43,499 nucleotides of DNA from Campylobacteraceae bacterium. GTDB taxonomy: Bacteria > Campylobacterota > Campylobacteria > Campylobacterales > Sulfurovaceae. Every line of letters begins with the position of its first letter. Position 1 is the first letter of the stretch. The stretch is from assembly GCA_027024155.1 (NCBI GenBank), contig JALVTE010000035.1, forward strand, positions 1 through 43,499. Reading direction: 5' to 3'. The notes under the pieces were generated by a model. It was given only the letters and a program-made list of their open reading frames with translations. It had not been told where the DNA came from and did no database searches. This document shows positions 1-43,499 of the stretch, in pieces. Both the position numbers and the translations under genes were made by a program.

Positions 1-130
1 ATCGTTAGGATATTATAACACATAACGAGTTAAAGATTACTGAATATTTAACTAAACTTAGCAATAAAATGGTATATTTTAGGGAATTAGTTGCTTGGTA
101 TCGTTAGGTGTTTCGGGAATGTAGGATAAA

Positions 131-427
131 ATGCTTGAGCTTTCAGGTAGTCTAGGTGAAAGTACACCATTTATAGAGTTTATGCTTGAAGTTATCTTAC
201 AAAGTATTAAAAGTTCGGTAAAGAGTTCGGTTAAAAGTTCGGTAAATACGGAAGATAAAATTTTAGAGTATCTAAAAGAGAATCCAAAAGCAACGATAAA
301 AGAGTTAGCAGAAATCTTAAATTTAACAACTAGAGCTATTGAAAAGCAGATAGCAAATTTGAAAAGCAACAATAAACTTATAAGAGTTGGAAGTGCCAGA
401 AAAGGGTACTGGGAAGTAAAGGAGTAA
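131..427 (+). CDS. Winged-helix protein, C-terminal remnant of a Fic-family protein
   Basis: The 98-residue product starts with a segment (about residues 10-25, STPFIEFMLEVIL) that is typical of the region just after the Fic domain. A short SSVK repeat follows (three near-identical 12-base units at 209-245), then a winged-helix domain (about 40-95, TIKELAEILNLTTRAIEKQI). The Fic catalytic core is absent: the same frame upstream (1-130) is full of stops. An AGGAT sequence lies four bases before the ATG, so the fragment may still be translated, perhaps as a small DNA-binding protein. Its TAA lies within the ribosome-binding region of the helicase gene, which suggests translational coupling. It could instead be the tail of a pseudogene that begins outside the window. 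Confidence 0.5.
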   Translation: MLELSGSLGESTPFIEFMLEVILQSIKSSVKSSVKSSVNTEDKILEYLKENPKATIKELAEILNLTTRAIEKQIANLKSNNKLIRVGSARKGYWEVKE

Positions 428-428
428 T

Positions 429-2354
429 ATGCCAAATTTAGTAGAAGTAACTTACGAACAGACAGGAAAGAGTAAAATGATTAATGAGCTAGGTATGCGA
501 GAAATGCAAGCTAAAGCTTATGAGCAGAGAGATGCTAAGTATTTGTTGATTAAAGCACCACCGGCTTCTGGAAAGTCTAGGGCATTGATGTTTATTGCAC
601 TTGATAAGCTTGTAAATCAAGGTATTAAAAAAGTGATTGTAGCTGTTCCTGAGAAATCTATTGGTAGTTCGTTTGGTAGTACCAATTTAAAACAGTTTGG
701 ATTTTTTGCTAATTGGGAGGTAGAAGAGAGATATAACCTCTGTATGGCAAAAAATAACAGAAGAACTGTTGATATTTTTAAAGAGTTTTTAGATAGTGAT
801 GAGAAGATATTAATCTGTACCCATTCTACGCTAAGATTTGCATTTGAGCAGTTGAGTGAATCTAAGTTTAATGATACGCTGTTGGCGATAGATGAGTTTC
901 ATCATGTATCGGCGGATGGAGAGAATAGACTTGGCGAAGTATTAAGAAGTTTAATTGAAAATTCAAATTGTCATATAGTAGCGATGACAGGTTCTTACTT
1001 TAGGGGTGACAGTGTGCCTGTGCTTTTGCCAGAAGATGAAGCAAAATTTACAAAGGTTACTTATAATTACTACGAGCAATTAAATGGGTATGAGTATTTA
1101 AAGTCGCTTGGTATTGGGTATCACTTTTATCAGGGTAAATATACAAGTGCATTAGATGAAGTATTAGATACAGATAAAAAGACTATTTTGCATATTCCAA
1201 ATGTAAACGCTACAGAATCTACAAAAGATAAATATCAAGAGGTTAATACAATTATTGACATTATTGGAGAGGTAGAGGAGGTTACGGATGATGGAGTTAT
1301 TATTGTAAAACGACACAAAGATGGTAAATTGATAAAAGTAGCTGATTTGGTTGAGGATGATGAAAAATCAAGAGCAAAAATTGACCACTATCTTAATACT
1401 CATAAGGGTATAGACGATATGGATCTTATTATTGCTCTTGGTAAAGCCAAAGAGGGGTTTGACTGGCCATATTGTGAACACGCTTTAACTGTTGGGTATA
1501 GAGGCTCACTTACTGAAATTATACAGATTATTGGTCGTGCTACGAGAGATAGCGAGAATAAGACAACGGCACAGTTTACAAACCTTATAGCCCAGCCTGA
1601 TGCCGATAATGATGAAGTTAAGTTGTCTGTAAACAATATGCTAAAAGCTATTACTTCGTCGCTTTTAATGGAGCAAGTTCTTGCACCTAGCTTTAAATTT
1701 AAACCACGATTTGATAATGATGACGAAGTAGCTAAAAAAGGTGAGTTGAAAATAAGAGGATTTAAAAAGCCTACTAGCAAAAAAGTGAATGATATTATCG
1801 AGAGCGACTTAAACGATTTAAAAGCGACTATACTACAAGACCCTCAAATGCTAAAAGCGATGCCGGGCAATATTGAACCAGAGGTTATAAATGAAGTTTT
1901 GATACCTAAGATAATTAAGATTAAGTATCCTGATTTAGATGAGAATGAAGTTAAAGAGTTAAGTCAATATGTTGTGATAGATAGGGTTATTAGAAATGCT
2001 ACTATAGAGACTAATGGTGATAAAAAATTTATAAGAATGGCTGATAAATTTATTAATTTGGATGATTTAAATATCGACTTAATTAAGAGTATTAACCCTT
2101 TTCAGCAGGCATTTGAGATTTTGTCTAAACAAGTGACTACGGGTGTGCTTAAGCTTATTCAAGAGTCTATAGAGGCTACAAGAATTAAGATGGATTTTGA
2201 AGAGGCTAAGATTTTATGGTCAAAAATTCAAGAATTTGTAAAAGAGTTTGGCAAAGAGCCAGATTTGAATTCTGCCGATGCTAAAGAGAGAAGAATGGCT
2301 GAGTGTATTATCTATTTAAAAGAAGAAAAAAGAAAAAGAGCTGATAATGGATAA
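429..2354 (+). CDS. DEAD/DEAH-box (superfamily 2) helicase paired with a GIY-YIG nuclease
   Basis: The 641-residue protein has superfamily 2 helicase motifs: Walker A APPASGKS (43-50), DEFHH box (155-159), motif III-like MTGSYFRGD (186-194), EGFDW (342-346) and motif VI QIIGRATRD (366-374). It resembles the Res-type translocase subunits of restriction systems, but no methyltransferase or nuclease domain is visible in it. The last 50 residues hold a small helical module (IQEFVKEFGKEPDLNS then ERRMAE) that resembles the start of the next gene product. The ATG follows AAGGAG. The gene overlaps the nuclease gene by 8 bp, so the two are probably co-translated. A role in DNA restriction or phage defence is inferred from this pairing, not shown. 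Confidence 0.85.
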   Translation: MPNLVEVTYEQTGKSKMINELGMREMQAKAYEQRDAKYLLIKAPPASGKSRALMFIALDKLVNQGIKKVIVAVPEKSIGSSFGSTNLKQFGFFANWEVEERYNLCMAKNNRRTVDIFKEFLDSDEKILICTHSTLRFAFEQLSESKFNDTLLAIDEFHHVSADGENRLGEVLRSLIENSNCHIVAMTGSYFRGDSVPVLLPEDEAKFTKVTYNYYEQLNGYEYLKSLGIGYHFYQGKYTSALDEVLDTDKKTILHIPNVNATESTKDKYQEVNTIIDIIGEVEEVTDDGVIIVKRHKDGKLIKVADLVEDDEKSRAKIDHYLNTHKGIDDMDLIIALGKAKEGFDWPYCEHALTVGYRGSLTEIIQIIGRATRDSENKTTAQFTNLIAQPDADNDEVKLSVNNMLKAITSSLLMEQVLAPSFKFKPRFDNDDEVAKKGELKIRGFKKPTSKKVNDIIESDLNDLKATILQDPQMLKAMPGNIEPEVINEVLIPKIIKIKYPDLDENEVKELSQYVVIDRVIRNATIETNGDKKFIRMADKFINLDDLNIDLIKSINPFQQAFEILSKQVTTGVLKLIQESIEATRIKMDFEEAKILWSKIQEFVKEFGKEPDLNSADAKERRMAECIIYLKEEKRKRADNG

Positions 2355-3507
2355 AGAGACAATTCTTAACGATATATTCAACAGTGATACTTTGGGAATA
2401 TTGGAAATAAAAGCTAAAAATTCAGTAGTAACCGCTGATGATAGATTGATAGCCTCTTTTAAAGAGATTAATGACTTTTACGAGAAAAATAGTTGCGAAC
2501 CTAAAAAAAGTACCGATATGAATGAGAGAAAACTATACTCGCGACTTAAAGGGTTGCGAGATAATTCTAAAAAGATTCAGGCTCTTAAAAAATATGATAG
2601 ATATAATCTTTTGAGTGTGGATAAAATAGACTCTATTGATGATATTTTAAATAGTGATGTTTTTGGTATTTTTGATAAAGAAGATGAAGAGGATATTTTT
2701 ACACTAAAGAATGTTCCTAAAATAGAAAAAGAGAGAGCCGAGGCTGACTTTGTAGCGAGAAGAAAAAAACTTGAGGATTTTAAAAAATACGAAGAGATGT
2801 TTGCACAATGTCAGAGAGATTTAAAAAATGGTAAAAGAAAGCTTGCTAAATTTAATGAAAAGCAGTTTGAAAAAGGTGCTTTTTTTGTGCTTAAAGGGGT
2901 TTTGGTATATTTAGAAGATATTATTAACCCAAAGAAAGACAAAAATTATAAACTAGATGCTAGAACTACTACTATATTTGAGAATGGAACATACTCAAAT
3001 ATGCTACTTCGCTCACTAGGAAAAGGTTTGTATGAAGATGGGTATTTTGTAAGTGAGCACGAAGATAGAGTGCTTGACAAATTGAGTCCAATTAGTAGTG
3101 AAGATACACAAAATGGATATATTTATATATTAAAATCTTTAAGTATCGATGATAGAATTGTTACAAAAAAGAATTTATACAAAATAGGATTTTCAACAAC
3201 AGCAGTTGAGACAAGAATTAAAAATGCTAAACAAGACCCAACTTATTTAATGGCGGATGTTAAAATAGTATCGGTTTATGAAGTTTATAATGTTAATCCT
3301 CATAAGCTAGAACAGTTGATACATCGTTTTTTTAGTAATACTCGCCTTGATATAGATATTATTGATAACGAGGGAAAAATATATAAACCAAGAGAGTGGT
3401 TTATTGCCCCTTTGAATGTAATAGAAGAGGCTATTGAGCTTATAATAAGCGGTAGTATTGTTAATTATCGTTATGATGAGGTCAATGAAAAAATTTGTTT
3501 AAAGTAG
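2347..3507 (+). CDS. T5orf172-type GIY-YIG nuclease, partner of the helicase
   Basis: The 386-residue protein has a C-terminal T5orf172 domain of the GIY-YIG superfamily (about 255-365): GYIYILKS as the GIY element, LYKIGFS as the YIG element, a downstream arginine in VETRIKNA, a glutamate in HKLEQLIHRFF and a closing EWF. The middle (about 120-190) is charged and probably helical. The N-terminus (about 29-71) contains FKEINDFY followed by ERKLYSRLKGL, a pattern shared with the C-terminus of the overlapping helicase. The start codon lies inside the helicase gene, giving an 8-bp overlap. Proteins of this layout are known as GIY-YIG family proteins next to helicases; the target is unknown. Confidence 0.85.
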   Translation: MDKETILNDIFNSDTLGILEIKAKNSVVTADDRLIASFKEINDFYEKNSCEPKKSTDMNERKLYSRLKGLRDNSKKIQALKKYDRYNLLSVDKIDSIDDILNSDVFGIFDKEDEEDIFTLKNVPKIEKERAEADFVARRKKLEDFKKYEEMFAQCQRDLKNGKRKLAKFNEKQFEKGAFFVLKGVLVYLEDIINPKKDKNYKLDARTTTIFENGTYSNMLLRSLGKGLYEDGYFVSEHEDRVLDKLSPISSEDTQNGYIYILKSLSIDDRIVTKKNLYKIGFSTTAVETRIKNAKQDPTYLMADVKIVSVYEVYNVNPHKLEQLIHRFFSNTRLDIDIIDNEGKIYKPREWFIAPLNVIEEAIELIISGSIVNYRYDEVNEKICLK

Positions 3508-3612
3508 AAGTGTCTTTAAATTTAACCATAATTGTATATTAGAAGTTAATAATCTTTAACAAAATCATTTGCCAAATCTTTGTTGATTCTAATATAATAT
3601 TTGGATTAAAAC

Positions 3613-3711
3613 TTACAACTTTATATAGTGCGTGCAAGATATTTGTAACAGTATTAACATTTTTTTAATACTTCTAAGATACAATTTCTTGTGGTTTTTA
3701 AAGAAAACCAT
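3613..3711 (-). CDS. Possible 32-residue hydrophobic, basic small protein
   Basis: The minus strand has an ATG at 3711, preceded at six bases by AGGTGG (3718-3723), and an open frame of 32 codons ending in TAA at 3613. The product begins MVFFKNHKKLYLRSIKK, has a hydrophobic stretch MLILLQI, and ends basic. It lies inside the transcript expected from the FNR-type box at 3880. The start codon sits in the stem of a hairpin (3692-3698 with 3704-3710), and another hairpin (3723-3732 with 3748-3757) abuts the ribosome-binding site. Length, charge and the structured leader resemble type I toxins such as Helicobacter AapA, but this is a resemblance from memory, and chance is a real alternative. Confidence 0.3.
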   Translation of the reverse strand: MVFFKNHKKLYLRSIKKMLILLQISCTHYIKL

Positions 3712-3846
3712 TAAATGCCACCTATATACTGGTAAGTTGGTGCTAATCCAGTATATAAACTTAAATAACACTTCGATGGAACATTAACTTGTTCCATCTT
3801 TAGAGTGCTTTTATTAAACACTCTAAAGATGGAATTACTATATACT
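3613..3846 (-). ncRNA. Candidate structured transcript under an FNR-type promoter
   Basis: A minus-strand transcript starting near 3845 would fold into several hairpins. The first is a perfect 16-bp stem (3819-3834 with 3792-3807). A competing 9-bp stem (3790-3798 with 3775-3783) shares the bases at 3792-3798, so the two are mutually exclusive. Further on are TATATACTGG/CCAGTATATA (3748-3757 with 3723-3732), a stem at 3704-3710 with 3692-3698, and one at 3665-3671 with 3651-3657. No strong U-tract terminator is seen, so the 3' end is a guess. It could be a regulatory RNA or the leader of the small ORF at 3613-3711. Confidence 0.4.
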
Positions 3847-3851
3847 CCCAT

Positions 3852-3893
3852 ATTCTACATCTATTATATAAAGTTATTATTGATATAAATCAA
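3852..3893 (-). promoter_or_regulatory. Orphan FNR-type box with a leftward -10
   Basis: TTGATATAAATCAA at 3880-3893 is a perfect TTGAT-N4-ATCAA dyad. On the minus strand TAGAAT (3857-3852) begins 29.5 bp from the dyad centre, the spacing seen at most other boxes in the window. On the plus strand only TAATTC lies at that spacing. No annotated gene starts in either direction: the neighbours converge on this region. Confidence 0.6.
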
Positions 3894-4031
3894 TTATATG
3901 ATATTAATACTGAATTAATTCTGAAGAGAGTTTAGAAGTGCCTTTAATCCAAATGATTTGATAAAGGTTGTTAATTTCTAATGCGATATTTGGTTTTAGA
4001 TATTTGCTTTTAATGGTATAGGTATTAAAGT

Positions 4032-4057
4032 GCAAGCAGACTAAAGTGTCTGCTTGT
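4032..4057 (-). terminator. Hairpin downstream of groEL
   Basis: A 9-bp stem (4033-4041 with 4048-4056) with a six-base loop lies 36 bases beyond the groEL stop. On the minus strand only a weak T-rich stretch follows, so it may be a weak terminator or a 3'-end stability element. Confidence 0.5.
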
Positions 4058-4092
4058 ATTAGGAGAAGAAATTATGAGGGATGTAACTTAAA

Positions 4093-5745
<1,653 letters not shown>

Positions 5746-5831
5746 CTATATATATTGTTTTATATCTTTTTTTGGAAACGCAAACTTTAGTCGCATAAAA
5801 TAGTGCGAGCGATTCCAAGAAATAAACTACC

Positions 5832-6098
5832 TTATTTTAATAATCCTAAAATGTCATCGCTTGTTAAAATTAAATACTCTTTACCATCTAGTGTGATTTC
5901 GCTTCCAGAGTATTTACCAAATACTACTGTATCACCTTCACTAATTCCTTCGTCAGCCGCATCTGGACCAACTGCTAAAGCTTTACCTTGTAGAGGCTTC
6001 TCTTTTGCATTATCTGGAATAATAATTCCACTTGCAGTTGTTGTTACCTCTTCTTCTCTTTCTACTAATACTCTATTAGCTAATGGTTGAAAGTTCAT
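5832..6098 (-). CDS. groES: Co-chaperonin GroES (10 kDa)
   Basis: The 88-residue protein starts [15 protein letters not shown], contains the mobile-loop region [20 protein letters not shown] and ends [12 protein letters not shown], as in GroES. It caps the GroEL ring. The ATG at 6098 was chosen over the in-frame ATG at 6173 because it is preceded by AAGGAGAAAGAA and gives the family's usual N-terminus; the sigma-70-type promoter (6133-6161) also lies within the longer reading. It is the first gene of the groES-groEL operon. Confidence 0.97.
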
Positions 6099-6132
6099 TT
6101 TCTTTCTCCTTACCATAAATTTTTGTGTCGCT

Positions 6133-6161
6133 ATTATAGTAAGTTTTTTAACAAATGTCAA
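6133..6161 (-). promoter_or_regulatory. Sigma-70-type promoter of groESL
   Basis: On the minus strand TTGACA (6161-6156) and TATAAT (6138-6133) are both consensus, with a 17-base spacer. Transcription would start near 6126, about 28 bases before the groES ATG. This is the best sigma-70-type promoter visible in the window. Confidence 0.85.
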
Positions 6162-6189
6162 TAGATTTTCCATTAAAAACTAAATAATC

Positions 6190-6208
6190 TTTAGTCTAGT
6201 AGACTAAA
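6190..6208. promoter_or_regulatory. Perfect 19-base palindrome upstream of groESL
   Basis: TTTAGTCTAGTAGACTAAA has two 9-base arms around a single central base and is centred about 73 bases upstream of the expected groESL start. It does not match CIRCE (TTAGCACTC-N9-GAGTGCTAA) or the HspR site CTTGAGT-N7-ACTCAAG as I know them. It may be the operator of another dimeric regulator. Confidence 0.5.
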
Positions 6209-6313
6209 CTAATATGATATACAAAAATCAACTACAAAAAATGGTTAATTTATTTTTAATTTAATATTAGTTTAATGTTTAATTGGTTAATATTTCGCTC
6301 ACAATTACTTAGT

Positions 6314-6390
6314 GGCAAGGTAGCTCAGCTGGTTAGAGCGCTGGTCTCATAAGCCGGAGGTCGGGGATTCAAGTTCCCCCCTTGCTACCA
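6314..6390 (+). tRNA. tRNA-Met (anticodon CAT)
   Basis: The 77-base gene has a 7-bp acceptor stem (GGCAAGG with CCTTGCT, first pair G-U), the D-arm AGCTCAGCTGGTTAGAGC, the anticodon loop CTCATAA, the T-arm loop TTCAAGT and an encoded CCA. The GGC-A-GTAGCTCAG start resembles elongator tRNA-Met. A CAT tRNA modified to read Ile codons is the alternative; elongator Met is preferred from the overall pattern. Confidence 0.93.
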
Positions 6391-6531
6391 TTTCTTCTTA
6401 AAATCACCCTAAAATCGATAATTTTAACAATTTTTTTAATAATATACTCTTTTTTTATATTTTTTAAGATTAATTAATATTAGATATGTTATTCTATGTT
6501 TAACATTAACAAATATTAAAAGGGGTTTAAA

Positions 6532-7221
6532 ATGAAAACATTAGTAACTACTACCTCAATAGCTTTATTACTTTCTCTAAATCTTATGGCAGAGAACATT
6601 GATGGTACACTAGCGGTAGATTCGCATAACACATTAACAAGTGTTCAGCAAAGTGCACAGAATTCAAACAGTACATTAAGTGCAGGCTTAGATGATGCAG
6701 GTGATAGTATGAAAACGACAGTACCAGCAACTTCTACACCTGTAGCAACTACTGGCGGTAGTGGATTAGAAGGTCCATTTGTCGGTATAGAGTTAAATGG
6801 AGTTTTAGCTTCAGATGCAGAGGGTGTTAGTGCAAGTGGCATATCTTATGGTTTAAGATTTGGTGCTCAAAATATAGATTGGAGAACGATGGCAGTATTG
6901 GAAAGATTCTCTAATAGTGGCGACTCTAATTCTTATACAAGAGGTCTTTTACAGTTAGACTATTTCTTCTTAGGTATGGATAATTTAATGATAGATACAT
7001 ATGGTATTCGCCCATATGCAGGGTTAAATGCTGGTCTGCTTTCATTTGACACACCAAATAGTGGAAATAGCAAAAGTTTAACTTATGGTGCTCAACTTGG
7101 TGCAACTATGAATGTAGCACAAAATATAGATTTTGATTTAGGTTACAAATATAACTTATCTTCAGATGATAATATTGGTCATACTTCTGGTATAACAATG
7201 GGTCTTAACTATAAATACTAA
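6532..7221 (+). CDS. Outer-membrane beta-barrel protein
   Basis: The 229-residue protein has a signal peptide (MKTLVTTTSIALLLSLNLMA, cleavage near residue 20), a low-complexity Ser/Thr/Asn/Gln-rich linker (about 22-78) and a C-terminal region (about 80-229) of alternating hydrophobic strands separated by Gly/Asn/Ser turns. It ends in aromatic Tyr (LNYKY), as outer-membrane barrels do. The glycine-rich strands (GPFVGIELNG, YGLRFGAQ, YGAQLGATM, ITMGLNYKY) suggest a small 8-strand barrel of the OmpA/OmpW-like kind. AAAAGGGG precedes the ATG. The gene stands alone, with its own hairpin after the stop. Specific function unknown. Confidence 0.7.
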   Translation: MKTLVTTTSIALLLSLNLMAENIDGTLAVDSHNTLTSVQQSAQNSNSTLSAGLDDAGDSMKTTVPATSTPVATTGGSGLEGPFVGIELNGVLASDAEGVSASGISYGLRFGAQNIDWRTMAVLERFSNSGDSNSYTRGLLQLDYFFLGMDNLMIDTYGIRPYAGLNAGLLSFDTPNSGNSKSLTYGAQLGATMNVAQNIDFDLGYKYNLSSDDNIGHTSGITMGLNYKY

Positions 7222-7227
7222 AAATTG

Positions 7228-7244
7228 CTCAGGCATCGCCTGAG
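7228..7244 (+). terminator. Hairpin after the beta-barrel gene
   Basis: CTCAGGC (7228-7234) pairs with GCCTGAG (7238-7244) around a three-base loop, followed by a pyrimidine-rich stretch (TTCTATCCTCTTCTT). It lies six bases past the stop and is probably a terminator. Confidence 0.7.
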
Positions 7245-7293
7245 TTCTATCCTCTTCTTATCATATTTTATATATAATTTTATTAATTTTTTA

Positions 7294-7367
7294 GGTAGAA
7301 GGTAGAAGGTAGAAGGTAGAAGGTGGCTTTAGTTATTCTTCACCCTTCACCCTTCACCCTTCATCCT
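7294..7367. repeat. Two adjacent heptamer repeat arrays
   Basis: Four tandem copies of GGTAGAA (7294-7321) are followed 17 bases later by three copies plus a degenerate fourth of TTCACCC (7339-7367). The second unit is nearly the reverse complement of the first, so the arrays could pair. They lie directly upstream of serS, whose start is 17 bases further on. Period-7 arrays recur in at least five other intergenic sites in the window. Confidence 0.85.
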
Positions 7368-7383
7368 TCCTTAGGAACAACAA

Positions 7384-8640
7384 ATGATAGATTTAAAATA
7401 CATAGAGAAAAACTTTGACGAAGCAGCAACAAAATTAGCAAAAAAAGGTGTAGATAGTGCACTTTTAGATGATTTAAAAGAACTTTTTGCCAAGTTAAAA
7501 GAGGCAAAAGCAGAGTTTGAAAATGTAAGAGCAGAGCAAAAGAGCTTATCTAAAGAGTTTGGTGCATATAAAGCACAAGGTAAAGATGTCGCAGAGTTAA
7601 AAGCAAAGTTAGACGATTTAAAAGAGCAAGCAAATAAATTATCTAACATAGCAGACAAGTTAGAAAAAGAGTTAGAGCAAAAGGCTTTAAATATTCCAAA
7701 CTTTCCAGACGATGTTGTGCCAGAGGGTAAGAGCGAAGATGACAATGTAGAGATAAAAAAGGTTTTAACTCCAAAAGAGTTTAGCTTTACACCAAAAGAG
7801 CATTGGGATTTAGCAGACAAAAATGGCTGGATAGATTTTGAGCGTGGCGTAAAATTAGCAAAAAGCCGTTTCGCAATTTTAAGAAATGACGCTGCAAAAA
7901 TAGAGAGAGCACTTATTAACTTTTTCTTAGACTTTAATACAAAAAATGGCTTTAACGAAGTATGCCCACCGGTTTTAAGCAACTCTAAAATGCTACAAGG
8001 AACAGGGCAGTTGCCAAAATTCGAAGATGACTTGTTTAAAATAGATGGCGAAGATTTGTACTTAATTCCAACAGCAGAAGTGCCACTAACAAATATGTTT
8101 AACGATGAAATCTTAGCAGAGAGTGAACTTCCGTTACTAATGACAGCATACACCCCATGCTTTAGAAAAGAGGCAGGAAGTGCGGGGCGAGATACAAGAG
8201 GAATTATCCGCCAGCACCAATTTGATAAAGTAGAGATGGTAGCAATTACTATACCAGAGCAGAGCGAAGAGGTATTCGAGAAGATGGTGCAAAACGCTTC
8301 AGATATTTTAACTGCTTTAGGGCTTCCTCACCGCTTAGTAGAGCTTTGTGGTGGAGACTTAGGCTTTAGTGCAGCAAGGACAATAGACTTAGAAGTGTGG
8401 CTACCAGGACAGAACAAATACCGCGAAATAAGTTCGGTAAGTAATACTCGTGACTTCCAAGCAAGACGAGCAAAAATTCGCTATAAAGATGGTAAGAAAA
8501 ATAAATTAGCAAATACATTAAATGGTTCAGCTTTAGCAGTTGGAAGAACACTAATAGCAATTATGGAAAACTATCAAAACGAAGATGGAAGTATAGACAT
8601 TCCAGAAGTTCTTAAGCCGTATATGGAGAGTAGAGTATAA
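7384..8640 (+). CDS. serS: Seryl-tRNA synthetase
   Basis: The 418-residue protein is a full-length class II synthetase. The N-terminal 110 residues form the long antiparallel coiled coil that grips the tRNA (many Lys/Glu/Leu/Ala). The catalytic domain follows with [14 protein letters not shown], motif 2 [21 protein letters not shown] and motif 3 [20 protein letters not shown]. It charges tRNA-Ser and tRNA-Sec in the cytosol. AGGAAC precedes the ATG. The gene converges on a pentahaem cytochrome gene with only eight bases between the stops. Confidence 0.97.
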
Positions 8641-8655
8641 TTACTCTGCTACTCT
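8627..8655. terminator. Bidirectional hairpin spanning two convergent stop codons
   Basis: AGAGTAG-AGTA (8627-8637) pairs with TACT and CTACTCT (8642-8655) around the loop TAAT, with a three-base bulge. The hairpin covers the serS stop and the stop of the convergent cytochrome gene, so it may serve both transcripts. Confidence 0.5.
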
Positions 8656-9761
8656 TCAATACTCTTTAAAACTCTGAACTCTCTTAGGGTTTTATCTTTT
8701 ATTCCTAACTTTTTAGCGGCTTTTGGATTTACCAAATAGTACCCGAGTGTAACATCTACTTTCTCCCCTTGCTTGAGTGCTATTTTAAAAGTTTTTCTTT
8801 CAAAAGCTTTAATTGTTGTATCTTTTAGTACACTATTTGCAAGCCAAGGCATAGAAGGCTTACCATCTTTTCCTATTACTCTGTGGAAGTTTATAGTTTT
8901 TACTACTTTTCCATTTATGCTAATTCTTAATTGCCCTAGACGCAATGGGTGCACAAATAGGGCGTGGTTGGCTTGGTTTTTAACTGTTATTATTGCACTA
9001 TTATTATTATTATTTTTACTAATATTTAAATCTATATATTTAGCTAACTCTTTATAGGCATCACCTCTTAAGGTAATTGCATGGTTGGAGTGTGTTTTAC
9101 TATTCTTTAAATTTACAAAAGAGCCTAATGTTTTTGGCATATGACAAGTCGTACAGGTTTTTTTAGAATGTTTACTCTTTTTCACTTCTAAAGAGCAGAC
9201 TTCAAAACCATTTTTTATCTTTTTGTGAGAGTGGCAACCTAAGCAAGAGTTACCATTATAGTAGTTTTCGTTAGAGTAATCTATATCGTGATAGGGTGAA
9301 CCGGTAGTGCTCTCTAGTAATCCAAATAGACTACTTGTTTTTTTAAAAACTACCTTTTGCCCTTTTTTATCAGGGTTTGCACTGTAAAAATATTTATCCT
9401 TTTTTAAATATATATTTTCATTAGTAAATTTACCTTTATGAATATCTTTAATCTGGTGGCAATTTTGGCACGAGATTGGTTCGCTCTTTTGGATGTTGTT
9501 AGGTTGAAGTTTAGATTTACCTGCTATTAGTGCTTTATCGTTAGGAGTATGGCACTTTGCACACTTAAACTTCCCCTCTTTTTTTAGTGGGTGCTTACTC
9601 CACACTGCATTAAATATTTTATCATTATATATAGAAGAGTTAGCATGAATAGAGCTTCTATACTCTTTATAAATTGTAGGATGACAAGCTTTACAAGTGT
9701 GACTGCTAGCAGAGATTAAAAAGCCAATAAGAGTAGTTAGAGTTAATAAAATTTTAAACAT
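8649..9761 (-). CDS. Periplasmic pentahaem cytochrome c, FNR-box controlled
   Basis: The 370-residue protein has a signal peptide (MFKILLTLTTLIGFLISASS) and five CXXCH haem sites (CKACH, CAKCH, CQNCH, CLGCH, CTTCH) in the first 210 residues. The C-terminal part (about 230-370) is a haem-free, beta-rich region (NHALFVHPLRLGQLRI). It is paralogous to the cytochrome after nirS at 27565-28671, which has the same five-site spacing and tail. It is likely a periplasmic electron-transfer protein; the cytochrome c554 fold is a possible relative, partner unknown. An FNR-type box with a correctly placed -10 lies just upstream, linking it to the denitrification regulon 13 kb away. Confidence 0.85.
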   Translation of the reverse strand: MFKILLTLTTLIGFLISASSHTCKACHPTIYKEYRSSIHANSSIYNDKIFNAVWSKHPLKKEGKFKCAKCHTPNDKALIAGKSKLQPNNIQKSEPISCQNCHQIKDIHKGKFTNENIYLKKDKYFYSANPDKKGQKVVFKKTSSLFGLLESTTGSPYHDIDYSNENYYNGNSCLGCHSHKKIKNGFEVCSLEVKKSKHSKKTCTTCHMPKTLGSFVNLKNSKTHSNHAITLRGDAYKELAKYIDLNISKNNNNNSAIITVKNQANHALFVHPLRLGQLRISINGKVVKTINFHRVIGKDGKPSMPWLANSVLKDTTIKAFERKTFKIALKQGEKVDVTLGYYLVNPKAAKKLGIKDKTLREFRVLKSIEE

Positions 9762-9779
9762 TTAGTACCTTTTTGAGAT

Positions 9780-9821
9780 ATTATATTAAAAATTATAGTA
9801 TATAATATTGATGTGTCTCAA
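9780..9821 (-). promoter_or_regulatory. FNR-type promoter of the pentahaem cytochrome
   Basis: TTGATGTGTCTCAA (9808-9821) matches TTGAT-N4-ATCAA at nine of ten positions. On the minus strand TATAAT (9785-9780) begins 29.5 bp from the dyad centre, the class II geometry used elsewhere in the window. The start would fall near 9773, about 12 bases before the ATG. Confidence 0.65.
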
Positions 9822-9831
9822 GTAGAATATT

Positions 9832-9849
9832 AATGGCATTGGAGGTACC
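9832..9849. repeat. Copy of a short repeat also found at 21812-21829
   Basis: TAATGGCATTGGAGGTACC at this site and TAATGGCGTTGGAGGTGCC near 21812 differ at two positions. Here the motif is followed by ATTA, making a partial palindrome with the leading TAAT. It is probably an end or core of a dispersed intergenic repeat. Confidence 0.4.
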
Positions 9850-9914
9850 ATTAAATATTTCTTTCCCCAATCCTAAATGGGAGTATATACTTAAGCAAAA
9901 TATGAGTATATATG

Positions 9915-9940
9915 CATTCCAATCGGAGATGATTGGAATG
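9915..9940 (-). terminator. Strong hairpin after the frameshifted lipoprotein gene
   Basis: CATTCCAATC (9915-9924) pairs perfectly with GATTGGAATG (9931-9940) around a six-base loop. It lies 54 bases past the end of the lipoprotein frame on the minus strand. The T-tract (9948-9954) is on the plus-strand side, so use as a terminator on the minus strand is uncertain. Confidence 0.45.
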
Positions 9941-9993
9941 AGGGAAATTTTTTTGTTTAGTATATTTTATAAACGAGATAAGAGTATATTTAG

Positions 9994-10787
9994 TTATTTT
10001 GCATTTTTATACTCATATTTGGTATATTTACTTTCAGTAAATCCTACTTTTTGACCATTATTATTCAGTCCCGTTTTATTATATATAATTTTAGTTGGAA
10101 AATTGTTACTGTTGTATGTAATTTTATGTTCTGTTAAAATTGTTACACCATTAACATCTGTTGTTTTCTCTTCAATAACATTATTTTCACTAGCATTCCA
10201 ATAAATAGATGAGCCAAAAGCTATATGATTATTGTAGGGTGTTTTATAGTTATCATACTTTCTATCATATGTAATATGGATACTATTTGCATAAGTCTCT
10301 TCTATATGTGTAGGATTTTTCCTGTATATGTAAGAGTTTGCTGGCGTATTAATTCTTCATTATTGTTACTATCATATGATAAAAATTTAACAACCTTTGG
10401 TTTATTGCCACTCCATGCGGTTACATTTTCTCTATATCTTAATACTCCGCCTATGTATGTATCAAGTCTTGATAACTTACCGTTTAGATAGATATATTTT
10501 GTATCTCTTTTCTCTCCTTGGTCTATACAATTTTCGCTAATAAGTAAATTTTTATTATTACTTTTATATGTACAAGTTTCATCAATTTGATCCCCTTTTG
10601 CACTTGAAGAAGATAGACGATTTTTATTATCATATGTGTAAGTAATAGTTTCAAATATATTTCCGTTGTCATCATACCTAATCTCTTTACTAAGTAATTG
10701 AGTGGGACTATTTAATTGTGAATTATCACCACTTCCTCCGCATCCTAATAATAACACAGCACTAAGTGCTAACATTGTATTTCTCAT
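9994..10787 (-). pseudogene. Lipoprotein gene broken by a one-base frameshift
   Basis: Reading from the ATG at 10787 (preceded by AGGAGGAAAAC) gives a lipoprotein signal (MRNTMLALSAVLLLGCGG; lipobox LLGC) and YD-like repeats (TYTYDNKNRL). The frame meets a stop at 10302. One extra A in the A5 run on the minus strand (10316-10320) would let the reading continue for about 107 more residues of the same character (for example HITYDRKYDNY, KITYNSNNFPTK, ESKYTKYEYK) to a TAA at 9994-9996. The intact form would be about 264 residues and probably surface-anchored. The break may be a true mutation, slippage-based phase variation or a sequencing error. Confidence 0.75.
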
Positions 10788-10923
10788 TATGTTTTCCTCC
10801 TCTAATAGTGTGGTATGCCACTTAGATATGATAACATATAATGATGTCACAATTTTATTTTAATGGGAAATAAGTAGTTTTATATGGGTAGATTTAGTTT
10901 ATTAACTTAAGTTATTAATTGAT

Positions 10924-10941
10924 AGGGCAAATGCCTGCCCT
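10924..10941 (-). terminator. Hairpin downstream of leuA
   Basis: AGGGCA (10924-10929) pairs with TGCCCT (10936-10941), six bases past the leuA stop. On the minus strand an AT-rich but not T-rich stretch follows, so termination strength is uncertain. Confidence 0.5.
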
Positions 10942-10946
10942 TATCT

Positions 10947-12509
10947 TTATATCTTTTCAGAAGGTTTGCTACTAAGTTTTTTTAGCATACCTTTCATTGA
11001 TTGGTAGCTGTTTAGTGCTCCTAAGTAGGCTCTGGCACTTGATAGCATTGTGTCTATGCTTAAGCCGTGTCCTATTACTGCTGGCTCGTCTTGGTTGAAG
11101 CTAACTTGTACCGTTACGCTTGCTAGGGCGTCTTTGCCTTTAGATACAGATTTTACTTTATAATCCATTAGTCTGCCACTGTGCCCTGTAATGCGGTCGA
11201 TTGTTTTAAATACTGCATCTATTGTGCCATCGCCAATGCCTGCATCTGTAATCTCTGTGCCCTCTGGCGTTTTAATAGTTACCGCAGCACTTGGTACACC
11301 ACCTGTTGAGTCCATTAACTGCAAGGCTACTAATTCGTAAGCGTTCTCTACCGATGTCATATTGCTTGTAACTAAAGCTCTTAAGTCGTCGTCATAAATA
11401 TCTTTTTTCTTATCGGCTAACTCTTTAAAGCGGATAAATGTTGCATTTAACTCCTCTTCGTTTAACTTAAAGCCTAACTTCTCTAACTTATCGTTAAATG
11501 CTGCACGACCTGAGTGTTTGCCTAAAACTAAAGTATCATCTTTGTTTAAGCCAATCTCTTCTGGCGAGAATATTTCGTAAGTTTGCTTATTTTTTAATAC
11601 GCCATCTTGGTGGATTCCACTCTCGTGTGCAAATGCGTTACGCCCAACTATTGCTTTGTTTGGTTGTGGCTCTATGCCTGTTATGCTTGCAATCATACGG
11701 CTAGATGGGTATATCTCTTTAGTGTTTATTTTTGTCTCTACATTGTTAAATAAATCTTGACGCACTTTTAATGCCATTACTATCTCTTCTAAAGCTGCAT
11801 TTCCTGCACGCTCTCCTAAGCCGTTGATTGTGCACTCTACCTGTCTAGCACCGCCTTCGATTGCTGCTAAAGAGTTGGCAACTGCCAAGCCTAAATCGTT
11901 GTGGTTGTGTACTGAGATAATAGCTCTATTTCCAATGTGTGCGTGCATTTGGCTTATCATATCTTTTATCTCGTTTGGCATTCTAATACCTACAGTATCT
12001 GGCAAGTTTATAGTGCCAGCTCCTGCTTCGATAACTGCGTCGCTTATCTCTTTTAAAAATCCTATATCGCTTCGTCCTGCATCTTCGCAACTAAACTCTA
12101 CATCTTGCACAAAACTTTTTGCTAAAGTTACCGCCTCTACTGCTTTTTTAATAACTTGCTCTGGAGTCATTTTTAATTTGTACTCCATATGTATTGGGCT
12201 TGTTGCTATGAATGTGTGTATTCTTTTGCGTGGAGCAGGCTCTATTGCTTTTGCTGCCTCTGTAATGTCTCGCTCTAACGCTCTTGCAAGTGAACATACA
12301 GTAGAGTTTTTTACCACTTGTGCAATTTTGTTGATTGCATCAAAATCTCCTGGGCTTGCTGCTGCAAATCCTGCTTCGATTACATCTACACCCAAACGCT
12401 CTAACTGTGTTGCAATTTGGATTTTCTCTTTTGTATTCATAGAAGCACCTGGGCTCTGCTCGCCATCTCTTAAAGTTGTATCGAAAATTATAATTTGTTC
12501 TTTGCTCAT
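10947..12509 (-). CDS. leuA: 2-isopropylmalate synthase
   Basis: The 520-residue protein catalyses the first committed step of leucine synthesis, condensing acetyl-CoA with 2-oxoisovalerate. It starts with the DRE-TIM signature [16 protein letters not shown], has the metal-binding [14 protein letters not shown] segment (about 200-212) and [18 protein letters not shown]. The C-terminal regulatory (leucine-binding) domain runs from about 390. Length and order match the family. The 5' leader encodes a short peptide with three consecutive Leu codons, indicating control by leucine supply. AAGG lies upstream of the ATG. Confidence 0.97.
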
Positions 12510-12660
12510 TTTGTTATACCTTATTGTGTTAAATATTTTGTTTTAGAATAGCTGTTTTTAGGGTCGTAAAAGAGTTTACGCACAGAGCAGGAGGATAGAC
12601 GAAGCTTTATTGAAAAATGTTTTTACTGATGTAATTATGTAGTACATTGTCTATCCTTGT
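12510..12660 (-). promoter_or_regulatory. leuA leader with candidate attenuator
   Basis: The segment carries the leader peptide gene, the hairpin 12565-12570 with 12575-12580 at its stop, and the 9-bp inverted repeat 12592-12600 with 12649-12657. Between the peptide stop and the leuA ATG there are 66 bases. No classical GC-rich stem plus U-tract is seen, so control could act through translation coupling or Rho rather than an intrinsic terminator. Confidence 0.55.
12576..12647 (-). CDS. leuL: Leucine leader peptide of leuA (23 residues)
   Basis: In the leuA 5' leader, an ATG at 12647, preceded by AAGGATAGACA, opens a 23-codon frame ending in TAA at 12576. Near its end it reads S-I-L-L-L-C-A, with Leu codons CTC-CTG-CTC. 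CTC and CTG are scarce in this AT-rich genome, so ribosome stalling there would be a sensitive measure of charged tRNA-Leu. The ribosome-binding segment (12649-12657) is complementary over nine bases to 12592-12600 within the leader coding sequence, just before and into the Leu codons. A CGTAAA/TTTACG hairpin (12565-12580) overlaps the stop. The gene name is used by analogy with other leuA leaders. Confidence 0.75.
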   Translation of the reverse strand: MYYIITSVKTFFNKASSILLLCA

Positions 12661-12724
12661 TGTTAATTTTATATTATTGTAGCTAATTGCACTTAAAATT
12701 AACCAAAATTTAAACTAATTTACC

Positions 12725-12730
12725 TATAAT
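12725..12730 (+). promoter_or_regulatory. Likely -10 element of rpmE
   Basis: TATAAT lies 77 bases before the rpmE ATG in the 160-base divergent space between rpmE and the leuA leader. No clear -35 is seen upstream, as is common in Campylobacterota. Transcription would start near 12737. Confidence 0.4.
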
Positions 12731-12807
12731 TGCACTCAATTTTTACGCAATAAATCTTGCTGTCTCGCATCGGGCGTTGCAGTGGATTTAACTTCGAAAG
12801 GGAAACA

Positions 12808-13008
12808 ATGAGAAAAGATATTCATCCAGAGTATATGGATTGTAATGTTACTTGTGCTTGTGGTAACAAGTTTGTAATTCAAACTATCAAGCCAGAGATG
12901 TCAATAGATATTTGTAACGAGTGTCACCCATTCTTTACAGGTTCTGAAAAAGTTGTTGATACAGCTGGACGTATTGACAAATTTAAGAAAAAATATAAAC
13001 TTTCTTAA
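12808..13008 (+). CDS. rpmE: 50S ribosomal protein L31 (zinc-binding type)
   Basis: The 66-residue protein is L31 with the C-type zinc-ligand pattern: [11 protein letters not shown] (CxxxCxC) and [11 protein letters not shown] (CxxC). It binds the 50S central protuberance and bridges to 30S. The ATG at 12808 was chosen because it gives the standard MRKDIHPEY start and is preceded by AAAGGGAAAC; a longer frame from 12757 has no matching extension in the family. A strong terminator follows the stop directly. Confidence 0.97.
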
Positions 13009-13009
13009 C

Positions 13010-13030
13010 AAAAAGGGCTTTGCCCTTTTT
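13010..13030 (+). terminator. Rho-independent terminator of rpmE
   Basis: AAAAAGGGC (13010-13018) pairs with GCCCTTTTT (13022-13030) around loop TTT, ending in a T-tract. This is a textbook intrinsic terminator two bases after the stop. Confidence 0.9.
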
Positions 13031-13031
13031 G

Positions 13032-13066
13032 AGCTTAGTGCTTGAAGCTTAGTGCTTAGAGCTTTT
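13032..13066. repeat. Degenerate heptamer array between rpmE and rsmI
   Basis: Five seven-base units of the form (A/T)GCTT(A/G/T)(A/G/T) run from the terminator almost to the rsmI start. The period of seven and the AGCTTAG core link it to the arrays at 13879, 21308, 34241 and 34446. Confidence 0.6.
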
Positions 13067-13070
13067 TAAT

Positions 13071-13886
13071 ATGCTTACTTTAATCCCCACACCCATTGGA
13101 AACATAAACGATACAACGCTTAGAACACTAGAGTTAATTCAAAATAGTGAACTAATTTTATGCGAAGATACTCGTGTAACAAAACAGCTTCTAAAGATAT
13201 ACCAAGATAGATTAAATCTTAACTTGCCAAATGTAGATATAGTCTCTTTTCATGAACATAATGGTAAAGAGAGGTTAGGGCAAATTGGTGAGAAACTAAA
13301 GAGCTTAAATGTTATATATATGAGCGATGCAGGTATGCCTGTAATTTCTGACCCTGGACAGTTGCTAGTAGAGTATTGTCAAAACGAGGGTATAGAGTAC
13401 GATGTCTTGCCAGGGGCTAGTGTAGCACCGCTAATATATGCAGCAAGTGGCTTTAAGAGTGGTAAGTTTTACTTTTATGGTTTTTTACCAAACAAAGGTA
13501 AAGAGCGAAGTGAAGAGTTAGCTAAAGTGTTAGCTAATGGGCTAGATACAATAATTTATGAGGCACCACATAGAATTGTAAAGCTAGTTGAGCAAATTTG
13601 TGCAATAGATGAGAATAGAGAACTTTTTGCCGCAAAAGAGCTGACAAAAAAGCATCAAAAGTTTTATAAAATGAGGGCTAAAGAGTTACTAGAGAAACTA
13701 CAAAGCGACTCTACAAAAGGCGAGTGGGCAGTTGTAATAGAGGGTGTGCAGAGTGATAATAAAACTTTAAGTCTGCACGATATACAAAACTTAGATATGC
13801 CACCAAAACCAAAAGCCAAACTTTTAGCCAAGCTAACAGGCAAAAGTGTAAAAGAGTGCTACGAAGAACTACAAATTAAGAGCTAA
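13071..13886 (+). CDS. rsmI: 16S rRNA (cytidine-1402-2'-O)-methyltransferase
   Basis: The 271-residue protein belongs to the tetrapyrrole-methylase-fold RsmI family. It starts LTLIPTPIGNINDTTLRTLE, has CEDTRVTKQLL (about 31-41), the SAM-binding loop YMSDAGMPVISDPGQLLV (about 83-100), PGASVAPLIYAASGF, and EAPHRI. It methylates the 2'-O of C1402 in the 30S decoding centre. No Shine-Dalgarno is obvious; the region just upstream is a heptamer array. A heptamer array also overlaps the stop codon. The next gene modifies 23S rRNA, which suggests a translation-related cluster. Confidence 0.95.
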   Translation: MLTLIPTPIGNINDTTLRTLELIQNSELILCEDTRVTKQLLKIYQDRLNLNLPNVDIVSFHEHNGKERLGQIGEKLKSLNVIYMSDAGMPVISDPGQLLVEYCQNEGIEYDVLPGASVAPLIYAASGFKSGKFYFYGFLPNKGKERSEELAKVLANGLDTIIYEAPHRIVKLVEQICAIDENRELFAAKELTKKHQKFYKMRAKELLEKLQSDSTKGEWAVVIEGVQSDNKTLSLHDIQNLDMPPKPKAKLLAKLTGKSVKECYEELQIKS

Positions 13887-13913
13887 GAGCTTAGGGCTTA
13901 GAGCGTAGAGCTA
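13879..13913. repeat. Five-unit heptamer array overlapping the rsmI stop
   Basis: The units AGAGCTA, AGAGCTT, AGGGCTT, AGAGCGT and AGAGCTA are contiguous. The first unit and its boundary supply the last codons and TAA of rsmI. The remaining space to rlmB (to 14002) is AT-rich with no other clear feature. Confidence 0.8.
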
Positions 13914-14002
13914 ACAAAGTAGCTTCGCTTATAGTCATGACCTAAGTAAAATTATTTTAAATATTTGGCTAAGAATTTAGCTAAAAAAGGGTAAAATCTT
14001 TT

Positions 14003-14689
14003 ATGATTATTTATGGAAAACAGACATGTCTATATGCATTGACCAAGCATAGTTCTAAAATAGAGACGATATATCTTAATAAACTCTCTATTTTACCTAA
14101 AGATATATTAAAACAGTACGGTTCAAAGATAAAAACAATCGAAAACAAGTGGGCTCAGAAGATGGCGAAAAATGGTAACCATCAGGGTATTTTAATAGAG
14201 ATGCAAGAGCCAGAAGCTCCAAGTGTAGAGAGTGTAAAAAATAGCGATTATATACTTGTTTTAGATGGTTTAACGGATGTTGGGAATATTGGAGCAATTA
14301 TTAGAAGTGCTTACGCTTTGGGTGTAGATGCGGTAGTCGCCACAGGTGTAAGGCAGTTGAATATCCCCGCCATTGTTCGAACTAGCTCTGGAGCAGCACT
14401 AGATATGATGCCAATAATTCAAAATAATATATTAGACCTTTTTAATGAGCTGTCGCAAATTGGTTTTAAAATATATGGTGCAGATTTAGATGGAAAACCC
14501 TTGCAAGATGCCCAGTTTTCACAAAGAAGGGTTTTGGTTTTAGGAAGCGAAGATAGAGGTATCTCAAAAAGAGCAAAAGCTAAGCTTGATGAGGTTTATA
14601 AAATTGAGATGTCAAGAGATTTTGACTCTCTTAATGTTAATGCAGCAGCGGCAATATTTTTACATAGGATGAGTTATGCTATTAAATGA
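14003..14689 (+). CDS. rlmB: 23S rRNA (guanosine-2251-2'-O)-methyltransferase RlmB-type (SpoU/TrmH family)
   Basis: The 228-residue protein has an N-terminal L30e-like substrate-binding region (1-70, IIYGKQTCLYAL) and a C-terminal SPOUT domain with the three family motifs: LDGLTDVGNIGAIIRSAYALG (about 88-108), VLVLGSEDRGIS (about 178-189) and IEMSRDFDSLNVNAAAAIFLH (about 204-224). It methylates ribose 2'-OH of 23S rRNA. RlmB is the likeliest identity; other TrmH-family enzymes share these motifs. It overlaps the next gene by 14 bp. Confidence 0.88.
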   Translation: MIIYGKQTCLYALTKHSSKIETIYLNKLSILPKDILKQYGSKIKTIENKWAQKMAKNGNHQGILIEMQEPEAPSVESVKNSDYILVLDGLTDVGNIGAIIRSAYALGVDAVVATGVRQLNIPAIVRTSSGAALDMMPIIQNNILDLFNELSQIGFKIYGADLDGKPLQDAQFSQRRVLVLGSEDRGISKRAKAKLDEVYKIEMSRDFDSLNVNAAAAIFLHRMSYAIK

Positions 14690-15788
14690 TAATGAGTATT
14701 CATTAAAAACTATATCAGAAAAAACAAATATAACAATAGAGAATTTAGAAAAGATAAAAGATAAAGATTGGGCACATTTTAAAAAGCCACAACTTAATGG
14801 TTTGATAAGTATTATAGAGAGAGAATTTGGTGTTGATTTATCAGATTTAAAAGCAGAAGCCAATGCTTATTTTAACGAGCATTTAGTAAAAGAGCCAGAG
14901 TGTCCGATAGATATGGTAGATGCTGCAACTGTTGGTGGCAGTGGAAATAGATTTTTGAGTAATCTTATTACTATAGTATCTCTATGTGCTGTTGGATATG
15001 CAGGTTGGTACTATTTTGTAGAGAGTAAAAAACAAAATATTGTAGAGAATAATACAACTGCTTACGAAAAAGATAATGGAATGTTTAAAGATACCATGAA
15101 TTCTGCTAAGCATATATTAAGTGTTTCTAGTGATAAGAACAAAACAGATAGTGTAGTAAAAGATAATAACGATAGCAAAGAAGAGACAATTTCACAAGAT
15201 AGTGGAAATGTAGCTGCTAATTCCTCGAACAATACAGTTGCACAAGAGGCAAGTAAAACAGAAGCAAAAAAGTTTGATATTACAACTATAAATCAAGATA
15301 AAAACTCTTCTAAAGAAGCTAATGAAAGTACTGTTGTGGTTAATCAGGGGAATACAACAGAAGAAAAGAGTAGTGATGAGAGTAGTGTATCTGATAATAG
15401 TGAAGCAAAAAAGCTGCTTAATGAGTTAGATACAAATAGTAGTGAAGATAACACTACAGTAGATATGAATAGCGAAACAAATAGTAGCAGTATTGGGAAT
15501 ATAACAAAAGCTACAATTAATTTAAAATCAAAAAGACTCTGGTTAGGGATTTATGATTTAACAACACATAAAAGAGTAAGTAAAACTATTAGAAAACCAT
15601 TTACTTTAAATGTAGGTGAAGATAAATTTGCAATAGTCACAGGACATAATGGCTTTGAAATAGCCACAGATAGTGGCATAAAAAGATTTGCAAAAAAAGG
15701 TAAAGTTTACTTTACAATAGATAAAGATGGAATAAAGCAACTAGATAGAAGAGAGTATAGAAAACTCACAAAACGAAGAGCTTGGTAA
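14676..15788 (+). CDS. RodZ-like helix-turn-helix membrane protein
   Basis: The 370-residue protein has an N-terminal helix-turn-helix-like region (about 8-60, TISEKTNITIENLEKIKDKDW), one membrane helix (about 90-110, FLSNLITIVSLCAVGYAGWYYF), a long low-complexity Asn/Ser/Thr/Glu/Lys linker (about 120-280) and a C-terminal beta-rich domain (about 285-370, LWLGIYDLTTHKRV). This layout matches RodZ, which links MreB to the cell wall. AGGA precedes the ATG. It overlaps rlmB by 14 bp and is followed 14 bases later by the aminotransferase gene. No sequence signature proves RodZ function. Confidence 0.55.
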   Translation: MLLNDNEYSLKTISEKTNITIENLEKIKDKDWAHFKKPQLNGLISIIEREFGVDLSDLKAEANAYFNEHLVKEPECPIDMVDAATVGGSGNRFLSNLITIVSLCAVGYAGWYYFVESKKQNIVENNTTAYEKDNGMFKDTMNSAKHILSVSSDKNKTDSVVKDNNDSKEETISQDSGNVAANSSNNTVAQEASKTEAKKFDITTINQDKNSSKEANESTVVVNQGNTTEEKSSDESSVSDNSEAKKLLNELDTNSSEDNTTVDMNSETNSSSIGNITKATINLKSKRLWLGIYDLTTHKRVSKTIRKPFTLNVGEDKFAIVTGHNGFEIATDSGIKRFAKKGKVYFTIDKDGIKQLDRREYRKLTKRRAW

Positions 15789-15802
15789 GTTAAGGATAAA
15801 AT

Positions 15803-17044
15803 ATGTTTGACGAGATAAGATTTAATAAGATAGATAGATTGCCAAAGTATGTTTTTGCTCAGGTAAATGAGCTGAAAATGGCAGAGAGAAGAGCGGGGGC
15901 TGATGTTATAGATTTCTCTATGGGAAACCCAGATGGACCAGCATTTAAACCGGTTATAGATAAATTAATAGAGTCTGCACAAAAGCCACATACACACGGT
16001 TATAGTGCGAGTAAGGGTATCTATAAGTTGCGTCTTGCAATTTGCAAATGGTATTTACGAAAGTATAATGTTGTGTTAGACCCAGACAGAGAAGCTGTGG
16101 CAACAATGGGTTCTAAAGAGGGGTATGTGCATTTAGTACAAGCTATTACAAACCCCGGAGATACTGCGATTGTGCCAGACCCAACTTATCCTATACACTC
16201 GTATGCATTTATTTTAGCAGGTGGAAATGTGCAAAAGATGGAGCTAACATTTAATGAGCAAAACTTTGAAGTAGATGAAGATAAGTTTATAGAGGATTTA
16301 GAGTATGCTCTTAAAAACTCTCAGCCAAAGCCAAAATATTTGGTTGTGAACTTTCCACATAACCCAACTACTGCGACAGTAACACTAGATTTTTATAAAC
16401 GTTTAGTAGAGATTGCAAAACGCGAGAGATTTTATATAATTAGTGATATTGCATATGCAGATATTACATTTGACGGATATAAAACGCCATCTATTTTGCA
16501 AGTAGAGGGTGCAAAAGATGTAGCGGTAGAGAGCTTTACTCTGAGTAAAAGTTACAATATGGCAGGTTGGAGAGTTGGCTTTATTGTAGGTAATCCTAAG
16601 CTTGTTGGTGCACTGCAAAAGATAAAATCGTGGCTAGATTATGGTATGTTTACACCTATTCAAGTAGCTGCTACTGTAGCTTTAGATGAGTATGAAAATT
16701 TAGTAGATGAAATTGTAATTCCAAAATATAAAAAACGTCGTGATGTTATGATAGAGGCGTTTAAAAATGCAGGTTGGGAGCTTGGGAAGCCAAGTTCTAG
16801 TATGTTTATTTGGGCTAAAATTCCAGAAATTGCAAGAGATATGGGCTCTTTAGAATTCTCTAAAGATTTACTCTTAAAAGCACAAGTGGCTGTTAGTCCA
16901 GGTATTGGTTTTGGTAAGTATGGCGATGAGTATGTAAGAATTGCATTAATTGAAAACGAAAAGCGTATTCGACAAGCGGCTAAAAATATAAAGCACTACT
17001 TAGCAGAGTTAAAAAAGCAGAAGCAAGATGGGGAGAGCAAATGA
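15803..17044 (+). CDS. PLP-dependent class I/II aminotransferase
   Basis: The 413-residue protein is a fold-type I aminotransferase. It has DFSMGNPDGPAF near the N-terminus, the substrate/PLP motif NFPHNPTTATV (about 178-188), SDIAYADITFDG and the PLP lysine in SFTLSKSYNMAGWRVGF (about 243-259). It acts in the cytosol on amino acids such as alanine or aspartate; AlaC-like and LL-diaminopimelate aminotransferase-like enzymes are the nearest kinds I can name. It overlaps hom by 4 bp (ATGA), so the two are likely co-translated. The same aminotransferase-hom order is known in Campylobacter. Confidence 0.88.
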   Translation: MFDEIRFNKIDRLPKYVFAQVNELKMAERRAGADVIDFSMGNPDGPAFKPVIDKLIESAQKPHTHGYSASKGIYKLRLAICKWYLRKYNVVLDPDREAVATMGSKEGYVHLVQAITNPGDTAIVPDPTYPIHSYAFILAGGNVQKMELTFNEQNFEVDEDKFIEDLEYALKNSQPKPKYLVVNFPHNPTTATVTLDFYKRLVEIAKRERFYIISDIAYADITFDGYKTPSILQVEGAKDVAVESFTLSKSYNMAGWRVGFIVGNPKLVGALQKIKSWLDYGMFTPIQVAATVALDEYENLVDEIVIPKYKKRRDVMIEAFKNAGWELGKPSSSMFIWAKIPEIARDMGSLEFSKDLLLKAQVAVSPGIGFGKYGDEYVRIALIENEKRIRQAAKNIKHYLAELKKQKQDGESK

Positions 17045-18303
17045 TAAAGATAGGTATAATAGGCGTTGGAACTGTTGGGCAAAGCGTTGCTAATATATTG
17101 CAAGCAAATAGCGACATAATAAGTGCAAGAGCAGGTGTAGATATTGTACCAGTTATTGGGGCTGTTAAATCTTTAGATAAAAAAAGAGATGTTAATATCA
17201 AGCTTACCGATAACCCTTTAGATGTTGTAAATGACCCAGAAGTAGATATAGTAGTAGAGCTTATGGGTGGTGTAGAAGAGCCATATGAGTTGGTTAAAAA
17301 AGCTTTAAAAAATGGCAAGAGTGTAGTTACTGCAAATAAGGCACTACTCGCATATCACCGATATGAATTGCAAGAGATTGCAGGCGATTTACCACTATTT
17401 TACGAAGCTAGTGTAGCTGGTGGAATACCAATAATTGGAGCACTTAGAAATGGACTTAGTGCTAACCATATCGAAAGTATTGTAGGTATATTAAACGGAA
17501 CTTGCAACTATATGCTAACAAAGATGATAAACGAGGGTGTAAGTTATGATGAGGTATTAAAAGAGGCACAAGAGTTAGGCTACGCCGAAGCTGATCCAAC
17601 CTTTGATGTAGGTGGTTTTGATGCTGCACACAAGCTTTTAATCTTAGCTTCTATCGCTTATGGAATCGATGCGAAACCAGAAGATATTTTAATAGAGGGT
17701 ATCGAAAACATTAGCAGTAGCGATGTAGAGTTTGCAAAAGAGTTTGGTTACGAAATTAAGCTTTTAGGAATCGCTAAAAAGGGTGAAAATGGTGCAGAGA
17801 TTAGAGTACACCCAGCAATGGTAAAAGCAAGCCATCCGATAGCAAAAGTAGATGGTGTTATGAATGCTGTTAGTGTAGTAGGCGATAGAGTAGGGCAGAC
17901 TATGTTCTATGGTCCCGGAGCTGGTGGAGACGCAACAGCAAGTGCTGTAATTGCCGATATAATAGAAATAGCAAGAGGAAACAAAGGTCCGATGCTAGGC
18001 TACAAAAAAGGCTTAGAGAGTGGACTTAAACTACTAGATACTAAAGATATAGAGTCTAAATACTACTTAAAACTAAAAGTAATAGACCAACCAGGTGTGC
18101 TAGCAGCTGTAACTTCAGCAATTAGCGATTGTGGAATATCTATCTCTTCTGTACTACAAAAAGATTCAAATGTGGAGAGCAGAGTAAGACTACTTTTAAC
18201 AACACATATTTGCAAAGAGGCAGATATAATAAAAGCTATAGCAAAACTTAAAGAGTTAGAAGCAGTTGGCGATAATGTATCTATGATGAGGATTGTTGAG
18301 TAA
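17041..18303 (+). CDS. hom: Homoserine dehydrogenase
   Basis: The 420-residue protein has the N-terminal NAD(P)-binding motif IGIIGVGTVGQSVANIL (about 4-20), TANKALLAYH, the catalytic region YEASVAGGIPIIGALRNGL and GILNGTCNYMLTKM, and EAQELGYAEADPTFDVGGFDAAHKL. A C-terminal ACT domain (about 340-420, LKVIDQPGVLAAVTSAI) is typical for feedback control by threonine. It reduces aspartate semialdehyde to homoserine for threonine and methionine synthesis. It is coupled by a 4-bp overlap to the aminotransferase. Confidence 0.96.
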   Translation: MIKIGIIGVGTVGQSVANILQANSDIISARAGVDIVPVIGAVKSLDKKRDVNIKLTDNPLDVVNDPEVDIVVELMGGVEEPYELVKKALKNGKSVVTANKALLAYHRYELQEIAGDLPLFYEASVAGGIPIIGALRNGLSANHIESIVGILNGTCNYMLTKMINEGVSYDEVLKEAQELGYAEADPTFDVGGFDAAHKLLILASIAYGIDAKPEDILIEGIENISSSDVEFAKEFGYEIKLLGIAKKGENGAEIRVHPAMVKASHPIAKVDGVMNAVSVVGDRVGQTMFYGPGAGGDATASAVIADIIEIARGNKGPMLGYKKGLESGLKLLDTKDIESKYYLKLKVIDQPGVLAAVTSAISDCGISISSVLQKDSNVESRVRLLLTTHICKEADIIKAIAKLKELEAVGDNVSMMRIVE

Positions 18304-18317
18304 AAAAGGCATAGATT

Positions 18318-18821
18318 ATGGCAAAAGTAAAAGAGCACTATTTTGATATTACTGCAAAGCTTGATTTTATGGAGATGAAGAATGCTATTGAGCAGGTAAA
18401 GAAAGAGGTGGCTAATCGTTTTGATTTTAAAGGGGTTATGGTAGAGGTTGAGCTTAATGATAAGGCTAAGGTTTTAACGCTCTCTAGCTCTAGCGATAGC
18501 AAGATTGATGCACTAAAAGATATTGTAATTAGTAAGATGATAAAGCGAAATTTATCGCCAAAGTCGTTAGAAGAGATAAAGCAAGATGGCATTAGTGGTG
18601 GCAATGTTAAAGTTACTTATAAAATTGTAGATAGTATTGAAAAAGATGAAGCTAAAAAGATTGTAAAAGCTATTAAAGATATGAAGCTAAAAGTAACACC
18701 ATCTATTCAAGGTGATGAAGTGCGTGTAAGTGGCAAGAAGTTAGATGATTTACAAGCCGTAATTAGAGAGGTTAGAAAATTAGATTTAAAGGCTCCGCTT
18801 AGTTTTGGTAACTTTAAGTAA
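18318..18821 (+). CDS. YajQ-family nucleotide-binding protein (DUF520)
   Basis: The 167-residue protein matches the YajQ/DUF520 family over its full length: FDITAKLDFMEMKNAIEQVKKEVANRFDFKG near the N-terminus and a C-terminal VTPSIQGDEVRVSGKKLDDLQAVI segment. Some family members bind cyclic di-GMP and others have been tied to RNA or phage-receptor functions, so the role here is open. It is cytosolic, lies 14 bp after hom and precedes the M50 protease by 20 bp. Confidence 0.92.
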   Translation: MAKVKEHYFDITAKLDFMEMKNAIEQVKKEVANRFDFKGVMVEVELNDKAKVLTLSSSSDSKIDALKDIVISKMIKRNLSPKSLEEIKQDGISGGNVKVTYKIVDSIEKDEAKKIVKAIKDMKLKVTPSIQGDEVRVSGKKLDDLQAVIREVRKLDLKAPLSFGNFK

Positions 18822-18841
18822 ATTGTGGTGGATTTGAATTT

Positions 18842-21256
18842 ATGACTAATATCTATATATGGATTGTAGTAGCTCTGTTGCTTTTTTATGGCTCAAGAAT
18901 TATTGGCTTTATAAGTTTATTAAAAATTAAAGTATTGTCAGATTTTCCAGTAGATTTTATTACTAGAAAAGATGTAGATAGTAAGGTATTAAAGAGTATA
19001 TCGCCATATGAAAATTATCTTTTCGAGCAGGGGTTTAGGCTTGATTATATTGTTACATATAGTAATTTAGTAGTTGGTCAAGATTTGCTTTTTCATAGTT
19101 TTATCTACTATAACCCAAAAAATGGCGTGATTGCAACTTTAAATACTCAGCCTCACAAAAATGCTTTAGAGCCTGTAGCTATAAATTTCTATACATTTTA
19201 TGATGATGGAACACTTTGCTGGAGTATGAATGGGCATAAGTTTTACTATCCTGCATTTTCTGATAATTTTTATGTTTATGATGACTATTTAGCTAATTGG
19301 AAAGATATTTATAGTAAGCATTTAGAGCATATGCAAAAAGATGGAAAGGTTATAATAAACCAGCCATTTACTAAAAAAGATGTAGTAGATTTTATAGACT
19401 ATTTTCATAAAAGTAATATAGATGAGCAGGCGAAGAGAGGTTATATAAAATTAACAGATAAGTACTATACATACAAGCCATCTATAAAACTTTGGAGCTT
19501 TGTTAAAGAGTTGCAAAGTGGCTACAGAAGGTATAGAAAAATTTTAAGTAGTGCTAATGTTGATAAGGTTAATGGTAGCGAGATTGGATGCAAAAATGCT
19601 CTTTTAAATCAGTTGGAGAATTTTGATAAATCTAAAATAAAAAACTCAAATAGTTGGGTTGCTTTTTTTATATCTGGAGTTGTTTTTATCTCTCTGTTTA
19701 TGCTTATGGGTAGCACTTTTAGCTATATTGTAAATTTAATAATTGTGCTTTTGGTTCATGAACTTGGGCACTTTTTGGCTATGCGGTTTTTTGGATATAG
19801 TGATACAAGTATCTTCTTTTTACCATTTGGCGCGGCTACCACTGGGCAGAAGAGAGAGAAAAAGGCTTATGAAGAGTTTATAGTTTTGCTGGCTGGTCCA
19901 CTGCCTGGAATTATTATAGGTATTGTTTTGTGGCTTAGTGCTGGGCACTTTGGAAAGTATGGGCATTTTGCAATGGAGTATGCACTTATCTCTATAGTTA
20001 TAAATTATCTAAATTTGCTACCTATATATCCACTAGATGGTGGTAGAATTGTAGAGACACTACTGCTTTTACGATACCCAAAAGTGCAATTTTACTTTTA
20101 TATAATTGGGCTTCTTGCTCTAACTGTGGCAATGATTGCATTTAGAGATGCTTTGCTATTTATTTTTGTAGTAATAATCGCATTAGGGCTTGGGCAGAGT
20201 TATAAAGTCTCCAAACTTTTAAGTAAATTAAAAAAAGAGAATATGCTTTCGCATGATGGCGTTGTTACTGTTTTGTGTGAAGATAAAGAGTTTAAAGCCA
20301 ACGATTTAAATACAAAAGTTACAGTTGCACAACGGGCACTATCTATTTTAAATACTGCTAAGGCTGGTAAGTTTTTTACTATTTTGGCTTTTGCCTTTTA
20401 CTTACTGCTTTTAACTCCAATAGTGTTTATAAGCACAAACTATTTAGCCACTCTTAGCACACCATACAGTAAATTAAATAAGGCAGAGAGAAAAGAGATT
20501 AGCGATTTTTATGCTAAACTTTTTAAGTACGATAAGATAAGTGTGCCTCCTAACAAGAGCTTTGATATAGATAGTTCTATTAAGAGTTTAGAGGGTTATT
20601 TTAAAGAGAATAATATTACCCAAAACACACCAATTAAAGGTGATTTAAAAGTATCTGCTTACCCTTGTAAAATTCCAGATAGTTTGCAAAAAGTTTTAAA
20701 GTGGCATAATGGGGTTTTATTTGTAGGTAATGTAAATTTGTATAGTGATAAAGAGATTAAAAAATATTTACAAATCTCTCAAAAAAGTAGAGATTTTGAT
20801 AAAAAGTATTTGCCTATTGGAGTGTTAGACGATGAAGATGAACTATATATTAACTGTAAAGATGGGGCAATTTATGAGTATTATGATAAACCTACAAAAC
20901 TGTATTACAGTTTAGAGCATCTACTAGCTATTTGGGCTAAAGCGTATGATAATAAAGTAGCTACTATAGATAGCAAAAGATATGAGATAAATTACAATAA
21001 ACTTACAAAGATAGAGCATGAATTTTTATCAAAAGAGGATAAAGCCATTCGCGAAAAGAAGATTGCATATATTAATAAAAAAGCGTTAGAGTATCTAAAG
21101 GGCAATGTAGACTACTTTAAGTTAATGGTATTAAGGGCAATGGAGAGAGATTTAAGTACTAGATATATCGATACTTTGAAGCTATATACTAAAGATAAGA
21201 GTAAAAAAGTAGCAACTTTAGCAAAGAATATTTTGAAAGATGCTTTGGCTAATTAG
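18842..21256 (+). CDS. M50-family membrane metalloprotease with a C-terminal SMI1/KNR4 (SUKH)-like domain
   Basis: The 804-residue protein starts with a membrane helix (5-24), then an extramembrane domain (about 30-270). The site-2-protease core has VHELGHFLAMRFFG (zinc HExxH near 306-310), LLAGPLPGIIIG, and NLLPIYPLDGGR (second zinc site near 397-402), within several membrane helices. After two more helices the C-terminal part (about 590-705) resembles the SMI1/KNR4 or SUKH fold: IPDSLQKVLKWHNG, YLPIGVLDDEDELYINCKDG, YYSLEHLLAIWAKA. A helical tail follows. Intramembrane cleavage is likely; substrate unknown. The SUKH assignment is from pattern alone. Confidence 0.75.
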   Translation: MTNIYIWIVVALLLFYGSRIIGFISLLKIKVLSDFPVDFITRKDVDSKVLKSISPYENYLFEQGFRLDYIVTYSNLVVGQDLLFHSFIYYNPKNGVIATLNTQPHKNALEPVAINFYTFYDDGTLCWSMNGHKFYYPAFSDNFYVYDDYLANWKDIYSKHLEHMQKDGKVIINQPFTKKDVVDFIDYFHKSNIDEQAKRGYIKLTDKYYTYKPSIKLWSFVKELQSGYRRYRKILSSANVDKVNGSEIGCKNALLNQLENFDKSKIKNSNSWVAFFISGVVFISLFMLMGSTFSYIVNLIIVLLVHELGHFLAMRFFGYSDTSIFFLPFGAATTGQKREKKAYEEFIVLLAGPLPGIIIGIVLWLSAGHFGKYGHFAMEYALISIVINYLNLLPIYPLDGGRIVETLLLLRYPKVQFYFYIIGLLALTVAMIAFRDALLFIFVVIIALGLGQSYKVSKLLSKLKKENMLSHDGVVTVLCEDKEFKANDLNTKVTVAQRALSILNTAKAGKFFTILAFAFYLLLLTPIVFISTNYLATLSTPYSKLNKAERKEISDFYAKLFKYDKISVPPNKSFDIDSSIKSLEGYFKENNITQNTPIKGDLKVSAYPCKIPDSLQKVLKWHNGVLFVGNVNLYSDKEIKKYLQISQKSRDFDKKYLPIGVLDDEDELYINCKDGAIYEYYDKPTKLYYSLEHLLAIWAKAYDNKVATIDSKRYEINYNKLTKIEHEFLSKEDKAIREKKIAYINKKALEYLKGNVDYFKLMVLRAMERDLSTRYIDTLKLYTKDKSKKVATLAKNILKDALAN

Positions 21257-21837
21257 AGGTGCCCTACAGTACTATTAAGTTAAGAGTTTTAATTCCATAA
21301 AATGCATAAAGCTTAAAGCCAAAAGCTAAAAGCCGATAGAGAAAAGCATCTCGTCATTCCCGGCTTGACCGGGAATCCACAGTTTAAACTGCCCAAAAAG
21401 AACTTTTAAAATTTTTAGGTAGTTGAAATCATGGACTCCAACTTTCGCAATGCCAATGAATTAAGCTTTTAAATGTGCAGTGAGGACACTGCACCCTATA
21501 GTAAAAAGTAAATTTTGCGTAGGGTGTGGTACTCTTACCGCACCAAAAAATTCTTAATTCATTGGTATTGCCCACTTTCGTGGGAGTGAAGAAGTGGCTA
21601 GTTTTAAGCTTTCGGCTTTGAGTTCAAAGCCCGAAGTGATGAAAATATTTACTATTGCTGTCATTCTGAGCGGATGCGAAGAATCTAACTTAAAAAGCCG
21701 AGATAAACTATTAGCTTTACAGCCTTAAAGTAGATTCTTCGCATCCACTCAGAATGACGGCTGTGGTACAGTTTTACAACATACTATTTTACCGATATAG
21801 ATTCCTTAACTTAATGGCGTTGGAGGTGCCCTAAAGT
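21256..21837. repeat. Cluster of palindromic and direct intergenic repeats
   Basis: Between the protease gene and the next gene there is no coding region. The block is bounded by a 15-base direct repeat with one mismatch, GAGGTGCCCTA(C/A)AGT (21256-21270, 21823-21837), and an 11-bp inverted repeat (21274-21284, 21805-21815). Inside are a four-unit heptamer array (21308-21335); ATTCCCGG/CCGGGAAT (21356-21376); an 18-base inverted repeat (21448-21465, 21553-21570) enclosing a second imperfect one (about 21475-21545); and a 28-base inverted repeat with one mismatch (21660-21687, 21731-21758). The last contains CATTCTGAG and GAAGAATCT. These look like REP/MITE-type repeats; the right direct repeat overlaps the end of the next gene. 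Confidence 0.85.
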
Positions 21838-22016
21838 TTTAAAAACAGTCCAATAGCTAAAGAGAGTAGAATTGTAATTGTAATTATTAATAAGTTTTTA
21901 CTCTTTTGACTTAAGCTGATTTTTGTCTCTAAGAACTCTACTATTTTAATAGCCGGAAATGCCATAAATAGTAGCATTACTATAGAGAATACTAGCGTTA
22001 CTACTATATCTATCAC
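21831..22016 (-). CDS. Small two-helix membrane protein
   Basis: The 61-residue product has two hydrophobic helices (about 3-25 and 41-61, LLIITITILLSLAIGLFL) separated by a charged loop (ETKISLSQKSKN). The start is GTG, overlapping the stop of the upstream gene as TAGTG, so translation is probably coupled. The stop lies inside the right copy of the direct repeat at 21823-21837, so the repeat may have set the end of the gene. The family is not recognised. It shares the transcript of the 127-residue gene under a bidirectional FNR-type box. Confidence 0.6.
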   Translation of the reverse strand: MIDIVVTLVFSIVMLLFMAFPAIKIVEFLETKISLSQKSKNLLIITITILLSLAIGLFLKL

Positions 22017-22399
22017 TATTTAACTCCGTAATATTTTTTTACAAAGTTTATTTCGTCTTGGTTTTTTAACTCTACCGTCTTTAAATCTTTATTGCCATCT
22101 ATAATGTGCAAAGTGTTTGCTGTTAGTTTTAAATGTTTTTGTCCCCATGTTTTTTCTAAATACTCATATCTTTTAAAGAATTCAGCATTGCTTGGTTCTT
22201 CTTTATATTTTTTATCTGTTTTACTTTTAATTCTAAGTCCTGCTAGAGTTTTTTCTATATAGTATGGAGAGTACTCTTTTACTATTTTGTAAACTCTTGC
22301 ATTCTTGTATGTTGGACGACTTGTTAAAAATGTTGTAAAACCTATAAATAGAAAAGCTAAAAAAAGAGCTATTGGTAAGTATTTGCTAAATTTGTTCAT
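22016..22399 (-). CDS. Membrane-anchored protein of unknown function, FNR-box linked
   Basis: The 127-residue protein has one N-terminal membrane helix (about 7-26, YLPIALFLAFLFIGFTTFL) and a hydrophilic, mostly basic remainder likely outside the cytoplasm (YEYLEKTWGQKHLKLTANTLHIID). It has no cysteine or CXXCH. The family is not recognised. Transcription would diverge from the 121-residue membrane protein gene, with the shared FNR-type box at 22457 between them and a -10 (TATACT) at the same spacing as on the other side. A role in nitrite or NO respiration is inferred only from this. Confidence 0.65.
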   Translation of the reverse strand: MNKFSKYLPIALFLAFLFIGFTTFLTSRPTYKNARVYKIVKEYSPYYIEKTLAGLRIKSKTDKKYKEEPSNAEFFKRYEYLEKTWGQKHLKLTANTLHIIDGNKDLKTVELKNQDEINFVKKYYGVK

Positions 22400-22428
22400 A
22401 ATTAATCCTAAAATAAAATATAATATTA

Positions 22429-22498
22429 AGTATAGAGTTTTTTAATTAAAAATATCTTGATAAAAATCAATATAAAAGTACAGTTTGTTGGTTACTAT
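22429..22498. promoter_or_regulatory. Bidirectional FNR-type promoter
   Basis: TTGATAAAAATCAA (22457-22470) is a perfect dyad. TATACT on the minus strand (22434-22429) and TACTAT on the plus strand (22493-22498) both begin 29.5 bp from its centre, so one bound activator could serve both divergent genes. Confidence 0.7.
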
Positions 22499-22526
22499 TA
22501 TAAAAATAGTAATTATAGGAGTTTTT

Positions 22527-22892
22527 ATGAGTGAGTTTTTTAAATTAGAAGGTGCATATATATTTTTTGCATTTGTAATATTGGTTATAACTGTATTTGT
22601 TGCTACTAGACCATTTATGGGAAAGGGTGCATTAAAAAAAGGTCTTATTTGGGTTTCGCTTTTTTTAATTTGTGCGATTGCTTTACATTTTTATATAACT
22701 AAAAGAAGAATGGCAAATGTAGCTACTGCTTTTAAAAGTGGCAAAGAGGTTTTATGTGAAAATAGAATTTACACAAAAGGTGCAAATTTTGTTACTATTA
22801 AAGATAATGGAGAGTGGAGTTTAAAGAATGACTACTTTGTCTCTCCTAATTTTACAAGAGACTTCTTTTTAGCTAGATGTATAGTTAAATAA
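22527..22892 (+). CDS. Small membrane protein of unknown function, FNR-box linked
   Basis: The 121-residue protein has two membrane helices (about 6-29 and 42-60) and a hydrophilic C-terminal part with Trp and Cys (CENRIYTKGANFVTIKDNGEWSLKND, and Cys near the end). The ATG at 22527 was chosen over TTG at 22485 because TAGGAG lies before it; the TTG frame would start upstream of the likely transcript start (near 22505). The family is not recognised. The gene lies between an FNR-type box and the nor operon, which suggests a role in NO or nitrite respiration. Confidence 0.65.
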   Translation: MSEFFKLEGAYIFFAFVILVITVFVATRPFMGKGALKKGLIWVSLFLICAIALHFYITKRRMANVATAFKSGKEVLCENRIYTKGANFVTIKDNGEWSLKNDYFVSPNFTRDFFLARCIVK

Positions 22893-23002
22893 TTGAAGTT
22901 ACGCAAGAGTATATAAGAGCTCTTGCATATTAAATTTTAAATACTCTATCTGTGGCATTATCTTATTCTTTCCTAATAAATTTATAACAATATTAATTTT
23001 AA

Positions 23003-23044
23003 TTGATACATATCAATTAATTTTCTTTCTTAAAGTGTCATAAT
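23003..23044 (+). promoter_or_regulatory. FNR-type promoter of the nor operon
   Basis: TTGATACATATCAA (23003-23016) is a perfect dyad and CATAAT (23039-23044) begins 29.5 bp from its centre. The start would be near 23051, 37 bases before the first ATG of the operon. Nearly ideal class II activator geometry. Confidence 0.8.
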
Positions 23045-23087
23045 ATATTTGTGCTTATGGTACGTAATTTTAAAACAGGAGTAAATA

Positions 23088-23414
23088 ATGGAACCATTAT
23101 ATGTAAGACCAATACTTGCACCAAATGAGTTTTTACCAATTTTTATAAGTGCAACTTTGGTACTTGTGTTTGGTGTAATGTATGCAGCGTCGATTACATT
23201 AGCTAAAATGGGATATCTTACAAAGAAGTGGTTGTATATTGCTTACTCGTTTTGGATTTTACAGACATATAGCCTGTATGAATTGGCTGTTAGGATTCAT
23301 AGCAATAATTTTACCGAAAAGGTTTTGATTGTTACTATGATAGCTTATCTATTTATACCACATCTATATTTTCGTTTTATTGCAGATATAGATAACCGGT
23401 ATGAAAAAGATTAA
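23088..23414 (+). CDS. Small membrane protein heading the nor operon
   Basis: The 108-residue protein has about three membrane helices (residues 14-36, 46-66, 79-98), with few charged residues between. It has no cysteine, so it binds no c-type haem. ACAGGAG precedes the ATG. It lies 26 bases upstream of norC and downstream of the FNR-type promoter, so it is the first gene of the NO-reductase transcript. I do not recognise the family; an assembly or accessory role for NorBC is inferred from position. Confidence 0.7.
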   Translation: MEPLYVRPILAPNEFLPIFISATLVLVFGVMYAASITLAKMGYLTKKWLYIAYSFWILQTYSLYELAVRIHSNNFTEKVLIVTMIAYLFIPHLYFRFIADIDNRYEKD

Positions 23415-23440
23415 CGAAGTATAAAGAACAAGGAGGAAGC

Positions 23441-24073
23441 ATGGCAAAGAGTCATTCAGTATGGACAAGTATCCGCTTTTGGCGTCAGTCAGCAGCTTGG
23501 GTAACTGGGTTTGCGGTTGTGTTATTGATTTTGCTTACATTCGATACAATGAGACAGATTAAAATGGGTAGCAAAAGAGTACCCGCACCAACTGTTATTA
23601 ATCATCATATTGATTATAAATACAGTAAAAAAAGAGGGCATGAAGTACCAGTAATTGGTAAGAAAGAGTTATTTTTTGGTAAAGAGTGGAGCCCAAAAGA
23701 GGCAGCTGCACTTTTACATAAAGGTAAGTTAACAGAGCAAGCTAAAAACTGTATGGATTGTCATACACTATTAGGAAATGGTGCATATTATGCTCCAGAT
23801 TTAACTAAAGCTTGGTTAGACCCTAAATGGAAAGATATGCAAGCTATGATTGGTGCTAAAACAAGAGAAGAAGCTATGGCTAAATTTTTACAGCATCCAG
23901 AGATGTATCCGACACATGAGCGTCGTATGCCAAACTTGAAAATTACAGCAGAAGAGGCACAAGCTTTAGTGGCATTCTTGAAACATATGAGTTCAATAGA
24001 TACTAACGGTTTCCCTAGAGGCTTCTCTAAAACTGTAAGTGATTTTAAAGCAGGAGGTACTTATGCTCACTAG
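23441..24073 (+). CDS. norC: Nitric oxide reductase, cytochrome c subunit
   Basis: The 210-residue protein is anchored by one N-terminal membrane helix (about 18-36) and carries one haem c site, CMDCH (104-108), in a periplasmic domain. A methionine in the RRMPNLKIT segment (about 167) is the likely axial ligand. It passes electrons to NorB. AAGGAGG precedes the ATG. The gene overlaps norB by 11 bp, and the norB ribosome-binding site GCAGGAGG lies inside norC. Confidence 0.95.
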   Translation: MAKSHSVWTSIRFWRQSAAWVTGFAVVLLILLTFDTMRQIKMGSKRVPAPTVINHHIDYKYSKKRGHEVPVIGKKELFFGKEWSPKEAAALLHKGKLTEQAKNCMDCHTLLGNGAYYAPDLTKAWLDPKWKDMQAMIGAKTREEAMAKFLQHPEMYPTHERRMPNLKITAEEAQALVAFLKHMSSIDTNGFPRGFSKTVSDFKAGGTYAH

Positions 24074-25493
24074 TATTAAAAATAATCATTTAAAGTATGA
24101 GTCTCAAAAATTGGGAATGATGTACTTTAGGGTGGCAATTATTTTATTTGGTGCTCAACTATTAATGGGCTTAATAGCAGCTATTCAATTTATGTATCCA
24201 GCATTTTTATATGGAGTATTTGATTTTAGTGTTGCTAGAATGGTGCATATTAATGCATTAGTTGTTTGGATGTTATATGCAATGATAGGTTCTGTATATC
24301 TTATGTTACCAGATGAAACTGGTATAGAAACAGTAGGTATTGGCTTAGGTAAATTAGCGTTTTGGGTATTAACCGCAGCTGTTACAGTAGTTGTACTTGT
24401 ATTTATATTTATTCAAATAGGACCTGGTAAAGAGAGTAGTATTTGGTTAATTAATGAAGGGCGTGAATATCTTGAAGCACCTAGATGGGCAGATATTGGT
24501 ATTGTTGTAGTTGTGTTAATCTTCTATTACAATGTTTTCTTTACCTATATGAAAGGTCAAAGAACAGGTATTATGACTGTTATGGTTGCTAACTTAATGG
24601 CTCTAGCAGGTTTATACTTAGCAGGTATGTTCTTTACAGATAATATCTCTATGGATCAATACTGGTGGTGGTGGGTAATTCACTTATGGGTTGAAGCTAC
24701 TTGGGAAGTATTTGTAGGTACATTAGCAGCATATGCATTAATTAAAATTATTGATGCAAAAAGAGAAATTGTTGAAATGTGGTTATGGATAGAGGTTCTA
24801 ATGCTATTTGGTTCTGGTATCTTAGGATTAGGGCACCACTACTTCTGGATTGGTACACCTGAATATTGGTGGGAAATTGGAGCATTATTCTCTGCACTAG
24901 AGCCAGTTCCATTAGTTGCAATGTTTGTTCATGTCTTGTACGATTGGGGTAAAGAGCAAGGTGCAAATGGAGAGAAACCTGTAATTAAAAATGGTCCTGC
25001 AATGGCGTGGCTTGTAACAAATGCATTTGGTAACTTTTTGGGGGCTGGTATTTGGGGATTCTTCCATACACTGCCACAAGTAAATATTTATACACATGGT
25101 ACACAGTTTACTGCGGCACACGGACACTTGGCGTTCTTTGGTGCATATGCAACTATACTTATTGGTATGATGTATTATGGAATTCAAAGAGCATACGGTA
25201 TAGAGAGATTAAAAGCAACATTTAAATCTAAAATGGCAATTACTTTAATAGTATTTGGAATGCTTGGAATGACAGTTGCTTTAACAATAGCAGGTTACGA
25301 ACAAGTATTAGTTGAGCGTGCAGAATTGGGTGCTGGTTGGGATGCATATTTTGTAGCTCAAGCTCTTCCATGGATGAAACAAGCTATGGCTTGGAGAACA
25401 GTTATGGGTGTAGTTATGGTTGTAGGTTTTGTTTATTTAATTTGGGATCTCGTAACTATAGGTCCTAAGGAAGCTAAAGAAAATAATCAATAA
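24063..25493 (+). CDS. norB: Nitric oxide reductase, catalytic subunit
   Basis: The 476-residue protein is a haem-copper-oxidase-type NO reductase with about 12 membrane helices. Ligand segments include MVHINALVVWMLYAMIG, HLWVEATWEVFVG (active-site His and the Glu typical of NorB), GLGHHYFWIGTPEYWW and the late HGHLAFFGAYA. It reduces two NO to N2O using electrons from NorC. It lacks the quinol-oxidase extension of qNor, in keeping with the separate NorC. The ATG at 24063 was chosen over 24039 because AGGAGG precedes it. A 52-residue membrane protein gene follows nine bases later. Confidence 0.97.
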   Translation: MLTSIKNNHLKYESQKLGMMYFRVAIILFGAQLLMGLIAAIQFMYPAFLYGVFDFSVARMVHINALVVWMLYAMIGSVYLMLPDETGIETVGIGLGKLAFWVLTAAVTVVVLVFIFIQIGPGKESSIWLINEGREYLEAPRWADIGIVVVVLIFYYNVFFTYMKGQRTGIMTVMVANLMALAGLYLAGMFFTDNISMDQYWWWWVIHLWVEATWEVFVGTLAAYALIKIIDAKREIVEMWLWIEVLMLFGSGILGLGHHYFWIGTPEYWWEIGALFSALEPVPLVAMFVHVLYDWGKEQGANGEKPVIKNGPAMAWLVTNAFGNFLGAGIWGFFHTLPQVNIYTHGTQFTAAHGHLAFFGAYATILIGMMYYGIQRAYGIERLKATFKSKMAITLIVFGMLGMTVALTIAGYEQVLVERAELGAGWDAYFVAQALPWMKQAMAWRTVMGVVMVVGFVYLIWDLVTIGPKEAKENNQ

Positions 25494-25502
25494 GGAGATT
25501 AT

Positions 25503-25661
25503 ATGTTTTTTGAAAAATTTACAGATGTATATCCAAGTTTTTGGGGTTGGTTGAATCAGGGTCCTTTGACTCTGACTCTTTTTTTACATACAATAATCAT
25601 ATTACCAATGATTTGGTTGTACTTTAAAGAGAAAAAAAGATTAGAGCAAGAAGATAAATAG
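25503..25661 (+). CDS. 52-residue single-helix membrane protein between norB and nirS
   Basis: An ATG at 25503, preceded by AAGGAGATT, opens a 52-codon frame ending in TAG. The product begins MFFEKFTDVYPSFWGW, has a hydrophobic helix (about 22-40, LTLTLFLHTIIILPMIWLYF) and ends with a charged tail (KEKKRLEQEDK). It starts nine bases after norB with an excellent ribosome-binding site and shares its likely transcript, so it is probably expressed. Small membrane proteins accompany other oxidases, so an accessory role for NorBC is plausible but not shown. Confidence 0.75.
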   Translation: MFFEKFTDVYPSFWGWLNQGPLTLTLFLHTIIILPMIWLYFKEKKRLEQEDK

Positions 25662-25740
25662 ATAAAATGGTGTTCGATTTATTGTAATTTAAGTTACTTA
25701 TTTATATAATAAATTAATCTTATTTAAAAGAGGAGGATTA

Positions 25741-27483
25741 ATGAAAAGTTTAAGATTACTAAATATGGTAGTAGCAACAAGTTTTGTAGCTACTTTAGCA
25801 ATGGCTGGCACATCTAAAATGAATTTTGCAAAAGTTTATGAAAAAGAGTGTCAGGGATGTCATGGACCAATTCATCAAGGTGGAGTTGGTGCAGACTTAA
25901 GACCAAAAGCTTTAAAAAAGAAGAATAGAGAATTTTTGGCAGAAACAATTCTTAATGGTCGTGAAAATACTGCTATGCCAGCATGGAAAGATAAGTTTAG
26001 CAAAGATGATGCAACTGGTATGGTAGATTGGTTAATGGATTGGAAAAATACAGTTGAGTTAAAACTTGACTTAAAAAAAGTAAAAAAATCATGGACTAAA
26101 CTTGCTGATGTAGATGCTTTAGCAAAAAAATATCCAGTTGCTAAAGATGGCACTTTAAAATATAAAGGTGCACAAGTTAAAAATGTTAAAGATATTACAT
26201 TTGCAACAGAGAGAGATGCATCTTTAGTTGATTTTATCGATTCAACTACTGGTAAAGTTCTTAGCCGCCATAAAGCTGGATTTGCGGTACATGTTACTGT
26301 AACAAATAAAGCTAATCCTAGATATGCTTACTCTATTAGCCGTTCTGGAAGATTAACAATGTTTGATATTGGAGCTCCAGGGCAACCAGCATTGGCAATG
26401 GCACAAGTTGGTCAAGAGTCTCGTGGTCTTGCGGTTTCTCCAGATGGTAAATATGTAATGGCTGGTGATTATAATCCAGGTGGTGCAGTACTTTGTGATG
26501 CGCATACATTAGAGCCTTTAAAAGCGTACGATACAAGTCGTGTAATTAATATGGATGGACAAATAGAGCCTAGTCGTGTTGCATACATTGCAGACACACC
26601 ATATGGTCCATATTTCTCATTTGCATTAAAAGATGCTGGACATGTTTATATTGTAGATTACTCTAAACCTGACTTCCCAATAGTTGGTGATATTCCAAAA
26701 ATTGGTAGAGTTCTTCACGACGCATTTGAAAATGAAAACAAAGGTGAAGACTTTGGAAGATATGTACAAGTTGCATCTCAGGGAAGTGACTTAATGGGTA
26801 TTGTGGATTTAAAAACTAAGAAATTAGCTGCAAAGGTATTTACAGGTAAAAAATCTAAGCCACATCCAGGGCAAGGTGCTTCTTGGTATAATAAAAAGAT
26901 GGGTAAACAACTTAATGCAACACAGAGTATGAACTTTGGACAAGTTGTAATTTGGACATCTCCAGGTTGGAAAGTTGTTAAAAAGATTAAAACTGCTGGT
27001 GGTGGACTATTCGTAGGTACAGGTGAAGATACACCATGGATTTGGGCTGACTGTGTACTTGGTAAACCAGCTAACTACAATAAAGTTTACTTAATTAATA
27101 AAGAGACTTTAGAAACAGATAGAATTATTGAAGTTGGTAAGAAAAAAGGTAAACTTATCGATGCTAAAACAGGCAAAGTATTACAAACTTGGGATGCAAC
27201 TCAACATGTAACAGTACCTGTAAACGAAAAAGCATTTGGTAAAGAGAAAATTATGCCAGTACCAACTAAGTTAGGAGCTGTTGTTAAAAATCCAGTACAA
27301 CCTAGATTACTTCATGCAGAGCCTGCTAACCATGGCAAGTGGACTATGATTTCAGAGTGGACAACAGGAAGAATTGGTATTTATGATTCTGAGACAGGTA
27401 AGTTTATTAAGTATATAGAAAACTTAACTACACCTACATTTACTTACTCAGTTGAGCATAGACAACATATTCCTGGTGCTTAA
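25741..27483 (+). CDS. nirS: Cytochrome cd1 nitrite reductase (NO-forming)
   Basis: The 580-residue protein has a signal peptide (1-22), an N-terminal cytochrome c domain with CQGCH (37-41), and an eight-bladed propeller that binds haem d1 (about 145-580). Family segments in the propeller include GLAVSPDGKYVMAGDYNPGG, DGQIEPSRVAYIADTPYGPY, GRYVQVASQGSDLMGIVDL and the haem-d1-site HPGQGASWY. It reduces nitrite to NO in the periplasm. GAGGAGG precedes the ATG. No TTGAT-type box lies directly upstream; a TATAAT at 25705 suggests its own promoter, or it is read from the nor promoter. Confidence 0.97.
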   Translation: MKSLRLLNMVVATSFVATLAMAGTSKMNFAKVYEKECQGCHGPIHQGGVGADLRPKALKKKNREFLAETILNGRENTAMPAWKDKFSKDDATGMVDWLMDWKNTVELKLDLKKVKKSWTKLADVDALAKKYPVAKDGTLKYKGAQVKNVKDITFATERDASLVDFIDSTTGKVLSRHKAGFAVHVTVTNKANPRYAYSISRSGRLTMFDIGAPGQPALAMAQVGQESRGLAVSPDGKYVMAGDYNPGGAVLCDAHTLEPLKAYDTSRVINMDGQIEPSRVAYIADTPYGPYFSFALKDAGHVYIVDYSKPDFPIVGDIPKIGRVLHDAFENENKGEDFGRYVQVASQGSDLMGIVDLKTKKLAAKVFTGKKSKPHPGQGASWYNKKMGKQLNATQSMNFGQVVIWTSPGWKVVKKIKTAGGGLFVGTGEDTPWIWADCVLGKPANYNKVYLINKETLETDRIIEVGKKKGKLIDAKTGKVLQTWDATQHVTVPVNEKAFGKEKIMPVPTKLGAVVKNPVQPRLLHAEPANHGKWTMISEWTTGRIGIYDSETGKFIKYIENLTTPTFTYSVEHRQHIPGA

Positions 27484-27510
27484 TATTTTTACTCTCCCCT
27501 TTTGGTGAGG

Positions 27511-27548
27511 GTAATTTATTTATGCTTTTAGGAGCATAAATAAATTAC
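27511..27548. other. Long perfect hairpin between nirS and the pentahaem cytochrome
   Basis: A 16-bp perfect stem (27511-27526 with 27533-27548), with AATTTATTTATGCT-type arms and a six-base loop (TTTAGG), extends further with a wobble and two more pairs. There is no T-tract after it on either strand, so it is more likely a 3'-end protection or processing element than a terminator. It would separate the abundant nirS message from the downstream gene. Confidence 0.6.
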
Positions 27549-27564
27549 TCTATTGGACTTGCTA

Positions 27565-28671
27565 ATGCGAATAATTTACTCTTTTTTACTCTTAATATCT
27601 CTACTCTTTCCTAAATATTTAGATAACAAATCTTGCAAAGAGTGCCATGAAACTATTTATAATGAATTTGAAGAGTCTATGCACTCTAAAAGTTACTTTA
27701 CAGATGAGTTACATAGAAAAGTAGCAAATGCTGCTAGTACAAAAAAGTATGAATGTGCAGTATGCCATATGCCAATGGCTGATAATTTGCAAGATTTAGT
27801 AACAGGAAAAGCTAGACCCAATAAAAACAATAAAACTCAAACCGATGGAGTATCTTGTTACTTTTGTCACACTATCGCATATGTTAAAAAGGCTCATAAA
27901 TTTAATATTAATATAAAATCAAGACAGGCTCAAAATTATAAGCCTACTCTTTATGGTAGATTAACAAATCCAGACCATAACGATAAACACTCTTCTGTCT
28001 CTAATCCTATTTATGGAAAAATGGTTTGTATGGGGTGCCATTCACATAAATTAAATGATAATAATGTAACAATTTTTAAAGCAATGGGGAAAAATCAAAA
28101 CTCTTTAGAGTGCATAAAGTGCCATATGCCAGAAGTAGACGGTGGTGCAGAAAAGATGGATAGAAAGGCTAGGGGACATCACGCTAGCCATAAGTTTTTA
28201 GGTATTCACGACGCTGAGTTTAGAAAAAAAGGTGTAGATATAAATGCAACAGTTGAAGGCAAAGAGTTAAAAGTAAGACTAATAAATAAAATGCCACACC
28301 CTTTAATTATACAACCAGCAAGAGCTAAATTTTTAAAAATTGTAGTAAAACAGAGGGGTAAAATTGTTTGGCAAAATTATAAGAGTAGTCCAAGTGAAGA
28401 TAAAAAGGCATATTTTGCATATAGTTTTAAGAGAAATGGTAAAAAAATAGTAGTGCCAGCTACCGCAACTGAAGGCAGTGTGCATAACTTAAATGCAAAA
28501 GAGATTAAGACCTTAACTTACACTATACCTATTTTGAAAAAAGGTGATAAAGTGCAAATATCTCTATATGTGCAGTTAGCAAAAAGTGATTGTGCTAAAG
28601 CTATAAATTTAAAAAATAAAAAATTATTAGAGCCAATGCTTATAAAGAGTGTTACTATAAGAGTATATTAA
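27565..28671 (+). CDS. Periplasmic pentahaem cytochrome c in the nir cluster
   Basis: The product (368 residues from the ATG at 27565) has a signal peptide (MRIIYSFLLLISLLFPKYL) and five CXXCH sites: CKECH, CAVCH, CYFCH, CMGCH, CIKCH. It is a paralogue of the protein at 8649-9761, with the same haem spacing and the same haem-free C-terminal beta-rich part (NKMPHPLIIQPARAKFLKI here). Its place after nirS suggests that it delivers electrons to NirS, or handles a nitrogen oxide. A TTG at 27553 is the alternative start; no strong ribosome-binding site is seen for either. Confidence 0.8.
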   Translation: MRIIYSFLLLISLLFPKYLDNKSCKECHETIYNEFEESMHSKSYFTDELHRKVANAASTKKYECAVCHMPMADNLQDLVTGKARPNKNNKTQTDGVSCYFCHTIAYVKKAHKFNINIKSRQAQNYKPTLYGRLTNPDHNDKHSSVSNPIYGKMVCMGCHSHKLNDNNVTIFKAMGKNQNSLECIKCHMPEVDGGAEKMDRKARGHHASHKFLGIHDAEFRKKGVDINATVEGKELKVRLINKMPHPLIIQPARAKFLKIVVKQRGKIVWQNYKSSPSEDKKAYFAYSFKRNGKKIVVPATATEGSVHNLNAKEIKTLTYTIPILKKGDKVQISLYVQLAKSDCAKAINLKNKKLLEPMLIKSVTIRVY

Positions 28672-28688
28672 ATTATTCTTAATCTAAT

Positions 28689-28731
28689 TTGATAAATATC
28701 AACTCCAAGTAAATCTAAGTTTTAGTATAAT
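28689..28731 (+). promoter_or_regulatory. FNR-type promoter of the nirF operon
   Basis: TTGATAAATATCAA (28689-28702) is a perfect dyad and TATAAT (28726-28731) begins 30.5 bp from its centre. The start would be near 28738, 20 bases before the nirF ATG. Confidence 0.75.
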
Positions 28732-28757
28732 TGTTATAAGAAAATTAAAGGATATGT

Positions 28758-29858
28758 ATGAAATTTTTATTATCAGTACTATTTGTAGTTTCAACATTTT
28801 TTGCAACTACACTTAGTGCAAAAGAGAAGTATTTTGTGGTAGAGAGAGAGTCTCAATCGGTAGCTGTTATAGAAGATGGCTTGGTAAAACGGCATATGGA
28901 ACATATGCATAATATGAATCATGGAGTAATTAAGTTTTATAAAAATGATGGTTACTTAATTAGTAGAGATGGTTATATTGTAAAGTTTGACCCAAAGACA
29001 GAGAAAAAGTTAGCAGAGTACAAAACAAGTAAATCTGCAATAGGCTTTGTTGTTGGTAAAAATTTTGTTGCAGTTGCAAACTATGATGATAAGAGTGTAG
29101 ATATTTTAACAAGAGATTTAAAACCTATTCAAAAGATAAAAACAGGTTCTAAAAATGTTGGTATTAAAATTTACAAAGATAAATTAATTTTTGCACAAAT
29201 GGATAACGATAAAGTTAGTGTTTATAAAGATGTAAACTTTGGCAAGGCAAAACCTAAATTTGTTTTAGAAAAAGAGTTTAAGGTTGGAAAAATGCCATTT
29301 GATGCAATGATTCAGGGTAAAACTTATATTGTAGGATTTTTCTTAACAAAAGGCTTTGGTGTTATAGACTTGGATAAAATGAAATATAAATTAATTCCAG
29401 TTACGGGTGATGGGAATAAACCAGTTTTAAAAATACCACATTTTGGATTTTGGTCTCTAAGTAGAGATAAAACTTTTATTCCAGCAGTTGGTGATAATAA
29501 AGTTATGGTTTATGATAAAAAGTTTAACTTCTTGAAAAATATAGAGGTAAAAGGTTTACCTGTGTTTACCTCTTTAAGTCCGGACCAAAAATATATTGCT
29601 GTAACATTTAGTGGAAAAGATTTTCCTTATGTTCAAATAATAGATACAAAAAGCCTTAAAGTTATAAAAACATTCCACTTTAAAGGTAAAGTACTACATA
29701 TCAGATGGTCTAATGAATACCCTAATCTTTATGTCTCTGTAAATGGAGCCAATGAAGTAGATGTAATAGATACAAAAGATTGGTTTAAAGAGCGAGAAAT
29801 TTATCAAGTTAAAAAACCATCTGGAATATTTGTATATAAAAGTAAAGATAAAAAGTAG
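28758..29858 (+). CDS. nirF: Haem d1 biosynthesis protein NirF
   Basis: The 366-residue protein has a signal peptide (MKFLLSVLFVVSTFFATTLSA) and a propeller-type body (repeats such as VVERESQSVAVIEDG, VAVANYDDKSVDIL, IAVTFSGKDFPYVQIIDTKSLKVI) like the d1 domain of NirS but without the cytochrome c part. The histidine-rich segment KRHMEHMHNMNHG (about 44-56) includes a likely d1-site His. NirF acts in the periplasm late in haem d1 synthesis. The related NirN also has this fold, but is longer and carries a cytochrome c domain. It is the first gene of a five-gene operon. Confidence 0.85.
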   Translation: MKFLLSVLFVVSTFFATTLSAKEKYFVVERESQSVAVIEDGLVKRHMEHMHNMNHGVIKFYKNDGYLISRDGYIVKFDPKTEKKLAEYKTSKSAIGFVVGKNFVAVANYDDKSVDILTRDLKPIQKIKTGSKNVGIKIYKDKLIFAQMDNDKVSVYKDVNFGKAKPKFVLEKEFKVGKMPFDAMIQGKTYIVGFFLTKGFGVIDLDKMKYKLIPVTGDGNKPVLKIPHFGFWSLSRDKTFIPAVGDNKVMVYDKKFNFLKNIEVKGLPVFTSLSPDQKYIAVTFSGKDFPYVQIIDTKSLKVIKTFHFKGKVLHIRWSNEYPNLYVSVNGANEVDVIDTKDWFKEREIYQVKKPSGIFVYKSKDKK

Positions 29859-29860
29859 AG

Positions 29861-30244
29861 ATGAAAAAAGTAGCACTATTTCTACTGCTACTTAATGGGT
29901 TTATTATTGCAGAAAATCTGCATTGGTTTGGAGATTATAATAAGGCATTAGCAGAAGCTAAAGTAGCTAAAAAGCCACTTTTGCTTTTAGTAGTTAGTAG
30001 AGATAAAAACTCTACAACTATTTTAAAAACTTGTTTCTCTAAAGATAGTGTAATTAAAGAAGTGAATAGTAAAACAGTACCAGTTATTGTACTCTTTGAG
30101 GGTAGAAACAGCTATCCTATAGAGATGTATTATACAACTGTTTTTCCAACTCTGTTTATAGTAAATAGTAGTGATGAAACATTACGATATAAGCCATTAT
30201 ATGGTGAGGAAATTAGAGCAAAAACTCTACTAAAATTGTTTTAA
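29861..30244 (+). CDS. Periplasmic thioredoxin-fold protein lacking CXXC
   Basis: The 127-residue protein has a signal peptide (MKKVALFLLLLNGFIIA) and a thioredoxin-like domain of the DUF255/thioredoxin_7 kind (HWFGDYNKALAEAKVAKKPLLLLVVSRD, later TTVFPTLFIVN with the cis-Pro loop). The usual CXXC is replaced by TTILKTCF, leaving a single Cys, so it cannot act as an ordinary disulfide oxidoreductase. It lies two bases after nirF in the haem d1 operon. It may hold or deliver a protein or haem d1 in NirS maturation; this is inference. Confidence 0.7.
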   Translation: MKKVALFLLLLNGFIIAENLHWFGDYNKALAEAKVAKKPLLLLVVSRDKNSTTILKTCFSKDSVIKEVNSKTVPVIVLFEGRNSYPIEMYYTTVFPTLFIVNSSDETLRYKPLYGEEIRAKTLLKLF

Positions 30245-30300
30245 ATCAATAAGTATTTATTTAAATAGTGATACTATTAATTTTAATTAAAGGTTGGCAT

Positions 30301-30654
30301 ATGAAAAAAGTTATTGTATTTATAGTGTTTGGCTCAATTCTTATAGCAGATGTAAGTGGTAAAAAAGTATTTGAAACTTATTGTTGGGGGTGTCATCACC
30401 AAACGGCTGTTGCATTTGCTCCTCCATTTGCTCAAATTGCAAGTAAAAGAAGTGCCAGTGAAATCAGAGCGATGATAGCTGACCCAAAAGATGTATCTAA
30501 AGTTTTTGGGTATAAGAGAAATGCGATGCCAGCTTTTAAGCTAAAAGAGGATGAGTTAGAGGCAATTACTCGATATATTTTAAGTTATAAACCAAAAGAT
30601 AGCAACTCTACAGATACTAATGTAACAGATAGCAATAATACAAAGGCAAAATAA
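30301..30654 (+). CDS. Small c-type cytochrome, NirC-like
   Basis: The 117-residue protein has a signal peptide (MKKVIVFIVFGSILIA) and one haem site CWGCH (28-32). A methionine in KRNAMPAFKL (about 75-79) is the probable second ligand. The C-terminus is a low-complexity Asn/Thr/Ser tail. NirC-type cytochromes carry electrons in NirS maturation or to NirS. The ATG at 30301 was chosen over TTG/ATG options upstream because it gives the signal peptide. It overlaps nirJ by one base (TAATG). Confidence 0.75.
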   Translation: MKKVIVFIVFGSILIADVSGKKVFETYCWGCHHQTAVAFAPPFAQIASKRSASEIRAMIADPKDVSKVFGYKRNAMPAFKLKEDELEAITRYILSYKPKDSNSTDTNVTDSNNTKAK

Positions 30655-31763
30655 TGTTTCGATTAAGCAATTTACTAAAATCGGTAGTAGAAGAGAAACC
30701 TAGTCGCTCGCTAGATGGAGCGATTGCTATTTGGAACTTTACAAATAGATGCAACCTCTCATGTCTACACTGCTACTCTAAAGCTACACTTGACTCTAAA
30801 GATACTTTAAGTACCCAAGATATTTTAGATACACTGCCAAAGTTAAAAGAAAATGGTATAAAGTTTCTAATATTTAGCGGAGGCGAACCACTTACAAGAG
30901 CCGATATTTATGATATTGCTGCAACTTGCAGGGAGCTTGGCATAATTACTTATCTCTCTACAAATGGGCTTTATGTAAAAAGTAGTAATGCTCAAAAGAT
31001 ATTAGAGACATTTAACTATGTTGGTATAAGTATAGATGGCTCCCCCGAGACGCACGATAAGTTTCGTGGCTTGAAAGGTGCATTTGAAGAGTCGATGAAG
31101 TCGGTTCGCCTGCTTAATAGCTATGGCATAAGCAAAGTTGGTATTCGCTTTACAATAACAAAAGAGACACTGCCTGATTTGGAGTATATATTTGATTTAG
31201 CCGAAAAAGAGAATATTCCAAAAGTATATATTTCGCATTTGGTTTATAGTGGGCGAGGCTTGGATAATTTGAAGATGGATATTAGCAAAGAGCAGAGAAT
31301 CGAAGCGGTAAATTATATAATAAACAAAGCATTTGAGTATTATGATGAGGGCAGAGACATAGAGATTGTTACCGGTAATATGGAGATGGATGCTATAATG
31401 TTTTTAGAGAAGTTTAAAAGAATGTATCCACAATATGCAGATGAGATGGAGAGTAGACTTAAAGCATGGGGTGGAAATAGTGCTGCAAGAAAGCTTCTAA
31501 ATATTGATAGCGAAGGTAATGTAAAGCCAGACCCATTCTTTCCATACACTATAGGTAATATTTTTAAAGAAGATTTTAGCACTATTTGGCAAGCAAAAAC
31601 AGATATGCTAAATAGGCTTCGTGAACATCCGAGAAAGTTAGGTGGTAAGTGTGAGAATTGCCGTTATTTGGATATATGTAATGGCGGTAGCCGTAGTCGT
31701 GCTTGGGCAATTTATGACGACCTTTGGGCTCAAGACCCATCGTGTTACATAGGGGGAAATTAG
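30654..31763 (+). CDS. nirJ: Radical SAM haem d1 biosynthesis protein NirJ
   Basis: The 369-residue protein has the radical-SAM cluster NRCNLSCLHCYSK (Cys33, Cys37, Cys40), the SAM-binding FSGGEPLTR segment (about 81-89), and a C-terminal SPASM-type domain with CENCRYLDICNGGSRSRAWA. NirJ replaces two propionates with carbonyl oxygens in d1 precursor synthesis. The haem d1 context and C-terminal pattern separate it from AhbC/AhbD. It sits between a NirC-like cytochrome and nirE, two bases before the latter. Confidence 0.9.
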   Translation: MFRLSNLLKSVVEEKPSRSLDGAIAIWNFTNRCNLSCLHCYSKATLDSKDTLSTQDILDTLPKLKENGIKFLIFSGGEPLTRADIYDIAATCRELGIITYLSTNGLYVKSSNAQKILETFNYVGISIDGSPETHDKFRGLKGAFEESMKSVRLLNSYGISKVGIRFTITKETLPDLEYIFDLAEKENIPKVYISHLVYSGRGLDNLKMDISKEQRIEAVNYIINKAFEYYDEGRDIEIVTGNMEMDAIMFLEKFKRMYPQYADEMESRLKAWGGNSAARKLLNIDSEGNVKPDPFFPYTIGNIFKEDFSTIWQAKTDMLNRLREHPRKLGGKCENCRYLDICNGGSRSRAWAIYDDLWAQDPSCYIGGN

Positions 31764-31765
31764 CA

Positions 31766-32506
31766 ATGGGTAAAGTATATTTAACAGGTGCCGGACCTGG
31801 TGATATAGAGCTTTTAACGCTTAAGGCATATAGGCTTATACAAAAAGCCGATGTAATTGTTTATGATAGATTAGCCAATCCAGAAATACTAAAAGAGGCA
31901 AAAGATGGATGTGAATTTATATATGTAGGAAAAGCAGACTCACACCACTCTTTGCCACAAGATGAGATAAATGAGTTACTTTACCAATTAGCATTAAAAT
32001 ATGAAACTGTAGTTAGACTTAAAGGTGGAGACCCATTGGTGTTTGGACGAGGTGGCGAAGAGGCACTTTATTTAAAATCTAAGGGTATTAAATTTGAATT
32101 TATTCCAGGTATTACCTCTGCAATAGCAGTACCTCAGTATGCTGGAATACCAGTAACGCATAGAGGGGTTACTGTATCTTTTAGGGTTGTTACGGGGCAT
32201 GAGGCACCAGATAAAAAGCAGTCTCAAATTCCTTGGGATAATTTTAAAACAGACGATACAATCGTATTTTTGATGGGATTGCATAATTTAGATAAAATTA
32301 CAAAAAAGCTTATAGAGATAGGCAAGCCAAAAGATTTTCCTATAGCTGTAATTAGTAAAGGTACAACAAGCGATGAAAAAACAGTAATTGGCACACTAGA
32401 AGATATTTGGCAAAAAGCGAAAGATTTGCCAACCCCTGCACTAATTGTTGTTGGCGAAGTTGTTAAATTAAAAGATGATTTAAGTTGGTTTGAAAAGGAA
32501 GATTAG
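31766..32506 (+). CDS. nirE: Uroporphyrinogen-III C-methyltransferase (CobA/NirE)
   Basis: The 246-residue protein is a SUMT-type methyltransferase: GKVYLTGAGPGDIELLTLKAYRLI at the start, then VVRLKGGDPLVFGRGGEEALYL (about 83-104), PGITSAIAVPQYAGIPVTHRG and, near the end, TPALIVVGEVVKL. It adds two methyls to uroporphyrinogen III to give precorrin-2, the entry point to siroheme and haem d1. In an operon with nirF and nirJ it is best read as NirE; CobA is the alternative name. The ATG at 31766 lies two bases after nirJ; the longer frame lacks the GKVYLTGAGPG start. Confidence 0.9.
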   Translation: MGKVYLTGAGPGDIELLTLKAYRLIQKADVIVYDRLANPEILKEAKDGCEFIYVGKADSHHSLPQDEINELLYQLALKYETVVRLKGGDPLVFGRGGEEALYLKSKGIKFEFIPGITSAIAVPQYAGIPVTHRGVTVSFRVVTGHEAPDKKQSQIPWDNFKTDDTIVFLMGLHNLDKITKKLIEIGKPKDFPIAVISKGTTSDEKTVIGTLEDIWQKAKDLPTPALIVVGEVVKLKDDLSWFEKED

Positions 32507-32582
32507 ACTGCTTGTAGAACTACTTATATGTACAATTTTTAAAGAAGTCTATTTTTAAGTGCTTATAAGTTACACTTAAAAA

Positions 32583-32624
32583 TTGATTTATATCAATTTA
32601 TATATAAAATTTCAAATTTTAGAT
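32583..32624 (+). promoter_or_regulatory. FNR-type promoter of the CRP/FNR gene
   Basis: TTGATTTATATCAA (32583-32596) is a perfect dyad and TTAGAT (32619-32624) begins 29.5 bp from its centre. Placement suggests positive autoregulation or control by another FNR-like protein. Confidence 0.7.
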
Positions 32625-32662
32625 AAATTGTGATACTATATACCAACTTTTGGGAGGTGTAT

Positions 32663-33364
32663 ATGTATAATATAGATGAAATACCATTTTTTGCTACTTT
32701 ACCAAAGCCTTACCAGAATATGATAAAAGAGAAACTCTTTACTAAACATTATACAAAAGGGAGTATAGTTTTTTTCGAGGGTGATAGAAGTAAGTATATG
32801 TATATAGTTTTAGAAGGTAGTGTAAAGATGTATAAAACTACCCCTAAAGGTAATCAAGTACATATAAATATACTTAATGCCCCCTCCTTAATTGGTGAGT
32901 ATATATATTTTGAAGATCAAGCCTTTCCTGCTACTTGTGAATTTGTTACAGATGGAGTTATTGGCTTATTACCATTTAGCTTAATTGAAGATTTATTAAC
33001 ACATAAAGAGTTTGCAAAGGCAATTATTCGCTCTCTTACTGGAAAAATTGCACTATTATCTACACTTATTCATCAAGAGACAGTATTAAGTTCAGAAGCA
33101 AAAGTGGCAGATATAATTATACGTAAAGAGTCTATTTTTCAGAGACTTAAAAATAGTGAAATAGCTTCTATATTAAATGTGACACCAGAGACTTTTTCAA
33201 GAATTTTAGCTAAGTTCAAAAAAGAGGGAATCATATCAATAAAAGCCCATAAACTAGAAGTTTTGGATAGAAAAAAACTTGAAATTATTTTAGAGACAAA
33301 TAAGGTTAAAGAGTGCAATGATTGCATAGTTAATTTTAAAAAGCAGATAGGATTTGAAGATTAG
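32663..33364 (+). CDS. CRP/FNR-family regulator of denitrification (DNR/NNR-like)
   Basis: The 233-residue protein has an N-terminal cNMP-binding-type beta-roll (about 15-115, GSIVFFEGDRSKYMYIVLEGSV), a dimerisation helix and a C-terminal helix-turn-helix with recognition helix TPETFSRILAKF (about 181-192). The E-x-x-S-R arrangement is that of FNR, which reads TTGAT. No N-terminal cysteine cluster for Fe-S is present, so an oxygen-sensing FNR role is unlikely; a NO or haem sensor of the DNR kind is more likely. A late CNDC (about 217-220) is unusual. The ATG at 32663 follows GGGAGGTG; it lies downstream of a TTGAT box. Confidence 0.85.
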   Translation: MYNIDEIPFFATLPKPYQNMIKEKLFTKHYTKGSIVFFEGDRSKYMYIVLEGSVKMYKTTPKGNQVHINILNAPSLIGEYIYFEDQAFPATCEFVTDGVIGLLPFSLIEDLLTHKEFAKAIIRSLTGKIALLSTLIHQETVLSSEAKVADIIIRKESIFQRLKNSEIASILNVTPETFSRILAKFKKEGIISIKAHKLEVLDRKKLEIILETNKVKECNDCIVNFKKQIGFED

Positions 33365-33441
33365 CCTAAAAATTTGTAGAGTGTGCTACCTTAGTACACT
33401 GAAAGGTAGAAACTCTTCAAATTGAAGCGTGGCACTGTGCA

Positions 33442-34215
33442 CTACACTAAATACATTAACAAGAATATACCAAAAATTATTCTATAAGCACCAAACCAAT
33501 TTAGTGAATAATGCTCTACAAACTTTAGAAATACTTTTACAGTAATATATGCCACCACAAAACTAACTACAAAGCCAACTGCTAATACTGTACCGTTTAT
33601 TGTTGTAAATGTATGGATATTTTTTAAAAACTCATATCCACTTGCTGCTAGCATTGTAGGAATTGCAAGTAAAAAACTAAAGTCTGCTGCTGTTTTTCTG
33701 CTAAGTCCGCTAAGCATTCCGCCAACTATTGTAGAGCCACTTCGGCTAGTACCTGGTATTAGGGCAAATACTTGTGAAAAACCTATTATTAGGGCTTGTT
33801 TCATACTTACATCTTCGACATTGGTAATTAACTCTTTTTCGTTTTTCTTTTGGTAAAAGTACTCTACAATAAAAAATATAACACCACCAATAATAAACAT
33901 CCACGCCGACGTAGTTACAGTAAACAGCTCCTTAATTTGGTGTCTAAAAATAAAACCAATAACTGCTAGGGGTAAGAAAGCAGCTATCACTTTTTTCCAA
34001 AGCCCTATCTCTTTTAAATTGAGTTTATTCAGATAAATTAGCATAATAGCCAAAGTCGCACCCAGTTGGATAATCACCTCAAATGCAACCATAGATTCAC
34101 TCTGTTTTAAACCTAAAAGATTAGATGTAATAATCATATGTGCAGTAGAAGATATTGGCAAAAACTCTGTAATACCCTCTACAATTCCTAAAATAACGCT
34201 ATCTATAATATTCAT
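33442..34215 (-). CDS. uppP: Undecaprenyl-diphosphatase UppP (BacA)
   Basis: The 257-residue membrane protein has the two family motifs: [17 protein letters not shown] (about 13-29, including the catalytic E-x3-E-type and SSTAH) and [14 protein letters not shown] (about 158-171, with the PGxSRSG-type arginine). About seven membrane helices are seen. It recycles undecaprenyl diphosphate to the monophosphate lipid carrier of cell-wall synthesis and can confer bacitracin resistance. Length is normal. It faces the CRP/FNR gene with a 77-bp gap and has a repeat block upstream. Confidence 0.96.
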
Positions 34216-34240
34216 GTTTATTCCTTCTGTTTATAAGCTG

Positions 34241-34308
34241 AAAGCTTAAAGCCAAAAGCTAAAAGCCGGTAATGTTGTGCAATTTGTCATTCCTGTGAAA
34301 GCAGGAAT
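34241..34308. repeat. Compound repeat: heptamer array plus ATTCC palindrome
   Basis: Four heptamers (AAAGCTT, AAAGCCA, AAAGCTA, AAAGCCG; 34241-34268) are identical to the array at 21308-21335. In both places a GTCATTCC palindrome follows 20 bases later: here ATTCCTG/CAGGAAT (34289-34295 with 34302-34308), with a GAAA-type loop, then TCTACAG. The remainder to 34440 has no gene. Confidence 0.85.
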
Positions 34309-34445
34309 CTACAGTTTTTGAAAGCGAAATGTGCTGCTTCCTTTTTCTAATCTCTTATCTCTAATTGAGCCTTAGATTTCCGCTTTCTTGGGAATAACTA
34401 GAGGCATTTCTTCTTTTTTCATAAAAGAGGCGAAGCCACCCTGCT

Positions 34446-34473
34446 AGCTTTAAGCTTTAAGCTTTAAGCTTTT
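34446..34473. repeat. Four-unit AGCTTTA array overlapping the DedA stop
   Basis: AGCTTTA x3 followed by AGCTTTT. It covers the stop codon and the last codons of the DedA-type gene, like the array at the rsmI stop. Confidence 0.8.
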
Positions 34474-35052
34474 TGCTTTTTTATACCGTATGGCATAAAA
34501 AACAATCAGAATTGTAACTAAAATTAGCGTAATTATAGTTATTTCTTTGAGATACTTATGAATTAACTCTTGATTTGCTCCTAAAAAGTAGCCAAGCAGT
34601 GTAAGTACCAGCACCCAAATACCAGCACCTAATACTGTGTAAATAGTAAACTTCATCGCATTCATTTTTGCAAGACCTGCAGGAAACGAAATATATTGTC
34701 TGATACCAGGAATTAGCCTACCTGTAAAGGTAGAGATATGCCCATGCTTTTCAAAAAAGCTCTCTAATTTATCAACCTTCTCATGGCTCATAAGTTTAAG
34801 CAAAAATCTACGCCCATATTTAGAAGCTAAAATATAGTTAAACCAAGCCCCACTTAAACTGCCTAAAATACCTACAATAATTACTAAAGCTAAATTCATA
34901 TCGCCCTTATAAGCCAAATAACCTGCCGGTATCATCACAACTTCGCTAGGAAATGGAAAAAAACTACTCTCTAAAAACATTAAAGCAAATATCCCAATAT
35001 ACCCCATCGAGCCTATTGTTTGCACTAAATAATTAACGACTTCTTGTAACAT
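34450..35052 (-). CDS. DedA-family membrane protein
   Basis: The 200-residue protein has about five membrane helices and the DedA signatures [17 protein letters not shown] (about 31-47), [18 protein letters not shown] and [22 protein letters not shown] (about 112-133). DedA proteins support membrane homeostasis and flip undecaprenyl phosphate or phosphatidylethanolamine; which one applies is not clear. Its C-terminus (SLKLKA) is encoded by the heptamer array at 34446-34473. Proximity to uppP, which produces undecaprenyl phosphate, is functionally consistent. Confidence 0.93.
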
Positions 35053-35113
35053 TAAATCTTCTCCGTAAAAGTTGTGATATTATAGCAAGTTATTTAAAAA
35101 ATATTTAGATAGA

Positions 35114-35965
35114 TTATATATTTAATATGTTTTTTAATTCTAAAATAGTTTTTTGTAAAATAGTTGGCTCTTTTACATCTATTTTTACAACTTTATATGT
35201 AACTTTATTTCCATTAACTGTAACTTTTATATAATTATAAAAGCCCATATTTTTGTAGTGCTTTAGCGGTGCACCCGCCCCGCCTGTTATAATAAATGGA
35301 GTCTTTTGCCATTTGCCTTTGTAGTAAAAGTGTATATGTGAACAAAAAAGCATTGTAACTCTGTATTTGTCAAATAAATCATTTAACTCTTTTGCTTTTT
35401 TAAGAGATTTAAAGCTATGTCCTTTTGCATATTTGCCTTTGCGTGGGTCGTAAAGTGGAACATGTGTAAATACAAATCTATTGGTATATTTTTGAGAAAT
35501 TTCTAACTGTTTTACAAGCCACTTTTTCTGTTTTTTAGTGATTTTTTTATCTGAGCTGTCAAGAATTATAAAATCACTATTGCCATACACAAAAGCAAAA
35601 TCTGTCTTGCCAAAAAACTTTTCGTAATTACTCTTACCATCATACCAAGGCAATTCGTGATTACCTATAATCGAAAGCATCGGTTTATTTGATGCTTGTA
35701 TTATTTTTAAATATTTTGCAAACTCTTTTTTGTAACCATCTTGAACCAAATCGCCATTATTGATAGCAAATGCAATGGTACTGTCGTTGTTTATGCGAGA
35801 AATAATCTTTTTTAATACATTATCACCGTCGCGATCGTCTCCCATAGTGGCGAATGAAAAATTAGCTTGATTTTTGTTGCTAAAATTAATTTTTTGAAGT
35901 ATCTCTTGATTATAAGGAGATGCAAAAGCGTAAATTGTGATAAAGAGTAGTAGTAACTTTTTCAT
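35114..35965 (-). CDS. Secreted calcineurin-like metallophosphoesterase
   Basis: The 283-residue protein has a signal peptide (MKKLLLLFITIYAFA) and calcineurin-type metal motifs: ATMGDDRDG (about 39-47), NNGDLVQDG (about 68-76), IIGNHE (about 99-104), FTHVPLYDPR (about 166-175) and SHIHFYY (about 208-214). It hydrolyses phosphoesters in the periplasm; substrate unknown. The purple-acid-phosphatase-like family is a possible relative. It precedes a 200-base space with the promoter of the FtsK gene on the other strand. Confidence 0.88.
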   Translation of the reverse strand: MKKLLLLFITIYAFASPYNQEILQKINFSNKNQANFSFATMGDDRDGDNVLKKIISRINNDSTIAFAINNGDLVQDGYKKEFAKYLKIIQASNKPMLSIIGNHELPWYDGKSNYEKFFGKTDFAFVYGNSDFIILDSSDKKITKKQKKWLVKQLEISQKYTNRFVFTHVPLYDPRKGKYAKGHSFKSLKKAKELNDLFDKYRVTMLFCSHIHFYYKGKWQKTPFIITGGAGAPLKHYKNMGFYNYIKVTVNGNKVTYKVVKIDVKEPTILQKTILELKNILNI

Positions 35966-36125
35966 ATAATTGCCTTTTTTAGTAACAATTATATGTATGA
36001 AAATGAAAACAAGATGAAAACTAAAAAAACCACTTCGGCAATAGTGCCTATATTGATTTTGGAGCTAAATTGCAAGTGCTTATTTTATATATTTTTATTT
36101 TCAAAAAACTTTATCTCTATTTCGC

Positions 36126-36131
36126 TATAAT
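36126..36131 (+). promoter_or_regulatory. Likely -10 of the FtsK-type cluster
   Basis: TATAAT lies 35 bases before the ATG at 36166 and is preceded by an A/T-rich run with no clear -35. It also sits in the 200-base divergent space between the phosphatase and the FtsK-type gene. Confidence 0.4.
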
Positions 36132-36165
36132 AAATGAAAGCAATAAAGAAAAGGGAAACTCTGAA

Positions 36166-37899
36166 ATGCCAATTAAAAACCAATCTTTCCCATGGGGAAT
36201 TTACATAGGCGACCTAACAGACAACATCGACAACATACCACTATGTTTAGATAGTAAACAGGGTGGTTTTTGTGTTCTATTTGATGATAGCAGTGAACAG
36301 ATAGCCAATAACTTTATAGAGAATATCGCACTAAAGCTTTTTGAAGTGTTACCTATTGGAGATATAGTTGTAGATATTTTTGATTTTTCACACAAAAAAA
36401 GATTTATGCACCTCTCTTCACTCCAAAAAGAGAAGCTTTATGATATTGCTTTTAATCAAAACTCGGCTACCAATAAATTTAACACTATAGAAGAGATAGC
36501 TCTAAACCGACATCATACTATTCTTGACTTTGCTACACCTACTATTTCAGATTATAATCAACAGAGTAAATTTAAAGAGCAGTATCATCTGCTTCTTATA
36601 AACTTAGACTCTTTTCCTGATGAGATGACTTCACAAAAGAGGGTCAAAAACTTTTTTGATTCGGCTTTTGAGGCAGGGTTTTATGCTATTGCTTTTGGAA
36701 ATCAAGAGGTATTGAAAAGTGAATCAAAAGCTACACAAGCCATTTTAAACCACTTTTCACATCTAAATATAGTAAACAAAAAGATAAAACTTAGTAAAGA
36801 GCTTTTTGCATTTACAAATTTAATAGAAAATTACGAGTTTGAATATGTCAATGATAACAAAGATAAAATCATTAAAAATCTATTAGCCAAGTTAGTAAAA
36901 GAGGATAACTCTAGTGGAGAAAAAGATTTTTTATCTGCTCCTATTGGTACTTCTAAAAATGGTAGAGATACCATCTATTTTACTATGGGAGATAAATCGG
37001 ATAATTATCATGCGTTTATTACAGGAGTTACAGGTTCAGGGAAGACCACACTTTTAAATAACATCATTACAAGTATTGCCCAGAAATATACCTCTGATGA
37101 GATTCAACTCTATCTTATGGATTACAAAGATGGTGTAGAGTTTCAACTCTTTAAAAATCATCCAAATTGTAAAAAGATATTTTTAGACAATGAAGATTTA
37201 GAAGCATCTATCTCTTTACTAGAGGAGTTTAGAGATACTATGAGAAGTCGTGCAACCATATTTAAACAGTATGAGGTTAATAACATAACAGCTTATAACA
37301 AACTCAACCCTCAAAAACCAATGCCAAGGATTGTGCTTATTATAGATGAGGTGCATAAGCTTTTTGTGGGAGATTATGGTTATGTAGAAAGATTTAGCTC
37401 TATCTTAAAACCTCTTATGCGTCAAGGTCGCTCTTATGGTGTGCATATTATATTTGCTACCCAATCTTTAGCAGGTACACAGATAGACCGTGAGTTAATG
37501 GGGCAGATAACACTTAGAGTATCATTTAAACTAACTGACCCTAGTGATAGTGAAACCATCTTTACCTATGGCAATACAGAGGCTCTAAATCTTGAAAAGT
37601 ATGAGCTGATTTATAATAACAATGCAGGAAACAAAAGAGATAATCTTCTTTGTAGGGCAAATCCTCCTTTAGATATAAAGAGTGTGATAGATGATGTGTT
37701 GTTTTTAAGAGAAGAGAGGTTGATTTTGAAACCTGTGATTGTGAAGAGTAAAGAGAAAAAAGAAGAAGAGGTTGTGGAAGTGAAAGAGAGAGCAAAATCT
37801 ACTTTTAAAAGTAAGTTTGGTACAAGTGCAGAAGATGATATGTTGGCTAAAATTGAGAAAGAGAGGGGAATAACTCCTAATTATGGAGGTGTGGAATGA
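36166..37899 (+). CDS. FtsK/SpoIIIE-type ATPase
   Basis: The 577-residue protein has a 280-residue N-terminal region without membrane helices and an FtsK/SpoIIIE ATPase domain: Walker A GVTGSGKTT (287-295), DYKDGVEFQ (about 319-327), Walker B IVLIIDE (389-395) and the sensor ATQSL (431-435), followed by DRELMGQITLRVSFK. The early PIGTSKNGRDTIYF segment is typical of EssC/FtsK-like proteins. The lack of membrane anchors separates it from cell-division FtsK. The ATG at 36166 was chosen over 36070 because AAGGGA precedes it. It overlaps the next gene by 4 bp. It probably drives transport or remodelling of DNA or protein for this cluster; the target is unknown. Confidence 0.85.
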   Translation: MPIKNQSFPWGIYIGDLTDNIDNIPLCLDSKQGGFCVLFDDSSEQIANNFIENIALKLFEVLPIGDIVVDIFDFSHKKRFMHLSSLQKEKLYDIAFNQNSATNKFNTIEEIALNRHHTILDFATPTISDYNQQSKFKEQYHLLLINLDSFPDEMTSQKRVKNFFDSAFEAGFYAIAFGNQEVLKSESKATQAILNHFSHLNIVNKKIKLSKELFAFTNLIENYEFEYVNDNKDKIIKNLLAKLVKEDNSSGEKDFLSAPIGTSKNGRDTIYFTMGDKSDNYHAFITGVTGSGKTTLLNNIITSIAQKYTSDEIQLYLMDYKDGVEFQLFKNHPNCKKIFLDNEDLEASISLLEEFRDTMRSRATIFKQYEVNNITAYNKLNPQKPMPRIVLIIDEVHKLFVGDYGYVERFSSILKPLMRQGRSYGVHIIFATQSLAGTQIDRELMGQITLRVSFKLTDPSDSETIFTYGNTEALNLEKYELIYNNNAGNKRDNLLCRANPPLDIKSVIDDVLFLREERLILKPVIVKSKEKKEEEVVEVKERAKSTFKSKFGTSAEDDMLAKIEKERGITPNYGGVE

Positions 37900-39893
37900 G
37901 TCAATCTCTTTTAAATATGAATTATCGTGAAACTTTAGATAATGTTGATAGTTATGAGGAGTATTTATCTAGCATTAAAGATACTTTAGATACTCAAGAA
38001 TGGAAAAAAGCTTTAAGTATAGATACTCAATATGCTTATAAAAATTATCTTTATAAATATTCTAATGGAGTTTATAAAGATAAAGCTCAAAAGAAAATAG
38101 ATTATTTTATTAAAATTGAAGCTAAAGAGGCTGATAAGAGAGCTTGGGAAAAGGCTAAGAAAAAGAACAGTAAAAAATCTTATGAAAAATATTTGATGAG
38201 TTATTATAATGGTATTTATAGTCATGAAGCTAAGAGAAAAGTAGATGAGTTTATTAGGTTAGAAAAAGAAGAGCATAGACTTGCAGTAGCTAAAGAGAAA
38301 GAAACTTGGGAACTTGTTTGCAGAAAAGATACTAAAGAAGATTATAAAAATTATTTAAAATTTTATCCTAATGGAATTTATTATAATGAAGCCAAAAAGA
38401 AAATTAAACACATAAAGTTTAATGAAGATGTCGAAGCTTGGTCAAAAGCATGTCTTAAAAATACATATACAGAATATATAAAATATTGTCAAAATTTTCC
38501 AAATGGTATTCAATTTGAAGAAGCTGAACGAAAAGCTACACTTTTATATAAAGAGCTTACTCCAAAAACCAATTATTCAGGACAAAGATTATTTACTTTT
38601 CAAAAAAATGGTAAGTATGGTGTAGTTGATATAACTGATAAAATTATTTTAAAAGCACAATATAATCAAATAGAATTTATTGGAAATAGATATATCTTAG
38701 TTCATTCAGACGGATATAAACAAGGATTATATAGCACAAGTGGAAAAGAGATAATTGCCTTAGGTGATTATGATTTAAGAGTAGATGGTGATGGATATAA
38801 AACTGAAATTGAAAAAGAAGATAATCCACATGATTATTATACATTTGCTACTATTTCTTATAATAAACAATGGATTGACAATTCAAGTTTTATGAAAATG
38901 TTTGATTCTTCAGTGATTAAAATAATAGATATAAAAAATGATACATTTGGTTATATCTATAAAAATAATGATGAATTAATTCTAGAACCTATATATAAAA
39001 ATATTGAATTAATTAAGAGTGGAGTAGGAATTATACGGACTAGAAATGATAAATATGGCTTAATTAATAAACAATATAGAATAATTTTAGAACCTAAATA
39101 TGATTTAATTATAACTCACAACCCTTATGATATATTTATTGTGAGTATATTTGACAATAAAGATAATTCTATTAGTGGACTTGTTAATTTGAAGGGAGAA
39201 ATAGTTATTCCTTGTATTTTTGATTGGATTGAAACATTAGATAATGGTTGTTTTATAGCCCATAAGAATGAGAAAGGTAACATTTTAATAAACTCTTATG
39301 GAGAAAAAATCACCAACTATTATACTCACATAACTTACTTAAAAAAAGAGAAAATATTTTTAATCGAGGATAATGATAAGTTTGGTTTCACCAATACCAA
39401 AGGGAAAATAACTATTGAACCAGAACTTGATGAAGTGTATAGTGGTAATTTTAGTTCATATGGACACAAACCCAATGATACAAGCCATAAATATCTTTTT
39501 TTTAATGATATAGAAGAACCAATAAAAGTAAAAAAAGACAATAAGTATGGTTTTATCGACAAAAGAGGGAGTTATCTCTTATATCCAAAATATAACTATA
39601 TTAGTTATCAAGAATATATATCTAAAAATGTATATTTATATCTAATTGCAGAGGATTCAAATGGATATAAAAAAGGATTTCTTATATATAATAATGGTAA
39701 AACGACTACAGTATTTAGTAAAACTATAGACATAACATATATTAATTTATTAAATAAAAATTTAATAGAGTTTAGTGATACTGCATTTGGAAGAGGTATT
39801 AGTACAATAGATGGAAAGATATTATTAGAATCTACAAATCCTATATCCTATAAATTTAAAAAGAATAAAATTATTGAAGAGTATAAAAAATGA
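37896..39893 (+). CDS. WG-repeat protein with N-terminal helical repeats
   Basis: The 665-residue protein has two repeat regions. Residues about 33-215 hold four helical units of roughly 45 residues, with consensus W-x2-A-x6-Y-x2-Y, then PNG/YNG-Y-x2-EA. Residues about 230-640 hold at least six WG (KWG)-type units (NGKYGVVDITDKIILKAQY, DKYGLINKQYRIILEPKY, DKFGFTNTKGKITIEPEL, NKYGFIDKRGSYLLYPKY). These probably form a beta-rich, solenoid-like binding surface. It has no signal peptide or membrane helix. WG-repeat proteins are widespread and mostly of unknown role. It overlaps its neighbours by 4 bp on each side (ATGA), so translation is coupled to the FtsK-type and next genes. Confidence 0.8.
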   Translation: MSQSLLNMNYRETLDNVDSYEEYLSSIKDTLDTQEWKKALSIDTQYAYKNYLYKYSNGVYKDKAQKKIDYFIKIEAKEADKRAWEKAKKKNSKKSYEKYLMSYYNGIYSHEAKRKVDEFIRLEKEEHRLAVAKEKETWELVCRKDTKEDYKNYLKFYPNGIYYNEAKKKIKHIKFNEDVEAWSKACLKNTYTEYIKYCQNFPNGIQFEEAERKATLLYKELTPKTNYSGQRLFTFQKNGKYGVVDITDKIILKAQYNQIEFIGNRYILVHSDGYKQGLYSTSGKEIIALGDYDLRVDGDGYKTEIEKEDNPHDYYTFATISYNKQWIDNSSFMKMFDSSVIKIIDIKNDTFGYIYKNNDELILEPIYKNIELIKSGVGIIRTRNDKYGLINKQYRIILEPKYDLIITHNPYDIFIVSIFDNKDNSISGLVNLKGEIVIPCIFDWIETLDNGCFIAHKNEKGNILINSYGEKITNYYTHITYLKKEKIFLIEDNDKFGFTNTKGKITIEPELDEVYSGNFSSYGHKPNDTSHKYLFFNDIEEPIKVKKDNKYGFIDKRGSYLLYPKYNYISYQEYISKNVYLYLIAEDSNGYKKGFLIYNNGKTTTVFSKTIDITYINLLNKNLIEFSDTAFGRGISTIDGKILLESTNPISYKFKKNKIIEEYKK

Positions 39894-40219
39894 CAAAGCA
39901 AAAACTATTTGGCAAACTAAAAAACAAAGGTATTTTTTGGTCATACTCCCAAGATTTAACTTATGAAAAAGCAGGAGACAAGCTCTTTTTAGAGTACCTT
40001 TTAAAATATGGAGATTTTGATGATTTGATAGTAGCTTTTAAATTATATCCAAAAGAAGAGATAAAATCTGTATGGGAAGAGAGATTAAAAGATGATAAGA
40101 GGTTTATAAAATTAAACCTTATGTTGGCAAGACTCTTTTTTGGTATGAATGTTGAGAGTAGTTATTTTAAGGAGATAAAAAGTGCAAGATTTGAAAAACT
40201 TAAAATGTTTGCTTCCTAA
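39890..40219 (+). CDS. Small protein preceding an AbiEii toxin, DUF6922-like antitoxin candidate
   Basis: The 109-residue protein starts MTKQKLFGKLKNKGIFWSYS and is mostly helical, with FKLYPKEEIKSVWEERLKDD and a Leu/Phe-rich end. The layout (a protein of about 100 residues just before an AbiEii gene, beginning with FWSYS-type residues) is that of the DUF6922 family, which pairs with AbiEii toxins; the assignment is from memory of the pattern. It overlaps the preceding gene by 4 bp and the AbiEii gene by 38 bp. Confidence 0.6.
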   Translation: MTKQKLFGKLKNKGIFWSYSQDLTYEKAGDKLFLEYLLKYGDFDDLIVAFKLYPKEEIKSVWEERLKDDKRFIKLNLMLARLFFGMNVESSYFKEIKSARFEKLKMFAS

Positions 40220-40817
40220 AACAGAGACTCTGCTTTTAAAGATGGTACAGGAGTGTGGCTTTCTTGAAAAGTATGTGCTTGTTGGTGGTTCTGCATTGGC
40301 TCTTTATGTTTGTCATAGAAAGAGTGAAGATTTAGACTTTTTTACTTATGATGATAGTTTTGATAAAAAAGAGATTTTTGAGTATATTCAAGGTTTTGAA
40401 AATAAAGAGGTGCTTCATCAGAGTGATGAACAGATAGATGTCTTACTTAATGGTGTAAAAGTTACTTTTTTTAATGCAAAGTGGAAGTTTTTGAAACCTC
40501 AGAAAGTAGAAAAGTTTAACCTTGCTTCTCTTGAATCTATCTCTGCAATGAAAGTAAATGTAATGTTTTTAAGAGCTAAATATCGTGACTATTATGATTT
40601 ATATTTTTTAGTCAAAGAGGGTATGAGCTTAAAAGAGATTTTTGAACATAGTCAAAATATTGTAGAGGGGATTAATTTTAAACTTTTTGCTATTGCTTTG
40701 CTCTATATTGATGATATTGAAGATGACAATATAGAGTATCTTGAACCGATAGATAGAATATCAAAAGAGAAGATACGAGACTTTTTTGAAGCTAGATTAA
40801 ATAAGATGGTGGTATAA
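40182..40817 (+). CDS. AbiEii/AbiGii-type nucleotidyltransferase
   Basis: The 211-residue protein has the nucleotidyltransferase signature VGGSALALY (about 34-42) followed by RKSEDLDFFTYD, giving the G-S and D-x-D metal-binding residues, and a later conserved KVNVMFLRAKYRDYYDLYFLV. AbiEii toxins of type IV toxin-antitoxin and abortive infection systems carry this domain and modify tRNA. The start is GTG, with AAGGAG at a good distance, inside the upstream gene. It is placed within a tightly packed cluster, so it may act as a module of a larger system rather than alone. Confidence 0.8.
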   Translation: MQDLKNLKCLLPKTETLLLKMVQECGFLEKYVLVGGSALALYVCHRKSEDLDFFTYDDSFDKKEIFEYIQGFENKEVLHQSDEQIDVLLNGVKVTFFNAKWKFLKPQKVEKFNLASLESISAMKVNVMFLRAKYRDYYDLYFLVKEGMSLKEIFEHSQNIVEGINFKLFAIALLYIDDIEDDNIEYLEPIDRISKEKIRDFFEARLNKMVV

Positions 40818-40819
40818 AG

Positions 40820-41362
40820 ATGGCTGATATATTTAAAATTTATAGTGGAGACTACTCAAAAGAGGGTTATGACCAAGGCATAGAAGATAGAAAAGCAAAT
40901 GAGCCTAAAAACAAGTTTAAGTTTTTTAAAGCGGTTCACCCAATAAATTATATTTGGGCTTTTAATAATGCTTTTGATAGCTTTAATAAGAACTATGATA
41001 AAGGTTATCTTGATGGTCAAAGAGTTGAACACAATATCTATAGTTCGTCAAATCAAACAAAAGGAGCAAGTGTGCAAAAAGACAACTATGAAAACCATAT
41101 ACGAATGCTAAATAATTTTCAAGAAAAATTATTAGAACTTAAACGAAAAATACAAGAGATAAGAGAGCAGTATAAAAAGCAGATTGATGTAATGGAGAGT
41201 GCAGGTTTTGTGGAGAATATTATTGAACCTTTGAGAAGTAAGTATCAAATCTTTTCATCTAAAATAGATGATATAGATAGACAACTAGCACAACATGACC
41301 AAAAAATAGAGATGCAAACAGAAGCTTTAAATACTCTTAGAGCAATAGCAAGGAGCAACTAA
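40820..41362 (+). CDS. Coiled-coil protein with helical-hairpin C-terminal half
   Basis: The 180-residue protein has an N-terminal part (1-75) rich in Tyr/Asp/Lys/Asn (YDQGIEDRKANEPKNKFKFF) with a second similar segment (YDKGYLDGQR), then a long coiled coil (about 88-175) broken at GFVENI. The second half has the pattern Y-x4-hD-x3-x2-G-(F/Y)-(V/M)-x2-hh that also occurs in the next gene product. It shares no recognised domain beyond that. It overlaps the next gene by one base (TAATG). Confidence 0.6.
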   Translation: MADIFKIYSGDYSKEGYDQGIEDRKANEPKNKFKFFKAVHPINYIWAFNNAFDSFNKNYDKGYLDGQRVEHNIYSSSNQTKGASVQKDNYENHIRMLNNFQEKLLELKRKIQEIREQYKKQIDVMESAGFVENIIEPLRSKYQIFSSKIDDIDRQLAQHDQKIEMQTEALNTLRAIARSN

Positions 41363-41667
41363 TGGAGAATAATGATAGATTACAAAGTTTGGCAAATCAG
41401 TTAGGTTGGTGTAGAACTACTAAAGATTATCTTATTGAATTAAATGGAAAACTACACTCTGTGGCTACAAACTATCAAAATACTTTAGACGAACTTAGAA
41501 ACAGAGGGTACATGGCTGATCTGCTACCCCAAATAGAAGAGATGAATAGAGAGTTTCAGGAGATGAGCAGTGATTTGGTAGGGCATATAGAAAGAGAGCA
41601 TTTAGCTTATATTGATAAACAGAGTGTAGGGATTCGTGGAGCTTTAGAGAAGATTATGGGGAGTTGA
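41362..41667 (+). CDS. Small two-helix protein resembling ESAT-6/WXG100 hairpins
   Basis: The 101-residue protein is all-helical: helix 1 (about 5-45), a turn at RNRGYMADLL (about 47-56), helix 2 (about 57-95). Length and hairpin shape match WXG100 proteins, but the W-x-G turn is replaced by R-G-Y-M. It is colinear with the second half of the preceding protein. An FtsK-type ATPase in the same cluster is reminiscent of the EssC-WXG100 partnership in type VII secretion, but no membrane components are present, so a secretion role is speculative. Confidence 0.55.
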   Translation: MENNDRLQSLANQLGWCRTTKDYLIELNGKLHSVATNYQNTLDELRNRGYMADLLPQIEEMNREFQEMSSDLVGHIEREHLAYIDKQSVGIRGALEKIMGS

Positions 41668-41944
41668 AAAAATAAGAGAAATAAGTATTGTGCGATGAGC
41701 TTTCATTTTCGTATGTTGTAATCGAAGTGATAATTTAAGGTAACAAGGATAGATAAACTGGGAAGACGACACATACCTTTACAAAGGTTTTAGCAATTTA
41801 GATATAGAAGAGAGGGTAGAAATTTATAACGCGGTACTGTTTATACTTAGATAGATTGTAAAAATATAGTAAATTTCACCTAATCATAATTATCGTTTTG
41901 ATATTATAATAATCTAAAAACTATTAAATATCAAAAGGTTAAAT
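41668..41944 (+). other. Gap holding a degenerate gene fragment
   Basis: This 277-base gap has no intact gene. From 41756 to 41851 the plus strand encodes 32 protein-like codons (NWEDDTYLYKGFSNLDIEER at the start, then VEIYNAVLF) without a start codon, between stops at 41750 and 41852. It looks like the remains of a gene, family not recognised. A TATAAT-type -10 (41914) and AAAAGG before 41945 are likely the start signals of the next gene. Confidence 0.35.
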
Positions 41945-43312
41945 ATGTTCGTCAATCGTCAAAAAGAGTTAAAAATATTAGAAGAGGAGTATACAAATCT
42001 TGGTTTTAGATTTACTGTACTCTATGGACGACGACGAGTAGGTAAAACGACTCTCATAAAAGAGTATATTTCCTCTAAACCATACATTTATTTTTTAGTA
42101 ACACTTGAAGCACTACCTATTGTATTACGGCGTTTTCAAAATTTAGTAGTTGATTTTTTAGAAGATGAGTTTCTAAGAGAGATTGAGTTAAAGAGTTTTG
42201 AACAGATTTTTTCCTATTTAGCCAAACAGAACCTCCCTAAAAAAGTGGTGGTGGTGATTGATGAGTTTCAATATCTTGGAAAGCTTGATAAATCTATCCC
42301 CTCTCAGTTTCAATATATTGTCGATGAGATACTCAAAAGTAAAAATATCCATTTGCTACTTTGTGGCTCTATCATCTCTATGATGTATGAACAGACACTC
42401 TCTTACAGTTCGCCTCTTTATGGACGGCGAACGAGTGGTATTAAACTTGATGCTTTGAGTTTTGAGTATTTAGGGGCTTTTTTTCCTACTAAAAATGAGA
42501 TTGAGCTTATTGAACTCTATGCTGTTTTGTATGGTGTGCCTAAGTATCTGGAGTTGTTTAAAGATAGTGGTGATATTTTTGAAGCTATAGAGAGAAATAT
42601 TTTAGATAAAAATGCTTTTCTCTATGAAGAGCCTAGATTTATTTTGCAAAATGAGGTCAATGAACCGATGACCTACTTTACCATTTTAGAGACTATCGCC
42701 AATGGAGAGCATAAGTTAGGCAATATTGCAGGAAAGTTAAATAAAAATGTTCAAAATATCACTTCCTTTATAAGTAAACTAATTGAGTTAGAGCTTATCT
42801 ATAAAGAGGTTCCTGTTACTGAAAAGCTTCCAAACAAAAGCAAAAAGGGACTCTACTTTATCAAAGATAACTTTTTTAGATTTTGGTTCTCTTATGTTCT
42901 GCCTTATAGAAGTCAGTTAGAGTTGGGCAATACCAACTATGCTATGGTTAAAATAAAAGAGAACTTTTCAGGCTTTGTTGCAAAGGTTTATGAAGATTTA
43001 TCGGTAGAGTATGTACTTAAAAACTATCCTCTTTTAAAGGCAGGTCGTTGGTGGAGCAAAGATGAAGAGATAGATGTGGTAGGAGTAAGTGAAGAGTTTC
43101 TCTTGGTGGGTGAGTGCAAATACTCAAATAAAAAAGTAGGCGTAGATATACTTGAAAGTTTAGAGAGAAAAAGTAAGAAGATAGAGTTAAAGCTACCTAT
43201 TAAGCACTATCTTCTTTTTTCTAAGAGTGGGTTTACTAACTATTTATTAGAAGTTGAGAAAGATAGAGATGATGTTGTTTTGGTAAGTGCCTTAGCACCT
43301 GTCTATAAATAA
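41945..43312 (+). CDS. AAA-type ATPase with DUF234-like C-terminal nuclease-like domain
   Basis: The 455-residue protein starts MFVNRQKELKILEEEY and has Walker A LYGRRRVGKTTLI (about 27-39), Walker B VVVVIDEFQYL (about 101-111) and a winged-helix-like region (about 230-290). The C-terminal part (about 310-455) contains EIDVVGVSEEFLLVGECKYS, a PD-(D/E)XK-like core (E-I-D-V and E-C-K). This is the ATPase_2/DUF234 family of bacteria and archaea, linked with mobile elements; its function is unknown. AAAAGG precedes the ATG. It may be part of the accessory block or a separate insertion. Confidence 0.85.
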   Translation: MFVNRQKELKILEEEYTNLGFRFTVLYGRRRVGKTTLIKEYISSKPYIYFLVTLEALPIVLRRFQNLVVDFLEDEFLREIELKSFEQIFSYLAKQNLPKKVVVVIDEFQYLGKLDKSIPSQFQYIVDEILKSKNIHLLLCGSIISMMYEQTLSYSSPLYGRRTSGIKLDALSFEYLGAFFPTKNEIELIELYAVLYGVPKYLELFKDSGDIFEAIERNILDKNAFLYEEPRFILQNEVNEPMTYFTILETIANGEHKLGNIAGKLNKNVQNITSFISKLIELELIYKEVPVTEKLPNKSKKGLYFIKDNFFRFWFSYVLPYRSQLELGNTNYAMVKIKENFSGFVAKVYEDLSVEYVLKNYPLLKAGRWWSKDEEIDVVGVSEEFLLVGECKYSNKKVGVDILESLERKSKKIELKLPIKHYLLFSKSGFTNYLLEVEKDRDDVVLVSALAPVYK

Positions 43313-43499
43313 AAGGCATATCCAATGTCCTTAAGGATTTTTCTTCCATAAAATATAATAAACTAAAAGCTTCCCATCGCCGTCATCGTATAATACAAAA
43401 CCCCAAAGAAATAAAAAGTTTGACAATGTAAAAAACATGTTAAACTAAGGGGTGCTAAAGTAGAAAGAGGAAGATAAAAGAGGTCGCTGTCATTGGTTA
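43313..43499. other. Terminal non-coding segment
   Basis: No gene is seen before the window end. It includes TCCTTAAGGA followed by T-rich DNA (43336-43352), and an imperfect inverted repeat (43417-43429 with 43435-43446, AGTTT(G/A)ACA at both ends). The latter may be a terminator or the promoter region of a gene outside the window. Confidence 0.3.

What the first reader, a model, noticed from the sequence alone, without database searches (positions are those of the whole stretch)
3613..3893. Orphan FNR-type promoter driving a structured transcript with a possible 32-residue protein
A perfect TTGAT-N4-ATCAA dyad (3880-3893) lies between two convergent genes, with no annotated target. On the minus strand TAGAAT begins exactly 29.5 bp from its centre, as at most other boxes here. 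The transcript would fold into several hairpins, two of them mutually exclusive (3819-3834 with 3792-3807 versus 3790-3798 with 3775-3783), and contains a 32-codon ORF with AGGTGG six bases before its ATG. This could be an oxygen- or NO-responsive small RNA, or a type I toxin-like gene with a metastable leader.
Basis: partly seen in the sequence, partly recalled or inferred. Interest (0 to 1): 0.72.

Follow-up and report, generated by a model that had tools for sequence, protein, structure and literature searches.

The report
Stranded nosZ promoter and folded leader
The stretch is a stranded copy of the control region (promoter plus a folded RNA leader) that in related vent bacteria sits directly in front of the gene for the N2O-destroying enzyme NosZ; this genome shows no nosZ, and the proposed 32-residue protein is not conserved.

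Summary
The DNA features are real: a perfect TTGAT-N4-ATCAA box (3880-3893), a -10 TAGAAT 29.5 bp away on the minus strand, a 19-bp hairpin and an overlapping 9-bp hairpin, and a 32-codon ORF after AGGTGG. The reading changes. The same block occurs in four other genomes (62-87% pairwise identity across the hairpin-to-operator core), each time as promoter and leader of clade II nosZ. Box and -10 spacing are identical in all five. Both hairpins are kept, with compensatory base-pair changes. The ORF is not kept: its start codon is ATA in two relatives, frame-shifted in one, absent in one; its best-conserved part looks like a DNA operator (GTRTTAA-N4-GTRTTAA). Resemblance to H. pylori AapA toxins is at chance level. 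The window's genome (97% complete) has no detectable nosZ or nosD but carries NirS/NorB-like genes and a Crp/Fnr regulator with its own box. The copy stops at a dispersed inverted repeat, in a segment inserted between fic and groEL. Best reading: a severed nosZ control region, probably still able to make a ~230-nt non-coding RNA under an Nss-type Crp/Fnr regulator. Whether that orphan RNA does anything is open. The undescribed nosZ leader, with one segment shared by two competing hairpins, is the most interesting part.

The parts
3880..3893 (-). Crp/Fnr (Nss)-type box TTGATTTATATCAA
   Evidence: present in all five homologous loci
3852..3857 (-). -10 element TAGAAT (TGTARAAT in all five), 29.5 bp from the box centre; start of transcription inferred near 3845
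   Evidence: the start site itself is inferred
3792..3834 (-). hairpin 1: 19 bp, all pairs intact in the window
   Evidence: five pairs with changes on both sides across five sequences
3775..3798 (-). hairpin 2: 9 bp, sharing GATGGAA with the lower half of hairpin 1
   Evidence: two pairs with changes on both sides
3723..3757 (-). hairpin 3 (TATATACTGG/CCAGTATATA), ending at AGGTGG; a counterpart in G173 and G008, deleted in G004 and G178
3712..3723 (-). AGGTGGCATTTA motif (SD-like), conserved as RGTGRCRKTTA in the nosZ leaders although no ORF start follows in most
3654..3685 (-). ATTGTATCTTAGAAGTATTAAAAAAATGTTAA: best conserved block; direct repeat GTRTTAA-N4-GTRTTAA, likely a regulator operator before nosZ
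   Evidence: function inferred
3613..3711 (-).
   Evidence: start is ATA in G173 and G178, frame shifted in G004, absent in G008
3524..3612 (.). near-palindromic copy of a dispersed inverted-repeat (MITE-like) element that cuts off the nosZ-homologous segment
3943..4013 (.). half copy of the same repeat, inverted relative to 3524-3612, on the promoter side

Best explanation
The interval 3613-3896 (minus strand) is the promoter and 5' leader of a nosZ gene that is no longer attached. In relatives a Crp/Fnr-type regulator (most likely of the Nss kind) binds the box and starts a transcript that folds into hairpin 1 and hairpin 2, which compete for the shared segment GATGGAA, and runs on into clade II nosZ; a second operator lies between the leader and nosZ. 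The leader probably acts in cis as a switch or a 5' stabiliser of nosZ mRNA. In the window's genome nosZ is gone and the segment ends at a dispersed inverted repeat, so the promoter can now only make a ~230-nt non-coding RNA running towards the 3' end of a nuclease gene. Shown: homology, nosZ linkage in four genomes, conserved box, spacing and hairpins, no nosZ found here, no conserved ORF. Inferred: regulator identity, transcription, the function of the competing hairpins, and how nosZ was lost.
For: DNA search: G004 match at 74% including the box. Further copies in G173 and G178 by peptide search and G008. All four lie before a NosZ ORF. Covariance model: these five and no other at E below 0.05 in 175 family genomes, and only two weak hits in a sample of 399 order genomes, one of them again a nosZ leader (G029). 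A pattern scan of genome contigs gave six hits: four with contig lengths equal to the nosZ contigs of G004, G008, G173 and G178, and two not examined (Haploplasma, Flavicella). Hairpin 1: 94.7% of cells paired, 5 pairs changed on both sides, 2-6 of 500 shuffles as high. Hairpin 2: 97.8% paired, 2 such pairs. No NosZ or NosD in G000, while the same searches find them in relatives. nirS/nor-like genes and a Crp/Fnr gene with a box 47 bp upstream in the window.
Against: G000 is a draft assembly (97.45% complete), so nosZ on a missing contig is not fully excluded. Hairpins are perfect in the orphan (19/19 and 9/9 pairs), which could mean retained function rather than relic status; but only 2 of 83 otherwise invariant columns changed uniquely in the window, too few to tell constraint from recency. 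No expression data. Hairpin 2 alone reaches only 40/500 in the shuffle control.
Confidence: 0.82

Rival explanations
1. A free-standing anaerobically or NO/N2O-induced small RNA that acts in trans in the window's strain; the nosZ linkage in relatives is its ancestral home and the orphan has been kept for its RNA function.
For: Box, -10 and both hairpins are intact, hairpin 1 is the most stable of the five (-27.1 kcal/mol), and nosZ is not found.
Against: Only one genome has it without nosZ; divergence in the window is too small to show selection after the loss; no terminator-like site was found; no target tested.
Confidence: 0.15
2. A type I toxin-antitoxin module of the AapA/IsoA kind: a small membrane toxin with a metastable leader and an antisense RNA from a -10 inside the ORF.
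For: KKLYLR resembles KTLYLK of AapA1; ATTGTATCTT gives an antisense TACAAT -10 conserved in all five; the Shine-Dalgarno-like AGGTGG can pair with upstream and downstream anti-SD segments.
Against: Start codon not conserved; alignment score to AapA1 is reached by 1932 of 5000 shuffles; no Pfam or PDB match; sits in a nosZ leader in relatives.
Confidence: 0.04
3. Cargo of a mobile inverted-repeat element: the dispersed repeat captured the nosZ control region and moved it between fic and groEL.
For: Repeat halves in inverted orientation on both sides; 8 places in the genome; fic and groEL are direct neighbours in G004.
Against: The segment between fic and groEL also carries a helicase and a nuclease gene, so the insertion was larger; no clean target duplication; no other copy carrying the leader was found.
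Confidence: 0.3
4. Chance: an AT-rich intergenic region with accidental box and hairpins.
For: Region is AT-rich.
Against: Homology, compensatory changes and nosZ linkage; z -7.05.
Confidence: 0.01

Closest known systems
Crp/Fnr (Nss)-regulated nosZ promoters of Campylobacterota (W. succinogenes NssA/B/C; PMC6682613, PMC11539149)
   Same: TTGA-N6-TCAA box before nosZ; denitrification genes and a Crp/Fnr gene in the same genome
   Different: Most nosZ leaders surveyed here have the box about 65-150 nt before the ATG; in these loci it lies 293-415 nt away with a hairpin leader between; in the window nosZ is missing
AapA/IsoA type I toxin-antitoxin of H. pylori (PMC6733600)
   Same: short ORF after a sequesterable Shine-Dalgarno-like site; competing hairpins; possible antisense -10 inside the ORF
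   Different: ORF start not conserved, peptide similarity at chance level, located in a nosZ leader
Small RNA control of denitrification (denR/sRNA-29 of Paracoccus; PMC6686037)
   Same: RNA-level control of denitrification is known in principle
   Different: denR is a trans-acting sRNA in an alphaproteobacterium; no sequence relation was tested

Membership tests
nosZ promoter and leader (this clade) | sequence and structure homology to regions directly upstream of nosZ | tested here: met
nosZ promoter and leader (this clade) | nosZ downstream | tested here: not met
   no NosZ or NosD found in the genome
Crp/Fnr-regulated promoter | TTGA-N6-TCAA box at fixed distance from a -10 | tested here: met
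Crp/Fnr-regulated promoter | binding and induction by the regulator | not testable with these tools
   needs wet-lab work
AapA/IsoA type I toxin-antitoxin | conserved translatable small hydrophobic toxin | tested here: not met
AapA/IsoA type I toxin-antitoxin | antisense RNA from within the ORF | not testable with these tools
   a TACAAT -10 is conserved, expression unknown
Rfam RNA families | match at gathering score | tested here: not met
Alternating-hairpin leader RNA | both alternative pairings conserved by compensatory change | tested here: met
   hairpin 2 weaker (40/500)

The most novel reading that the evidence does not exclude
A previously undescribed alternating-hairpin RNA that controls nosZ in vent Campylobacterota and that lives on as an independent small RNA in a strain with NirS/NorB-like genes but no detectable nosZ.
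Probability: 0.15. Interest if true: 0.7.

Novelty: new variant of a known kind. Interest (0 to 1): 0.45.

Why it matters
NosZ is the enzyme that removes the greenhouse gas N2O. A folded leader with two competing hairpins in front of clade II nosZ would be a new layer of control over N2O removal, and the window shows a genome with nitrite- and NO-reduction-like genes in which nosZ is not detectable while its control region remains, which makes loss of nosZ directly traceable.

Tried and rejected
Rfam: only the tRNA, and chance microRNA-like hits. Pfam and PDB with the peptide: nothing. AapA1 alignment: chance level. Plasmids and viral contigs: no related copy. Covariance model hits in G108 and G301: only the direct-repeat motif, not the leader. 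Accession lookup for the Nitratifractor contig failed.

Full report
What is there. The strict box TTGAT-N4-ATCAA occurs five times in the window against 0.15 expected. The minus-strand transcript region folds far better than shuffled sequence (z -7.05).

What it is related to. A DNA search of relatives found one clear homologue, in G004, whose contig length equals that of WFYP01000117.1, 'Nitratifractor sp.'. A six-frame search with the 32-residue peptide brought in G173 and G178, and the nosZ upstream regions showed a fifth copy in G008. In all four relatives the element lies directly before an ORF with the sequence of clade II NosZ. A covariance model of the five found no other convincing member in 175 genomes of the family and, in a sample of 399 genomes of the order, only a partial relative, in G029, again before nosZ. 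A pattern scan of genome contigs gave six hits, four with contig lengths equal to those four nosZ contigs and two that I did not examine. In most of the 74 nosZ upstream regions surveyed the box lies about 65-150 nt from the ATG; here it lies 293-415 nt away, because of the leader.

Conservation. The box and its distance to the -10 are the same in all five. Hairpin 1 forms in 94.7% of cells with five pairs changed on both sides (2-6 of 500 shuffles as high). Hairpin 2 forms in 97.8% with two such pairs (40 of 500). The two share GATGGAA; computed energies of the two states are close and differ in sign between species (+2.2 kcal/mol in the window favouring full hairpin 1, -4.2 in G008 favouring hairpin 2). 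This is what a switch would look like, but no ligand or partner is known.

The ORF. Its ATG is ATA in G173 and G178, is followed by a 2-nt insertion in G004 and is absent in G008. The strongly conserved stretch inside it is a direct repeat GTRTTAA-N4-GTRTTAA, which is also found upstream of the box before nosZ in another genus, before a Crp/Fnr gene elsewhere in this genome (there as GTATTAAAAAAATGTTAATAC) and in an intergenic region of G301. I read it as an operator; that is inference. Similarity to AapA1 is at chance level.

The genome. NosZ and NosD were not found in G000, with the same queries finding them in relatives. The window carries NirS/NorB-like and heme d1 synthesis-like genes and a Crp/Fnr regulator with a box just upstream. 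Reviews state that Campylobacterota lack FNR orthologues and use Nss-type Crp/Fnr proteins that respond to nitrate, NO and N2O (PMC6682613), so 'Nss-type' is the safer name for the box.

How it came here. In G004, whose GroEL is 97% identical over the 200 residues compared, groEL is directly convergent with a fic gene; in the window a helicase gene, a T5orf172 nuclease gene, two pieces of a dispersed inverted repeat and the nosZ-like segment lie between them. The homology to the nosZ locus ends about where the repeat begins (3612; one search shows weak similarity up to there, in G004 only). G004 also has a second uracil-DNA glycosylase gene next to nosZ, suggesting that nosZ blocks move between genera. 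Whether the window's copy was left by loss of nosZ or carried in is open.

Verdict. A detached nosZ control region with an undescribed structured leader. Confidence 0.82 for the homology-based reading; about 0.5 that the orphan is still transcribed; about 0.15 that it has a function of its own.

Noticed in passing
window 3524-3612 and 3943-4013: Dispersed inverted-repeat (MITE-like) family, 8 places in this genome and many in G001, G008 and G009.
   Followed up: partly
window 429-3507: Helicase plus T5orf172 nuclease pair inserted between fic and groEL relative to G004; possible defence module.
   Followed up: no
window 3569-3598 (+): Strong promoter-like site (11 of 12) inside the repeat that would read antisense across the element.
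   Followed up: no
L013 about 1500-1560 (G000:C121:37294): Promoter of a second Crp/Fnr gene carries the GTATTAAAAAAATGTTAATAC sequence found inside the 32-codon ORF.
   Followed up: partly
window 32583 and 32630-33361: Crp/Fnr regulator gene with a TTGATTTATATCAA box in its own promoter.
   Followed up: partly
L002 / L112 (G004:C117): Second uracil-DNA glycosylase gene next to nosZ, and NosZ 97% identical to G178 of another genus over the 222 residues compared: likely transfer of the nosZ block.
   Followed up: partly
window 36070-39893: ATPase with weak similarity to SspH, mads_8 and HerA models of defence libraries, followed by a gene without matches.
   Followed up: no

Follow-up and report, generated by a model that had tools for sequence, protein, structure and literature searches.

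A mobile, membrane-free operon that couples a type VII-like ATPase and paired helical hairpins to exchangeable cassettes: a candidate intracellular conflict module

Results

The window analysed here, a stretch of 43,499 nucleotides from a Campylobacteraceae bacterium (contig JALVTE010000035.1), carries all six open reading frames of the cluster on its + strand, and their coordinates and overlaps are as the initial annotation had given them. The features of the locus are the following.

36119..36165, + strand: leader shared with relatives, with the GCTATAATAAAT box (putative, -10 promoter-like), from conservation
36166..37899, + strand: core gene 1, soluble two-domain FtsK/EccC-type ATPase, 577 aa, from domain search, structure comparison and profile alignment
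37896..37991, + strand: constant N-terminal tag of gene 2 (motif around NxNYxELLdxvxsYxEY), from a block test
37992..38540, + strand: helical repeats of gene 2 (WxxAxxxNSxxxYxxYLxxYxNGxYxxEAxxK), from the sequence itself
38541..39893, + strand: swap slot 1, WG-repeat domain of gene 2, from domain search and DNA comparison with relatives
39890..40219, + strand: passenger gene 3, for a 109-aa protein weakly similar to DUF6922 and paired with AbiEii, from domain search
40182..40817, + strand: passenger gene 4, AbiEii-type nucleotidyltransferase, from domain search and PADLOC
40820..41062, + strand: swap slot 2, GYxxG...GYxDG N-terminal domain of gene 5, from comparison with relatives
41063..41362, + strand: core helical hairpin 1, C-terminal part of gene 5, from profile comparison
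41362..41667, + strand: core gene 6, helical hairpin 2, 101 aa, with a conserved EHLxYI motif, from structure prediction and comparison with relatives

As read from the window sequence, genes 1 and 2 overlap by 4 bp (37896-37899), genes 2 and 3 by 4 bp (39890-39893), genes 3 and 4 by 38 bp (40182-40219) and genes 5 and 6 by 1 bp (position 41362), and a gap of 2 bp (40818-40819) separates genes 4 and 5; the proposal that all six form a single transcription unit is supported. DNA similarity with relatives begins at about 36106-36123, slightly 5' of the first ATG, at the common GCTATAATAAAT box, and stops at the gene 6 stop codon (41667-41668). The box is found in the window, L002, L003 and L004, with near variants in L079 and L080, and its assignment rests on this conservation, since matches in a promoter scan exceed chance by no more than about 1.6 s.d. 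The single match in an RNA family search was a distant tRNA. In comparisons with relatives, dN/dS lies at 0.09-0.49 for genes 1, 3, 4 and 6 and for the hairpin region of gene 5, and the N-terminal domain of gene 5 stands at 0.08; the set does not include gene 2 of the window, since its body lacks a homologue in the aligned loci. The complete six-gene set recurs in two other genomes (L002 and L003), which bears out the expectation that these genes co-occur elsewhere. Given the dN/dS values and this recurrence, we conclude that the six-gene arrangement is not due to chance.

Gene 1 matches FtsK_SpoIIIE (E=9.7e-24, domain search). Its first domain (D1, about residues 3-242) is degenerate and its second (D2, about 250-480) is intact, with a Walker A motif, GVTGSGKT, at 287 and a Walker B motif, LIIDE. 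The protein has no hydrophobic segment of membrane-anchor length; the highest 19-residue hydropathy, 1.74, falls in a predicted amphipathic helix of D1. EssC/EccC ranks first among solved structures both by sequence and by fold (fold match to EccC, 2.2e-18), and gene 1 scores under the curated T7SS cut-offs, so that it is to be regarded as related to EssC/EccC and not as an equivalog. It also aligns with the ATPase of the mobile FtsK/WXG100 modules across D1 and D2 (hhalign probability 100, E=1.1e-45); the alignment with these 823-aa relatives stops after D2, the third ATPase domain being missing. Plasmids and phages returned matches to the ATPase domain only, and none was a relative of the window protein over its full length.

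Gene 5 is a coiled-coil protein, as had been annotated, and gene 6 is predicted to fold into two helices, residues 2-48 and 55-99, that form a clean hairpin (pLDDT 85). Profile comparison shows hairpins 1 and 2 to be homologues (probability 87), and neither has a transmembrane segment. The description of gene 6 as WXG100-like holds for this predicted shape but not for the profile: gene 6 has no match to the WXG100 Pfam profile, and hairpin profiles compared with WXG100 rows reach a probability of 8-11%, so that membership of that family by profile is rejected. The Helicobacter and Caballeronia rows, unlike the operon's hairpins, match HP0062 and EsxA. A fold search with the hairpin returned many generic helical hairpins and no significant match; the T7SS partner protein LapD2 reaches one of the better TM-scores (0.75), but with E=1.1. 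The N-terminus of gene 5 has no plasmid match, and gene 6 has one, at chance level.

The constant tag of gene 2 scores 383 in the block test, compared with at most 164 in 300 shuffles and 143 in 400 background sets; the tag rests on this test, as a leave-one-out profile is weak and recovers just two or three of the six members. The helical repeats that follow are common to L002, L004, L013 and the caspase protein of L007, and the C-terminal part consists of WG repeats (E=1.1e-16, domain search). In relatives this slot holds LRR, Lcl_C, a membrane segment or nothing. In Chitinilyticum an FGE/C-lectin domain is borne on a gene close to the core; the tag profile does not match this protein, which is placed in swap slot 1 by neighbourhood and domain type only. 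Swap slot 2 is occupied elsewhere by an HNH nuclease, a short segment or nothing.

The exchange of domains can be followed in the DNA itself. From slightly 5' of the ATPase into gene 2 the window and L002 are 94.5% identical; this identity breaks off where leucine-rich repeats take the place of WG repeats, is back at 93.5% across the AbiE pair, breaks again at the replaced N-terminus of gene 5, and finally ends at the last stop codon. To judge from these alignments, genes 2 and 5 each hold a swap slot with a sharp border inside DNA of about 94% identity. A constant region joined to a swapped domain at a defined border, as in polymorphic conflict systems, is thus present (DNA mosaics, gene-2 tag). 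These cassette swaps were missed in the initial annotation, whose overall interpretation is supported in part.

Genes 3 and 4 had been described as an AbiE-like pair, which is correct for gene 4 (AbiEii, E=7.3e-14, domain search); gene 3 is not recognisable as AbiEi, its best match being a sub-threshold DUF6922 (E=0.052), and has no PADLOC match. The AbiE pair occurs in 21 of 175 Sulfurovaceae genomes, mostly without the ATPase, as in L124-L126. L005 and L007 have the core without this or any other toxin-antitoxin pair, and in L079 a different toxin-antitoxin pair occupies its site. On this distribution the pair is an optional, exchangeable passenger and not, as first proposed, part of the machine, and the operon's constant core is the ATPase with the two mutually related helical hairpins, not a six-part machine.

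The accessory nature of the locus is supported by its patchy presence: in a census that covered the Campylobacterota well, and other phyla via one exact-pattern scan, the two-domain ATPase was found in 7 of 175 Sulfurovaceae genomes and was missing from the 11 other genomes of the genus. Insertion sites vary between loci, many copies are decayed (L080, L118-L121), and the borders of the Campylobacterota copies show no recombinase and no end repeats. Three scans of viral contigs (gene 6, hairpin alignment, ATPase alignment) returned no relative. The left flank of the window operon consists of ordinary metabolism genes, its left neighbour gene is missing from the rest of the genus, and no clear defence island surrounds the operon. 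We also asked whether the ATPase_2/DUF234 gene that follows (41945-43312) belongs to the operon as a seventh gene, and rejected this: it occurs in 27 of 175 genomes, mostly unlinked, and lies outside the homologous block. An ATPase_2/DUF234 gene likewise adjoins the L079 locus.

Discussion

We suggest that this operon may be a mobile, membrane-free relative of the type VII motor, reworked as an intracellular sensor-effector conflict module, a reading to which we would give about an even chance; the conflict or defence role first put forward for the cluster is plausible. We posit that the ATPase would be hexameric, as in its relatives, with the hairpin pair as adaptor, and that the gene-2 tag would dock gene 2 onto this core. 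The WG, LRR or lectin-fold domain would then recognise an invader or a foreign molecule in the cell, and an ATP-driven rearrangement would release or activate an effector. The most plausible candidates for this effector are the domain that precedes hairpin 1 in the same protein, which is HNH in one relative, and a gene-2 variant that acts on membranes. Stabilising the locus would probably be all that the toxin-antitoxin pair does.

Several lines of evidence are consistent with such a sensor-effector module: the swaps with sharp borders, the variety of gene-2 C-termini, the tag block and the HNH on hairpin 1; the homology of the ATPase to the mobile FtsK/WXG100 modules, the EccC fold match and the homologous hairpins; and the lack of transmembrane segments in ATPase and hairpins, the patchy distribution and published work in which FGS lectin folds sense invaders (PMC8195603). 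Against it, the window copy has no recognisable toxin except the passenger AbiEii, L005 keeps the core with a gene 2 of 130 aa that lacks any known domain, the HNH fusion is seen just once, where the locus (L119) has lost the ATPase, and there is no clear defence island.

It is also possible, if rather unlikely, that the operon is a stripped-down type VII-like exporter of Gram-negatives, in which ATPase and hairpins would export gene-2 proteins and toxin-hairpin fusions for competition or adhesion. The solved structures closest to the ATPase are those of EccC/EssC, and the closest models are those of T7SS; the hairpin pair, and the way in which variable domains are joined to a constant tag, recall WXG/LXG effectors; relatives in Helicobacter have a coiled-coil HNH toxin and, with it, an immunity-like gene; and secretion is also favoured by published authors (PMC11090510). 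However, there is neither a membrane anchor nor a membrane partner gene, the third ATPase domain is absent, the hairpins bear no WXG100 signature, and the gene-2 domains are recognition folds, not toxins, without adjacent immunity gene; the toxin domain with adjacent immunity gene that is the criterion for a polymorphic toxin is absent, no toxin being found in the window's swap slots. We consider it improbable that the locus is a selfish or addiction island, maintained by its toxin-antitoxin modules with the core genes as passengers or as part of a DNA-mobility device: differing toxin-antitoxin types at one site, varying insertion sites and the many decayed copies would fit, but the core survives without such a pair in L005 and L007, the core genes are under purifying selection, and the copies in Campylobacterota lack recombinase and end repeats at their borders. 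A six-component defence system that includes AbiE, as first proposed, is very improbable, for although the pair lies inside the operon in three genomes, it is found alone at up to 93% identity (L126) and the core occurs without it in L005, L007 and L079, a gene distribution that already contradicts the proposal.

If the sensor-effector reading is right, neither a membrane nor WXG100 proteins are needed for a type VII motor and hairpin pair to work, and this core would be paired with exchangeable recognition domains, the hallmark of immune receptors. The operon would also offer a small, testable system in which to study the role of membrane-free FtsK/WXG100 modules, among them the one that is widely conserved in Helicobacter pylori.

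Comparison with known systems

The initial annotation knew of no named system with this gene set. In PADLOC the core proteins are unmatched by any one named anti-phage system, with partial matches to the ATPase domain and AbiEii only. The statement calls for qualification, however, since membrane-free modules of an EssC/YueA-like FtsK and a solo WXG100 protein have already been described, namely H. pylori HP0062-HP0066 and the CoCoNuT III-A / TerY-P extensions (PMC3482391, PMC4978471, PMC11090510), whose ATPase aligns with that of the operon over two domains. By sequence comparison, these mobile modules are the nearest known kind. The operon shares with them an ATPase without transmembrane segments, homologous across an inactive first and an active second domain, small helical hairpins encoded beside it, and a patchy, mobile presence in epsilon- and beta-proteobacteria. 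It differs in that its ATPase has two domains instead of three, the third, inactive one being missing, in that neither hairpin has the WXG100 signature, in gene order, and in having a polymorphic recognition protein in place of a coiled-coil nuclease and immunity gene; a domain search found no coiled-coil fused to a nuclease in the window copy, and one relative has HNH on hairpin 1.

With type VII secretion (EssC/EccC, EsxA/EsxB) the operon shares the ATPase family, the tandem domain fold and paired hairpins of about 100 residues. In contrast, its ATPase lacks membrane segments, an FHA domain and the third ATPase domain, its hairpins lack the WXG motif, and it has no membrane partner genes; no membrane channel gene, nor any other membrane protein, is among the six. 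The likeness to AbiE toxin-antitoxin systems (type IV) is confined to the AbiEii match of gene 4, whereas gene 3 is not recognisable as AbiEi and the pair is separable from the operon.

Intracellular conflict systems based on FGS/lectin folds and repeats (PMC7159879, PMC8195603) likewise combine a constant core with exchangeable recognition or effector domains, and FGE and caspase genes adjoin the Chitinilyticum copy. However, the operon's core NTPase belongs to the FtsK/EccC type and comes with hairpins; it is neither MoxR-vWA nor STAND nor another of the named cores, and none of the named components of those systems was found in the window copy. Finally, the operon might, tentatively, represent a class of intracellular immune machine not described before, in which a membrane-free type VII motor and its hairpins would serve as a switch read by exchangeable WG, leucine-rich repeat or C-lectin fold receptors, in analogy to receptor-swapping immune NTPases.

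Structure of the operon

The main result of this analysis is the cassette swapping that DNA alignments indicate within the six-gene operon at 36166-41667 (+ strand), in a draft genome of 123 contigs and 2.15 Mb; among named relatives of that genome, Sulfurovum/Campylobacteraceae bins come closest. On re-reading the window we recover each of the six ORFs and five junctions of the initial annotation. Its interpretation as a joint conflict or defence cluster is partly supported; a machine role for the AbiE-like pair is not supported, since the pair is also a free module with its own distribution. Gene 1 starts at ATG 36166, as backed by relatives; a longer version from TTG 36070 was rejected, that start not being conserved in them.

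Gene 1 carries an FtsK_SpoIIIE domain, with YukB, EccC and EccC5 as the nearest solved structures by sequence. A fold search with its model, which is of moderate confidence (pLDDT 73), ranked the EccC cytoplasmic domain first with both halves aligned, at low two-domain TM-scores. The single Walker A and single Walker B lie in the second domain; neither was found in the first, which by its motifs is a degenerate copy, and hydropathy indicated no membrane anchor. Sequence analysis establishes the predicted ATPase as soluble, with one active domain. A free-standing 264-aa homologue of the degenerate domain (36-43% identity; L061-L077, e.g. L063:7305-8099), with no match in Pfam or PHROG, is present once each in about 22 genomes of Sulfurovaceae; its neighbours are often ordinary genes, for instance a polynucleotide phosphorylase-like one, and never the ATPase.

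Domain searches found helical and WG repeats in gene 2, an AbiEii-like gene 4 and, weakly, a DUF6922-like gene 3. The C-terminal half of gene 5 (hairpin 1) is homologous to gene 6 (hairpin 2), both being helical hairpins (hhalign probability 87%), and a predicted structure model likewise suggests a hairpin for gene 6.

Cassette exchange

Against locus L002, DNA identity is 94.5% over 36119-38270, absent to 39886, 93.5% over 39886-40793, absent to 41060 and 76% up to 41668; against L003 it is 86% over 36106-37889, absent to 39874, 91% up to 40829, absent to 41051 and 78% up to 41667. Every DNA alignment stops at the gene 6 stop codon or shortly before. Because identity breaks between closely related flanks, gene 2 (whole or its C-terminal part) and the gene-5 N-terminus are swapped as units. 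The loci read, in full or in part, were L002 (genome G536), L003 (G018), L004 and L079 (both G550), L005 (G547), L006 (G524, truncated), L080 (G515, broken) and L007 (Chitinilyticum); all compared genomes are drafts, many of them bins, and assembly accounts for part of the absences and broken genes.

Composition of the compared loci: gene-2 C-terminus; genes before hairpin 1; hairpin 1 N-terminus
Window: WG; AbiE pair; GYxDG domain
L002: LRR; AbiE; short; stops in ATPase and hairpin 1
L003: Lcl_C; AbiE; short
L004: LRR; then interrupted by insertion
L005: gene 2 of 130 aa without known domain; no pair; no N-terminal domain
L079: membrane segment; UPF0175 and DUF3368 PIN; GYxDG
L080: LRR, broken; PIN-like (by reading); GYxDG, degraded
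L119: ATPase and gene 2 gone; Fic-like gene; HNH
L120: ATPase gone; Fic, nucleotidyltransferase, gene-3 remnant; GYxDG
L007 (order): hairpin 2', ATPase, hairpin 1, hairpin 2, FGE protein; caspase-FGE protein 3.4 kb on

A constant core, swap slots, a homologous hairpin pair and a leader common to the copies are evident at the sequence level. Gene 2 retains an N-terminal motif whether it is a WG, LRR, Lcl_C or membrane variant (block score 383; the highest score among 300 shuffles was 164, among 400 background sets 143); we consider this motif short because its leave-one-out profile is weak, and one part of its signal is simple common descent.

In L119:7671-8303 an HNH nuclease is fused to the hairpin 1 N-terminus, at the border at which other copies have the GYxDG domain. 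L013:397-2238 (-), from G011, fuses the first ATPase domain directly to same-type helical repeats and LRR, with no active ATPase, and is, to judge by its domains, a single-protein version of core plus sensor. In L007:9381-20897, downstream of a phage-type integrase, core genes adjoin an FGE protein, a zinc-ribbon protein and a 1344-aa caspase-repeat-FGE protein.

Distribution and selection

The two-domain ATPase occurs in 7 of 175 Sulfurovaceae genomes (8 loci) and the hairpin profile in 10, counting the remnants L118-L121, which match that profile and have no detectable ATPase. Among 399 genomes drawn from the order, the sole further match, a 33-residue fragment in G634, is probably a chance match or remnant.

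Pairwise dN/dS estimates, made without a tree and with synonymous divergence saturated in some pairs, are 0.17 (ATPase), 0.22 (gene 3), 0.09 (gene 4), 0.49 (hairpin 1) and 0.10 (gene 6) for window versus L003, 0.08 for the gene-5 N-terminal domain versus L079, and 0.33 for the LRR slot when L002 is compared with L004.

The AbiE pair and other accessory genes

Proposed initially as a machine part, the AbiE pair is better described as a passenger: AbiEii relatives are far commoner than the ATPase (21/175 genomes versus 7/175), and in L124-L126 the pair is flanked by unrelated genes. In G009 a gene 93% identical to the AbiEii gene adjoins a remnant of the gene-5 N-terminus, which marks that copy as a decayed locus, and L120 retains a gene-3 remnant; the pair thus often resides in the operon and also exists as a free module. 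Toxin-antitoxin genes of several types, UPF0175/PIN, PIN-like, Fic and nucleotidyltransferase, gather directly upstream of hairpin 1 in L079, L080, L119 and L120. The differing types at one place in L079, L080 and L120 suggest that toxin-antitoxin pairs may stabilise the locus.

Elsewhere in the window, 41945-43312 encodes an ATPase_2/DUF234 protein matching phage-defence candidate PDC-S27; a 42% relative immediately follows the core in L079, and this family is a common one, most of its members being unlinked. The 804-aa product of 18842-21253, which has an M50 peptidase domain and matches SMI1/KNR4 at a borderline level, is encoded upstream of a denitrification-type gene set.

Proposed mechanism and comparison with known systems

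By family knowledge, the ATPase would form a hexamer, the hairpins would act as adaptor and the gene-2 tag as docking element, while the WG, LRR and lectin-fold domains may do the recognition; the effector would be on hairpin 1 or in the membrane variants. FGS lectin folds have been proposed as invader sensors (PMC8195603). The main rival is export by the operon, to which the CoCoNuT authors lean for related modules; however, the operon has no membrane part and the domains exchanged in gene 2 are recognition folds, and for these reasons we prefer intracellular sensing.

Related modules in the literature include the H. pylori 'WXG100 secretion system' and a TerY-P island (PMC4978471), along with CoCoNuT extensions that carry a coiled-coil nuclease (PMC11090510). 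Those compared here, Helicobacter L024 and L026-L033 and the Caballeronia plasmid L023, have WXG100 proteins matching HP0062 and EsxA. L026-L033 combine a three-domain FtsK, WXG100, a coiled-coil HNH toxin and an immunity-like gene; L030, L031 and L033 directly adjoin genes resembling a urease operon. The window ATPase aligns with the Helicobacter/Caballeronia ATPase over both its domains (E=1.1e-45), but the alignment ends there, the third domain being missing in the window, and profile comparison gave no match between the window hairpins and WXG100. Since both missing features are defining ones, we set the operon apart as a variant, one that plausibly works like the membrane-free FtsK/WXG100 modules.
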